NCBI GenBank assembly: GCA_016219375.1
Contig: JACRNC010000018.1
Coordinates: forward strand, 1 to 51,925
DNA from: Burkholderiales bacterium
GTDB taxonomy: Bacteria > Pseudomonadota > Gammaproteobacteria > Burkholderiales > Burkholderiaceae_C
Length of the DNA stretch: 51,925 bases
Reading direction: 5' to 3'
Shown here: in pieces, positions 1-51,925 of the stretch
Position numbering within the stretch: the first letter of the stretch is position 1
Layout: every line of letters begins with the position of its first letter
The notes under the pieces: model-generated
The model's input: only the letters and a program-made list of their open reading frames with translations
Databases searched by the model: none
Told to the model about the DNA's origin: nothing
Made by a program: the position numbers and the translations under genes

Positions 1-1
1 C

Positions 2-109
2 GGCACACGCGACTGGTCGCACATCCGGGCCGTTACCCTCAACCCTGAACGCGACTCTGTGGTCACAACGGCTGTGAGCCGAGGAGACATTCAGCCGATT
101 GCTGCGTGA
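2..109 (+). CDS. C-terminal end of an unidentified protein (partial)
   Basis: An open frame enters from the left edge and stops at TGA 107-109, giving about 35 residues ending SRGDIQPIAA. I do not recognise the family. It is not the expected upstream part of the hsdR sequence that begins about 20 bases later, although it is in the same reading frame. It may be the end of a gene that replaced or inserted into the 5' part of hsdR. Too little is visible to say more. Confidence 0.25.
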   Translation, partial: GTRDWSHIRAVTLNPERDSVVTTAVSRGDIQPIAA

Positions 110-130
110 CAGAGGCGACAAGTAGCTTGA

Positions 131-1351
131 CGCGCGCCGGACCCGTTCAAGCTCGTCATCGTTCGCGACATGTGGCTCACCGGCTTCGATGCACCGTGCA
201 TGCACACGCTGTATGTGGACAAGCCCATGAAGGGCCACAACCTGATGCAGGCCATCGCACGGGTGAACCGGGTGTTCAAGGACAAGCCGGGCGGGCTGGT
301 GGTGGACTACATCGGCATCGCCAACGAGCTCAAGGCTGCCCTCAAGGACTACACCCAGGCCAAGGGCCGCGGTCAGCCGACGGTTGCGGCCGAGGACGCG
401 CTTGCCGTGCTGCTCGAGAAGATGGGCGTGCTGCACGACATGCTGCATGGCTTGGACTACAGCGCCTTCCCCACCGAGGCCTGGCAGCTGCTGCCGGGCG
501 TGGCCAACCACATCCTCGGGCTGGAGGACGGCAAGAAGCGATTTGCCGACACGGTGCTGGCGGCCAGCAGGGCCTTTGCGTTGTGCTGCACGCTGGATGA
601 GGCGCTGGCACATCGCGATGAGCTGGCTTTCCTGCAGGCGGTGAAGGCGGCGCTGACCAAGTTCGGCACGTCGGGCAAGAAGCTCAGCGACGAACAGAAG
701 GAACACGCGCTGCGCCAGATCATCAGCAAGGCCGTGGTCAGCGCCGAGGTGGTCGACATCTTCAAGGCCGCAGGGCTGAACCGCCCGGACATCGGCATCC
801 TGTCCGATGAGTTCCTGGAAGACGTGCGGCACATGAAGGAGCGCAACCTGGCGGTGGAGCTGCTGGAGCGGCTGCTGAAGGACGACATCCGCTCGCGCTT
901 CAAGACCAATGTGGTCCAGCAGGCGCGGTTCTCCGAGCTGCTGCAGCTCAGCCTCCAGCGCTACCGCAACCGGGCCATCGAGACCGCACAGGTCATCGAA
1001 GAGCTGATCGAGATGGCCAAGAAGTTCCAGGAGGCCGCACTGCGGGGCGAGCGCCTGGGGCTCAGTGCCGATGAGATGGCCTTCTACGATGCCCTGGCCA
1101 CCAACGAGGCCGCGGTGCGCGAGCTGGGCGATGCCACGCTCAGACAGATTGCCGTGGAGCTGACGCAGAAGCTGCGCGCCTCCGTGACCGTGGACTGGTC
1201 CGTGCGCGACACCGTGCGGGCCCGGCTGCGCGTCATGGTCAAGACGCTGCTCAAGCGCTACAAGTACCCGCCGGACCGCCAGGAAGAGGCGACCGAGACG
1301 GTGCTCAAGCAAGCCGAGTCGCTGTCGCAGGAGTGGGTGATGGCTCCATGA
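131..1351 (+). pseudogene. hsdR: Type I restriction enzyme R subunit, C-terminal remnant
   Basis: HsdR is the ATP-dependent translocase and endonuclease of type I restriction-modification systems. The visible part matches only its C-terminal portion, about 400 of the roughly 1000 residues usual for the family. It starts inside the second helicase lobe ([19 protein letters not shown], then the motif VI-like [10 protein letters not shown]) and continues through the helical C-terminal domain to TGA at 1349-1351. In-frame TGA codons lie at 128-130 and 107-109, and recognisable HsdR sequence stops at about 137. Neither the nuclease domain nor Walker A can be present on this strand. An internal ATG at 170 could start translation but would give no active enzyme. 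No hsdM or hsdS follows. I read it as a 5'-truncated relic. Confidence 0.85.
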
Positions 1352-1434
1352 CCTGATCGGCCCCACCCCTTCACACCACCTTCAAAAACCGTCCCTAAGG
1401 TGCGCCGCAACGCACAACCACCTTGGGGACAGGC

Positions 1435-3624
1435 ATGACCGATCAAGACCGTCGCAGCTTTCTGCGCAACATGGGCACGGCCGTTGGGGCCAGTGCGGCG
1501 CTGGCGAGCTTTCCGCCGGCGATTCAGCGGGCGCTGGCCATTCCGGCGGCGCGGCGCACGGGGACGCTGCAGGACGTGCAGCATGTGGTGATCCTCACGC
1601 AGGAGAACCGCTCGTTCGACCACTACTTCGGCACGCTGGCCGGGGTGCGCGGGTTTGCCGATCCCTTCCCGATCCCGGTGATGGAACGGCCGGGCAACTT
1701 CGCGCGCAAGTCGGTGTTCGTGCAGCCCATCGGCGGCGGGGCGCCGGTGCCGGGGCGGCCGACCTGGGGTGGGGCGGGCACGGCGATCGCGCCGTTCCAC
1801 CTCAACACGCAGCAGGACTTCTCGATCATCCGCGTGAGCGGCACGCCGCACTCCTGGGGCGATGCGCAGGCGGCCTGGGACCTGGGGCGGATGAACAACT
1901 GGCCCAAGGCCAAGCAGAACCATTCGCTGGGCTACTACAAGGAAGCGGACATCCCCTTCCAGTTCGCGCTGGCGCGGGCCTTCACGCTGTGCGACCACTA
2001 CCACTGCGCGACGCAGACCGGCACCAACACCAACCGGCTCTTCCTGTGGAGCGGCGGCAATGATCCGCTGGGCCTGGGCGGCGGGCCGTCCACCGACAAC
2101 AGCCACGACTGGTTCAACGAGAACCCGGCCACCGACTACACCTGGGTGACCTATGCCGAGCGGCTGCAGGACGCGGGCATCAGCTGGCAGGTCTACCAGA
2201 ACATGGCGGACAACTTCACCGACAACCCGCTGGCCGGCTTTCGCCCGTTCCGCAATGCCTGGTACCAGCGGCCGGGCTATTCGCAGGCCCTGCGCGAGCG
2301 CGGCGTGTCCACGCGCGATCTGGACCAGCTCAAGGCCGATGTGATGGCCGGCCGGCTGCCGCAGGTGAGCTGGATCGTGGCCACGGCCGAGGGATCGGAG
2401 CACCCGGGGCCGTCCAGCCCGGCATCGGGTGCCGACTACACGGCCCGCGTGCTGGATGCGCTGACGGCCAACCCGGCGGTGTGGGCCAAGACGGTGCTCT
2501 TCCTCAACTTCGACGAGAACGACGGCTTCTTCGACCACATGCCGCCGCCGGCCGTGCCGGCCTATCTGCGCTATGCGGACGACCCGGGCCAGGCGCTGCT
2601 GGCCGGCGCGTCCACGGTGGAGACGACGGGCGAGTACCACCACCTGCTCGACGGCTCGGATGCGCAGTGGCAGCACCGGCCCTACGGCATGGGCCCGCGC
2701 GTGCCGATGTATGTGATCTCGCCGTGGAGCAAGGGTGGCTGGGTCAACTCGCAGGTGGCCGACCACACGTCGGTGATCCGCTTCCTGGAGGCGCGCTTCG
2801 GCGTGCGTGAGCCGCTGATCACGCCGTGGCGCCGCGCGGTGGCCGGTGACCTGACCAGCTGCTTCGACTTTGCGACGCCCGAGGACAGCGCCTTCGTGCA
2901 GAGCCTGCCCGACACCGAGGCCCGCCGCCTGGCCGCACGCGCCCTGCCGGCCACCAAGACCCCGGCCACGCCGACCACGCTGGCCGCACCAGTGCAGGCC
3001 GCGGGCGTGCGCCCGGCGCGGGCCCTGCCCTATGACCTGCAGGTGCAGGCCACGGTGCAGCCCACCGGCGTGACGCTGCGCTTCGACAACCGCGGCGAGG
3101 CCGGCGCGGTCTTCCATGTCTACAACCGCCGCGCGCTGCAAGAGACGCCGCGCCGCTACACGGTGGAGGCCGGCAAGCAGATCGAGGGCCTGTGGCTGGG
3201 CACCGCCGGCAGCGCCTACGACCTGTGGGTGCTGGGCCCCAATGGCTGGCACCGGCACTTCACCGGCACGCTGCCGGCCTCGACCGGCAACGCCGCCCGC
3301 CCCGAGGTGCGCGCGCAGAGCGCCCGCGCCAGCGGCGAGCTGCTGATCGAGCTGCGCAACGACGGCGGTGCGGCCTGCACCTTCGTGCTGCAGGCGCTGC
3401 GCTACGGCAACGTGCCGGCGCAGGAGGTGACGGTGGTCGCCCGCTCCACCCACGCGCTGCGCCTGCCACTGGCCGCCAGCCACCACTGGTACGACCTGGG
3501 CCTGCGCGTGAAGAACCTGCCCGGCTGGAGCCGCCGCCTGGCCGGCCACATCGAGACCGGCGCACCGTCCATCAGCGACCCGGCGATGCAGGGCGCGGCG
3601 CTGCTCGATCAGTACACGGTCTGA
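1435..3624 (+). CDS. Phosphocholine-type phospholipase C, Tat-exported
   Basis: Predicted non-haemolytic, phosphocholine-specific phospholipase C of about 729 residues, which hydrolyses phospholipid headgroups outside the cytoplasm. The N-terminus has a twin-arginine signal (DRRSFLRN, arginines at residues 6-7, then an Ala-rich segment). The phosphoesterase domain opens with the family motif QENRSFDHYFG, and further acidic/His motifs such as NFDENDGFFDHMPPP are present. The last 200 or so residues look like the paired beta-sandwich C-terminal domains of these enzymes (for example LRFDNRGEAGAVFHVYN). I chose ATG 1435 over TTG 1423 because it leaves a normal Tat N-region and has GGGGACAGG just upstream. 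The following PEP-CTERM gene is 46 bp downstream and may be co-transcribed. Confidence 0.9.
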   Translation: MTDQDRRSFLRNMGTAVGASAALASFPPAIQRALAIPAARRTGTLQDVQHVVILTQENRSFDHYFGTLAGVRGFADPFPIPVMERPGNFARKSVFVQPIGGGAPVPGRPTWGGAGTAIAPFHLNTQQDFSIIRVSGTPHSWGDAQAAWDLGRMNNWPKAKQNHSLGYYKEADIPFQFALARAFTLCDHYHCATQTGTNTNRLFLWSGGNDPLGLGGGPSTDNSHDWFNENPATDYTWVTYAERLQDAGISWQVYQNMADNFTDNPLAGFRPFRNAWYQRPGYSQALRERGVSTRDLDQLKADVMAGRLPQVSWIVATAEGSEHPGPSSPASGADYTARVLDALTANPAVWAKTVLFLNFDENDGFFDHMPPPAVPAYLRYADDPGQALLAGASTVETTGEYHHLLDGSDAQWQHRPYGMGPRVPMYVISPWSKGGWVNSQVADHTSVIRFLEARFGVREPLITPWRRAVAGDLTSCFDFATPEDSAFVQSLPDTEARRLAARALPATKTPATPTTLAAPVQAAGVRPARALPYDLQVQATVQPTGVTLRFDNRGEAGAVFHVYNRRALQETPRRYTVEAGKQIEGLWLGTAGSAYDLWVLGPNGWHRHFTGTLPASTGNAARPEVRAQSARASGELLIELRNDGGAACTFVLQALRYGNVPAQEVTVVARSTHALRLPLAASHHWYDLGLRVKNLPGWSRRLAGHIETGAPSISDPAMQGAALLDQYTV

Positions 3625-3670
3625 GCGCTGCAGGCGCGACGGCTCAACGACGAACAAGGAAGCAAGCACC

Positions 3671-4348
3671 ATGAAGCTCACCCCCCACACCCTGGCTGCG
3701 GCCCTGGCCTTGGCGACCGCCGCCCTGGCCGCCCCGGCCCACGCCGCCATCGCCCTGGGCGAGAACCTGATCGTCAACGGCGATGCCGAGTCCGGCACGG
3801 CCGGCTGGACGGGGTTCGACGGCTACGACCTCTTCCAGGCCGTGAGCTACGGCGACAACTGGGTCAAGCCCAGCGAGCCTGGCCCCGCCGACCGCGGCGC
3901 GCGCCTCTTCACCGGCTTGGGCGGCCAGAGCGCGGGCTATCAGCTCGTCGACGTGGGCGCGCTCACGCAGGCCAGCACGCCGCTGGCCTACAGCCTCAGC
4001 GGCTGGCTGGGCGGCTGGCAGGCGCAGGAGGACAACGCACTGCTGTACGTGTCCTTCCTGGACGCCACGGGTGCGGAGATCGGCCACAGCGCCATCGGCC
4101 CCGTCATGCCGCAGGACCGTGGCAATGCCACCGGACTGGTCTATCGCCAGGACAGCGGCCTGCTGCCGGTGGGCGTGGCGCAGCTGCAGTTCTCGCTGTC
4201 GATGGAGCGCCTGGGCGGCGGCGACAACGACGGCTATGCCGACAACCTGCGCTTCGTGCTGACGCCGGTGCCGGAGCCGGCCACGTGGATGCTGCTGGGC
4301 GCCGGCCTGGCGGTGGCCGGCTGGATGGCGCGGCGGCGCGCGGGCTGA
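3671..4348 (+). CDS. PEP-CTERM sorted extracellular protein
   Basis: A 225-residue exported protein. It has a signal peptide (MKLTPHTLAAALALATAALA, cleavage probably after AHA) and a C-terminal PEP-CTERM tripartite tag: VPEPATW, a hydrophobic segment, then the basic tail ARRRAG. PEP-CTERM tags are recognised by an exosortase (EpsH/XrtA type), which cuts the tag during export in exopolysaccharide-producing bacteria. The middle (LIVNGDAESGTAGWTGFDGY) resembles carbohydrate-binding-like or jelly-roll surface proteins, but I assign no enzymatic role. AGGAAGC lies just before the ATG. It follows the phospholipase C gene closely, so the two may be expressed together. No exosortase gene is in this window. 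Confidence 0.85.
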   Translation: MKLTPHTLAAALALATAALAAPAHAAIALGENLIVNGDAESGTAGWTGFDGYDLFQAVSYGDNWVKPSEPGPADRGARLFTGLGGQSAGYQLVDVGALTQASTPLAYSLSGWLGGWQAQEDNALLYVSFLDATGAEIGHSAIGPVMPQDRGNATGLVYRQDSGLLPVGVAQLQFSLSMERLGGGDNDGYADNLRFVLTPVPEPATWMLLGAGLAVAGWMARRRAG

Positions 4349-4417
4349 GCGGCCGCCGGCGCTCGGCCGCTGTGGCACGATCCCGGCACTCCGCCGAGAT
4401 TGCGCCGCTGCCCCACC

Positions 4418-4852
4418 ATGAACGCCGAACGCCTTGACTTCACGCCGCTGCGCATGGCTTTGCAGGCGCTGGAGGACGGCCTGGCGGTGGTCGAAGACCA
4501 GGCCTGGTTCAACGAGCAGGATGCCAAGGTGCGCAACACGCTGATCGCAGGCGTGATCCAGAGCTTCGAGTTCGTCTACGAAATCAGCATCAAGATGCTG
4601 CGCCGCCAGCTGGAGCGCGAGGCCGACAACCCGGTGGACATCGATCAGGCGGGTTTCCGCGACCTGCTGCGCATCGCCGCGGAGAAGGGCCTGATCGACG
4701 ACGTGGAGGCGTGGTTCGGCTTCCGGCAGATGCGCAACATCACCGCGCACACCTACGACCAGGCCAAGGCGCGCCAGGTGTACGAGGGCACGCAGGCCTT
4801 CCTGGCCCATGCGCGGGGGCTGCTGGATCGGCTGGAGGCGCGCCATGCCTGA
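4418..4852 (+). CDS. hepT: HepT-like HEPN toxin (HI0074 family)
   Basis: A 144-residue all-helical protein of the HI0074/HepT family, the toxin half of HepT-MntA (type VII) toxin-antitoxin systems. The HEPN RNase signature RX4HXY is present exactly as RNITAHTY, near residues 107-114. The next gene encodes the matching nucleotidyltransferase antitoxin and overlaps it by 8 bp, the standard arrangement. In characterised pairs the antitoxin AMPylates the toxin tyrosine of this motif; that tyrosine is present here. ATG 4418 is chosen because the TTG at 4400 would add non-conserved residues. Confidence 0.9.
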   Translation: MNAERLDFTPLRMALQALEDGLAVVEDQAWFNEQDAKVRNTLIAGVIQSFEFVYEISIKMLRRQLEREADNPVDIDQAGFRDLLRIAAEKGLIDDVEAWFGFRQMRNITAHTYDQAKARQVYEGTQAFLAHARGLLDRLEARHA

Positions 4853-5183
4853 GGCGGTGCAGGGGCCGCTGCCGGCCCTGCAGATGGAGCCGCGGCACTG
4901 GGACATCGTGCGCCGCATCCTGGCCGAGCAACTGCCCGGCTGCGAGGTCTGGGCCTTCGGCTCGCGGGCGCGGGGCGCGGCCAAGCCACATTCAGACCTC
5001 GACCTGGCCATCGTCACCGACGAGCCGCTGCCCTGGGTCAAGGCCGCAGCCTTGCAGGAGGCGTTCTCGCAGTCCGACTTGCCTTGGCGCGTGGACGTGG
5101 TGGACTGGGCGTCCACGAGCGAGGCCTTTCGCCGGTTGATCGAGTCGCACCGGGTGGTGGTGCAGGCGGCCGCCAGCGCCTGA
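4845..5183 (+). CDS. mntA: MntA-like minimal nucleotidyltransferase antitoxin
   Basis: A 112-residue MNT-family protein. The catalytic signature GSX10DXD is present exactly: GS, ten residues, then DLD in GSRARGAAKPHSDLDLAIV. A further acidic strand, WRVDVVDW, supplies the usual third carboxylate. The family transfers AMP to the tyrosine of the partner HepT toxin and so neutralises it. The start at 4845 overlaps the toxin stop by 8 bp, implying translational coupling. The pair lies among other small toxin-antitoxin genes in this window (Fic, VapBC). Confidence 0.9.
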   Translation: MPEAVQGPLPALQMEPRHWDIVRRILAEQLPGCEVWAFGSRARGAAKPHSDLDLAIVTDEPLPWVKAAALQEAFSQSDLPWRVDVVDWASTSEAFRRLIESHRVVVQAAASA

Positions 5184-5352
5184 GGCCGCAACCACAGCAG
5201 CTGTGCCGGCGACTGGATGAGGCGCTGCCCGCAGCCGAGCGGGCCGAGCGTGCCGCCGGTGGGCACGGCGCAGCTCAAGGATGCGCAGCAGGACGTCTAC
5301 CGGCTGCGAGGCCTGGCGCGACAACCGCTGTGAATGACGGGGGCTGTGGCCC

Positions 5353-5820
5353 TCAGGCGGCTGGCTGATCGCCCTGTACGGTCAGCCCGCGCGCATAGAC
5401 CTCGCTGAACAAGGCCGGCATGCGCCTGAGCTTGCCGCTGGCGATGTCCACGCAGACGTAGTGCGTCGCCGCGCGCAGCAGCGTGGTGCCGTCCGAGGCG
5501 CGCACGAACTGGAAGCGCCGGTGCAGCGACAGCCGGTCCAGCGCGGTGATCCAGGTGGCGCACAGCACGCGGTCGCCCAGCAGCGCGGGGGCCAGGTAGT
5601 CCAGCTCATGCCGGCGCACCACCACGCCGGTGCCCAGCCGGGTGTAGTCCTCGGGCTTGAGGCCGAGGTGGCTGGAGTGATCCCAGGCCACGTCTTCCAG
5701 CCACTGCAGGTAGTGCACGTTGTTGACGTGCTGCATCAGGTCGATGTGCGCGGGCTGCACGTCCACGGGCAGGATGTGCGGGGACGGGGCGTCCCAGGCA
5801 AAGGGGGGCAATTCGGTCAT
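5353..5820 (-). CDS. Acyl-CoA thioesterase, hot-dog fold (4HBT family)
   Basis: A 155-residue single hot-dog domain protein. It carries the family segment HIDLMQHVNNVHYLQWLED (Asp27 is the likely catalytic residue) followed by LGTGVVVRRHELDYLAPALLGDRV, typical of YbgC/4-hydroxybenzoyl-CoA-like thioesterases that hydrolyse acyl-CoA. The start at 5820 is chosen because upstream codons encode no conserved sequence and would run into the palindromic sites shared with the divergent Fic gene. The physiological substrate cannot be read from the sequence. Confidence 0.85.
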   Translation of the reverse strand: MTELPPFAWDAPSPHILPVDVQPAHIDLMQHVNNVHYLQWLEDVAWDHSSHLGLKPEDYTRLGTGVVVRRHELDYLAPALLGDRVLCATWITALDRLSLHRRFQFVRASDGTTLLRAATHYVCVDIASGKLRRMPALFSEVYARGLTVQGDQPAA

Positions 5821-5846
5821 GCCCGCCAGCTTAGTGGCACGGGATG

Positions 5847-5922
5847 TGTCGATAAAATCAGCTTTTTTCGACACGTCTGTCAGACGTGTCGATGCAGTCG
5901 ACATGTGGCGCAAACGTGTCGA
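5847..5922. promoter_or_regulatory. Alternating TGTCGA/TCGACA operator array between thioesterase and fic
   Basis: Five half-sites alternate in orientation: TGTCGA at 5847, TCGACA at 5868, TGTCGA at 5887, TCGACA at 5898 and TGTCGA at 5917. Sites 2 and 3 form a perfect 25-bp palindrome (5868-5892, arm TCGACACGTCTG around a single T). Sites 4 and 5 span exactly the same 25 bp (5898-5922). Sites 1 and 2 flank an A/T-rich inverted repeat (TGTCGATAAAA and its near complement). The array lies in the short region upstream of both the thioesterase and fic, so it probably binds a dimeric repressor or activator. Which protein binds is not shown by the sequence. Confidence 0.7.
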
Positions 5923-5944
5923 CGGATTCCCATTTCAGCGACAT

Positions 5945-7039
5945 ATGCCCTACAACCCCGCTCGGCCTTACAACGACCTCCCTTTGTTGCCACCCCAGGC
6001 GGAGCTGGAATCCCGCGCGGTGCTCAAGGCATGTGTGGAAGCACGCGCGGCGGTGGCTGAACTCAAGGCCGCGGGCCAGCTCATCCCCAATCAGGGCGTG
6101 CTGATCAACTCCATTCCCTTGCTCGAAGCCCGGGCCAGCAGCGAGATCGAGAACATCGTCACCACCACCGATCAGATGCTGCTCTTTGCCGGCGCGGCAG
6201 AAGGCGATGCCGACCCGGCGACCAAGGAGGCGCTGCGCTACCGCACTGCCCTGTGGGAGGGCTATCAGGCGCTCAGGCAGCGGCCGCTGAGCACCAACAC
6301 GGCGATCCAGATCTGCCGGGCGATCAAGGGCGTGGACATGGACATCCGCAGCACGCCTGGCACCACCTTGAGCAACGACCGCACGGGCGAGGTCATCTAT
6401 ACCCCGCCGGAGGGCGAGCCGCTGCTGCGCGAGAAGCTCGCCAACTGGGAGCGGTGGATGCACGCCCTGCTGCCCGGCAGCGAGGAGATGGACCCGCTGG
6501 TGCGCATGGCCGTGGGCCACTACCAGTTCGAGGCCATCCACCCGTTCACCGATGGCAACGGGCGCACGGGCCGGGTGATCAACCTGCTGCACCTCGTCCA
6601 GGAAGGCGTGCTGGACATCCCGGTGCTCTACCTGAGCCGTCACATCCTGCGACACCGGGCCGATTACTACGGCGGGCTGCAGGCCGTGACCGCTAGCGGC
6701 GCCTGGGAGCCGTGGCTGCTCTACATGCTGCGCGGGGTGGCCGAGACGGCGCGGTGGACCACGGCGAAGATCACCGACATCCGCCTGCTGCTGCAGGACA
6801 CGGCACAGCGCATGAAGCGCGATGCCCCGTCGGTCTACACGCGCGAGCTGGCCGAGATCATCTTCGTGCGCCCCTACTGCCGCATTGCGCACCTGGTGCA
6901 GGCCGGCATTGCCAAGCGACAGACGGCCAGCGTCTACCTCAAGGAGCTGGCGGCCGTGGGCATCCTGCAGGAGCACAAGCTGGGCCGCGAGAAGGTCTTC
7001 CTCAATCCGGCCTTCGTCGATCTGCTCAAGAAGGACTGA
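5945..7039 (+). CDS. Fic family protein (AMPylation domain, N-terminal inhibitory motif)
   Basis: A 364-residue Fic protein that probably transfers AMP from ATP to a target protein. The catalytic loop HPFTDGNGRTGR is complete at residues 199-210, with catalytic His199. The autoinhibitory helix motif (S/T)xxxE(G/N) is present as SSEIEN at residues 65-70, on the N-terminal side, so it is a class II Fic that is self-restrained. The flap region SNDRTGEVIYTPP precedes the core. The last 60 residues look like a winged helix (RIAHLVQAGIAKRQTASVYLKELAAVGIL), common in this subfamily and consistent with DNA binding and autoregulation. Start ATG 5945 gives the usual family N-terminus PYNPARPYNDLP; upstream in-frame ATGs lie inside the palindromic array. 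slyX follows after 11 bp. Confidence 0.9.
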   Translation: MPYNPARPYNDLPLLPPQAELESRAVLKACVEARAAVAELKAAGQLIPNQGVLINSIPLLEARASSEIENIVTTTDQMLLFAGAAEGDADPATKEALRYRTALWEGYQALRQRPLSTNTAIQICRAIKGVDMDIRSTPGTTLSNDRTGEVIYTPPEGEPLLREKLANWERWMHALLPGSEEMDPLVRMAVGHYQFEAIHPFTDGNGRTGRVINLLHLVQEGVLDIPVLYLSRHILRHRADYYGGLQAVTASGAWEPWLLYMLRGVAETARWTTAKITDIRLLLQDTAQRMKRDAPSVYTRELAEIIFVRPYCRIAHLVQAGIAKRQTASVYLKELAAVGILQEHKLGREKVFLNPAFVDLLKKD

Positions 7040-7050
7040 GAAGCCCAGCC

Positions 7051-7269
7051 ATGACCGTGCCCACCGACCCCGACCGCCGCCTGACCGACCTGGAAATCAA
7101 GGCCGCGTACACCGAAGACCTGCTGGATCAGCTCAACGCGGTGATCGTGCGCCAGCAGCAGGAGATCGATGCGCTGCGGCGGCTGGTGCAGGCGCTGCAG
7201 CAGCAGATGCCGCAGGCCGGGCAGCCGGTGTTCCGCAGCCTGCGCGACGAGCTGCCGCCGCATTACTGA
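7051..7269 (+). CDS. slyX: SlyX family protein
   Basis: A 72-residue predicted coiled-coil protein. It matches SlyX: an N-terminal RLTDLEIKAAYTEDLLDQLNAVIVRQQQEI heptad segment and the conserved C-terminal end LRDELPPHY. SlyX has no established biochemical function. It starts 11 bp after the fic stop, so the two are probably one transcript. Confidence 0.88.
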   Translation: MTVPTDPDRRLTDLEIKAAYTEDLLDQLNAVIVRQQQEIDALRRLVQALQQQMPQAGQPVFRSLRDELPPHY

Positions 7270-7437
7270 GCGGCCGCATCGGCGCATGCCCGGCCCCGCC
7301 CACGGCCCACAGCGGCGGCGCCTTGCCCGCACGCGCCAGCCGGGCGCGGGGCTGTACCGGTGACGCGCGGCGGCGCGCGGCGTACAACGCGCAGATCCGC
7401 GGCCCTGCATGCGCCGCCTGCCGACAAGGAGCCCGTC

Positions 7438-9183
7438 ATGGCCCGCCCTGCTCTTGCCTCTGTTGACTCCGTTGCCCCTGTTGACTCCGTCGCCGCCGCC
7501 GATCCCGCCGCGGTCAGGCCTGCGGCCGCGGACCCCTGGCGCACGCACGAGATCCACAACCAGTTCGACGAACTGACCGACTACAACCTCTACGCCACCG
7601 ACATCCCGCTGCGCGAAGCGCTGCACCGCGCGGGCGCGCAGGCCTGGGCGCCGATGCTGGATGCCTATGGCGCGGAGCTGGGCCGGCCGCAGACCTTCGA
7701 GTGGGCTGCGCAGGCCAACCGCCACACGCCGGAGTTCCGGCCCTTCGATGCGCGCGGGCGGCGCATCGACCAGGTGAGCTTCCACCCCAGCTGGCATGCG
7801 CTGATGGCGATGTACCGCCGCCAGGGGCTGATCAGCCTGCCCTTCCGCGATGCGCAGCCCGGCCGCTGGACGGCCTGGGCGGCGGGCTTCTACCTGCATG
7901 GGCAGGTGGAGGACGGCACGCTGTGCCCGGCGACGATGACGCAGGCCGCCATCCCGCTGCTGCAGCGCGAGCCGGCGTTGTGGCAGATGCTGGGCCCCAA
8001 GCTGCTGGACGACGGCCATGACGAGCGCGATGTGCCGATGGCTGACAAGCGCTCGATCTGGATCGGCATGGGCATGACCGAGAAGCAGGGCGGCTCCGAC
8101 GTGCGCGCCAACACCACCGCCGCCACGCCGGTGGGCGCCGGCGGACGCGGGGGCGAGTACCTGATCCGCGGGCACAAGTGGTTCTTCTCGGCGCCCATGT
8201 GCGATGCGCACCTGGTGGTGGCGCGCACGGAAGGTGGCGGGCCGTCGTGCTTCTTCGTGCCGCGCTGGCGGCTGGACGGCGGCAAGAACCCCATCCACGT
8301 GCAGCGCCTGAAGGACAAGGTGGGCAACCGCAGCAACTCCAGCAGCGAGGTGGAATTCCAGGACGCGGTGGGCATCCTGATGGGCGAGGAGGGCCGCGGC
8401 ATCCGCACCATCATCGAGATGGCCAACTACACGCGCCTGAATTGCGTGGTGGGCAGCGCCGGCTACCTGCGCCAGGCCGTCGTGCAGACCCTGGCCTACA
8501 CGCGCCAGCGCCAGGCCTTCGGCCGCGTGCTGGTGCAGCAACCCCTGATGCGCGCCGTGCTGGCCGACCTGGCGCTGGAGAGCGAAGGCGCGCTGGCCAT
8601 CGCCCTGCACCTGGCCCGCGCCTATGAGGCGGACGAGGCCGGCGAGCCGCTGGCCCGCGCCTGGAAGCGCGTGATGACGCCCGCGGCCAAGTTCTGGGTG
8701 TGCAAGCGCGCGGTGGAGCTCACCGGCGAGGCGATGGAGGTCTTCGGCGGCAACGGCTATGTGGAGGACGGGCTGATGGGGCGGCTGTTTCGCAACGCCC
8801 CGGTCAACAGCATCTGGGAGGGCTCGGGCAACGTGATGTGCCTGGACGTGCTGCGCGCCCTGTCGCGCGAGCCCGAGGCCGGCGGGCTGCTGCTGCACGA
8901 CCTGATGGACGGCGCGGCCGGCGAGCCGCGCCTGCTGGCCACGCTGCAGGGCCTGCAGCAGATGATGGCCGACCCGGCCACGCTGGAGGCGCGCGGGCGG
9001 CGCTTTGCGCAAGGGCTGGTGCTCGTGGCCCAGGCGGTGCTGCTGCGCCGGCAGGCGCCGCAGGCCGTGGCCGATGCCTTCATCGCCTCGCGCTTCGATG
9101 CGCAGTGGGGCGGCGTGGCCGGTGCGCTGGATGTCGGCGGGATGGACGTGGAGGCCCTGCTGCAGCGCGCGCTGCCGGCGTGA
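7438..9183 (+). CDS. AidB-like acyl-CoA dehydrogenase
   Basis: A 581-residue FAD flavoprotein of the acyl-CoA dehydrogenase superfamily, closest in architecture to AidB and isovaleryl-CoA dehydrogenase-like proteins. Supporting motifs are HEIHNQFDELTDYNLYATD near the N-terminus, MGMTEKQGGSDVRANTT in the middle domain, and the C-terminal helical domain with LTGEAMEVFGGNGYVEDG and NSIWEGSGNVMCLDVLRA. The N-terminal 30 or so residues are Ala/Val/Asp-rich and poorly conserved. AidB itself is linked to alkylation damage and binds DNA; many homologues act in lipid metabolism, so the role here is open. AAGGAG sits 7 bp before the ATG. It converges on the SDR gene, leaving 51 bp between them. Confidence 0.87.
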   Translation: MARPALASVDSVAPVDSVAAADPAAVRPAAADPWRTHEIHNQFDELTDYNLYATDIPLREALHRAGAQAWAPMLDAYGAELGRPQTFEWAAQANRHTPEFRPFDARGRRIDQVSFHPSWHALMAMYRRQGLISLPFRDAQPGRWTAWAAGFYLHGQVEDGTLCPATMTQAAIPLLQREPALWQMLGPKLLDDGHDERDVPMADKRSIWIGMGMTEKQGGSDVRANTTAATPVGAGGRGGEYLIRGHKWFFSAPMCDAHLVVARTEGGGPSCFFVPRWRLDGGKNPIHVQRLKDKVGNRSNSSSEVEFQDAVGILMGEEGRGIRTIIEMANYTRLNCVVGSAGYLRQAVVQTLAYTRQRQAFGRVLVQQPLMRAVLADLALESEGALAIALHLARAYEADEAGEPLARAWKRVMTPAAKFWVCKRAVELTGEAMEVFGGNGYVEDGLMGRLFRNAPVNSIWEGSGNVMCLDVLRALSREPEAGGLLLHDLMDGAAGEPRLLATLQGLQQMMADPATLEARGRRFAQGLVLVAQAVLLRRQAPQAVADAFIASRFDAQWGGVAGALDVGGMDVEALLQRALPA

Positions 9184-9234
9184 CGGGCCGGCCCCTGACC
9201 TTGCGCATGCCCATGCCCCCGCGCCGGATCAGCA

Positions 9235-10035
9235 TCACATCTTCGGCTGCCCGTTGGACGCCATCACGCCGCCGTCCACCGGCAGGTTCACGCCGTTGAC
9301 GAAGCGGGCATCGTCGCTGGCCAGGAAGGCCACCACGCCGGCGATGTCGGCCGGCTCGGCCACGCGGCCCAGCGGCATGCGGTCCATGAAGCGGGCCATC
9401 AGCTCGCCGTCCTGCAGCATGTCCTCGGTCATGTTCGATCGCGTCAGCGACGGGCACACCGCGTTCACCCGTACGCCCTGCCCGCCCAGGTCCAGCGCCA
9501 TCTGCCGCGTCAGGTTGACCACGCCGCCCTTGGCCGCGTTGTAGGCCGCCATCGCCCAGTCCGCGGCCAGGCCCGAGACCGAGGCCACGTTGACGATGCA
9601 GCCACTGCGCTCCAGCAGCCGCGGCACGGCGGCGCGGCTGCCGAAGAACACCCCGCTGAGGTTGATGGCCAGCGTCTGCTGCCAGTCGTCCAGGCTCACG
9701 TCGCTGACGCCGCCCGAGGGCGCGATGCCGGCGTTGTTGACCATCACGTCCAGGCCGCCGAAGCGCTGCACCGCGGCATCCACCAGCGCCTGCACCTGAT
9801 CGAAGCGCGAGACATCGCACACCTGCACCAGCGCTCGCTCGGCCGGCAGCCCGGCGGCCACGGCGTCGAGCTTGTCGCGCGTGCGCCCGGCCAGCACCAC
9901 GCTGGCGCCCTCCTGCGAGAAGCGCTCGGCAATGCCCTGGCCGATGCCCGATCCGGCGCCGGTGACGATGACCACCTTGCCGTCGAAGCGGCGCAGGGGG
10001 GTGACGGGTGGGGTGGATGGCGGAGAGGCGGGCAT
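9235..10035 (-). CDS. SDR family oxidoreductase
   Basis: A 266-residue classical short-chain dehydrogenase/reductase. It has the Rossmann dinucleotide motif TGAGSGIG (residues 25-32), NNAG (100-103), catalytic Tyr165 and Lys169 in YNAAK with the preceding serine region ASVSG, and the C-terminal cofactor/tetramer motif PVDGG. It presumably reduces a ketone or oxidises an alcohol with NAD(P)H; the substrate is unknown. It is transcribed towards the AidB-like gene and divergently from the DODA dioxygenase. Confidence 0.88.
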   Translation of the reverse strand: MPASPPSTPPVTPLRRFDGKVVIVTGAGSGIGQGIAERFSQEGASVVLAGRTRDKLDAVAAGLPAERALVQVCDVSRFDQVQALVDAAVQRFGGLDVMVNNAGIAPSGGVSDVSLDDWQQTLAINLSGVFFGSRAAVPRLLERSGCIVNVASVSGLAADWAMAAYNAAKGGVVNLTRQMALDLGGQGVRVNAVCPSLTRSNMTEDMLQDGELMARFMDRMPLGRVAEPADIAGVVAFLASDDARFVNGVNLPVDGGVMASNGQPKM

Positions 10036-10223
10036 GACGGTGCTGCGGCAGATGAAGGAGGCCTGGCGGCGGGCAAGTCATGTACCCAGGCCGTGCCGAT
10101 GCCGGATCCGGCGGCCATCGTTCGATCCGATCGTGCGCAGCGTTCAGCCGCGGTGTGCCCAGGCCCGGGCCGTTCTCTGCAAGATGACCGCCCACCCTGC
10201 ACCGGCCTGCCCGGCTTTCAGCC

Positions 10224-11048
10224 ATGACCGCCCTGCCCACGCTCTTCCTGTCCCACGGCGCGCCCACCTATGCGCTGCAGCCGGGCGATGCCGGCGCGCA
10301 GCTGGCTGCGCTGGGCGCACGGCTGCCGCGGCCGCGTGCGCTGCTGGTGGTGTCGCCGCACTGGATGACGCGCGGGCTGGCCATCACCGCAGCGGCGCAG
10401 CCGGGCACGCTGCATGACTTCGGCGGCTTCCCCGCGCCGCTCTATGCGCTGCAGTACCCCGCCCCGGGCCAGCCCGCGCTGGCCGCGGCCATCGCGGCGC
10501 AGCTCACCGCCGCCGACTGGCCGGTGGCGCTGGACGAGCAGCGCCCGCGCGACCACGGCGTGTGGGTGCCGCTGCTGCACCTGCTGCCCGCGGCCGATGT
10601 GCCGGTGCTGCAGCTGTCCATGCCGCAGGGCCTGGGCCCGGATGCCGCCTGGGCGCTGGGCCAGGCGCTGCGGCCGTGGTCCGACGAGGGGGTGCTGGTG
10701 ATCGGCTCGGGCAGCCTGACGCACAACCTCTACGAGCTGGGCCCGCCCGATGCGCCGGCCGCCGCGCATGCGCAGGCCTTCGTCGAGTGGGTGCGCGCCG
10801 CGGTGCTGGCCGGCGATGACGATGCGCTGGTGCACACGCTGCAGCGCGCCCCGCAGGCCGCGCGCGCGCATCCGACCATCGAGCACTTCCTGCCGCTGCT
10901 GGTGGCCGCCGGCGCCGCGCGGCCCGGTGCGCCGGCCGCGGTGCTGCCGGGCGGCATGCGCCACGGCGTGCTGTCGATGGAGTCCTATGTCTTCGGCGCC
11001 CTGGCCGGCGGGCAGCCCTGTGATGCACCCGCCGCCCTGGCGCAGTAG
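10224..11048 (+). CDS. ygiD: DODA-type extradiol ring-opening dioxygenase (YgiD-like)
   Basis: A 274-residue class III extradiol dioxygenase of the 4,5-DOPA dioxygenase/YgiD family, a cytosolic metal enzyme that opens catecholic rings. Likely metal and active-site histidines are visible: His11 in LSHGAPT, His46 in VSPHWMTRG, His64 in HDFGGFP and His111 in DHGVWVPL, plus the later GSGSLTHNL segment. The C-terminus MRHGVLSMESYVFG is typical of the family. The start at 10224 gives the conserved N-terminus directly. Confidence 0.88.
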   Translation: MTALPTLFLSHGAPTYALQPGDAGAQLAALGARLPRPRALLVVSPHWMTRGLAITAAAQPGTLHDFGGFPAPLYALQYPAPGQPALAAAIAAQLTAADWPVALDEQRPRDHGVWVPLLHLLPAADVPVLQLSMPQGLGPDAAWALGQALRPWSDEGVLVIGSGSLTHNLYELGPPDAPAAAHAQAFVEWVRAAVLAGDDDALVHTLQRAPQAARAHPTIEHFLPLLVAAGAARPGAPAAVLPGGMRHGVLSMESYVFGALAGGQPCDAPAALAQ

Positions 11049-11252
11049 CTCCCACAGCAGCCCTTACCGGCTGCGGCAGCGCGCTGCGGCGGCTGCCCCC
11101 TGCAACGCGGGATCACCCCGAAGCAGCCGTTGACTCCGGCCGGGGCCGGCCGGGGCCGCTTCCTAGAATGGCCCGGCCCCCGCTGTTCACCCTGACGGCC
11201 CGCGTGAGCTCCCCAGCCGCGCGGGCCGTTCGGTCTTGTCCGTCCTCTGCCC

Positions 11253-13901
11253 ATGCCGCTGCAGCTCAGCCACGCCAGCCTGTTCAGCATCTCGCCCAAC
11301 CCGTACATGGTGCTCAACCGGGACCTGGTGTACGTGGATGCCAACGATGCCTACCTGCGCGTGACCGGCCGCCGCCGCGAGGAGGTGATCGGCCGCCACA
11401 TCTTCGACGCCTTCCCCGGCGACCCCGACGACCCGCAGGACAGCGCGGCCGTGCTGCGCCAGTCGCTGCGCCACGCGCTGGACCGCGGCGAGACGCACCA
11501 CCTGCCGCTGATCCGCTACAGCATCGCCCGCCAGGTGGACGGGCGCGAGGTGGTGGAAGAGCGCTTCTGGAGCGCCACCCACGTGCCGGTGCGCAATGCC
11601 GAAGGCGCGGTGGTGGCCGTGCTGCAGCACACGGTGGACGTGACCGAGCTGCAGACGCTCAAGCAGGCCATGCGCGCCAGCCGCACGATGGAGCTGGAGA
11701 AGGGCATCCTGGAGCGCGCCCGCGAGGTGGCCGCCAGCAACGCCATGCTCGATGCCCAGCACCGCCACCTGCGGCGCCTGTTCGAGCAGGCGCCGGGCTT
11801 CATCGCCGTGCTGCGCGGGCCGCTGCATGTCTTCGACCTGGTCAACGAGTCCTACCGCCAGCTCATCGGCCACCGCGACGTGGTCGGCAAGACGGTGCGC
11901 CAGGCCCTGCCCGAGGTCGAAGGCCAGGGCTTCTTCGAGCTGCTCGACCGCGTCTATGCCAGCGGCGAGCCCTATGTGGGCCGCAGCATCCGCGTGCTGC
12001 TGCAGCGCACGCCGGACGCGCCGCCCGAGGAGCGCTGGATCGACCTCGTCTACCAGCCGGTGCTGGAGGACGACGGCTCGGTCTCCGGCATCCTGGCCCA
12101 GGGCCACGACATGACCGAGCAGCACCAGGCGCAGGAGGAGATGCGCCGCTACCGCACGCAGCTGGAGCAGTTGCTCAGCGAGCGCACCCAGGACCTGCTG
12201 CAAAGCCGCGCCGAGCATGAGCAGACCCGCGCCCAGCTGGAGCACGTGCAGAAGCTCGAAGCCCTGGGCCGGCTGACCGGCGGCATCGCGCACGACTTCA
12301 ACAACCTGCTGCAGGTGCTCAACAACTCGCTGCTGCTGCTCAAGCGCGTCACCCAGGGCAACGAGCCGGCGCAGCGCTGGATCGCCACCGCCGGCAATGC
12401 CGTGAGCAGCGGCGCCAAGCTCACCGGCCAGCTGCTGGCCTTTGCCCGCAAGCAGCCGCTGGAGCCTCGTGCGCTCAACATCGGCCGGCTGCTGCAGGGC
12501 ATGGACGACCTGCTGCGCCGCTCGCTGGGCGGCGCGGTGGAGGTGGAGACGGTCATCGCCGGCGGCCTGTGGAACACGCATGCCGACCCGACGCAGCTGG
12601 AGAACGTCATCCTCAACCTGGCGATCAACGCGCGCGATGCGATGGACGGCGAGGGCCGGCTGACCATCGAGGCGCGCAACGCCATGCTCGACGACCTGTA
12701 TGCCGACACGCATCACGAGGTCGCGCCCGGCCAGTACGTGCTGCTGGCCGTCAGCGACACCGGCTGCGGCATGCCGCCGGACGTGATCGAGCGCGCCTTC
12801 GAGCCCTTCTTCTCCACCAAGCCGGCCAACCAGGGCACGGGCCTGGGCCTCAGCATGGTCTACGGCTTCGTCAAGCAGTCCGGCGGCCACGTCAAGATCT
12901 ACAGCGAGCCCGGCCACGGCACCACGGTCAAGATCTACCTGCCGCGTTCGCACCAGGCCGAGGAGCAGCCCGAGCTGCGCGTCACCGGCCCGGTGGAAGG
13001 CGGCACCGAGACCGTGCTGGTGGTCGAGGACGACCCGGCCGTGCTGGCCACCACCGTGGAGACGCTGGACGACCTGGGCTACCGCGTGCTCAAGGCCAGC
13101 GACGGCCAGAGCGCGCTGGCCATCGTCAACAGCGGCGTGCCCATCGACCTGCTGTTCACCGACGTGGTCATGCCCGGCCCGGTGCGCAGCGTGGACCTGG
13201 CCCGCCAGGCCCAGCAGGCGCTGCCGCAGCTCAAGGTGCTGTTCACCTCGGGCTACACCGAGAACGCCATCGTCCACGGCGGCCGGCTGGACCCGGGCGT
13301 CAACCTGATCAGCAAGCCCTATCGCCGCGAGGATCTGGCGCGCAAGATCCGCCAGGTGCTGCAGCAGGGCGCCGGCGCCGCGGCGGCCCAGCCGGCGCAG
13401 CTCGACGTGCTCTTCGTCGAAGACGATGCCGAGCTGCGCCACCTGGGGCTGGAGCTGCTGCGCCTGCTGGGCCACCGCGTCACGGCGGTGGGCTCGGCCG
13501 AGGAGGCGCTGGCGCAGATGGCGGCCCCGCCGGGCCATCCGGGGCACGCGGGCCAACCGGGCGGATCGGGCGGCGGATCGGGCGAGCCAGGAGAACGAGG
13601 CGGATCAGGCGAACCAGGCCCAGCGAGCCCCCCCGGCGGATCGGACGCCCCCCCGCGCGAGCCGCGGCGCTTCGACGTGCTGCTCACCGATGTGGCCCTG
13701 CCCGGCCTGTCCGGCGTCGAGCTGGCCCGCGAGGCGCGCGCGCGGCAGCCCGGCATCCGCGTGATCCTGGCCAGCGGCTACGGCCGCTCGGCGCTGCCCG
13801 AGGCCGAGCAGGCCGGCGACCGCACCCTGCTGCTGCCCAAGCCCTACAGCGCCGACGGCCTGAAGGAAGCCCTGGCCCGCGTGGCACGCGCGGTGCGCTG
13901 A
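11253..13901 (+). CDS. PAS-containing hybrid sensor histidine kinase with two receiver domains
   Basis: An 882-residue soluble kinase. Order: PAS domain (residues about 10-130, NPYMVLNRDLVYVDANDAYLRVTGR), coiled-coil, second PAS (about 168-290), HisKA with phospho-His347 in GGIAHDFNN, HATPase_c (NARDAMDG, DTGCGMPP, GTGLGLSMVYGFVKQSGG), first receiver with Asp637 (LLFTDVVMPG), and second receiver with Asp813 (LLTDVALPG) and Lys in LLPKPYS. No membrane segment is seen, so it senses inside the cell. The second receiver is split by a Gly/Pro/Ser/Glu-rich insert of about 45 residues (about 757-803). The signal and output are unknown; no separate DNA-binding regulator is adjacent. Confidence 0.9.
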   Translation: MPLQLSHASLFSISPNPYMVLNRDLVYVDANDAYLRVTGRRREEVIGRHIFDAFPGDPDDPQDSAAVLRQSLRHALDRGETHHLPLIRYSIARQVDGREVVEERFWSATHVPVRNAEGAVVAVLQHTVDVTELQTLKQAMRASRTMELEKGILERAREVAASNAMLDAQHRHLRRLFEQAPGFIAVLRGPLHVFDLVNESYRQLIGHRDVVGKTVRQALPEVEGQGFFELLDRVYASGEPYVGRSIRVLLQRTPDAPPEERWIDLVYQPVLEDDGSVSGILAQGHDMTEQHQAQEEMRRYRTQLEQLLSERTQDLLQSRAEHEQTRAQLEHVQKLEALGRLTGGIAHDFNNLLQVLNNSLLLLKRVTQGNEPAQRWIATAGNAVSSGAKLTGQLLAFARKQPLEPRALNIGRLLQGMDDLLRRSLGGAVEVETVIAGGLWNTHADPTQLENVILNLAINARDAMDGEGRLTIEARNAMLDDLYADTHHEVAPGQYVLLAVSDTGCGMPPDVIERAFEPFFSTKPANQGTGLGLSMVYGFVKQSGGHVKIYSEPGHGTTVKIYLPRSHQAEEQPELRVTGPVEGGTETVLVVEDDPAVLATTVETLDDLGYRVLKASDGQSALAIVNSGVPIDLLFTDVVMPGPVRSVDLARQAQQALPQLKVLFTSGYTENAIVHGGRLDPGVNLISKPYRREDLARKIRQVLQQGAGAAAAQPAQLDVLFVEDDAELRHLGLELLRLLGHRVTAVGSAEEALAQMAAPPGHPGHAGQPGGSGGGSGEPGERGGSGEPGPASPPGGSDAPPREPRRFDVLLTDVALPGLSGVELAREARARQPGIRVILASGYGRSALPEAEQAGDRTLLLPKPYSADGLKEALARVARAVR

Positions 13902-13946
13902 AGACCCAGCGCGCCTGTCGCGGCATGGTGCTTGTTGAGCCGGCTG

Positions 13947-14060
13947 TCAGCAGCCGCGCCCGGCAGCCCGCTTCGCTGCCCCTTTAGCAGCCCGCCTTGC
14001 AGCACGCTTGGCGGTTTTGACGGCAAGCTCTTGCTGCGCCGAAACATGGGTTCTGCACAG
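13947..14060 (-). other. Possible remnant of a Lys/Ala/Arg-rich histone-like tail
   Basis: On the minus strand an open stretch ending at TGA (13947-13949) reads AVKTAKRAARRAAKGAAKRA and ends GRGC. Such AAKRA repeats are typical of histone H1-like or other nucleic-acid-binding tails in betaproteobacteria. No ATG, GTG or TTG start is present in this frame before an upstream stop, so it cannot be a normal gene. It may be decayed DNA or chance in GC-rich sequence. The rest of the 263-bp gap before the acyl-CoA synthetase shows nothing else. Confidence 0.25.
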
Positions 14061-14164
14061 CGGCCCACTTTTCGCTGATCACCCCTTGGTCGGTGGGCGC
14101 TCCCGCGGTACGGTCGGCGGCGTTCCGCCGCCCTCTGGCGGCTTACTGCTCATCCCGCCCTGAC

Positions 14165-15808
14165 ATGAGTGCCTACGACCAAGACCTGCCGCGCACACCG
14201 GCCAACCACGCCCCGCTGTCTCCGCTGTCCTTCATCGAACGCACGGCCGAGGTCTACCCCCGGCGCCTGGCCATCGTCCACGGCGACCTGCGCCAGACCT
14301 GGGCCCAGACCTATGCCCGCTGCCGCCGCCTGGCCAGCGCCCTGCAGCGCCGCGGCATCGGCAGGAACGACACCGTGGCCGTGATGCTGCCCAACACGCC
14401 GGCCATGGTGGAGGCCCATTTCGGCATCCCGATGGCCGGTGCCGTGCTCAACACGCTCAACACCCGGCTGGATGCGCCCACGCTGGCCTTCATGCTGGAC
14501 CACGGCGAGGCCAAGGCCGTCCTCGTCGATGCCGAGTACGCCGCGCTGATGGCCGAGGCCATCAAGCTGCGCCAGTCCGCCACGCCGCTGCTCGTCGTCG
14601 ATGTGGAAGACCCGCTCTACGGCGGCCCTGTGCAGCACATCGGCAGCATCGGCTATGAATCCCTGCTGACCGAGGGTGACCCGGCCTTCGCCTGGAGCCT
14701 GCCCGGTGATGAGTGGGACGCCATCGCGCTCAACTACACCAGCGGCACCACCGGCAACCCCAAGGGCGTCGTCTACCACCACCGCGGCGCGGCGCTCAAC
14801 GCGGTGTCCAACGTGCTGGAGTGGGACATGCCCAAGCACGCGGTCTACCTGTGGACGCTGCCGATGTTCCACTGCAACGGCTGGTGCTTCCCGTGGACGG
14901 TGGCCGCGCGCGCCGGGGTCAACGTCTGCCTGCGCAAGGTGGACGCCGCCGCGGTGTTCGACGCCATGCGCGAGCACGGCGTCACCCACTACTGCGGCGC
15001 GCCCATCGTGCAGGCCATGCTGGTCAATGCGCCCTCGCAGCTCAAGGCCGGCGTGCCGCGCGGCATCAAGGCCATGGTGGCCGGCGCCGCGCCGCCGGCG
15101 TCGATGATCGAAGGCATGGAGCAGATGGGCTTCGACCTGACCCACGTCTACGGCCTGACCGAGGTCTACGGCCCCACCACCGTGTGCGCCACGCATGACG
15201 AATGGGCCCGCGTGGACATCGGCGAGCGCGCCCGCCTGAACGCCCGTCAGGGCGTGCGCTATCACCTGCAGCGCGACGTGCGCGTGCTGGATCCGCTGAC
15301 CCTGCAGCCCGTGCCCGCCGACGGCGAGACCATGGGCGAGATCATGGTGCGCGGCAACATCACGATGAAGGGCTACCTCAAGAACCCCAAGGCCACGGCC
15401 GACGCCTTCCGCGGCGGCTGGTTCCACACCGGCGACCTGGCCGTCCAGTACCCCGACGGCTACGTCAAGATCAAGGACCGCAGCAAGGACATCATCATCT
15501 CGGGCGGGGAGAACATCTCCTCCATCGAGGTCGAGGACGTGCTGCACCGCCACCCCGCCGTGATGGCCGTGGCCGTGGTCGCCAAGCCCGATGCCCGCTG
15601 GGGCGAGACGCCCTGCGCCTTCGTCGAGCTCAAGGCCGGCGCCACCGTCACCGCAGAGGAGCTGATCGCCCACTGCAAGCAGCACCTGGCCGGCTTCAAG
15701 GTGCCGCGCGCCATCGTCTTCGGCGAGCTGCCCAAGACCAGCACCGGCAAGATTCAGAAGTTCGAGCTGCGCAAGCAGGCTGGGTCGGTGTCGGCGATCG
15801 ACGTGTGA
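14165..15808 (+). CDS. Acyl-CoA synthetase (AMP-forming)
   Basis: A 547-residue member of the ANL superfamily, which activates fatty or aryl acids to acyl-CoA through an acyl-AMP. Motifs in order: P-loop [12 protein letters not shown]4-like [14 protein letters not shown]5 [11 protein letters not shown]7 [10 protein letters not shown], hinge [17 protein letters not shown], and the C-terminal lysine motif [15 protein letters not shown]. The overall form resembles medium/long-chain acyl-CoA synthetases such as DMSP-lyase-neighbour or 3-methylmercaptopropionyl-CoA ligase-like enzymes; the exact substrate is not decidable. ATG 14165 is chosen because upstream in-frame sequence is not conserved. 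Confidence 0.9.
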
Positions 15809-15998
15809 GGGGGGTGACTCGGAGCGTTGTGCGTGGATCGGGAAGCCCCCTGGCATCCCGATCCAGGCACGGCTTCGTTGGGCGAGCCGTGATGCGCGAG
15901 CCAGACGCGGCCAGCAGGGCGCGGTGATGCGGGTGGCGCGGGCGTGCCGCTTATCGCCTGCTCGGTGCCGTGGGGCCAGCGGGGCCGATACTGCCGCG

Positions 15999-17396
15999 AT
16001 GCATGGCGCTCCGCTCTCATCTTCCTCTCCCGCTTCCGCTTCCGACCCCGCACTCGTCCACTGGACCGAGGGCGGCCAGCCGCGACAGGCCCGCTGGCTG
16101 TCCCCGTCCGGCGCCCCGGCCCCGCGCCGCGTCGTGCCGGCCGACGACACGCTCAAGGCCGACGCCGCGCTGCGCCTGATCAGCGAGGGCACGGCGCTGC
16201 TGTGGCAGGGCGACTTCCACAACGCCCGCCAGCTGCTGCAGGCGCTGGCGCGGCGGGTGGACGAGAAGGCCGCACGCGGGCGGCCCGGTGCCGGCGCTGA
16301 TCCCGCCCTGGCCTTCCACCGCCACCGCCAGGCGCAGGCCCACCGCGCGCGCATCCTGGGCGGCATCCTGCTGCCGCTGACGGCCGATGGCCACATCCCG
16401 CTGCGCCGCGCGCCAGATGCGCACGCGGCCCTGGCCGAGGTGTTGGGCTTGCCGATCCAACCTCCGCAGGTCCCACCCCCGTCCGCCAGCGCAGCGCAGC
16501 CGGATACCGGCTCCGCCGGCCCGGCGCCACCGAATCAAGCCGCGGCCGATGCACCGCTCGCCGCCCTGCTCTCCCTGCGCGAGCTTCAGGGCCTGATCGG
16601 CGCGCACGAGTGGCGCAAGAAGGGCGTGCCCATCCCGGCACTGGGTGCGGCCATCCACCCGCACCACGGCGTGTTCTCGCCGGTGCGCGGCGAGTACGTC
16701 GACCTGGTCGCCCGCGCGCCGCTGCCCGCGGCACTGGCCGCCCACCCGCTGGCGCTGGACGTGGGCACCGGCACCGGCGTGCTGGCCGCGGTGCTGGCCC
16801 GCCGCGGCATCGCCCGCGTTATCGCCACCGACCAGGACCCGCGCGCCCTGGCCTGCGCGGCCGACAACCTGCAGCGCCTGGGCCTGGCGCGCAGCGTGAC
16901 GCTGCAGCGCGCGGATCTGTTTCCGACCAGCGCCTCGCCCGCCGACGGCTCCGCGGCCGACGCCTTGCGCGCCGACACGTCTTGCGCCAACCGGTCTGCC
17001 GCTGCTTCTTCCGCCGCGGCATCCTCCCAGGCGGACCAGCACCCCCGCTTCGGCCTCATCGTCTGCAACCCGCCCTGGGTCCCGGCCAAGCCCGCCTCGC
17101 CCATCGAGGCCGCGGTCTACGACCCCGACAGCCGCATGCTGCGCGCCTTCCTGGCCGGCGCCGCGGCGCGTCTGGCCGCGGGCGGCGAGGCCTGGCTCAT
17201 CCTGTCGGACCTGGCCGAGCACCTGGGCCTGCGTCGCCGCGACGAGCTGCTGGCCTGGATCGAAGCCGGCGGCCTGCAGGTGCTCGGCCGCCTGGACGCG
17301 CGCCCCCAGCATCCCAAGGCCGGCGACCGGCGCGACCCGCTGCATGCCGCGCGCGCGGCGGAGCTCACGTCCCTGTGGCGCCTGGGCCGGCGTTGA
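15999..17396 (+). CDS. Class I SAM-dependent methyltransferase (PrmC/HemK-like core)
   Basis: A 465-residue protein. The C-terminal half is a Rossmann methyltransferase with the SAM motif I LDVGTGTGVLAAVLA, an acidic motif II (VIATDQDPRAL) and motif IV NPPW (VCNPPWVP), as in N5-glutamine and other N-methyltransferases. The first 180 or so residues are a less conserved domain (GTALLWQGDFHNARQLLQAL). An Ala/Ser/Asp-rich linker of about 35 residues (PTSASPADGS onwards) interrupts the methyltransferase between motifs III and IV. The target is unknown. The start at 15999 is the first ATG that leaves no clearly non-coding leader; the precise start is uncertain. Confidence 0.8.
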   Translation: MHGAPLSSSSPASASDPALVHWTEGGQPRQARWLSPSGAPAPRRVVPADDTLKADAALRLISEGTALLWQGDFHNARQLLQALARRVDEKAARGRPGAGADPALAFHRHRQAQAHRARILGGILLPLTADGHIPLRRAPDAHAALAEVLGLPIQPPQVPPPSASAAQPDTGSAGPAPPNQAAADAPLAALLSLRELQGLIGAHEWRKKGVPIPALGAAIHPHHGVFSPVRGEYVDLVARAPLPAALAAHPLALDVGTGTGVLAAVLARRGIARVIATDQDPRALACAADNLQRLGLARSVTLQRADLFPTSASPADGSAADALRADTSCANRSAAASSAAASSQADQHPRFGLIVCNPPWVPAKPASPIEAAVYDPDSRMLRAFLAGAAARLAAGGEAWLILSDLAEHLGLRRRDELLAWIEAGGLQVLGRLDARPQHPKAGDRRDPLHAARAAELTSLWRLGRR

Positions 17397-17411
17397 GCGC
17401 GCCGGCCGTGC

Positions 17412-18824
17412 TCAGGGTGCCACCTGCGCCAGCCGCCCGCTGAGCTGCTCCATCGCCTGCCGGATGGCGCCGGAGCCGGCGTTCACGCGGGCGATGCCCT
17501 GCTCCATGTCCGACGCATGCCGGCGCAGCTCGGCGTTCTGGCCCAGCTGATGGTGGCTGACCTGCTTGAGCTTGGCCGTCTCGCCGCTGACCGCGGCCAC
17601 CGAATCGAGGATGGACTGCAGCGAGTCGCGCGCCTGCGCCGCATCCCGGCGGCCGGCCTCGGCCAGGCTCTGGCTGCTGTCCAGAAGCCTGGCCGTGCGC
17701 GAGACGTTGTCCAGCACCACGCCCAGCTCCTGGCCGATGGCGGCGGCCGCCTCACCGGCCTCGCCGGCCAGCTTGCGCACGTTGTCGGCCACCACCGCGA
17801 AGCCGCGGCCATGCTGGCCGGCATGCGCGGCCTCCACCGTGGCATTGAGCGCCAGGATGTTGGTCTGGAAGGCCAGCGCCTTGATGCGCTCGGCGATGTC
17901 CGAGATGGCCTGCGAGCGCGACTGCAGCGTGCGCACGATGCCGTCGGCCTGGCCGATGGATTCGGCCAGCGCCACCGTGGTCGTGATGGCGCTGCCCACC
18001 ACCTCGGCGCCGCTGGCGGCGGTGCGGCGCGCGCCCTCGGCCTCCTGGGCCAGCGCGGCGGAGGCCGCCTCCAGCGTGCGCGCCAGCTCGGCATTGGCGT
18101 CCGACGCCGCACGCAGCGCGCGGGCCTGCTCCCTCTGGCTGCCCAGCGCCTCGACCATCTCCTGCACGCTGCGGCCCACCTGCGCGCTCTGCGCGCCCAC
18201 CTCGGCCATCAGCGACTCGATGGTCGCCAGGTGCACCTGGCGCAGCCGGTCACCCTGCTCCTTGGCCAGCTGCGAGCCGATGGCCAGCACGCCCACGAAG
18301 GGCACGAGCCCCAGCGTGCTGATGGCGCCCTGCAGCGTCGGGTCGGTCACCGGATTGGCCGGGAAGCTCATCCCCGCCATCTGCGCCAGCTGGAAGCCGC
18401 CCAGGATGGCCACCGCGCACACCGTGCCGATGGCGCCGAACACCGGCCCGCCGGAGAACGCCGCGATCAGCGGCACCGTGGTGAACCAGGCCGCCACCGT
18501 GGCCGACGGCTGCCCGCCGGTGCTCCACACCAGATAGGTGTAGAGCGCGCAGAAGCCCAGCAGGTTGGCCACCTGGGCCAGGCGCAGGCTCTGGAAGACG
18601 TTCATCGACACCCAGATCACCGGCAGCAGCAGCAGCAGCGTGGCCGCGATCGCCCAGGCCGCGCCCGGATGGCCCATCCACAGGTACACGCCGATGAAGG
18701 ACGGCCCGGCCAGCGCCGAGGCCACCGTCAGCGCCACCAGGCTCTTGGCGCGGGCAAAGGTGATCTCCTCGTCGCGCAGCGCGGCGGGGATGAAGGCGTC
18801 GAAGACGCGGGTCAGCAGGTTCAT
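17412..18824 (-). CDS. Methyl-accepting chemotaxis-like signalling protein, multi-TM sensor
   Basis: A 470-residue protein. The N-terminal 200 residues hold about six hydrophobic segments (for example [37 protein letters not shown]) with no large periplasmic loop, so it probably senses membrane or internal cues. The C-terminal half is an MCP signalling coiled-coil with the hairpin tip [20 protein letters not shown] and [15 protein letters not shown], where CheA/CheW would dock. A HAMP domain is not obvious. No che genes are nearby. The start at 18824 (ATG) is preferred because the upstream extension is low-complexity. It converges on the methyltransferase gene, with only 15 bp between the stops. 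Confidence 0.85.
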
Positions 18825-19353
18825 GCGGGGGCTCCCGGCTGGGCCGCGGCCGGCCGGCGGCAGCGCGGCAGGCATGACGGCGTCACGATGCGCGTCGCTC
18901 GGACGCGCGCCTGCTTCGGTTTTCGGCCGCCCGCGGCACCGTCTTGAGCCGCCGCGGCGGCCGCCACGCGGCGGGCCCGCCATGCGGGATCCGGCACACC
19001 CGCCACCCGGTCCCCACCCGGCCCGCTACCCGGCCCGCTACCCGGCCCGCTGCCCGGCCCGCCGCCCGCGGCCGCCCCTCTCGCGGCGGGCCGCACCGTG
19101 AGCCCCTTCACCATCGCGGGGGAGGGGCTGCGGCAGCACCGCTGGTAAGCTAGCCGGCCGTTTCGGGCCGCTCCAGGTCTGGCCTGGCGCGCCGGCTCCA
19201 CCGGCCGCAGGCCCGCCGCCGATGCGGCCGCCTCGCCCAGCGCCCCACCCCCGGGGCCGACGCCTTCGGGCCCGTCCCGCAGGCCGGCTCCGGCAAGCGT
19301 CCCCGCCGGCCGCCAGCCCCCGTCTTCCGACCCCTTCTCAGAAAGCGCCCGTC
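18825..19353. other. Non-coding GC-rich gap with a 12-bp tandem repeat
   Basis: No gene is supported between the chemoreceptor-like gene and ssb. The gap contains four copies of a 12-bp unit, ACCCGGCCCGCT (last copy slightly divergent), at 19016-19063. It must also hold the divergent promoters of both neighbours, but I cannot pick convincing -35/-10 elements in such GC-rich sequence. Confidence 0.6.
19016..19063. repeat. 12-bp tandem repeat, four copies
   Basis: The unit ACCCGGCCCGCT occurs three times exactly (19016, 19028, 19040), followed by a fourth copy with changed ends (19052, GCCCGGCCCGCC). It lies in the gap upstream of ssb. It looks like a slippage-prone minisatellite and could vary in copy number between strains. 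Confidence 0.85.
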
Positions 19354-19902
19354 ATGGCCTCCGTCAACAAAGTCATCATCCTCGGCAACCTGGGCCGCGA
19401 CCCCGAGGTGCGCTACACCCCCAGCGGCTCCGCGGTGTGCAACTTGCGCATCGCCACTACGCGCAACTGGAAGGACAAGAGCACCGGCGACCGCGTCGAG
19501 GAGACCGAATGGCACTCCGTCGTGCTGTACGACCGCCAGGCCGAGATCGCCTCTGAGTACCTCAAGAAAGGCCGCCCGGTCTACATCGAAGGCCGCCTGA
19601 AGACCCGCAAGTGGCAGGACAAGGACGGCAACGACCGCTACACCACCGAGATCGTCGCCGACAGCATGCAGCTGCTCGGCGGCCGCGAAGGCGGCGAAGG
19701 CGCCAGCCGCGGCGGCGATGAAGGCGGTGGGTACGGCGGCGGCGGCTACTCGCGCGGCGAGCGTGGTGACCGCGGCGAGCGCGACGGCGGCGGCGACTCC
19801 CGCCCCGCCCCGCGCCAGGCCCCGGCGCCCCGCCCGCCGGCCGCCAAGCCGGCCCCGTCCTCCGGCGGCTTCGACGACATGGACGACGACATTCCGTTCT
19901 GA
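19354..19902 (+). CDS. ssb: Single-stranded DNA-binding protein
   Basis: A 182-residue SSB. The OB-fold covers residues 1 to about 110, beginning [21 protein letters not shown] with the conserved TEWHSVVLY strand and [15 protein letters not shown] Gly/Arg/Pro-rich disordered linker follows. The acidic tip DDMDDDIPF is the standard docking tail for replication and repair partners. It binds and protects ssDNA as a tetramer in replication, recombination and repair. An intrinsic terminator follows at 19945. Confidence 0.97.
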
Positions 19903-19944
19903 TCGGCCGGCCGCCCAGTCACAAAGACGGAAGCCACAAAGACC

Positions 19945-19974
19945 AAGCCCTGGGTGAACTGCCCAGGGCTTTTC
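19945..19974 (+). terminator. Rho-independent terminator after ssb
   Basis: A perfect 10-bp stem, AAGCCCTGGG (19945-19954) and CCCAGGGCTT (19962-19971), has a 7-nt loop and is followed by TTTCTGTTT. It sits 43 bp after the ssb stop. Confidence 0.9.
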
Positions 19975-20015
19975 TGTTTGGGCCGCCGCGGTCGATGCGG
20001 CCGCGGCGCGCCGGC

Positions 20016-20260
20016 TCAGAAGTTGCAGCCGAAGCCGTTCTTCGGCCCCCACCAGCACACGGCCCCCTTGCCGTCGGCGCAGATGGTGACCTGCCCGATG
20101 CTGTCGCAGGTGAAGGCGCTGCGGCGCTTGGCCAGGACCACCTTCTTGCCCGAGGTGGCGGACTGCCTCATGGTGTCCAGCTGCTTCTGTGCCGTGGCGC
20201 CCTCGCTCTTGCGGGGCAGGCGGCGCAGCACCGCTTCGGCGCCTTCGGTGGTCTGTCGGG
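20016..20260 (-). CDS. Small hypothetical protein with Cys/Trp-rich C-terminus
   Basis: A minus-strand frame stops at 20016. Its last 60 residues look coding: an amphipathic segment (EGATAQKQLDTMRQSATSGK) followed by AFTCDSIGQVTICADG and the end CWWGPKNGFGCNF, with four cysteines. I do not recognise a family. The upstream part of the frame (towards 20426) is Pro/Ala-rich with no plausible signal peptide, so the true start is unclear. The coordinate given is an approximate upstream limit. It could be a short gene or the end of a decayed secreted protein. Confidence 0.4.
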
Positions 20261-20552
20261 TCACGGGGCGCCGCGTGCCGCCAGCCCTAAGAGTAGGGAC
20301 GGTAGGGAGTAGGGGTGGTGGGACTGGGCCGGCCGGGGAGCCAGCCGGTACAGATGCGCCGCAACGCTCAGCATGCGCGGCGGGCAGCCAGCTTGCCGAT
20401 GCCTTGCTGCCCGCACCCAAGTTCACGAAACCTCAACGACTCACCCCGTCAGGCGCAGCAAGCGCCCGCCCAAGTGCCCGTGTCGCACGCAAGATCCTCA
20501 AGGGCGTGCCCCGCCCTTGTCCCGCGCGCCGGCGCCGCCATCTCATGCCCGC
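20261..20552. other. Intergenic stretch without a recognisable gene
   Basis: Between the small hypothetical frame and the YkvA gene I see no supported coding sequence. A G-rich tract with repeated GTAGGG/GTAGGGG lies at about 20292-20314. It should contain the YkvA promoter. Confidence 0.5.
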
Positions 20553-20957
20553 ATGACCCTCCTGCGCAAACTCTGGCGCCTGGCCAACCGGCAGCAGCTG
20601 ATGCTGCACTTGGCCGCCTTGTGGAAGCTCTTTCGCCACCCGGCCACGCCGCGGCCGGCCAAGTGGGTGGCGCTGGCGGTGCTGGTCTATGCGATCAGCC
20701 CGATCGACCTGGTGCCGGACTTCATCCCCGTGCTGGGGCAGATCGACGACCTGATCATCCTGCCGCTGGGCCTGTCGCTGGCCGTGCGCCTGGCGCCGGC
20801 CGGGCTGTGGCAGGCGCAGCTGGCCGATGCGCGGGCGCATCCGGACCAGGTGCGGCGGCTGGCGCGGCGGGCTTGGTGGGTGCTGATCGGGCTGATCGCG
20901 CTGAGCGTGACGTTGCTGGTGGCGGTGATTGCGGCGCTGGTGCGCAGCTTCGGCTGA
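20553..20957 (+). CDS. YkvA family (DUF1232) membrane protein
   Basis: A 134-residue protein with the DUF1232 core YAISPIDLVPDFIPVLGQIDDLIILPLGL and a C-terminal hydrophobic segment (WWVLIGLIALSVTLLVAVIAALV). The family is widespread and uncharacterised, probably membrane-associated. ATG 20553 gives the expected short N-terminus. It converges on the AraC-family gene, 12 bp away. Confidence 0.87.
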   Translation: MTLLRKLWRLANRQQLMLHLAALWKLFRHPATPRPAKWVALAVLVYAISPIDLVPDFIPVLGQIDDLIILPLGLSLAVRLAPAGLWQAQLADARAHPDQVRRLARRAWWVLIGLIALSVTLLVAVIAALVRSFG

Positions 20958-20969
20958 CGCAAGCGGCGC

Positions 20970-22040
20970 TCAGTCACCCGCTCGCGGCGCGGCTGGTGCG
21001 GCTGGCACGGCCACCGGGCCCGCCCCGGCGCCGCGCGCCTGCGCCCGGAAGGCCGCCGGCGTCATGCCGGTCCAGCCCTTGAAGGCGTGGATGAAGGCCG
21101 CCGGCTCGGCATAGCCGAGCTGCTGGGCCACGGCCTCGATGCTCAGCGCGCTGGTGCTCAGCAGCTGGCGGGCCTTGTCCTGGCGCGTCCGGGCCAGCAG
21201 CTCGCGAAAGCTCGTGCCTTCGTCCTGCAGCTGGCGGCGCAGGCTGCGCTCGGCCAGGTCGAAGCTGCGGGCGACCTCGGCCGCGCTGGGATAGCGCTGC
21301 ACGAACAGCGCCAGATGGGCCAGCACGCGGTCGGCCAGGCGGTCGCCGGCGCTGCTGCGCTGGGCCTGCAGCTGCTGGTCGCACAGGGTGCGAAAGAGCG
21401 CGTGCGCGGTCGGGTCGGCCGTGGGGAAGCGCAGCTGCAGGTGCTCGTTGCGCAGCCAGAAGCGCGCCCGCGCATGGCCGAAGCTCACCGGGCAGCCGAA
21501 GTGCGCCTCGTAGGCCGCGGCCTCGGGCGGGCGCGGGTAGGGCATCTCGATGCGCTCGGGCTGGATGTCCAGGCCCATGCCCTGCTGCATGTCGCGCAGC
21601 AGCTTGTAGGTGCCGGCCACTTCGCCGTCGACGCGAAAGCGGAAGGGCTGCTCTGCCATCGGCATGGGCGTGAGCACCAGGGCGCTTTCGCGCTCGCCGG
21701 GCTCCAGGCTCAAGCTGCCGAAGAGGAAGGTCAGCTCCTGGTACTTGATGCCGGTCTGGAAGGCCTGCCAGGCGTTGTCGCAGGTCATCAGCAGCATGGC
21801 CAGCGGGCCGTAGCCGCCCAGGCCGTACTCGGTGCCCAGCTTCAGGCCGGCCAGCGGGTCGCGCAGGCCGGCGGCCAGCTCGGCATAGATGCGGATCTCG
21901 CGCGAGCGCTCGATGCGCGTGTCCGGGGCGATGGTTTCCAGGTCCAGCCCGTGGCGGGCGAGCACGGGCGACGGGTCCTCGCCCAGCTTCTTCAAGCCGC
22001 GCACGGTGTAGAGCAGGCCGAGGACGGATCGGGTGGGCAT
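20970..22040 (-). CDS. AraC family transcriptional regulator
   Basis: A 356-residue regulator. The N-terminal 200 residues resemble the arabinose-binding-like domain of OruR/ArgR-type AraC proteins (GLGGYGPLAMLLMTCDNAWQAF). The C-terminal 100 residues hold two helix-turn-helices (SAAEVARSFDLAERSLRRQL and SIEAVAQQLGYAEPAAFIHA, then FKGWTGMTPAAFR). It is divergent from the Baeyer-Villiger-type monooxygenase gene with 350 bp between them, so it is the likely activator of that gene. Start ATG 22040 gives MPTRSVLG, a usual N-terminus for the family. Confidence 0.9.
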   Translation of the reverse strand: MPTRSVLGLLYTVRGLKKLGEDPSPVLARHGLDLETIAPDTRIERSREIRIYAELAAGLRDPLAGLKLGTEYGLGGYGPLAMLLMTCDNAWQAFQTGIKYQELTFLFGSLSLEPGERESALVLTPMPMAEQPFRFRVDGEVAGTYKLLRDMQQGMGLDIQPERIEMPYPRPPEAAAYEAHFGCPVSFGHARARFWLRNEHLQLRFPTADPTAHALFRTLCDQQLQAQRSSAGDRLADRVLAHLALFVQRYPSAAEVARSFDLAERSLRRQLQDEGTSFRELLARTRQDKARQLLSTSALSIEAVAQQLGYAEPAAFIHAFKGWTGMTPAAFRAQARGAGAGPVAVPAAPAAPRAGD

Positions 22041-22390
22041 GGTGAGGCCGCGGGGCGGCGGAAAGGACGGCTGCACAGGTGGCCAGGACGGCAGGCCACG
22101 ATCGACGGCGAGCGCGGATGTCGGGCAGACGGCGAGCAGACAGCGAGCAGACGGCCGCCCAAGCGGGATGACGCGCCCACGGCCGCTGCGGGCACCCCGA
22201 CGATGGCCGGCGCTGCCAGGCACGGGCTGCTCGCTTACCCGCAGCCGGGCGGCTCCGGTGGCCGTCAGGGCGGTGGCCTGGCCGGAATTATCAATTTCTC
22301 GCCGAAGCGCACCTAGCCCGGGCTTGCACCCAGGCCCACCATGCGGCCACTCAGACGAACGCGCACTGCGTCACACCCCAGGAGACCGCC
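22041..22390. promoter_or_regulatory. Divergent promoter region, AraC regulator / monooxygenase
   Basis: A 350-bp gap without a gene. Near its right end an AT-rich island (GAATTATCAATTTCTC, 22285-22300) stands out in otherwise GC-rich sequence and is the best candidate for the monooxygenase promoter or regulator-binding site. A ribosome-binding site, AGGAGA, lies 7 bp before ATG 22391. Confidence 0.45.
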
Positions 22391-23989
22391 ATGTACCAAT
22401 CCCCGGACCCCCTGCACCCGACCGCCCGCCCGGCCAACCCCGGCGCCGCGCCCAGCGACACCCTGCCCAAGCGGGTGGAGGTGGTCGTGGTCGGCGGCGG
22501 CTTCGGCGGCCTGTGCATGGCCATCAAGCTCAAAGAAGCCGGCATCACCGACTTCGTCGTCCTGGAGAAGGCCGACGAGGTGGGCGGCACCTGGCGCGAC
22601 AACCACTACCCCGGCGCCGCCTGCGACGTGCAGTCGCACATGTACTCCTTCTCGTTCGCCACCCAGCCCAACTGGACCAAGCGCTACGCGCCGTGGCACG
22701 AGATCCAGCAATACATCCTGGACGTGACCAAGCAGTACGGCATCCGCGCCTACACCCGCTTCGGCCGCGAAGTAGTGGGCGCGCGCTTCGATGAAGCCAC
22801 CGGCCTGTGGACCATCAAGGCCAGTACCGGCGAGACCATCCAGTGCCGCCACTGGGTGCTGGCCACCGGCCCGCTGCATGTGCCGGCCATCCCCAACATC
22901 AAGGGCCTGGACAGCTTCAAGGGCAAGGTCATGCACTCGGCCCAGTGGGACCATGGCTATGACCTGGCGGGCAAGCGCGTGGTGTCCATCGGCACCGGCG
23001 GCAGCGCCATCCAGTACGTCCCGGAGATCGCACCCAAGGTCAAGCAGCTGCATGTCTTCCAGCGCTCGGCCGCCTGGGTCATCCCGCGTGACGAGCGCAA
23101 GTACAGCGAGCTGCGCAAGAAGATCTTCGCCGCGCTGCCCATCACCCGCACGCTGCACCGCTGGCGCCTGTACTGGACCAACGAGTCGCGCGTGTGGCCC
23201 ATCTTCAACCCGCCGCTGGCGCGCATCGGCGAGAAGCTGCTCAAGAAGTGGATCGCCTACCAGGTCAAGGACCCGGCGCTGGCCAAGAAGCTCACGCCCG
23301 ACTACACCCTGGGCTGCAAGCGCATCCTCATCTCCAACAAGTGGTATCCCACCTTCAACCGGCCCAACGTGGAGCTGGTGACGGACGGCATCCGCGAGGT
23401 GACCGAGAACGGCATCGTCACCAAGGACGGCAAGCTGCGCGAGGCCGATTGCATCATCCTGGGCACCGGCTTCGTCGTCGATCCGCGCATCTACATGCGC
23501 GACTTCGAGATGGTCGGCCGCGGCGGCCACACGCTGGCCAAGGACTGGGCCAAGAGCCCGACGTCCTACCTGGGCATCAGCACGGCCGGCTACCCCAACT
23601 TCCACCAGCTGGTGGGCCCGCACACCGGGCTGGGCCACAACTCCATCATCTTCATGATCGAGCAGCAGGCCGACTACATCGTCAAGTGCATCCGGCTGCT
23701 CAAGGCCAAGGGTGCCGACTATCTGGACGTGAAGCCGCAGGCGCAGGCCGACTTCCTGGCCAACGTGACGCGCAACCTCAAGGGCACGGTGTGGAGCACC
23801 GGCTGCAAGAGCTGGTACCAGACGGCCGACGGCATCAACTTCGCCATCTGGCCCAAGAGCACCTGGAAGTACTGGCTGGCCTGCCGCAACGTGAAGGTCG
23901 AGAACTACGACTGGGTGCGCTGCGCGGCGCAGCCGCAGGCGGCGGGCACGGCAGGCAAGTTCAGCGGGCAGGCGCGGGCCACGGCTTGA
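22391..23989 (+). CDS. Flavin-containing monooxygenase, Baeyer-Villiger type
   Basis: A 532-residue FAD/NADPH enzyme. It has the FAD Rossmann motif GGGFGG (residues 35-40), the type I Baeyer-Villiger fingerprint FxGxxxHxxxWD as FKGKVMHSAQWD (176-187), and the NADPH-binding GTGGSA (about 201-206). Such enzymes convert ketones to esters or lactones with O2. GTGFVVD and the ISTAGYPNF region fit the BVMO core. The divergent AraC regulator probably controls it. Aldehyde dehydrogenase and OYE reductase genes a few kb away could process its products, but no operon links them. Confidence 0.9.
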   Translation: MYQSPDPLHPTARPANPGAAPSDTLPKRVEVVVVGGGFGGLCMAIKLKEAGITDFVVLEKADEVGGTWRDNHYPGAACDVQSHMYSFSFATQPNWTKRYAPWHEIQQYILDVTKQYGIRAYTRFGREVVGARFDEATGLWTIKASTGETIQCRHWVLATGPLHVPAIPNIKGLDSFKGKVMHSAQWDHGYDLAGKRVVSIGTGGSAIQYVPEIAPKVKQLHVFQRSAAWVIPRDERKYSELRKKIFAALPITRTLHRWRLYWTNESRVWPIFNPPLARIGEKLLKKWIAYQVKDPALAKKLTPDYTLGCKRILISNKWYPTFNRPNVELVTDGIREVTENGIVTKDGKLREADCIILGTGFVVDPRIYMRDFEMVGRGGHTLAKDWAKSPTSYLGISTAGYPNFHQLVGPHTGLGHNSIIFMIEQQADYIVKCIRLLKAKGADYLDVKPQAQADFLANVTRNLKGTVWSTGCKSWYQTADGINFAIWPKSTWKYWLACRNVKVENYDWVRCAAQPQAAGTAGKFSGQARATA

Positions 23990-24336
23990 TCGGCTTGGCC
24001 TGGCGGCTTCGACCGCGGCTGCCGCTGCGCCGGTCAGCTTGTGGTCGGTAGCTGGCGGCCGGCAGTCGGCAGCCGGGCCCGGTCGCGATCAACGCGCCGG
24101 CCGGGTTGCAGTCTGCTCAGTCTGCTGCTGGGGGGATGATCGGACGGCAGCTGCCGTCCTCCCTGGCTTGAATGAGCGACGGCGCGGTCCCTTGCGGGCC
24201 GCGCCGTCTTTCGTTTGTCTCCCGAAGGCGCCGTCCCGGACGCCTTCGAGGGGGTTCATGAGCAGGCCATGACCCGGCCACGAACTCCCTTCCACCTGCC
24301 GCGGCGGGGCATCACTCCCGCGCGGCAGCAGCCGGA
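23990..24336. other. Intergenic region with a terminator, no gene seen
   Basis: 347 bp between the monooxygenase and the convergent PEP-CTERM gene. It contains a strong terminator at 24178-24215 and short redundant CAGTCTGCT and GGCAGTCGGCAG-like direct repeats, but no supported coding sequence. Confidence 0.6.
24178..24215 (+). terminator. Rho-independent terminator
   Basis: A 10-bp perfect stem, GACGGCGCGG (24178-24187) and CCGCGCCGTC (24199-24208), is followed by TTTCGTTT. It is probably the end of the monooxygenase transcript, though it lies about 190 bp after the stop. Confidence 0.8.
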
Positions 24337-24849
24337 TCAGCGCTGAGCGCGGCGGCGCGAGGCCACCATGCCGATGGCGCCCAGGCCGGCGAGCATCAGG
24401 GCGTAGGTTTCGGGCTCGGGCACGGCCGAGATGTTGATGTTGCCGCCGTAGGAGCCGGAGGTGGCGCCGCCGCCGACCACGCCAGAGATGGTGAGCGTGT
24501 AGCTGCCGGTGCCGATGGTCGTCGGTGCCAGCGTGTAGACCTCCAGGCCGTCCGTCGAGGTGGCGGTGGGCGCAAAGTTCCAGCTGTTGGTGCCGTTGGA
24601 CAGCACGATGGACGTGAAGTCCCAGTCCTGCTTGGGCTGCAGCCAGACCGAGATGGCCGAGCCGTCGATCACACCGGGCGTGACGAGGTCGAAGTAGAAC
24701 TCGTCGGTCCACGTGCCGGTCAGATGAGCGCCGCCGAAGAAGGCGCTCTTGCCGTCGGCGTTCGAGACGAAGGTCAGTGCGCTCGCGGCGAACGAGCCCG
24801 CCGAGGCGACGGCCAGCGCGACGCCGGCCACCAAAGTCTTGAGTTTCAT
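24337..24849 (-). CDS. FxDxF-type PEP-CTERM protein
   Basis: A 170-residue exported protein. It has a signal peptide (MKLKTLVAGVALAVASAGSF, then AASA) and a C-terminal tag VPEPETYALML, hydrophobic stretch and ASRRRAQR. The segment TGTWTDEFYFDLVTPG resembles the repeated feature of the FxDxF family of PEP-CTERM proteins. It would be exported and processed by an exosortase, probably associating with extracellular polysaccharide. The start at 24849 has GGAG upstream. No exosortase is present in the window. Confidence 0.87.
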   Translation of the reverse strand: MKLKTLVAGVALAVASAGSFAASALTFVSNADGKSAFFGGAHLTGTWTDEFYFDLVTPGVIDGSAISVWLQPKQDWDFTSIVLSNGTNSWNFAPTATSTDGLEVYTLAPTTIGTGSYTLTISGVVGGGATSGSYGGNINISAVPEPETYALMLAGLGAIGMVASRRRAQR

Positions 24850-24875
24850 GTCTGCTCCAATTGCTGTCTGAGAGT

Positions 24876-24903
24876 CAAAACCTCCGCCTCTCACGGTCGG
24901 AGG
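24876..24903 (-). promoter_or_regulatory. Hairpin in the leader of the PEP-CTERM gene
   Basis: In the minus-strand leader, CCTCCG (24903-24898) pairs with CGGAGG (24886-24881) across an 11-nt loop, followed by TTTTG. It lies about 30 bp before the start codon and could act as an attenuator or RNA stability element. The U-run is short. I do not recognise a known riboswitch class. Confidence 0.35.
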
Positions 24904-25126
24904 AGCTACCCCGCCTGAGAATTCGGCGAAGCCTGGAGCAGTTATAGGAGCCTCGGTTCCGCGGCGCATCACCCCTATGTATAGCGTTCCCATGACTTAG
25001 GGATGCACCATGCTGCGGCGCAGCGACGGCGTCGGCAAAAACGCGACGTGTATCTGTTTGTTTGGGCGGCGGCCGGTGGTCTGGCAGATGGTGCCGGCAA
25101 ATCTGACCGGCCGCGGTGGGGCGGCG

Positions 25127-25543
25127 TCAGCGGTGGAGGGCGCCCTCGCGCTCCGGCTGGTAGACCACCTCGTCGATGCGCACGGTGACCGGGCCGGACG
25201 GGGCCGGCCAAGTCATGCGCTGGCCTACCCGCAGGCCCAGCAGCGCGCTGCCCACGGGGGCCAGCACGGATAGGCGCTCGGCCGGGCCGTCGGCGTCCCG
25301 CGGGTAGACCAGGGTGCGCTGCATCGGCTCGCCGCCGGGCTCCACGGCGAAGCGCACGGTGGCATTCATCGTGACCACGTCGGGCGGCATGTCGTGCGGC
25401 TCGCGCACCTCGGCGCGGTCGAGCTCCGCGCGCAGGGCTGCGGCCGCGGGCGTGGCGGGGACGGCGTCGAGCAGCCGCTCCAGGCGCTCGACATCCAGGG
25501 ACGACAAGATGATGGGCGTGGTGGGCGTGATGGGCTGCTGCAT
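25127..25543 (-). CDS. rnk: Regulator of nucleoside diphosphate kinase (Rnk, GreA/B-like C-domain)
   Basis: A 138-residue Rnk homologue. A short helical N-terminus (LDVERLERLLDAVP onwards) leads to the GreA/GreB-type C-terminal domain (VTMNATVRFAV, RTLVYPRDADG, LSVLAPVGSALLGLRVGQRMTWP). Rnk binds RNA polymerase and lacks the Gre catalytic coiled-coil tip. ATG 25543 has AGGAGC upstream. It lies downstream of the aldehyde dehydrogenase on the same strand but is separated from it by a terminator. Confidence 0.88.
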   Translation of the reverse strand: MQQPITPTTPIILSSLDVERLERLLDAVPATPAAAALRAELDRAEVREPHDMPPDVVTMNATVRFAVEPGGEPMQRTLVYPRDADGPAERLSVLAPVGSALLGLRVGQRMTWPAPSGPVTVRIDEVVYQPEREGALHR

Positions 25544-25679
25544 GCGTGGCGCTCCTTCCTGGGCGGTGTGGCGGGGTGGCCGGCCCACGGCAGCACCCCG
25601 GATGGACCAGGCCCCGCCCGGCTCGCGCCATACAGGCGGCGAGCCGGGCGGGGCCCGGTGCGTCGGATCCGACGCGATC

Positions 25680-25709
25680 AAGAAAAAGGCCGCCCGCAGG
25701 GGCGGCCTT
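25680..25709 (-). terminator. Rho-independent terminator after the aldehyde dehydrogenase gene
   Basis: Read on the minus strand, AAGGCCGCCC (25709-25700) pairs perfectly with GGGCGGCCTT (25695-25686) around a 4-nt loop and is followed by TTTCTTG. It ends the minus-strand transcript of the aldehyde dehydrogenase. The rest of 25544-25824 shows no gene. Confidence 0.85.
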
Positions 25710-25824
25710 GTGCAAGTGACACGGCGCGCATCCTAGGCGCCGGGGCAATCCGCACGCAAAACGTGCGATATCCGGCGCGGCCTCGGGCGCGTCGCCCGAT
25801 GCGCTGCGCGCATCAAGCCTTGCA

Positions 25825-27249
25825 TCAAGCCTTGAACTGCAGCGACTTGAGCTCCAGGAACTCCTCCAGCCCGAAGCGGCCCATCTCGCGGCCGTGGCCG
25901 GACTGCTTGTAGCCGCCAAACGGGGCGAAGAGATTGAAGCCGCCACCGTTGATGTCCACCTGGCCGGTGCGGATGCGGCGGGCCACGCGCTCGGCCTGGG
26001 CGTCGTCACCCGCCCACACGGCGCCCGCCAGGCCGTAGATGGTGTTGTTGGCAATCGCCACCGCCTCGTCCTCGTCGCGGTAGGTCAGGATGCTGAGCAC
26101 CGGGCCGAAGATCTCCTCCTGCGCCACGGTGGCGTCGGGCTTGACGCGGCCCAGGACGGTGGGCTGCACGTAATAGCCGGTGGGCAGGTCGGCGGGCGCA
26201 TCGGCGCCGCCGCACAGCAGCTCGGCGCCTTCCTCGATGCCCTTGCGGATGTAGCCGCGCACACGTTCCCGCTGCACGTCCGAGACCAGCGGCCCGAGCT
26301 TGGCCGTCTCACCGAAGGGGTCGCCGATGGTGAAGCGCGCGGCCGCCTCCACCGCCAGCTGGGCCGCCCGTTCGTACTGCGACTCGTGCACCAGCATGCG
26401 GGTGTGGGCCGAGCAGGTCTGGCCGCTGTTGAGGAAGCAGGCGTTGACCGTGCCCTTGACGGCCGCGGCCAAGTCGGCGCTGGGCAGGATGACCGAGGCC
26501 GACTTGCCGCCCAGCTCCAGCGCCACGCGCTTGATGGTGGCCGCGGCCACCTCGCTGATGCGCCGCCCGGCGCGGGTGGAGCCGGTGAAGGAGACCATGT
26601 CGACCTCGGGATGCGCCACCAGCGCCTCGCCGACCACCGGGCCGGTGCCCGAGACCAGGTTGAACACGCCCGGCGGCAGGCCCACCGAGTCGATCACCTC
26701 GGCCAGCACGAAGGCATTGAGCGGCGTCACCTCGGACGGCTTGAGCACGATGGTGCAGCCGGCTGCCAGGGCCGCCGCCACCTTGGCCGCGATCTGGTGC
26801 AGCGGGTAGTTCCAGGGCGTGATGGCGGCCACCACGCCGACCGGCTCGCTCACCACCTTGGAGTGGCCGACCTTTTCTTCCCACTGGTGGCTCGTGGCCA
26901 GCTTGGCGTAGTAGCCGAAGTTGGCGATGGGCGTGCCCACCTGGATCATGCTGGCCAGCTTGAGCGGCATGCCCAGCTCGCCGGCGATCAGCTGCGCCAG
27001 CTCGGCCTGCCGGGCCTTCAAGCCCTCGGCGATCTTCTGCAGGAAGGCCGCGCGCTCGGCCGGCGGCGTGGCCGCCCAGCCGTCGAAGGCGGCGCGGGCA
27101 GCGCGCACGGCGGCGTCAGCGTCCTGCGCATCGCCCTCCGGGATGCGGCCCATGACCGCCTCCGTCGACGCATTGATGACGTCGATGCGGCCGGCGCCGT
27201 GCGGGGCCGTCCAGCGGCCGTTGATGTAGAGCTGCTCGCGTTGCTGCAT
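25825..27249 (-). CDS. Aldehyde dehydrogenase family protein
   Basis: A 474-residue NAD(P)-dependent aldehyde dehydrogenase. Catalytic Cys279 is in [11 protein letters not shown] and general-base Glu245 in [17 protein letters not shown], the cofactor motif [11 protein letters not shown] and [10 protein letters not shown] are all present. Length and motifs are complete. It oxidises an aldehyde to an acid; the substrate is not evident. It is monocistronic by the look of its terminator at 25680-25709. Start ATG 27249 has AGGAGACCCC just upstream. Confidence 0.93.
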
Positions 27250-27515
27250 GGGGTCTCCTCGTTGGGGCGCCGGTGGCCGGCGGCGGTGAAGGCCGACAGC
27301 GTAACGCGGAAAAGCCGGCCCGTCTGCGCATCGGGCCTGTGTGCTGCGATGCGGAACACCAGGTGCCTACTTCTGAGCGGTCCAAGGCAGCGGCGGCTTG
27401 GCGTCAACGCCGTCAGCGGCTGCCCGGCCCGCGGGCGCGTGACGTTCGCGCACCTGGCCGCGTGGCGGCGACGCCTGGGCCTCCAACAGCCCGCCCCGCC
27501 CCGCGGCCAGCCGCC

Positions 27516-28595
27516 TCAGGCCGCGTCCAGCGTCGGATAGTCGGTGTAGCCCTCCGCCCCGCCGCCGTAGAGCAGCTTGGGCTTGAGCGCGTTCCACGGC
27601 TGGTCCTCGCGCAGGCGGCGCACGAGGTCGGGGTTGGCGATGAAGGGGCGGCCGAAGGCGACGAGGTCAGCCTCGCCCTTCTCGACCACGTCGAGCGCCA
27701 TCTGCCGGGTGTAGTTGTTGTTGACCATCCAGGGCGCCTGGCAACGCTGGCGCAGGGCCTGGTAGTCGAACGGGGCGATGTCGCGCGGGCCGCCGGTCTG
27801 GCCTTCGATGACGTGGACGTAGGCCAGCTTGAGCGGGGCCAGCTGCTCGGCGACGTGATTGAAGAGCGGCTGAGGGTTGCTGTCGCTTGCATCGTTGACC
27901 GGGGTGACCGGCGACAGGCGGATGCCGGTGCGGCCGCCGCCGATCTCCTCGGTCACGGCGCGCATCACCTCCAGCAGGAAGCGGGCGCGGTTCTCGATGG
28001 AGCCGCCGTAGTCGTCGTCGCGCTTGTTGGAGCCGTCGCGCAGGAACTGGTCGAGCAGGTAGCCGTTGGCCGCATGCACCTCCACGCCGTCGAAGCCGGC
28101 CGCGATGGCGTTGCGCGCGGCCACGCGGTAGTCCTGCACGATCAGCGGGATCTCCTCGGCGTCCAGCGCGCGGGGCTCGGAGACGTCGACGAAGCCTTCG
28201 GTGGTGAAGGTCTTGGCCTGGGCGCGGATGGCCGACGGCGCCACGGGTGCGGCGCCGCCCGGCAGCAGCGACACATGCGAGATGCGGCCCACGTGCCAGA
28301 GCTGGATGACGATCTTGCCGCCGGCGGCATGCACGGCGTCCGTCACGCGCTTCCACGCGGCGATCTGCTCGTCGCTGTAGATGCCGGGCGTGTCCAGATA
28401 GCCCTGGCCCATCGGGCTGATCTGCGCGGCCTCCGTCACGATCAGGCCGGCCGTGGCGCGCTGGCGGTAGTACTCGATGGACAGCTCGTGCGGCACGCGG
28501 CCCGGGGCGGCGCGGTTGCGCGTCAGCGGGGCCATGACGATGCGGTTGGCGAGCGAGAGGTCGCCGATGCGGATGGGGTCGAACAGGGTCGGCAT
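27516..28595 (-). CDS. Alkene reductase, old yellow enzyme family (NemA-like)
   Basis: A 359-residue FMN-dependent TIM-barrel oxidoreductase of the OYE/N-ethylmaleimide reductase family. Motifs: NRIVMAPLTRNRA near the N-terminus, GGKIVIQLWHVGRISH, and the active-site motif VEVHAANGYLLDQFL with His174, Asn177 and Tyr179. The phosphate-binding end VAFGRPFIANPDL is present. It reduces activated C=C bonds or nitro compounds using NAD(P)H. ATG 28595 is the family N-terminus (MPTLFDPIRIG). Confidence 0.93.
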   Translation of the reverse strand: MPTLFDPIRIGDLSLANRIVMAPLTRNRAAPGRVPHELSIEYYRQRATAGLIVTEAAQISPMGQGYLDTPGIYSDEQIAAWKRVTDAVHAAGGKIVIQLWHVGRISHVSLLPGGAAPVAPSAIRAQAKTFTTEGFVDVSEPRALDAEEIPLIVQDYRVAARNAIAAGFDGVEVHAANGYLLDQFLRDGSNKRDDDYGGSIENRARFLLEVMRAVTEEIGGGRTGIRLSPVTPVNDASDSNPQPLFNHVAEQLAPLKLAYVHVIEGQTGGPRDIAPFDYQALRQRCQAPWMVNNNYTRQMALDVVEKGEADLVAFGRPFIANPDLVRRLREDQPWNALKPKLLYGGGAEGYTDYPTLDAA

Positions 28596-29016
28596 GGGGT
28601 TCTTTCTTGAGGTGTGCGGAAAAGGATCGCGCGCCGGCCGGGCCGGACGAAGGCTGCACCGGCGCGCCGGGGAACCGTTGCGAGGCCGCCTAGGGTACGC
28701 GCGCGTCCACAAGACCGCAGGCTGCGCTTGGGTTTTGTCTTCCGTGCTTGGTGAGGGGATGCACGCCGGGGATGCATGCCGGGGATGCACCCCGCGCGCG
28801 CTGGCGCTGCGGTGGCAGGCGGGCAGGTGACGGGCGGCCGGTGGAGCACGCTTGTCAGCATGCGCCCGCAGCCGCGTCGGTGCGGGATGACGCCGCGGCT
28901 CGCAGCGGGACGACAGCCCGGCGCAAGCCACCGGCCTAGAGTGACCAGCATCCGCCGGTGTCCCGCCGCGTGCGTGGCGCCGGTCCAGCCTTGGAAGACC
29001 GACAGGAGAGACCGCC
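28596..29016. other. Intergenic region with a 13-bp triple repeat
   Basis: 421 bp between the divergent OYE reductase and BON lipoprotein genes. No gene is supported. It contains a 13-bp unit repeated three times at 28755-28793. The promoters of both genes should lie here. Confidence 0.6.
28755..28793. repeat. 13-bp tandem repeat, three copies
   Basis: The units GGGGATGCACGCC, GGGGATGCATGCC and GGGGATGCACCCC follow one another directly. They are in a divergent promoter region and may be regulatory or simply slippage. Confidence 0.85.
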
Positions 29017-29583
29017 ATGAAGACCACCGTCAAGACTCCGTGGAGCAAGAAGACCGGCGTGGCCGTGATCGCCGGCGTGCTGGCTGCCGCCGCCCTGGTG
29101 GGCTGCGAGCGCCGCGACGAGCAGGTGTCGCAGACGCCGGGCCAGAAGCTCGACGAGGCGATCGCCGACAGCCGCGAAGCCGGCCGCGAGGCCAGCGCCC
29201 GCATGGAAGAGCGCGTGGACCAGGCCCAGGCCTCGGCCGAGCAGAACGCGCAGGAGGCCAAGGTGGCGATCGCCGAGCGCACCGACCAGGCCAAGGCCGC
29301 CGTGGAGCGCGGCACCGAGAAGACCGCGCAGGCCTTCGACGACGCCAAGCTCACGGCCGAGGTCAAGTCCGCACTGATCAAGGACGAGACGGTGCAGGCC
29401 ACGGCGATCAACGTGGACACGAAGAACGGCGCCGTCACGCTGACCGGCACCGTGCCGTCGCAGACGGCCCGCGAGCGCGCCGTGTCGCTGGCGCGCAAGG
29501 TGGACGGCGTGGCCGCGGTGCGCAACGACCTGACGGTGACGCCGCCGGATACGCGCACGTCGTCGTCGTCCAGCAAGGACTGA
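29017..29583 (+). CDS. BON-domain lipoprotein
   Basis: A 188-residue envelope protein. The signal peptide ends in the lipobox AALVGC (lipidated Cys at about residue 30). A long Ala/Glu/Gln-rich amphipathic helix, probably coiled-coil, covers about residues 40-110. A C-terminal BON domain follows (LTAEVKSALIKDE, VDTKNGAVTLTGTV, VDGVAAVRNDLTV), related to OsmY. BON proteins bind phospholipid or support the envelope under stress. GACAGGAGAG precedes the ATG. Confidence 0.9.
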   Translation: MKTTVKTPWSKKTGVAVIAGVLAAAALVGCERRDEQVSQTPGQKLDEAIADSREAGREASARMEERVDQAQASAEQNAQEAKVAIAERTDQAKAAVERGTEKTAQAFDDAKLTAEVKSALIKDETVQATAINVDTKNGAVTLTGTVPSQTARERAVSLARKVDGVAAVRNDLTVTPPDTRTSSSSSKD

Positions 29584-29806
29584 ACGCCCGCGACCCGCAT
29601 CCCCGCCGCCGCCAGCGTGCCGCCCTGGCTGCCCGGCACGGCGGCGGCGGCGCGCTGGACGCCGCAGGCACATGCGGGGCGGCGATGCCTTCTGGATGAC
29701 CGCGCCGGCCCCGCGGCTTTCTGCCGGCTTGCGGCCGGGCGGCGCAGGCCCCTACCATGCTCGGTCCTGCGTCCTTCCTGGCCACGGCGCGCCCGTGGCC
29801 TGCGCC

Positions 29807-30619
29807 ATGAGCATCGACCCCCAGCTGCGCTCGCTGAACATCGACATCCCGGCCTGCCCGCAGACGCTGGTCAAGCTGTCGTTGCTGATGAACCAGGACG
29901 ACGCGCGGGTGGGCGAGATGGCCGAGCTGATCGAGGCCGACATGGCGCTCGCATCGGCCATCGTGCGCACCGTCAACTCCGCGCTCTTCGGCCTGCTGCA
30001 CCGCGTGCAGACCGTGCACGAGGCGGTGCGCTACCTGGGCATGCGCGAGGTGGCCGGCATCACCTTCGAGATGGGTCTGCGCGCGGCCTTCCCGCCCGGG
30101 CCGCTGATCGAGCGCATCTGGGACCGCGCCGGCCTGCGCGGCCTGGCCATGAGCCGCGTGGCCGCCCGGCTCGAGACGGACGCCTGGCTGGCGCATACCT
30201 CGGGCCTCTTTGCCGAGAGTGGCCGCGCGGTGCTCTATGCCTATGACCGCCAGCGCTACACCGAGCTGGAGGCCGCCGCGGCGGCCGACGAGGCGGCGGT
30301 GATCGCGGCCGAGGTCGAGGCCTTCGGCGTCAGCCACGCGGCGCTGGGCGCGGCGCTGTGCCGCTCCTGGGGGCTGTCCGCCGACGTGGCGGCCTTCGTG
30401 CGCGCCCGGCCGCAGTCGGCCGAGGACTGGGCCCGCGAGACGCCGCGGGTGCAGCGCCTGCTGGCCATCGGTGCCGAGGTGGACGCCGCGCTGGAGCCGC
30501 GCCCCGGCGCGGCCCGCGCGCTGGTGGGCTGGTCGGTGGAGGCGGTGCGCGAGGTGGTCGCCTCAGTGTGCGGGCCCCTGAGCACTGGCACCGGCACCGG
30601 CGCCGGCGCCGGGGTGTGA
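29807..30619 (+). CDS. HDOD domain protein
   Basis: A 270-residue HDOD protein. HDOD domains are catalytically dead relatives of HD phosphohydrolases used in signalling. Visible family features are IPACPQTLVKLSLLM, AELIEADMALASAIVRTVNSALFG and the helix VQTVHEAVRYLGMREV. The catalytic HD pair is missing, as expected. The end is Gly/Thr/Ala low-complexity. Its TGA overlaps the GTG start of the ABC ATPase (GTGA), so the two are translationally coupled. ATG 29807 was chosen because upstream codons are not conserved. Confidence 0.87.
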   Translation: MSIDPQLRSLNIDIPACPQTLVKLSLLMNQDDARVGEMAELIEADMALASAIVRTVNSALFGLLHRVQTVHEAVRYLGMREVAGITFEMGLRAAFPPGPLIERIWDRAGLRGLAMSRVAARLETDAWLAHTSGLFAESGRAVLYAYDRQRYTELEAAAAADEAAVIAAEVEAFGVSHAALGAALCRSWGLSADVAAFVRARPQSAEDWARETPRVQRLLAIGAEVDAALEPRPGAARALVGWSVEAVREVVASVCGPLSTGTGTGAGAGV

Positions 30620-31491
30620 GCACGCCGCAGCTGCCGCGGGTCGACGCGCCGGCCTACACCCTGCGGGGCGTCGGCAAGCGCCATCCCGGCGGTCTGCTGG
30701 CGCTGAGCAGCATCGACCTGGACCTGCCCGCAGGCGGCTTCACCTGCCTGCTGGGTGCATCCGGCTGCGGCAAGAGCACGCTGCTGCGCATCCTGGCCGG
30801 GCTGGATCAGCCGAGCACCGGCAGGCTGGAGCGCGCCAGTGCACCGGCTCGTGCGCAAGGCCACAGCGGGCCGCGCTCCGGCGGCGACATCGGCTTCGTC
30901 TTCCAGGAGCCCACGCTGATGCCCTGGGCCAGCGTGCTGGACAACGTGGCCCTGCCGCTGCGGCTGCAGCGCCGCCCGCGCACCGAGCGCGGGGCCGCGG
31001 CGCGCGAGCAGCTGGCCGCGGTCGGCCTGGCCGGCTTCGAGGCCGCGCTGCCGCGCGAGCTCTCCGGCGGCATGAAGATGCGCGCCTCCATCGCCCGCGC
31101 GCTGGTCACGCAGCCGGCCACGCTGCTGCTGGACGAGCCCTTTGCCGCGCTGGACGAGATCGGCCGCGAGCGGCTCAACCGCGACCTGCTGGCGCTGTGG
31201 GCCACACGGCGCTTCACGGCGGTGTTCGTCACCCACAGCGTCTGGGAGGCGGTCTTCCTGGCCGAGCGCATCGTGGTGATGAGCCCCCGCCCCGGGCGCG
31301 TGGCGGCGGTGATCGACGTGACCCCGCCGCAGCCCCGCGACGACGCCTGGCGGGCCAGCGCGGACTACGCGGCGCGCTGCGCGGCCGTGTCGGCGGCCCT
31401 GCGGGCGGCGGGCGGTGACGAGGGCTTGGCCGCGAGCCCCGCCGCGCCCGGCTCGCCCGGCGCAGCCGCAGCGGGTGCAGGGCAGCCGTGA
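30616..31491 (+). CDS. ABC transporter ATP-binding protein (nitrate/sulfonate/THI5-type importer)
   Basis: A 291-residue ATPase. Walker A GASGCGKST at residues 47-55, Q-loop FVFQEPTLMPW, signature LSGGMKMR, Walker B LLLDEPFAALD and the H-loop VFVTHSVWEA are complete. The pattern (QEPTLMPW, GGMKMRASIARAL) is that of the TauB/SsuB/ThiZ family. GTG at 30616 overlaps the HDOD stop; no in-frame ATG exists before Walker A. The C-terminal 25 residues are Ala/Gly/Pro-rich. It energises the permease encoded next. Confidence 0.92.
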   Translation: MSTPQLPRVDAPAYTLRGVGKRHPGGLLALSSIDLDLPAGGFTCLLGASGCGKSTLLRILAGLDQPSTGRLERASAPARAQGHSGPRSGGDIGFVFQEPTLMPWASVLDNVALPLRLQRRPRTERGAAAREQLAAVGLAGFEAALPRELSGGMKMRASIARALVTQPATLLLDEPFAALDEIGRERLNRDLLALWATRRFTAVFVTHSVWEAVFLAERIVVMSPRPGRVAAVIDVTPPQPRDDAWRASADYAARCAAVSAALRAAGGDEGLAASPAAPGSPGAAAAGAGQP

Positions 31492-32273
31492 GCACGTCGC
31501 CATCGCCAGTCTGGCGCCGCGCCCTGGGCCCGCTGATCGCGGTGCTCGTCTTCCTGCTCGGCTGGGAGGCGACGGTGCGCGCCTTCGACCTGCCGCCTTA
31601 CCTGCTGCCCGGCCCGCGGGTGGTGGCACAGGCCCTGGTGCAAGACTTCCCGTCGCTGGCCGCGAGCTGGTGGGTGACGGTGCGCATCATGGCCGCGGCC
31701 CTGCTGCTGGCCGTGGCCGGCGGCGTGCTGCTGGGCGCATGGTTCGCGCTGTCGCCGCGCGCGGAGCGGCTGCTGGCGCCGTTCGCGGTGGTGCTGCAGG
31801 TCACGCCGGTGATCGCCGTGGCGCCGCTCATCCTGATCCTGACCGACAGCGCGCTCGCCACCATGCTGGTGTGCGCGTGGATCGTCGCCTTCTTCCCCAT
31901 CGTCTCCAGCACGGTGACGGGGCTGCGCAGCGCGGATGCCAACCTGCGCGACCTGTTTTCCCTCTACCGCGCCAGCCGCTGGCAGACGCTGCGCTGGCTG
32001 CTGGTGCCGACCAGCCTGCCCTACTTCCTGGGCGGGCTGCAGGTGGCCGGCGGCCTGGCGCTGATCGGCGCGGTGGTGGCCGAGTTCACCGCCGGCGCCG
32101 CCGGGCGCGAGACGGGCCTGGCATCGCGCATCCTGGAGGCGAGCTTTCGCACCGAGATCCCGAAGATGTTCGCGGCCCTGGTGCTGGTGTCGGCCACCGG
32201 TGTCGCCGTGCACCTGCTGCTGCGCGCGCTCACGCGCCGGCTGATCGGGCGCTGGCACGAGTCGCAGCGCTGA
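31488..32273 (+). CDS. ABC transporter permease (TauC/SsuC/ThiX type)
   Basis: A 261-residue inner-membrane permease with about six hydrophobic segments. The EAA-like loop is in GLRSADANLRDLFSLYRASR, and the family start VWRRALGPLIAVLVFLLGWEA is present. It starts with GTG overlapping the ATPase stop by 4 bp (GTGA), the second such junction in this operon. It works with the upstream ATPase and the downstream substrate-binding protein to import a small nitrogen- or sulfur-containing heterocycle or similar solute. Confidence 0.9.
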   Translation: MSTSPSPVWRRALGPLIAVLVFLLGWEATVRAFDLPPYLLPGPRVVAQALVQDFPSLAASWWVTVRIMAAALLLAVAGGVLLGAWFALSPRAERLLAPFAVVLQVTPVIAVAPLILILTDSALATMLVCAWIVAFFPIVSSTVTGLRSADANLRDLFSLYRASRWQTLRWLLVPTSLPYFLGGLQVAGGLALIGAVVAEFTAGAAGRETGLASRILEASFRTEIPKMFAALVLVSATGVAVHLLLRALTRRLIGRWHESQR

Positions 32274-32328
32274 GGGGCGGGCCGCGGCAGGCCCGGGCTC
32301 AGGGACGGCAGGCCGGGGCAGCGGGCGA

Positions 32329-32364
32329 GGGCAGCCGCAGCGCGCAAGGGCAGCCGCAGCGCGC
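32329..32364. repeat. 17-bp direct repeat
   Basis: GGGCAGCCGCAGCGCGC occurs at 32329-32345 and again at 32348-32364 in the gap between the permease and the substrate-binding protein genes. It may be a recent short duplication. It lies upstream of the substrate-binding gene start. Confidence 0.8.
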
Positions 32365-32410
32365 CTGTGCCATCCTTGCCGGCGCTGCCTGAACCCGACA
32401 TCGCGCTGCC

Positions 32411-33538
32411 ATGACCGCCCGCAACCACCTGCCTCACCGCTTCCGTCCTCGCCTGCCTCGGGCCCCCCTTGCGCTTGCCGCGCTGGTGGCCATGACGGCC
32501 CTGCCCGCCCACGCCGCCGACCGCGTCACCCTGGCCACCAACTGGAAGGCCCAGGCCGCGCACGGCGGCTTCTATCAGGCGCTGGCCGATGGCACCTATG
32601 CGCGCTATGGGCTGGACGTGACCATCCGCCCCGGTGGGCCGCAGGTGAACAACCGGCCGCTGCTGCCGGCGGGCAAGGTGGACTTCCTGATGACCGGCAA
32701 CCTGCTGCACAGCTTCGACAACGTGAAGAACGGCGTGCCGGTGGTGGTGGTGGCGTCCTTCTTCCAGAAGGATCCGCAGGCGCTGTTCGCGCATCCGGAC
32801 TCCGGCGTGCGGCAGTTCAAGGACCTGGCGCGCGCGCCGGTGGTCTATGTGGCCAAGGACGCGCAGTTCTCGTGGTGGCCGTGGCTGAAGTCCGCGCATG
32901 GCTTCGAGGATGCGCAGCTGCGGCCCTATGCCTACAACCTGGGGCCGTTCCTGGCCAACAGGCAGTCGGTGCAGCAGGGCTATGCCATCGAGGAGCCGAT
33001 CGCCATCGAGCGCGCCGGCGGCTTCAAGCCGCTGACCTTCCTGCTTGCAGACCACGGCTACCAGACCTACTCCACCACCATCGAGGTGCGCCGCCAGATG
33101 GCTGAGAAGCAGCCGGACCTGGTGCGCCGCTTCATCGACGCGTCCGTCCTCGGCTGGGTCAACTACCTCTACGGTGACCGCCGGGCGGCCGACGCGCTCA
33201 TCCTGCGCGACAACCCCGAGATGACGGCCGACACCATCGCCCGCTCGGTGCAGCTGATGCGCGACCTGGGCATCGTCGACAGCGGCGATGCGCTGACGCA
33301 AGGCATCGGCGCGATGCGCCCCGAGCGCGTGCGCGCCTTCTATCAGCAGATGGTGCAGGCGGGCCTCTACCGGCCCGGCGAGGTGGATGTGGCCCGCGTG
33401 GCCCGCTACGACTTCGTCAACCGCGGCATCGGCCTGGCCGAGAAGGCGCGGCTGACCGGCGCTGGCCAGCAGCCGGTGGGGCCGCAGCGGCCCAATGTGT
33501 CCATCCCGCGCACGCCGTCGCGCGAGTCGGCGCGCTGA
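32411..33538 (+). CDS. ABC transporter substrate-binding protein (NMT1/THI5-like)
   Basis: A 375-residue periplasmic protein. The signal peptide (RAPLALAALVAMTALPAHAA) precedes the NMT1/THI5-like fold: VTLATNWKAQAAHGGFYQALADGTYARYGLDV, then VNNRPLLPAGKVDFLM and QGYAIEEPIAIE. The family binds pyrimidine precursors, riboflavin-like or sulfonate/nitrate ligands; the exact ligand is undetermined. It is the binding component for the ATPase and permease just upstream, though 137 bp separate it from the permease. The last 45 residues are an unconserved tail. Confidence 0.9.
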   Translation: MTARNHLPHRFRPRLPRAPLALAALVAMTALPAHAADRVTLATNWKAQAAHGGFYQALADGTYARYGLDVTIRPGGPQVNNRPLLPAGKVDFLMTGNLLHSFDNVKNGVPVVVVASFFQKDPQALFAHPDSGVRQFKDLARAPVVYVAKDAQFSWWPWLKSAHGFEDAQLRPYAYNLGPFLANRQSVQQGYAIEEPIAIERAGGFKPLTFLLADHGYQTYSTTIEVRRQMAEKQPDLVRRFIDASVLGWVNYLYGDRRAADALILRDNPEMTADTIARSVQLMRDLGIVDSGDALTQGIGAMRPERVRAFYQQMVQAGLYRPGEVDVARVARYDFVNRGIGLAEKARLTGAGQQPVGPQRPNVSIPRTPSRESAR

Positions 33539-33644
33539 GCCGTTGAGGCGGGCGCCGCCGGCGCCGCGGCAAGCGTTGCAAAGTTGACGCGCCCGGGTGC
33601 AGACCCGGGTCAAGGCCGGCGCCGCGGGCGCCGAAGCCCGGGCG

Positions 33645-35981
33645 ATGCACCCGGCTGCCGCCCCGCCCACCTCCGACACCGGCCCCGCCGCAGGCAGCGC
33701 GCCGGCCGGGCCGCCGGCGCAGCGCGCGGCAGCCGCCGGGCCGGCCGCACCGCCATCCGCACCACCATCTGCGGCACCTTCCCCACCACCGTCCCCTGCG
33801 ACCGGCCCTGGCCTGGCGCTGCCGCCGCCCGGCCGCGCTGATGCGGCTCGCACCGCCGCCGGCTGGTCGGCCGACCCGCAGCTGGCAGGCCAGGTCCGCG
33901 CCGACCAGGTGCGCATGCTCTTCGACCAGATGTGGCTGACCACCTGGGCCGCGGCCGGCTTTGCCGTGGTGCTGGGCGCGCTGCTGTGGTCCACCGTGGC
34001 GCCGGCCAAGGTGGCGGTGTGGCTGGCGGCCAAGCTGCTGGTGATCGCGCCGCGCCTGGTGCATGCCCGGCTCTACCAGCGCAGCCGCGACGCGCAGCAC
34101 GCGCACTGGTACCGGCTGTTCATCATCATGCTGGCGGCCGATGCGCTGGTCTGGGGCATGGCCGGCTGGTGGCTGCTGCCGCTGGACCGGGTGGACATTG
34201 CCGCCGTCATCGCCGCCAGCCTGGTCGGCGCCACCGCGCTGGCCACCTTCACGCTCTACAGCGACTGGCGCGCGGCGGTGTGCTTCGTGCTGCCGGTGAT
34301 GCTGCCGATGGCCGCCTACATGACCCAGCGCGGCGACCGCTACGGTGCCTTCGGCGCCGGCGCGGTGCTGCTGTTCACCGTGCTGCTGCTGCTGGAGACG
34401 CGGCGCTCGCAGCGCAACCTGGTGGAGCTGCTGAGCCTGCGCTACACCACGGACCGCATCGCCCGCGAGCGGGCCGACGCGCTGCAGCTGGCCCAGCGCC
34501 ACAGCGCGGTCAAGAGCCGCTTCCTCGCCACGATGAGCCACGAGCTGCGCACGCCGCTGCACGGCATCCTGGGCCTGACGCGTCAGGTGCGCGAGCGGCT
34601 GGAGCGGCCGGCCGATGGCTCCGGCGCGCCCGGCGGTGCGGCCGAGGCCCGCCGCCTGGCGCTGGTGGAGCGCTCGGGCCAGCATCTGCTGGCGGTGATC
34701 AACGACGTGCTCGACTTCTCGCGCATCGAGGCCGGCCGCCTGGCCCTGGTGGAGGAGACCTTCGACCTGGCCGCGCTGGTGGACGACGTGCTGGCCCTGT
34801 CCGCCGTGGCCGCCGCCGACAAGGGCCTGGCCCTGCGCTGCCGGCTGCGCGTGCCCCGCCCCTGCCGCGTGCGTGGCGACGCCGCCCGCGTGCGCCAGGT
34901 GCTGCACAACCTGGTGGGCAATGCCGTCAAGTTCACGCCGCGCGGCAGCGTGCGGGTCTCGGTGTGGCGCGAGCCGGGCCGCACGCGCGGCGGGCCCGCC
35001 GTGGCCGGCCTGGCCCCGGCTTCATCCGCTGCATCGGCGGCAGCGGTCCCCGCCGCGCCTGCATCCGACCGCGTGCTGATCGCCGTGCAGGACACCGGCC
35101 CCGGCATCCCGGCCGCCGAGCTGGTGCGCATCTTCGACGCCTTCCACCAAGTCGATGCCGCCGACAGCCGCCGCCACGCCGGCACGGGCCTGGGCCTGTC
35201 CATCTCGCGCGAGCTGGCCCGTGCGATGGGCGGCGACCTGGCCTGCACCAGCACGCCGGGCGAAGGCTCCACCTTCACCTTCAGCGTGCGCCTGCCCGCC
35301 GCCGCCCCGGCCGCCGCAGCCACGATGCGCACCCGGGGCCACGGGGCCCAGACCAGCGGCACCACGGGGCGCGTGATCAGCGGCGTCACCAGCGACGTGA
35401 GCAGCCCCGTGACCAGCGGCGGGGTGGCCGGCACGGATCAAGACGCCGACACCGGCAGCCGGGCCCGGCGCCAGGCCGCAGCTCCCGGCGGGCCAGGGTC
35501 GGCAACCCCAGCAGCCGACTGTGCGCCCCCAGCCGCCCCGGCCGGCCAGGCTGACCACGGGCCCCGCAGCCTGGCCGGCCTGCGCGTGCTGCTGGCCGAG
35601 GACAACCCGGTCAACGCCCTGGTCGCCGAGGCGGTGCTGCAGCAGCTGGGCTGCGTGGTGGAGACGGTGGAAGACGGCGCCGCCGCCGTCGCCCGCGTGC
35701 AGGCCGGCCAGCGCGGCGGCCCGCCGCCCGCGGCCCGGCCCATCGAGCTGGTGCTGATGGACTGCCAGATGCCGCTGATGGACGGCTTCGAGGCCGCGCG
35801 CCGCATCCGCGCCGCCGAGGCCGCCAGCGGCCAGCCGCCCGTGCCCATCGTCGCCCTCACCGCCAGCGCCCTGCCCGGCGACCGCGAGCGCTGCCTGTCC
35901 GCCGGCATGCAGGGCCACCTGGCCAAGCCCTTCAGCCCGGAGGATCTGACGGCCGTGCTGCACGCCTGCCTGCGCCCTTGA
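33645..35981 (+). CDS. Membrane hybrid sensor histidine kinase with C-terminal receiver
   Basis: About 778 residues. A long Pro/Ala-rich N-terminus is followed by about six hydrophobic segments (residues about 95-245), then HisKA with phospho-His299 in SHELRTPLHG, HATPase_c (LVGNAVKFTPRG, DTGPGIP, GTGLGLSISRELARAMGG), a disordered Thr/Ser/Gly/Pro linker of about 85 residues, and a receiver with Asp706 (LVLMDCQMPLMDGFEA) and Lys in HLAKPFSPED. This is the BarA/LuQ-type layout. A GTG at 33597 is an alternative start; ATG 33645 is preferred. The signal is unknown. It follows the ABC operon but is separated from it by about 100 bp. Confidence 0.9.
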   Translation: MHPAAAPPTSDTGPAAGSAPAGPPAQRAAAAGPAAPPSAPPSAAPSPPPSPATGPGLALPPPGRADAARTAAGWSADPQLAGQVRADQVRMLFDQMWLTTWAAAGFAVVLGALLWSTVAPAKVAVWLAAKLLVIAPRLVHARLYQRSRDAQHAHWYRLFIIMLAADALVWGMAGWWLLPLDRVDIAAVIAASLVGATALATFTLYSDWRAAVCFVLPVMLPMAAYMTQRGDRYGAFGAGAVLLFTVLLLLETRRSQRNLVELLSLRYTTDRIARERADALQLAQRHSAVKSRFLATMSHELRTPLHGILGLTRQVRERLERPADGSGAPGGAAEARRLALVERSGQHLLAVINDVLDFSRIEAGRLALVEETFDLAALVDDVLALSAVAAADKGLALRCRLRVPRPCRVRGDAARVRQVLHNLVGNAVKFTPRGSVRVSVWREPGRTRGGPAVAGLAPASSAASAAAVPAAPASDRVLIAVQDTGPGIPAAELVRIFDAFHQVDAADSRRHAGTGLGLSISRELARAMGGDLACTSTPGEGSTFTFSVRLPAAAPAAAATMRTRGHGAQTSGTTGRVISGVTSDVSSPVTSGGVAGTDQDADTGSRARRQAAAPGGPGSATPAADCAPPAAPAGQADHGPRSLAGLRVLLAEDNPVNALVAEAVLQQLGCVVETVEDGAAAVARVQAGQRGGPPPAARPIELVLMDCQMPLMDGFEAARRIRAAEAASGQPPVPIVALTASALPGDRERCLSAGMQGHLAKPFSPEDLTAVLHACLRP

Positions 35982-35998
35982 CGCGGCCGGCGCCCGGC

Positions 35999-36376
35999 TC
36001 AGTGCGCTGCCGCCGCTTGGTAGGCCCGCCCCAGCTCGCTGGCCGCCGTGTGCAGGCGCTTGTCCAGCGTCCACAGCAGGGCGTCGCCAGCCAGCGCAGC
36101 CGCCAGCAGGCTCACATCCACCAGCCCGCAGCCGCGGCCCGCGAGCTGCCGCTGCTCGATGAGCGCCAGCAGCTCGGCCGGTGACGTCACCGGCAAGGGG
36201 GCCAGCGCCGACAGCAGTGCGACGACCTGGCGCCGATCGGGTGGGGTGCCGCATGCCACCTCCACCACGACATAGGGGTGGCTCACGACCCAGCCGCCCT
36301 CCAGCAGCATGGCCAGGTGCTCGTTGCGTTGCTTGAAGTGCTGCACCCAGACCGAGGTGTCCACCAGCACCTTCAT
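35999..36376 (-). CDS. vapC: VapC-like PIN-domain toxin
   Basis: A 125-residue PIN-domain ribonuclease, toxin of a VapBC pair. PIN acidic residues are visible: Asp6 in VLVDTSVW, Glu in VVVEVACG, Asp in GLVDVSLLA and Asp in LWTLDKRL. The start codon overlaps the antitoxin stop by 4 bp, the usual translational coupling. VapC toxins cut tRNA or rRNA when released from the antitoxin. Confidence 0.92.
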   Translation of the reverse strand: MKVLVDTSVWVQHFKQRNEHLAMLLEGGWVVSHPYVVVEVACGTPPDRRQVVALLSALAPLPVTSPAELLALIEQRQLAGRGCGLVDVSLLAAALAGDALLWTLDKRLHTAASELGRAYQAAAAH

Positions 36377-36579
36377 GACGCTGGCATCTCGTCGCGCCGG
36401 CGGGGGGCCAACTCGACCTCCGGCATCTGGCCGCCCAGGGCCGCCAATCGGCGTGCCGCCTGCAGCTGGATGAAGGCCTCTACGCACTCGCGCAGCAGAT
36501 CGGATGGCGCGATGTCCGGCTCGGCCAGGGCGCGTGCCCGGGCCAGCAGTTCGTCGTCGATGGTCAGCGTGGTCTGCAT
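36373..36579 (-). CDS. vapB: VapB-like antitoxin
   Basis: A 68-residue protein with the short ribbon-helix-helix-like N-terminus MQTTLTIDDELLARARAL and a charged C-terminus (ELAPRRRDEMPAS) that would wrap the toxin. It is typical of type II VapB antitoxins that repress their own operon. It precedes and overlaps vapC by 4 bp. Confidence 0.88.
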   Translation of the reverse strand: MQTTLTIDDELLARARALAEPDIAPSDLLRECVEAFIQLQAARRLAALGGQMPEVELAPRRRDEMPAS

Positions 36580-36676
36580 GGTGCACCGTCCCTTGTGGGC
36601 CATCAGTGTGAGCATGAGTGTGGGCCACTCGCTGCGCGGTCGCAACCGACGCGGGCGGTGAGCTGGGGCGCCGCAG

Positions 36677-36743
36677 GCCGGCCCGCAAACGACACGCCCG
36701 GCCAAGCCGGCTCGCAAACAACAACGCCCGGCCAGGCCGGGCG
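36677..36743 (-). terminator. Tandem-duplicated terminator after yceI
   Basis: A unit of about 29-30 bp is repeated (36677-36705 and 36706-36735). Each copy carries GCAAAC(A/G)ACA and CGCCCGGCCA. On the minus strand the proximal copy forms CGCCCGG-CCTGG-CCGGGCG followed by TTGTTGTTTG, a good rho-independent terminator for the YceI gene ending at 36799. The second copy repeats the stem-loop and T-rich tail less perfectly. Confidence 0.7.
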
Positions 36744-36798
36744 TCGGGAAGGAGGCGGGCACCCGGCGGGTGCCGGTGCCAGGCCTGCGCCGTGCGGC

Positions 36799-37377
36799 TT
36801 ACTGCTTGATCGCCTCGACCTGGATCACCAGGCGCACCTCGTCGGGCACGGCGCCCTGCAGCTCGGTGATGCCGAAGGCGCTGCGCTGGATGGTGGTCTC
36901 GAAGTCGCCGCCGCAGACCTCGCGCTTGAGCATCGGGTTCTCGTAGCAGTTGAAGCCGTTGGCCTTGAGCGTCACCGGCTTGGTCACGCCGTGCAGCGTG
37001 AGCTGGCCGGCCACCTCCGTCACCTTGTCGCCGCTGAAGCTGAACTTGTCGCCGACGAAGGTGGCCGTGGGGTACTTGGCCGCGTTCCAGAAGCCTTCCT
37101 TCAGATGCTTGTCGAAGGCCGGCGTGCCGGTATTGATGGCGGTGGTGTCGATGGTCACCTCCACCCGGCCGGTCTTGGCTGCGCGGTCCAGCGTCACCGC
37201 GCCCTTGGTGTTGTCGAAGCGGCCTCGGTTGGTGGACGTGCCGAAGTGCTTGACCTCGAAGGTGACGAAGGTGTGCTTGGGGTCCACGCTGTAGCTGGCC
37301 GGGGCGGCCTGCACGGCGGTGGACAGCAGCGCGGCGGCGGCAGCGGACAGAACGGCAACGGTGGTCGGACGGGTCAT
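36799..37377 (-). CDS. YceI family periplasmic protein (copy A)
   Basis: A 192-residue lipocalin-like YceI protein. It has a signal peptide (LSAAAAALLSTAVQAAPA) and the family fold: YSVDPKHTFVTFEVKHFG, RFDNTKGAVTLD, INTGTPAFDKHLKEGFWNAAKYP and LTLHGVTKPVTL. YceI proteins bind isoprenoid lipids such as polyprenyl chains. It carries one Cys pair (NCYENPMLKREVCGG) that could form a disulfide. It is the last gene of a cytochrome b561-YceI-YceI set on this strand. Start ATG 37377 has AGGAGC upstream. Confidence 0.92.
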   Translation of the reverse strand: MTRPTTVAVLSAAAAALLSTAVQAAPASYSVDPKHTFVTFEVKHFGTSTNRGRFDNTKGAVTLDRAAKTGRVEVTIDTTAINTGTPAFDKHLKEGFWNAAKYPTATFVGDKFSFSGDKVTEVAGQLTLHGVTKPVTLKANGFNCYENPMLKREVCGGDFETTIQRSAFGITELQGAVPDEVRLVIQVEAIKQ

Positions 37378-37485
37378 GGACGGGCTCCTGTGGGGCGGGT
37401 GAGGAATCGACGAAGGGGATGCCGGCAGGGGCCGGCGGCGGAGAAGGACGCAAGGAAAGCGTCGAGGATGAAGGTGACCAGGGAA

Positions 37486-37521
37486 GCGACGAGAGACGCG
37501 ACAAGAGACGCGACAAGAGAA
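37486..37521. repeat. 12-bp tandem repeat, three copies
   Basis: The unit GCGAC(G/A)AGAGA(C/A) is repeated three times between the two YceI genes. It is likely a small minisatellite; no function is evident. Confidence 0.8.
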
Positions 37522-37583
37522 GCCATGCGCGACATGCCGGGCCGCGGCCGGTCTGCAGCGGGGCAGCGGCACGTGCATGGCGG

Positions 37584-38372
37584 CTAGCCGGGCAGGCCGG
37601 TGAGCGTCAGGCGGAAGTCCACCTGCACCTCGTCGGCCACCATCGACGGGTCGGCCCATTCGCCGGCGCCGATGTCGAAGGCCAGGCGCTTGAGCGTGAA
37701 GCTGCCCGTGGCGAGTTGGTTGGCGCCGGAGCGGGCCAGCGCCACCGGCACGACGATGTCGCGCACCTGGCCCTTGATGGCGAGCTTGCCGGCCACCTCA
37801 TACCGGCCCGGGCCGGCGGCCTTGATCGCGGTGGACGTGAAGGTGGCGCGCGGAAAGCGGGCGGTGTCGAACCAGTCGGGCTTCTTCAGCTCGGCCGTGG
37901 TGCCGGCATCACCGATCTCGGCGCTGGCCAGATCGACGCTGAAGCTCACCTTGCCCGCCTGCGGCTGGCGCGGGTCGAAGGCAATCTGCGCATCGAAGCG
38001 CTTGAAGTGGCCCTCCACCGGCACGCCCATCTGCCGCGTGACGAAGCGCACCTGGCTGGAGGCGGGCACCAGCCTGGCCGCCGGTGCGGCCGCTGCAGTG
38101 GGCTTGGCGGGGGGCTTGGCCGCGGCCGGGGCCGGGGCCGTGGCCGGTGCGGTGGCCTGGGCCCGGGCGGGCGCGGCGATCACCCAGGCGGTGGCCATCA
38201 CCAGCGCGCCCAGTGCCAGCGCGGCGGCGCGGCCGGCGCGGGGGCTTGCCGCCAGCGTCTGCGCCAGGGCGGACGGGTGGGCCGCGGGGCGGGCAGACAA
38301 GCCAGCCGAAGAGTGGCCGATGCCGCGGGTGGGGTGGCGCGTCTCGTGGCGGGTCATGCGTTCGGAATGCAA
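37584..38372 (-). CDS. YceI family protein (copy B)
   Basis: About 262 residues. The C-terminal 165 residues are a YceI domain (VPASSQVRFVTRQMGVPVEGHFKRFDAQIAFD, GTTAELKKPDWFDTARFP, GKLAIKGQVRDIVVPV). Before it lie a hydrophobic signal segment (AALALGALVMATAWVIAA) and an Ala/Pro/Lys-rich linker. ATG 38357 is an alternative start that shortens the odd N-terminal tail. It is only distantly similar to copy A, so this is not a recent duplication. It is probably co-transcribed with the cytochrome b561 gene upstream. Confidence 0.88.
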   Translation of the reverse strand: MHSERMTRHETRHPTRGIGHSSAGLSARPAAHPSALAQTLAASPRAGRAAALALGALVMATAWVIAAPARAQATAPATAPAPAAAKPPAKPTAAAAPAARLVPASSQVRFVTRQMGVPVEGHFKRFDAQIAFDPRQPQAGKVSFSVDLASAEIGDAGTTAELKKPDWFDTARFPRATFTSTAIKAAGPGRYEVAGKLAIKGQVRDIVVPVALARSGANQLATGSFTLKRLAFDIGAGEWADPSMVADEVQVDFRLTLTGLPG

Positions 38373-38478
38373 GGTCGGGTGGGTCGGGCTGAAGACGGCT
38401 GAGGTGGGCTGGATCGGGCGGGGCGGGCCGTCGGCGTCAAGGTGGGGCAGGGCGGGCAGAGCAGGGCGGGCGGGGCCA

Positions 38479-39045
38479 TCAGCGCCCCAGCCGCATGCGC
38501 CCCATCAGCCCGTCGCGGTCGATGAACTGGTGCTTGAGCGCCGCCAGCACGTGCAGCACCACCAGCCCGGCCAGGCCGAAGGCCGAGAGCTCATGCAGCG
38601 GCTTGATCGCCTCGGCCAGCGCGCGGTCGTGCGGCACGAAGTCCGGCAGCGGCAGCACGCCGAACCACACGATGGGAAAGCCCGCTGCCGAGCTGTAGGC
38701 CCAGCCCGTCAGCGGCACGGCGAAGAAGGACAGGTACATCAGCCCGTGCGTGGCGTGGTAGGCCGTGCGCTGCCAGCCGGGCATGGCCGCCTGCATGGCC
38801 GCGGGCAGCGGCGGCGCGCGGTGCGTCAGCCGCCACAGCAGCCGCAGGGCCGAGAGCGCCAGGATGGCCACGCCGGCCCACTTGTGCCAGTTGTAGAGCT
38901 TGAGCCGCTGCGGCGACATCGGCAGGTCGGCCATGTACAGGCCCACGCAGAAGGCGGTGACGATGGCCGCGGCCAGTACCCAGTGCAGCAGCACGGCAAC
39001 GGGCCCGTAGCGCCCGGCCGGGCTGCGGGTGGGGATGCGGTTCAT
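38479..39045 (-). CDS. Cytochrome b561 family protein
   Basis: A 188-residue four-helix membrane cytochrome. Likely haem-ligating histidines are in VLLHWVLAA, NWHKWAGVA, ATHGLMYLS and LHELSAFGL. The E. coli homologue (yceJ) sits beside yceI as here, so the three minus-strand genes form a cytochrome b561-YceI-YceI unit. It probably transfers electrons between quinol and a periplasmic acceptor. ATG 39045 is chosen because the upstream in-frame extension is not conserved. Confidence 0.9.
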   Translation of the reverse strand: MNRIPTRSPAGRYGPVAVLLHWVLAAAIVTAFCVGLYMADLPMSPQRLKLYNWHKWAGVAILALSALRLLWRLTHRAPPLPAAMQAAMPGWQRTAYHATHGLMYLSFFAVPLTGWAYSSAAGFPIVWFGVLPLPDFVPHDRALAEAIKPLHELSAFGLAGLVVLHVLAALKHQFIDRDGLMGRMRLGR

Positions 39046-39294
39046 GCGGCGGCCCTCCATGCAAGGTCGTGGCACCGCGGGCCGTGCCGGCATCGACGCG
39101 CCGGCCGCCCGCGGCTTGTTGTGATGGCACGCATGATGCGCCGCCGTGAAAAACCGGCGGTTCATCACGGTTGACGCGGCATTTCAAGGCCTTTGAACGC
39201 CGCATACGGGCACAAGCGGGCTCAACCCTGGCGCGCAGCCGCCGAAACCCGAGGAACGCCAGCCCGCCCGCTGCGGGCGCGCGCCACCGCCGCC

Positions 39295-40434
39295 ATGAAT
39301 CCGCAAACCCTGCCCGCGCCGCTGCTGCCTGCCGCCGGCCCGCCCACGCTGGCGGACCTGCTGCTGGGCCGCGACCCCCGGCAGCGCCTGCGCGTGTCGC
39401 GCTCGCTGCTGGCCGCGCAGGCCTATCTGGTGTGCGTGGCGCTGATGGGCTATGCGGTGTGGGCCGACTTCATGCAGCCGCGCCCGGCGCTGGTGCTGTC
39501 GGGCCTGATCGTTGCCAACATCCTCGTCTTCTATGCCGTGCTGCGCTCGGGCTTCAACCAGCGCTTCGCCGAGCCGGCGCTGACGCTGCCGCAGATCCTC
39601 TCGGCGCTCACCTGGATCGTCGGCGCCTATGCCATCACCGGGCCCATCCACGGCTCCACCATGATGCTGCTGGCCCTGGTGCTGATGTTCGGCACCTTCA
39701 ACCTGGACGCCCGCGGCGCGCGCATCGCCAGCGCCTACTCCGTAGTGCTGCTGGGCGCGACCATCGTCTACAAGATCTTCACCGAGCCGCACCACTACAG
39801 CGTCGAGCTGGAGGTGGCCAACTTCGTGCTGGCCGCCACCACCATGCCCACCGTGTCGGCCCTGGCGGCGCAGCTGGCCCGCATGCGCGCCCGGCTGCGC
39901 GCGCAGAAGGACGAGCTGGCCCTGGCGCTGGAGCGCATCCAGCTGCTGGCCACGCGCGACGACCTGACCGGCCTCTTCAACCGCCGCCACATGCTGGAGG
40001 TGCTGGAGCAGGAGCGCCGGCGCGCCGCGCGCTCGGGCAGCCGCTTCTGCGTGGCCATCCTGGACCTGGACCACTTCAAGCACGTCAACGACACCCACGG
40101 CCACGCCGTGGGCGACGAGGTGCTGCGCCAGTTCGCCCAGCAGGCCCTGGCCGTGCTGCGCGAGGCCGACGTGCTGGCCCGCTGGGGCGGCGAGGAGTTC
40201 CTGCTGCTGCTGGCCGACGGCGACACCGAGCGCGCCAGGCAGGCCGTCGAGCGCCTGCGCGACCACTTGCTGGACCACCCCGGCGCGGCCAGCGTGCCCA
40301 GCCTGCGCATCCGCTTCTCCGCCGGCCTGACCGCCTACCTGCCCGGCGAGGCGCTGGACGCCACCATCGAGCGCGCCGACCGCGCCCTCTACTGCGCCAA
40401 GGCCCACGGCCGCAGCCGCACCCAGGTCGGCTGA
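39295..40434 (+). CDS. Membrane diguanylate cyclase (GGDEF), copy A
   Basis: A 379-residue protein: about six hydrophobic segments (residues about 40-185), a short coiled-coil (LRAQKDELALALERIQLLA), then a GGDEF domain. The active-site loop is GGEEF (298-302), a permitted active variant, and the product-inhibition I-site RxxD is present as READ (289-292). It should make cyclic di-GMP. It is closely related to copy B downstream, including the TM region (SRSLLAAQAYLVCVALMGY against ARAMTSMLVYAVCIGFTEY). Confidence 0.92.
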   Translation: MNPQTLPAPLLPAAGPPTLADLLLGRDPRQRLRVSRSLLAAQAYLVCVALMGYAVWADFMQPRPALVLSGLIVANILVFYAVLRSGFNQRFAEPALTLPQILSALTWIVGAYAITGPIHGSTMMLLALVLMFGTFNLDARGARIASAYSVVLLGATIVYKIFTEPHHYSVELEVANFVLAATTMPTVSALAAQLARMRARLRAQKDELALALERIQLLATRDDLTGLFNRRHMLEVLEQERRRAARSGSRFCVAILDLDHFKHVNDTHGHAVGDEVLRQFAQQALAVLREADVLARWGGEEFLLLLADGDTERARQAVERLRDHLLDHPGAASVPSLRIRFSAGLTAYLPGEALDATIERADRALYCAKAHGRSRTQVG

Positions 40435-40817
40435 CCTGGGGCGCCCGCTTGCGTACCGACGCCAGCCACCGATCCGGAGTTAGCGCCCTGGTGCGCCGTG
40501 GTGAGTCGCTCCCGCGCCGCCTGCGCGCGGCTCTGGCGGCGCTGGCGCCCGGCCACCCCCGCGGCTGCGGTGCAGGCCGCCGCAGCGGCACCCCGCCTGC
40601 TTGGCACCGCCCGCGGGTCAACCCGCAGCCGCTTGGCGCCGCCGGGCAAGTCCGCGCCGCCGGCGCTGCCTAAAGTCCCGCGCCCGTTGCGCCGATAGAC
40701 CGCACAGGCGGCCCGCCGGCAACCCATGCAGGCGCCGCCTTCCGGCCCCGGCCGCACGACGGCCCCTTGTTGACGATCTGCCGACCCACCTGCCGCCCGA
40801 TCCCGTCTGCCGCCCGC
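40435..40817. other. Intergenic gap between the two diguanylate cyclases
   Basis: 383 bp without a supported gene. No clear terminator or promoter can be picked. Its length suggests the two paralogous genes are transcribed separately. Confidence 0.5.
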
Positions 40818-42113
40818 ATGGCCACCGCCGCTACTCCGCAAGACCCCGCCGCCCGCCCGCCGTCGGCCCCGCTCCCGGGCGACGCCGCTGCCGCTGCCGC
40901 GGCCGGTGGTGCATGGGGCCCGTCGGCCACGGCAGACGCGCCTGACGTGCCTGATGCGCCTGACGCGGCCGGCCCCGCCATCGACCGGCCCGGCGCGCCG
41001 CCCGAGCGCGGCCCGCGCTGGCTGCACAAGCTCGGCGACCTTGTCCTGAGCACGGACCGCCGCCAGCGCCTTCGCATCGCCCGCGCCATGACCTCCATGC
41101 TGGTCTATGCGGTGTGCATCGGCTTTACCGAATACGTTTCCCAGCAGGGCATGGTGGACCCCCGCCCCGTGCGCCCGCTGCAGATCGCGCTGGCCACCTG
41201 GGTCGTCTTCATCTACGCCTGGCTGCGCAGCGGCCTGAACCAGCGCAGCCGCGACCCGGCGCTCACGCTGCCGCAGATCTTCGGCGCCATCACGCTCATC
41301 GCCGCGGCCTACTCCATCTGCGGCCCGCTGCGCGGCGCGCTGATGATGCTGCTGGCACTCACGCTGGTCTTCGGCATCTTCAACCTCGACGCCGCCGGCC
41401 GCCGCGCCAGCTACCTGTATGCCGTGGCGCTGATGGCCGTGGTCATGAGCATCATGGCCGTCAGCAGCCCCGAGGACTACCCCGCCGGCATCGAGCTGGC
41501 CCACTTCATCCTCGTGGCCACCACGCTGCCCGTCATCTCCGTGCTGGGCGACCAGCTCAGCGCCATGCGCCACCGCCTCAAGAGCCAGAAGGCCGAGCTG
41601 GAGGACGCCTTCATGCGCATCCAGGAGATGGCCATCCGCGACGAGCTCACCGGCCTGTACAACCGCCGCTACATGCTGGAGGTCATCGCCCAGCAGATCC
41701 AGCGCCTGGAGCGCAGCGGCGCCAGCTTCAGCCTGGTGATCCTGGACCTGGACCACTTCAAGCGCATCAACGACACCCTGGGCCACGCCGTGGGCGACCA
41801 GGTGCTGCGCCACTTCGCCCAGGTCGCGCGCAAGAACCTGCGCCAGACCGACGTCATCGCCCGCTGGGGCGGCGAGGAGTTCCTCGTCCTGCTGCCCGAC
41901 ACCCCCGGCGACCAGGGCATCCAGGGCGTGCAGCGCATGCGCGCCTCCCTGGAAGAAGGCCCGCTGGTCCAAAAGCCCGAGGTCAAGGTCACCTTCTCCG
42001 CCGGCCTCACCGAGTTCCAACCCGGCGAAACCCTGGAGCAGGCCATCGAGCGCGCGGACCAGGCGCTGTACCAGGCCAAGGCGCGGGGGAGGAATTGCAC
42101 GAAGGTGGCGTGA
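40818..42113 (+). CDS. Membrane diguanylate cyclase (GGDEF), copy B
   Basis: A 431-residue paralogue of copy A with an added Ala/Pro/Asp-rich N-terminus (about 65 residues, including repeated PDVPDAPDAAGP). TM segments follow, then RIQEMAIRDELTGLYNRRYMLEV and the GGDEF domain with GGEEF at 351-355 and an intact I-site RQTD at 342-345. It is expected to be an active, feedback-inhibited cyclic di-GMP synthase. ATG 40818 is the first plausible start. It ends 127 bp before cas3. Confidence 0.92.
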   Translation: MATAATPQDPAARPPSAPLPGDAAAAAAAGGAWGPSATADAPDVPDAPDAAGPAIDRPGAPPERGPRWLHKLGDLVLSTDRRQRLRIARAMTSMLVYAVCIGFTEYVSQQGMVDPRPVRPLQIALATWVVFIYAWLRSGLNQRSRDPALTLPQIFGAITLIAAAYSICGPLRGALMMLLALTLVFGIFNLDAAGRRASYLYAVALMAVVMSIMAVSSPEDYPAGIELAHFILVATTLPVISVLGDQLSAMRHRLKSQKAELEDAFMRIQEMAIRDELTGLYNRRYMLEVIAQQIQRLERSGASFSLVILDLDHFKRINDTLGHAVGDQVLRHFAQVARKNLRQTDVIARWGGEEFLVLLPDTPGDQGIQGVQRMRASLEEGPLVQKPEVKVTFSAGLTEFQPGETLEQAIERADQALYQAKARGRNCTKVA

Positions 42114-42240
42114 GGGTCAGAAAGCCAGCACTCCGCCATATGAGCTCACGAAGGCGGCCTGCGCCCCGCGCAGCCGCCCTTGATCCCGATCAGTCACACG
42201 CCCTTGCGCCGCCACACAATGCGGCGAAACGGGAGGGCTC

Positions 42241-44982
42241 ATGGCCGATTGGGTCAAAGGCTTCTGGGGCAAGGCGCGCCCCGTGCCTGGGGCAGCGCAC
42301 GCGCATCATGCGCTCGCCTATCACTGCCTGGATGTGGCCGCTGTCGCGGTGGCCTACCTGCGCCGCGCGCCGGCTCTGCGGCGGCTTATTGCTGACACGC
42401 TGGGGGTGCCCGATGACGAGCGCCTGATCGGCTGGCCGGCCTTCTGGCTGGCCCTGCACGACATCGGCAAGTTCGGCGAGGACTTCCAGGGCCAGTGCCC
42501 CGAGCTGTTCCACGAGCTCCGGGGACGCGAGCCACGCTTGCAAGGCAGCCCAGGCGTGCGGCACGACAGCACCGGGCTGCTGTTGTGGAAGCAGCGGCTG
42601 TCCAAACATGCTGTTGCACAAGGCTGGTTCGGCGCACGGACGGCTGATGCCATGGAAGCTTGGCATTGGTGGGCACGAGCCGTCATCGGCCACCACGGCC
42701 AGCCGCCACTGGAGCGGCGGCTGTTTCCGCGCGACCATTTCGACGAGGAAGACATACGAGCGGCGTCGAACTTCGCCGAGGTCGCCCGCGCGCTGCTTCT
42801 GCCCGAGCCGCCGCCTTTCGAGTCCGCGGATGTCGAGCACCTGGAGCTGGCCAGCCGGGCGCTGTCCTGGTGGCTCGCGGGTCTTGCCGTGATGGCCGAC
42901 TGGATCGGCTCCAACCAGGATCACTTCCCCTATCGCGCAGGCGGCATGTCGCTGCCGGACTACTGGCTCTGCGCGCAGCAGCAGGCCGCTCAGGCGCTGG
43001 ATGCGGCCGGCGTGCTGCCCATGCCCAGCGTGGGCGAGCTGCGCTTCGCCGAGCTCTTCCCGCAGATCACCGAGCCGTCTCCGCTGCAGCACTGGGCGGC
43101 GACCGTGGAGCTGAGCGACCAGCCGCAGATCCACCTGCTCGAAGACGTGACGGGGGCCGGCAAGACCGAGGCCGCCGTCATGCTCACGCATCGGCTGATG
43201 GCGCGGGGTGTGGCCTCCGGCTTCTTCATCGGCCTGCCGACCATGGCCACGGCCAATGCCATGTACGGCCGCATTGCCGAGGTCTATGCACGACTGTTCC
43301 CCGGCATGGCAAGCCTCGTGCTGTCGCATGGCCAGCGCATGCTGGTGGAGGCCTTTGCCGACTCCATCCTGCGGCCCGGCGACGAGGAGCACGACCCCAG
43401 CCAGCAGGATGAGACGGCCACCGCCCGCTGTGCGGCCTGGCTGGCGGACCACAACAAGTGCGCGCTGCTGGCCCCGGGTGGTGTGGGCACGCTGGACCAG
43501 GCGCTGCTGGCGGCCTTGCAGAGCAAGCACCAGTCGGTGCGCCTGCTGGGCCTGTTCCGCAAGGTGCTGGTGGTCGACGAGGTGCATGCCTGCGATCCGT
43601 ACATGCAGCGCGTACTGGAGACCGTTCTGGAGTTCCATGCCCGCTCAGGCGGCAGCGCCATCCTGCTGTCGGCCACGCTGCCGCAGCGCATGAAGCAGTC
43701 GCTACTGGGGGCGTTTGCGCGTGGGCGGCACAGCAAGGCTTTGCCACTGCTAGAGCAGGACTTCCCGCTCGTCACCGCCTGGCATGCGGGCATGCCGGCG
43801 GCGTACGAGCGGCCCATCAACACCCGGCCCAACGTTGTTCGCCAGCTCAAGGTGCGCTACGTCAGCGAGCTTGAAGAAGTGATCAGCGGCATCGTGCAGG
43901 CGCTGGAGGCGGGCCGCTGCGTCTGCTGGATGCGCAACACCGTGGCCGATGTGCTCGATGCCTACGCCCTGCTTGCACAGCATGTGCCGCCGGAGCGCAT
44001 CACCGTCTTCCATGCGCGCTTCGCCTTGCGCGACCGGCTGGATACCGAGGGCTTCGTGCTCGACCAATTCGGCAAGAGCAGTGCTCCTCAACAACGAGCC
44101 GGAAAGTTGGTGCTCGCTTCACAGGTGGCAGAGGCCTCCCTGGATGCCGATTGGGACTTGGTCATCTCCGACCTCGCGCCCATTGACCGCCTGCTGCAAC
44201 GCGCCGGCCGCCTCATGCGCCATGTGCGTGATGCTGCGGGCAGCCGCCTCACGCAACCGGGCGCGGTGGACGGCCGGGGCGAGCCCTGCCTGTGGGTGTT
44301 CGGACCGGCGTGGAGCGAGCAGCCCGCCGCCAACTGGTTCAAGGCCCACCTGCCCAAGGCGGCCAAGGTCTACCCCAACCATGCCCAGCTCTGGCACACC
44401 GCCCGCGTGCTGCAGCAGGGGCAACTCAGCATGCCGGGCGATGCGCGCCGGATCATCGAGGCGGTGTATGGCGAGCAGGCCGTGGCGCCGGAGGGCCTGG
44501 CCAGGATCGCCCAGCATGCCGAAGGCGACGATGAGAGCGAGGCGAGCCAGGGCCAGCAGAACAGCATCAAGCTGGAGGAGGGCTACACCCGCGGCCCCAT
44601 CGACTGGTGGGCCGAAGCCGCCACGCCCTCCCGCTTGGGCGAGCCCACCACCGACGTCGTCCTGGCCCGCTGGGACGGAGACCGCCTGCTGCCCTGGGCG
44701 GTGCACGACAAGCCGCGTGCGGCCTGGGCCTACAGCAGCCTGCGGCTGGCCCAGCGGTTGATCGCCAAAACGGCCGAGCCCGCCTGCCCAACGCGCCAGC
44801 AAGAACTGCAGCGCGTGCTGGACGAGCTGCCCGGCCACGGCCGCTGGAGCGTGGTGCTGGCTTTGGAGCTAGCCGACGAGCACTGGACCGGGTCGGCGTT
44901 GGCCGGACCCGAAGGCAAGGAGGTGCGGAAGGCGTGGCGCTATGACCCCCGGCTGGGGTTGCTGCCAGACCAAGACAGATGA
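42241..44982 (+). CDS. cas3: CRISPR-associated nuclease-helicase Cas3 (type I-E)
   Basis: A 913-residue protein that nicks, unwinds and degrades target DNA once Cascade has bound. The N-terminal HD nuclease domain has H73-D74 in LALHDIGKF and upstream His in HHALAYHCLDVA. The SF2 helicase follows: Walker A TGAGKTEAAV with Lys308, DEVH box at residues 446-449 (VVDEVHACD), LLSATLPQRMK (motif III), then the C-terminal lobe with QVAEASLDADWDLVISDLAP and QRAGRLMRH (motif VI). All key residues are visible, so it should be active. It is separated from cas8e by 256 bp holding a crRNA-like element. Confidence 0.97.
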   Translation: MADWVKGFWGKARPVPGAAHAHHALAYHCLDVAAVAVAYLRRAPALRRLIADTLGVPDDERLIGWPAFWLALHDIGKFGEDFQGQCPELFHELRGREPRLQGSPGVRHDSTGLLLWKQRLSKHAVAQGWFGARTADAMEAWHWWARAVIGHHGQPPLERRLFPRDHFDEEDIRAASNFAEVARALLLPEPPPFESADVEHLELASRALSWWLAGLAVMADWIGSNQDHFPYRAGGMSLPDYWLCAQQQAAQALDAAGVLPMPSVGELRFAELFPQITEPSPLQHWAATVELSDQPQIHLLEDVTGAGKTEAAVMLTHRLMARGVASGFFIGLPTMATANAMYGRIAEVYARLFPGMASLVLSHGQRMLVEAFADSILRPGDEEHDPSQQDETATARCAAWLADHNKCALLAPGGVGTLDQALLAALQSKHQSVRLLGLFRKVLVVDEVHACDPYMQRVLETVLEFHARSGGSAILLSATLPQRMKQSLLGAFARGRHSKALPLLEQDFPLVTAWHAGMPAAYERPINTRPNVVRQLKVRYVSELEEVISGIVQALEAGRCVCWMRNTVADVLDAYALLAQHVPPERITVFHARFALRDRLDTEGFVLDQFGKSSAPQQRAGKLVLASQVAEASLDADWDLVISDLAPIDRLLQRAGRLMRHVRDAAGSRLTQPGAVDGRGEPCLWVFGPAWSEQPAANWFKAHLPKAAKVYPNHAQLWHTARVLQQGQLSMPGDARRIIEAVYGEQAVAPEGLARIAQHAEGDDESEASQGQQNSIKLEEGYTRGPIDWWAEAATPSRLGEPTTDVVLARWDGDRLLPWAVHDKPRAAWAYSSLRLAQRLIAKTAEPACPTRQQELQRVLDELPGHGRWSVVLALELADEHWTGSALAGPEGKEVRKAWRYDPRLGLLPDQDR

Positions 44983-45007
44983 GCCGGCGGTCATTGGCCG
45001 CCGGCTC
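44981..45007. terminator. Hairpin at the end of cas3
   Basis: A perfect 10-bp stem, GAGCCGGCGG (44981-44990) and CCGCCGGCTC (44998-45007), has a 7-nt loop and starts inside the cas3 stop codon. Neither strand has a strong T-run after it. It overlaps the end of the degenerate repeat ψR2 by 6 bp, so on the minus strand it could also close off the crRNA-like transcript. Confidence 0.55.
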
Positions 45008-45071
45008 GCCCCGCTGGCGCGGGGAACGGGTTTTCCCTCACACAGGACACGGTTCATCCCCGGGGGGAAGC
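45002..45071 (-). ncRNA. creR: CreR-like crRNA-like RNA: ψR1 - guide - ψR2
   Basis: On the minus strand, in order: ψR1 (45071-45050) ends with GGGGATGAACCG, identical to the last 12 nt of the array repeat and including the full 8-nt crRNA 5' handle. A 20-nt guide follows (45049-45030, TGTCCTGTGTGAGGGAAAAC). Then ψR2 (45029-45002) contains GTTCCCCGCGCCAGCGGGG, a repeat core with a 6-bp stem CCCCGC/GCGGGG and loop GCCA. The first 11 guide nt match 45167-45157, upstream of cas8e, and that match is preceded on the same strand by AAG, the I-E PAM. The guide locus itself is preceded by CCG of the repeat, so it is not self-targeted. Known family: Cas-regulating RNAs (CreR) or CreA antitoxins, which direct Cascade to a promoter with a partial match. 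That this one is transcribed and works is inference. No convincing minus-strand promoter is seen, though TACACT (45088-45083) is a possible -10. Confidence 0.8.
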
Positions 45072-45135
45072 AGTGAACAGTCAGTGTAGGGGTCGGCGTC
45101 TTGACGCGGCGCACAAGGCGGCCGAAGATGCAAGG

Positions 45136-45170
45136 GAATGTCCTTAATGCTTCCAGCACACAGGACACTT
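45136..45170 (-). promoter_or_regulatory. Predicted Cascade autorepression target in the cas8e promoter region
   Basis: The PAM AAG (45170-45168 on the minus strand) is followed by TGTCCTGTGTG (45167-45157), identical to the seed of the crRNA-like guide. Positions 12 and 13 mismatch and 14-17 match again (GGAA). A full 32-nt Cascade footprint would cover 45136-45167. It abuts or overlaps the best candidate -35 for cas8e, so binding should block transcription without the extensive pairing that triggers Cas3. Confidence 0.75.
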
Positions 45171-45197
45171 TCTAAGTGAAGAGCGGGGCGCTATGCT
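45169..45197 (+). promoter_or_regulatory. Candidate cas8e operon promoter
   Basis: -35 TTTCTA (45169-45174), 17-bp spacer, -10 TATGCT (45192-45197); both boxes are weak. The ribosome-binding site AGGGAGGA (45223-45230) lies 8 bp before ATG 45239. A second candidate is TTGACG at 45101 with GAAGAT at 45124. Either would be affected by Cascade on 45136-45170. Confidence 0.4.
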
Positions 45198-45238
45198 TTC
45201 GCTAACGCTGTCAAAAACGACGAGGGAGGAAAGCCAAC

Positions 45239-46879
45239 ATGAACTTGTTGGACGCACCGTGGCTGCCCGTTCGCCGACGCTCCGGCGAACGGGCCTGGGC
45301 CACGCCACTGGAAGCCTTGAGCGACCCGAATGTGGTGGGGGTCGACGCCGACCGGGGTGACTTCAACGTCGCCGGCCACACGGCCCTGGTCGGGCTGCTG
45401 CAGACCGTCACGCCGGTCGACACGGCCACCGCCTGGAAGCGCCTGTTCGCCAACCCGCCCGGCATCGACACGCTGCGCGAGTGGTGTGCGCCCATCCGCT
45501 CCGCCTTCGAGGCCGATGGCGATGGGCCCCGCTTCATGCAGGACTTGCCCTTTGCCGCTGCCGAGACAGCCTCCATCGCCAACCTGCTGATCGACTCGCC
45601 GGGCGAGAACGGCATCAAGAACAACGCCGACCACTTCATCAAACGCGGCCGGGTGCGCCAGCTCTGCCCGTGCTGCGCGGTGATGGCGCTGCTGACCCTG
45701 CAGATCAACGCGCCCGCGGGCGGGGCCGGCAACCGCACCGGGCTGCGGGGCGGTGGGCCGCTCACCACCTTGGTCACGTGCATGGCGCCGCGCAGCCTCT
45801 GGCATGACGTCTGGCTCAATGTGCAGCAGCGCGGCGCCTTCCTCAGTGCCTGCGGTGATGCCGGCAAGACGGCGCCCCACTTCAGCTTCCCCTGGCTGGC
45901 CGAGGTCGCCGCCATCCAGCCCGAAGGGGGGCAGACGGCGCCGCTGGCCGTCCATCCTGCGCATGTGTGGTGGGCCATGCCGCGCCGCATCCGGTTGGAC
46001 TTTGACCAGACGGCCAGCGGCGACTGCGACCTGTGCGGACGCCCTGGCGACAAGCTCCTCACGCGCTACATCACGCGGCCCCAGGGCCTCAACTACAAAG
46101 GCCCGTGGGCGCACCCGCTTTCCCCCTATTACCAGGCCAAGGACGAGTGGCTGCCCGTCCACCCCCAGCCCGACGGCCTGGGCTACCGGCACTGGGTCGG
46201 CTGGGTGCTGGGCATGGCGCGTGACAACGGTCGAGTGCGCCCCGCCAAGGCGGTGGAGACGGCCTTGAAGTGGACGGACCTGGGTGTCGATCTGTCCATC
46301 TGGGCCTCGGGCTACGACATGGACAACATGAAGCCCCGCTGCTGGTACGAGTCCCGCCTGCCGCTGTTTGGACTGCCGCAATGCGACGAGGAAGAGCGGC
46401 TGATGGTGGCCGAGGACGTCGGCGCCTGGGTGATGGGTGCGGAGCAGGCCGCTCGCTGCCTGCGCGCGGCCGTGGCGGCCGCCTGGTTTCCCGGCGACAC
46501 CCGCGGCGACCTGGGCCAGATCACCGCCAGCTTCTGGGCCGCGACCGAGGCGCCGTTCTATCGCCTGGTGCGCGAGCGCATCGAGTCCGCCCGGTCCGGG
46601 TTGGAGCATGACGCCACCGCCACGGCAGAGCGCTGGCTCGCCACGCTGAGCCGCGCGGCGCGGGATCTCTTCGATCACCAATACGTGGGCGCGGGCAACG
46701 TCGAGCGCCAGCATCCGGATCGCATCGCAACGGCCTACCGCAGTCTGCGCGCCGCGCTCAACGGCAAGGCCATCCGGCAGGCGCTGCGTCTGCCCGTCAA
46801 GGAGATCCCTGCATCGCGTCGCGGCCCCGGTACGGCCGCACGCAAGAGCGGTGCTGCAGCAAGCAAGGAGGGAGCATGA
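45239..46879 (+). CDS. cas8e: Cascade large subunit Cas8e (Cse1/CasA)
   Basis: A 546-residue type I-E large subunit, which recognises the PAM and recruits Cas3. The start NLLDAPWLPVRR and the loop IDSPGENGIKNNADHF are family hallmarks. Two Cys pairs, C143-PC-C146 and C263-DL-C266, form a probable zinc site as seen in several Cse1 structures. The C-terminal four-helix bundle follows. It is about 40 residues longer than the E. coli protein, partly from a basic Ala-rich tail. It opens the Cascade operon; its stop overlaps the cse2 start (ATGA). Confidence 0.96.
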   Translation: MNLLDAPWLPVRRRSGERAWATPLEALSDPNVVGVDADRGDFNVAGHTALVGLLQTVTPVDTATAWKRLFANPPGIDTLREWCAPIRSAFEADGDGPRFMQDLPFAAAETASIANLLIDSPGENGIKNNADHFIKRGRVRQLCPCCAVMALLTLQINAPAGGAGNRTGLRGGGPLTTLVTCMAPRSLWHDVWLNVQQRGAFLSACGDAGKTAPHFSFPWLAEVAAIQPEGGQTAPLAVHPAHVWWAMPRRIRLDFDQTASGDCDLCGRPGDKLLTRYITRPQGLNYKGPWAHPLSPYYQAKDEWLPVHPQPDGLGYRHWVGWVLGMARDNGRVRPAKAVETALKWTDLGVDLSIWASGYDMDNMKPRCWYESRLPLFGLPQCDEEERLMVAEDVGAWVMGAEQAARCLRAAVAAAWFPGDTRGDLGQITASFWAATEAPFYRLVRERIESARSGLEHDATATAERWLATLSRAARDLFDHQYVGAGNVERQHPDRIATAYRSLRAALNGKAIRQALRLPVKEIPASRRGPGTAARKSGAAASKEGA

Positions 46880-47382
46880 AACTGGAGATCAAACGTGACA
46901 ACGCTGCCGGCGAGATGCTGGTGAAGTGGTGGGCCGAACTGGCCGACGACAAGGGCGGCCGGGCCGAGCTCAAGCGCGCGGCCGATGTGACCCGCGTGGT
47001 CATGTCGCCCGCCTACCAGCGGCTGCACCGCATGCTGTGCAAGGTGCTGCCCGAAGGCCAGGTGCCGGCCCACAAGGAGGACCGGCTGGCCATCGCCGCG
47101 GCCCTGCTGGCGCACGTCAAGGACGACGACAGCGGCGCCTCGCTGCCTGTGCTGATGAGCAAGCGGGAGCAGGAAAGCGACCGCCCGCCGGTCAGCCCGC
47201 TGCGCTTTCGCCGGCTGCTGGAGACGACGGATGTCGACGATCTCTTCGTCGGCCTGCGCCGCGTGCTGCCGCTGTTGGGCCACCGGGTCAACGTGGTGGC
47301 CTTGACCAATGACCTCCTCAACTGGGGCGACGCCACGCGCAAGCGTTGGGCCTATGGCTACCAGTGGCCGCAGTCGTCCTGA
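46876..47382 (+). CDS. cse2: Cascade small subunit Cse2 (CasB/Cas11)
   Basis: A 168-residue helical protein of the Cse2 family. It forms the Cascade inner belly as a dimer and stabilises the R-loop. Family features: LVKWWAELADDKGGRAELKRAADVTRV near the start and PLRFRRLLETTDVDDLFVGLRRVLPLLG in the C-terminal half, with a typical WGD/RKRWAYGY end. The ATG overlaps the cas8e stop by 4 bp. Confidence 0.94.
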   Translation: MKLEIKRDNAAGEMLVKWWAELADDKGGRAELKRAADVTRVVMSPAYQRLHRMLCKVLPEGQVPAHKEDRLAIAAALLAHVKDDDSGASLPVLMSKREQESDRPPVSPLRFRRLLETTDVDDLFVGLRRVLPLLGHRVNVVALTNDLLNWGDATRKRWAYGYQWPQSS

Positions 47383-47437
47383 GCCGCCTCATCTTCTTCA
47401 TCGACCCATCAAGACACTTCTCATCCGGAGGGAGCCC

Positions 47438-48565
47438 ATGTCTCGTTTCGTTCAACTCCACGTCCTCACGCACTATCCGCCGTCCAACCTCAACCGCGAC
47501 GACACCGGCCGGCCCAAGACCGCGCTGGTCGGCGATGCGCTGCGGCTGCGCATCTCCTCGCAGAGCCAGAAGCGGGCCTGGCGCACGTCGGACGTGTTCG
47601 AGACGGCGCTCGCCGGCCACATTGGCACGCGCACCAAGGAGTTGGGCCCCGAGCTGTACAAGGCGATGACGGCAGCTGGTGCGCCGGACAAGGACGCCCG
47701 CGCCTGGGCGCGGGCCATCGCCGAGAAGTTCGGCAAGCTCAAGGCCGAGAAGAAGGAGAAGGCCGACAAGGCCGACAAGGCGGAGAAGGGCGCCGACAAG
47801 GCGGACGTCGCCTACACCGACCTGCAGATCGAGCAGCTGGCCCACATCAGCCCGCAGGAGTGGGAGGCCGCCATGACCCTGGCGCGGGCCTGCGCCGAGC
47901 GCAAGTCCGCCCCGCAGGCGGACGAGCTGTCGCTGCTGACCCAGCCTCGCTCGGCGGTGGACATCGCCATGTTCGGCCGCATGCTGGCCGATGCGCCGCA
48001 GTTCAACGTGGAGGCCGCGATCCAGGTCTCGCACGCCTTCACGGTGCACAAGGCGCAGGTGGAGGACGACTTCTTCAGCGCGGTGGACGACATCAACCCG
48101 CGTGGCGCCGGCCACATCGACGAGCGCGGCTATGGCGCCGGGCTGTACTACCTCTACGTCTGCATCGACCGTGAGCTGCTCAAGACCAACCTTGGCGGCG
48201 ACGAGGCGCTGGCCGCCAAGGGCCTGGCCGCGCTGGTTGAGGCCATCACCAAGGTGTCGCCAACGGGCATGCAGAACAGCTTCGCCTCGCGCGCCTACGC
48301 CGGCTACGTGCTGGCAGAAAAGGGCGCGCAGCAGCCGCGCTCGCTGTCGCAAGCCTTCGTCGACCCGGTGCGCCCCGGCGCGGGCGGCGACGATGACGGC
48401 AGTGGCGGCGGCACCGGCATGGTCGCGGCGGCCAAGCGCGCCCTGAAGAAGCGTCAGGACGGCTTCGACCGCGTCTACGGCGCCTGTGCGGATGCGCGCT
48501 ACGAGCTGGACGTCGAGGCCCCGCAGGGCTCGCTCAGCGAGCTGATCGCCTTCGTCCAGGGCTGA
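47438..48565 (+). CDS. cas7: Cascade backbone subunit Cas7e (CasC)
   Basis: A 375-residue RAMP-like protein, six copies of which coat the crRNA spacer. Family start FVQLHVLTHYPPSNLNRDDTGRPK with ISSQSQKRAWRTS, and the thumb/palm region FTVHKAQVEDDFFSAVDDI followed by GAGHIDERGYGAGLYY. A Lys/Ala/Asp/Glu-rich insert of about 30 residues (around 101-128, KAEKKEKADKADKAEKGADK) is unusual. A Gly/Asp-rich loop (GAGGDDDGSGGG) lies near residue 315. RBS GGAGGGAG precedes the ATG. The 55-bp gap from cse2 has no other feature. Confidence 0.96.
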   Translation: MSRFVQLHVLTHYPPSNLNRDDTGRPKTALVGDALRLRISSQSQKRAWRTSDVFETALAGHIGTRTKELGPELYKAMTAAGAPDKDARAWARAIAEKFGKLKAEKKEKADKADKAEKGADKADVAYTDLQIEQLAHISPQEWEAAMTLARACAERKSAPQADELSLLTQPRSAVDIAMFGRMLADAPQFNVEAAIQVSHAFTVHKAQVEDDFFSAVDDINPRGAGHIDERGYGAGLYYLYVCIDRELLKTNLGGDEALAAKGLAALVEAITKVSPTGMQNSFASRAYAGYVLAEKGAQQPRSLSQAFVDPVRPGAGGDDDGSGGGTGMVAAAKRALKKRQDGFDRVYGACADARYELDVEAPQGSLSELIAFVQG

Positions 48566-48569
48566 GGTC

Positions 48570-49379
48570 ATGGAGCTGCTCGTCTTCCAGCTCCAGGGCG
48601 AGCTCGCCGCCTGGGGCGAGCCGGCCGTCGGCGAAAACCGGGGCACACAGAGCCACCCCAGCCAGTCTGCGCTGGTGGGGCTGCTGTGCGCCGCTCTCGG
48701 TCTGCAACGTGACGACCCCGCCATCCAGCGCATGGCGCAGGGCTATGCCTTTGCCGTGGGCATCCAGCAAGACGGCCGGCTGCTGCGCGACTTCCACACG
48801 GCGCAGGTGCCCCCGCGCAGTGCGCTCAAGGGCCGCCCGCATCGCACCCGGCGCGATGAGCTCACGGTGCCCGAGCTGGGCACCATCCTGTCGCGCCGCG
48901 ACTACCGGCAGCAGGTGGCGTATGTGGTCGCGGTCCAGGCACTGGACGGCGCCCCGCACGCATTGAACGCGCTCGCGCAGGCGCTGCAGCAGCCGCGTTA
49001 TGTGCTCTACCTCGGCCGCAAGTCATGTCCGCCGTCGGCACCGCTGGCGCCGGAGCTTGTGCAGGCGGACACCGTGTGCAGCGCCTTCGACACCTACCTG
49101 CGCGCCATCACCGAGCGCATTGCGGCCGCTCACGACCAGCGGGGCCGCGCCCGCCTGCCGCTACCCGCACCCATCGACGCGCTGGCCTGGGACGACGCCA
49201 TGAGCCCGCACATGGGCGCCGCGCCGGACCTGAGCGTCACGCGCAAGGACCGCGTGCTGCGCCGCCGCGGCTGGCAGTTCGCCGACCGCATGGAGCACCT
49301 GCACAGGCTGCAGCCGCCGGCGCCAGAACAAATTGAGATCGCCGAGGGAGACGATGTACTTCAGCCTGATCCTTCCTGA
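48570..49379 (+). CDS. cas5e: Cascade subunit Cas5e (CasD)
   Basis: A 269-residue RAMP protein that caps the crRNA 5' handle. Hallmarks: LVFQLQGELAAWGEPAVGENRGTQSHPSQSALVGLLCAALG at the N-terminus (the family G-rich/S-x-S motif) and QPRYVLYLGRKSCPPSAPL. It starts 4 bp after cas7 and overlaps cas6e by 26 bp. Confidence 0.95.
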   Translation: MELLVFQLQGELAAWGEPAVGENRGTQSHPSQSALVGLLCAALGLQRDDPAIQRMAQGYAFAVGIQQDGRLLRDFHTAQVPPRSALKGRPHRTRRDELTVPELGTILSRRDYRQQVAYVVAVQALDGAPHALNALAQALQQPRYVLYLGRKSCPPSAPLAPELVQADTVCSAFDTYLRAITERIAAAHDQRGRARLPLPAPIDALAWDDAMSPHMGAAPDLSVTRKDRVLRRRGWQFADRMEHLHRLQPPAPEQIEIAEGDDVLQPDPS

Positions 49380-50037
49380 GCCGGGGCAGGAGCGTGTGGC
49401 CGCCCGCGCGCACCTGACCGATCCGTATGCCGAGCACCAGTGGCTGTGGCGCTGGTTCCCGGCCGAGGCCGGTACGGCGCGTGATTTCATCTATCGCCGC
49501 CGCGAGGCGGACGGCATCCCGCGCTACTACGTGGTCTCCAAGCGGCATCCCGTGCAGCCGCAGCCGGGGTGGTCCCTGCAATGCAGGCCGTATGACCCGG
49601 AGTTGGCCAAAGGCGAGCGTCTGGCTTTCGACCTGCGGGCCAATGCGGTGGTCAGCCGCCCGGCAGACGGCAAAGGCCGGCGCCATGACGTGGTGATGGA
49701 CGAGAAGCGGCGCCTGCTGCAGGAGCGGGGTCTGGAGCAGTGGTCCAGGTGGGACCGCAGCGAACGCCCGCCGCTCTACGAGATCGTCCATGCGGCTGGC
49801 TACAGATGGCTGGCCCAGCGCGCCGAGGCGTGCGGCTTCCAACTGGACGAGGCCCAGCTGCGGGCGGATGCCTATGTGCAGCACCGCATCAAGGGCGCCG
49901 TGAAGTTCACCAGCATCGACTTCAGCGGCGAGCTGCTCGTCACCGATCCGGAGAAGTTCAAGGCCGTCCTGCTGAAGGGCATTGGCCATGCCAAGGCCTT
50001 CGGCTGTGGGCTGCTGTTGGTCAGACGCCTGGTGTGA
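49354..50037 (+). CDS. cas6e: crRNA-processing endonuclease Cas6e (CasE)
   Basis: A 227-residue ferredoxin-fold nuclease. It cuts precursor crRNA at the base of the repeat hairpin and stays bound to the 3' end. Family start MYFSLILPEPG, likely catalytic His in AEHQWLWRWFP, and the C-terminal glycine-rich loop LLKGIGHAKAFGCGLLLVRRL. It would process both the array repeats and, if transcribed, ψR2 of the crRNA-like element. The start at 49354 overlaps cas5e; the in-frame ATG at 49333 is less likely. Confidence 0.95.
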   Translation: MYFSLILPEPGQERVAARAHLTDPYAEHQWLWRWFPAEAGTARDFIYRRREADGIPRYYVVSKRHPVQPQPGWSLQCRPYDPELAKGERLAFDLRANAVVSRPADGKGRRHDVVMDEKRRLLQERGLEQWSRWDRSERPPLYEIVHAAGYRWLAQRAEACGFQLDEAQLRADAYVQHRIKGAVKFTSIDFSGELLVTDPEKFKAVLLKGIGHAKAFGCGLLLVRRLV

Positions 50038-50065
50038 GCCCGCGCGGCATGCCAAGGCTTGACAC

Positions 50066-51254
<1,189 letters not shown>

Positions 51255-51341
51255 CTCTTTAACAAGTCGAAATCAGCCTGGCCGGTTGGTAGAAAATCGG
51301 TGTGGCGAAAACGCTCGGTATATCAACGGGTTAGAGGAAGT
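51255..51341 (+). promoter_or_regulatory. CRISPR leader
   Basis: An 87-bp, relatively AT-rich stretch between cas2 and the first repeat. It contains GCTCTTTAACAA (51254-51265) and GTTGGTAGA (51285-51293), motifs I also recall in the E. coli I-E leader at similar places. A weak -10-like TATATC is at 51319. It should hold the array promoter and the integration signals used by Cas1-Cas2. Confidence 0.75.
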
Positions 51342-51925
51342 GCGTTCCCCACGCGCGTGGGGATGAACCGCCCCGGCCGTGATTGCCGTGGAGGTTCCCC
51401 AGGCGTTCCCCACGCGCGTGGGGATGAACCGACGGCGTGCTGCTCAAGACCGGCTATCTGACGGCGTTCCCCACGCGCGTGGGGATGAACCGTCCTGACC
51501 CCAGGCCCAGCAGGATTCGGCGAGAGCGTTCCCCACGCGCGTGGGGATGAACCGAGTGCGACAAGCCCTACATCCGCGTGCGCGGAGCGTTCCCCACGCG
51601 CGTGGGGATGAACCGAAACCCCCTTCGCCTCCACGCTCGCCGGCGAGGCGTTCCCCACGCGCGTGGGGATGAACCGTAGCCCGGCGACGATTTCGACGCC
51701 AGCCAGTAGCGTTCCCCACGCGCGTGGGGATGAACCGGGCTGGGTGCATCCGCGAGGGCGTTCGTTGCTGCGTTCCCCACGCGCGTGGGGATGAACCGAA
51801 CTCTGGTTTGATGGTGCGTATGCGGCTCATCGCGTTCCCCACGCGCGTGGGGATGAACCGTTGTCCGAGCCGACGAACACATGGCCCACCGGGCGTTCCC
51901 CACGCGCGTGGGGATGAACCGTACC
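51342..51925 (+). CRISPR. Type I-E CRISPR array (10 repeats in window, continues beyond)
   Basis: Ten copies of an identical 29-bp repeat (starting GCGTTCCCCACG, ending GGGGATGAACCG, with the palindromic core CCCCACGCGCGTGGGG) begin at 51342, 51403, 51464, 51526, 51587, 51648, 51709, 51770, 51832 and 51893. Spacers are 32 bp, or 33 bp after repeats 3 and 8, and all differ. The last repeat ends at 51921, and only four bases of spacer 10 are visible. Lack of repeat decay and nearness to the leader suggest this is the recent end of an active array. Confidence 0.98.

Follow-up and report, generated by a model that had tools for sequence, protein, structure and literature searches.

The 256-bp gap between cas3 and cas8e of the type I-E CRISPR-Cas locus in the window (the whole stretch of 51,925 nucleotides that was analysed) very probably encodes a CreR (cas-regulating RNA), a crRNA-like guide by which Cascade would be directed to repress the cas8e operon. 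The gap has the architecture of a one-spacer mini-CRISPR with a PAM-flanked match nearby, and guide and target covary across 43 loci that have the same layout and different guides. The match shows a 6-nt periodicity, and the guide lengths are clustered.

A one-spacer mini-CRISPR and its target

The type I-E cas set of the window is complete in profile and motif searches, and the Cas3 motifs are present (Table 1). The array contains nine complete spacers, each of 32-33 nt, and contig C7 of the same genome also begins with related repeats. In the gap, a complete mini-CRISPR is found on the minus strand (45078-45001) in the order of psiR1, guide, and psiR2. The psiR1 handle GGGGATGAACCG (minus strand, 45061-45050) reproduces the last 12 nt of the array repeat exactly, and the guide start TGTCCTGTGTG (45049-45039) comes directly after it. 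Because psiR2 closes the unit, the guide is 20 nt long, compared to 32-33 nt for the array spacers. The 11 nt of TGTCCTGTGTG are repeated at 45167-45157, preceded by AAG at 45170-45168, at a distance of 118 bp from start to start, and the target lies 72 bp upstream of the cas8e start. The first-pass annotation had reported both the 11-nt guide start after an intact 12-nt repeat end and its AAG-flanked recurrence upstream of cas8e, and the sequences and positions are confirmed. The match even goes beyond that description: the 11 nt, called a limited seed match there, are part of a longer one, in which positions 1-11 and 14-17 agree (15 of the first 17). The interpretation given there is, as a whole, partly supported.

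Table 1. Features of the window locus and of the corresponding region of E. coli K-12 MG1655
Feature	Position	Strand	Basis or detail
cas3 (HD nuclease and helicase)	42241..44982	+	NCBIfam TIGR01587 and TIGR01596 above cut-off; HDIGK at 73, DEVH at 446, SAT at 477
Terminator-like hairpin, 10 bp, 3′ end of predicted RNA	44981..45007	-	1 found vs shuffle mean 0.3
psiR2, degenerate repeat with CCCCGC-GCCA-GCGGGG	45001..45029	-	18/29 identical to array repeat, ungapped
creR guide, 20 nt	45030..45049	-	sequence comparison
psiR1, degenerate repeat; 12-nt 3′ handle intact	45050..45078	-	17/29 identical to array repeat, ungapped
Possible creR -10 (TACACT)	45083..45088	-	weak prediction, by eye
Target protospacer (seed 45157-45167)	45136..45167	-	sequence match to guide
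AAG PAM	45168..45170	-	adjoins target
Possible cas8e promoter TTTCTA-17-TATGCT, -35 sharing bases with PAM	45169..45197	+	weak prediction; by eye and likeness to L013
cas8e (cse1/casA)	45239..46879	+	TIGR02547, 276.7 bits, cut-off 70.05
cas11, cas7, cas5, cas6e, cas1, cas2	46876..51254	+	profile matches
CRISPR array, 10 exact 29-nt repeats, reaching contig end	51342..51921	+	
MG1655 psiR1, stem CCCTAC/GTAGGG, handle GATAAACCG	L210:4482-4510		
MG1655 guide, 31 nt by psiR2 fit	NC_000913.3 2884510-2884540		
MG1655 psiR2-like hairpin	after guide in cas3-casA gap		
MG1655 target with AAG	NC_000913.3 2884356-2884387		matches positions 1-5, 7, 8, 10-16

The match was compared with chance by 3000 dinucleotide shuffles of 45063-45238. 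With AAG required, the window guide reaches a seed of 10/10, and the best shuffled value was 8/10 (8 shuffles); without the PAM condition, 10 was reached in one shuffle and 9 in 29. A search of the window's own genome (3,584,766 bases) for AAG and the seed, with position 6 free and at most one mismatch, gave a single hit, the target itself. The backward control pattern also gave one hit, so genome-wide uniqueness alone proves little.

The hairpin of psiR2 forms when a 21-nt piece is folded alone. In the minimum-energy folds of 77- and 103-nt RNAs, however, the hairpin is absent and its 5′ arm is taken up by pairing to the guide; this counts against the CreR reading, as does the degenerate stem of psiR1. 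The sole Rfam match over 44900-45300, Chlorobi-1 on the GC-rich hairpins, stayed below its gathering score (24 bits vs 50, E 0.00018) and was taken as chance.

The cas8e promoter, which the first-pass annotation had named as the target, is a prediction, although the target does lie upstream of cas8e; a sigma-70 consensus scan of 44940-45300 returned no site, a result that counts against the CreR reading. A promoter matrix prefers TTGACG/GAAGAT at 45101-45129 in the window, upstream of the target. By eye, a TTGAC-like -35 element starts 0 to ~10 bp past the PAM in many relatives, at times using the CTT of the PAM as well (L013, L070, and L098); in many relatives psiR1 also has a -10-like element directly beside it. 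The target is overlain by the best matrix promoter of the cas8e direction in 15 of 29 loci, compared to 9.5 expected, and by that of the creR direction in 25 of 29, compared to 10.1 expected; the latter figure is inflated by AT-rich targets. As a separate observation, one guide in L013 has two tandem AAG-flanked targets, 25 bp apart, at 128 and 153 bp upstream of cas8e.

Guide-target covariation and periodic pairing in relatives

Related loci were collected at several taxonomic levels. In the family search, the Cas8e of the window was matched in 13 of 399 genomes, and five other listed genomes of the window's genus gave no Cas8e match; the order search, with matches in 38 of 399 genomes, yielded 30 loci, the window's own among them; the related-locus search contributed the best 80 loci of a longer list. 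Once six duplicates, a second copy of the window locus, and three loci lacking upstream sequence had been dropped, the set that was read comprised 113 loci (drawn in part from those best 80), among which some same-species copies may remain, such as L062 and L109. An antisense handle with a target was present in 29 of the 113 loci (best 80 of the longer list included), with AAG in 28 and ATG in one. Pairs were found in 26 of 35 loci having an ORF gap of at least 100 bp, in 3 of 75 with a shorter gap, where the ORF caller probably misjudged the gap, and in none of three in the undetermined class, one of which (L102) is misoriented, again with the best 80 of the longer list included.

One control uses handles that were not selected for a match. 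Exact GATGAACCG handles occur 15 times within 500 bp upstream of cas8e in the 113 loci (best 80 of the longer list included), and the best seed in the handle's own gap is 9-10/10 in 13 of these 15, the best match of each carrying AAG (14) or ATG (1). Swapped guides reached at least 9 in 65 of 1680 comparisons. For handles with one mismatch (n = 28, many in coding sequence), at least 9 was reached in 10, compared to 155 of 3136 after swapping. The class search (37 of 369 genomes matched, 29 loci read) added six pairs with five distinct guides, and the phylum search (33 of 398 genomes matched, 28 loci read), scored with a stricter total (18 vs 17) and two more handle variants than the class search, added one. 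In the family of G1475, taken for enterobacteria, 38 of 198 genomes matched and 28 loci were read with two handle variants; seven pairs were found, five in the 11 loci with an ORF gap of at least 100 bp, two in the six of undetermined gap, and none in the 11 with a shorter gap.

In all, there are 43 distinct guide-target pairs, that of E. coli K-12 included, of which 42 carry AAG and one ATG. The seed matches at 10/10 in 24 pairs, 9/10 in 15, and 8/10 in four. When guides were swapped among the 43 pairs, an AAG-flanked seed of at least 9/10 was reached in none of 1806 combinations and 8 in 21. Since the pairs were selected at a seed of at least 8/10, the evidential weight lies on the unconditioned handle test and on this swap control. 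This is the covariation comparison that the first-pass annotation had proposed, and the 43 loci lend strong support to its claim of a crRNA-like RNA that guides Cascade to the region upstream of cas8e. One match (L169), inside cas3, 1.25 kb upstream and on the other strand, was left out as chance; L171, whose guide repeats that of L164, is excluded from the pair counts and kept among the 44 rows of guide lengths. Distances to cas8e are unreliable for several class- and phylum-level loci that are truncated at a contig end or begin within cas8e (for example, L158, L163, L164, L171, L174, and L178).

The absence of a pair in 9 of the 35 loci with an ORF gap of at least 100 bp counts against the CreR reading. 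Eight of the nine were inspected further, and no recognisable unit was found in those other than L018 and L062; two of these, L034 and L117, contain repeat-like remnants, and L062 seems to have cas3 in the wrong frame and apparently comes from the same organism as L109. The 648-bp gap upstream of cas8e in L018 holds an apparent toxin-antitoxin pair (HicAB-like, by eye) and no mini-CRISPR. L231 has an intact-looking antisense repeat end with an E. coli-type hairpin, followed by a GC-rich guide, at 252 bp upstream of its match to cas8e; no AAG target for this guide was detected in the gap, which also counts against the CreR reading. A search for creR units upstream of cas3 in loci with a small gap or none gave no pair in 20 regions, where cas3 length varies and its start may be missed in some.

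The pairing itself carries a signature of Cascade. Over the 43 pairs, matches number 43, 43, 41, 43, and 40 at positions 1-5 and 12 at position 6; 43, 43, 34, 40, and 37 at positions 7-11 and 11 at position 12; and 34, 31, 28, 23, and 19 at positions 13-17 and 7 at position 18. Cascade flips out every sixth base, and the match falls to background at positions 6, 12, and 18, in agreement with this period. Positions 12-18 played no part in the selection of pairs, and the drops at 12 and 18 and the pairing at 13-17 are seen nonetheless. In CreA, positions 6 and 12 are likewise unpaired (PMC8501985).

Guide lengths cluster as well: among 44 rows there are 20 (6), 21 (8), 32 (14), 33 (9), and 34 nt (2), with one each of 22, 25, 26, 30, and 31 nt, so that 37 of 44 have 20/21 or 32/33 nt. 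The 12-nt step between the two classes equals two Cas7 footprints, and guide length has been described by L = 6N - 4 (PMC7296934). Truncated I-F1 complexes bind and open DNA without triggering Cas2/3, with I-E cleavage being less restricted (PMC7296934), and a 24-bp spacer in a I-B system gives repression without interference (PMC10989794). Short CreR guides appear to keep the 6-nt register, an extension that looks new.

Among seed mismatches (positions 1-5 and 7-11) in the 43 pairs, 17 of 23 have guide C against target T, and these concentrate at position 9, where they affect 9 of 16 guide Cs. R-loop deamination was considered as an explanation and rejected: C-to-T changes outnumber G-to-A in the seed of 34 pairs (15/68 vs 1/108), but the bias is concentrated at position 9, and positions 13-17 show none (C-to-T 3/27 vs G-to-A 10/48).

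The copy in E. coli K-12

The cas3-casA gap of E. coli K-12 MG1655 also contains a mini-CRISPR and an AAG-flanked target (L210:4354-4570; NC_000913.3 2884353-2884569). In 5000 shuffles, a seed of 9 occurred in five, and a seed of 9 together with 13 of 15 pairing positions in none. In E. coli JNE151685 (L211), position 7 has changed from G to A in guide and target alike, which amounts to one compensatory event; in its target, position 9 now matches and position 12 has changed in the target alone. The MG1655 gap is matched by 1126 of 5426 complete E. coli genomes, in 1105 over at least 80% of its length.

The K-12 mini-CRISPR is located where anti-Pcas is transcribed, divergent to Pcas8e. The role of the anti-Pcas promoter is described as unknown (PMC10011333), and its transcript as 150-200 nt long and just downstream of cas3 (PMC7074321, 2020). 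By eye, TTATTA-17-TATAAT at the far side of the MG1655 target could start such an RNA; the consensus scan of this region gives a different weak site, no more than shuffles give. The available portions of PMC10011333 and PMC7074321 draw no link between anti-Pcas and a guide function, and CreR is unmentioned in PMC10011333. The unit at the anti-Pcas site looks new, with prior description in the 2023 CreR paper being possible. On balance we favour, with considerable reservation, the broader proposal that K-12 anti-Pcas is a CreR aiming Cascade at the back-to-back Pcas8e and anti-Pcas promoters, and that in I-E Gammaproteobacteria (in the GTDB sense, including Burkholderiales) such RNAs come in quantised sizes with 20/21- or 32/33-nt guides, the four-Cas7 'mini-Cascade' serving as a built-in non-cutting repressor, as in the window.

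Proposed regulation, alternatives and known systems

Transcription, processing, loading, binding, repression, and sensing are steps that we infer for the window unit. The RNA would start near psiR1 and be cut by Cas6e at the repeats, and a CreR with a 20-nt guide would be loaded into a Cascade having four Cas7 subunits rather than six, by L = 6N - 4. This complex could bind AAG and guide segments 1-5, 7-11, and 13-17, and thereby occupy or adjoin the -35 region of cas8e as well as, in many relatives, the divergently oriented promoter of creR. With so short a pairing and guide, Cas3 would be prevented from cleaving the chromosome, and array crRNAs and anti-CRISPRs would remove CreR-loaded Cascade, thus lifting repression. 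In E. coli, AAG and the seed are enough for Cascade binding and interference needs 18-25 bp; off-target Cascade binding there had no effect on nearby genes, which counts against the CreR reading (PMC5904413). CreRs are described in a review as competing with array crRNAs for Cas proteins, so that abundant crRNAs or anti-CRISPRs lift repression (PMC12737573). The first-pass annotation had proposed that repression lifts when crRNAs or Cascade are scarce; the Cascade part is consistent with the scheme, but the direction for crRNAs is probably reversed because of this competition, their scarcity being expected to tighten repression (PMC12737573).

Three other readings were weighed. The unit could be the CreA antitoxin of a CreTA module, with a toxin RNA transcribed from the targeted promoter in the interval from target to psiR1; the target lies upstream of the guide on the same strand in 34 of 42 loci, which is the CreTA geometry (PMC8501985). 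The distance from target to psiR1, however, is 57 bp in the window, at most 72 bp in 39 of 42 loci and at most 37 bp in 26, and the target overlaps psiR1 in two; a separately transcribed toxin gene would hardly fit into such short spacing, and many relatives share the place with a cas8e-direction promoter. We consider CreTA very improbable; of the two relatives named in the first-pass annotation, CreR is the right label and CreTA is disfavoured by this spacing.

Slightly less credible still is a self-acquisition primer or other Cascade docking site without a repressor function. Target mutations that block interference in I-E may still permit priming (PMC13122317), whereas primed adaptation requires no fewer than 18 to 25 bp in E. 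coli (PMC5904413) and was lost in a I-B system when the spacer had 24 bp (PMC10989794), and the target is located at the operon start. The reading to which we give least credence is a decayed array remnant with a match due to chance or local duplication: the degeneracy of both repeats (17/29 and 18/29) and the empty promoter scan would suit it, but the swap and shuffle controls speak against it, and the periodic match profile is unexpected from duplication.

If the CreR reading holds, then in many type I-E systems that have a cas3-cas8e gap an RNA thermostat would couple cas expression to free Cascade, to the load of crRNAs, and to attack by anti-CRISPRs, and the K-12 copy would allow a direct test of anti-Pcas function in the best-studied laboratory strain. 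Guides of 20/21 nt would then represent a natural truncated-spacer Cascade acting as a repressor; to our knowledge, such a repressor is known only as an engineered tool.

The window unit fits a CreR of type I-E, a kind already reported. CreRs acting through partial promoter complementarity have been reported in I-B, I-E, and V-A (PMC13131331), and the window unit shares with them a mini-CRISPR at the cas locus, a PAM-flanked partial match upstream of cas genes, and the lack of an apparent toxin (PMC12737573, PMC13131331, PMC12948488). Its ectopic mini-CRISPR is suited by sequence to a crRNA-like RNA, its match of 15/17 with AAG falls in a predicted cas promoter region, and guide and target covary in relatives (43 pairs). 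Nothing excludes membership, and the 20-nt guide class and the K-12 copy are unmentioned in the available portions of these three papers. CreA of CreTA (PMC8501985, PMC9458426) similarly has psiR1-psiS-psiR2, a guide that pairs at positions 1-5 and 7-11 and leaves out 6 and 12, and degenerate repeats, but in the window unit no toxin gene was found and the target stands in front of cas8e. In truncated-spacer Cascade (PMC7296934, PMC10989794), a 20-nt guide likewise corresponds to four Cas7 by L = 6N - 4, and short guides allow binding or repression without cleavage in I-F1 and I-B; those guides are engineered, whereas the short guide of the window is genomic and of type I-E.
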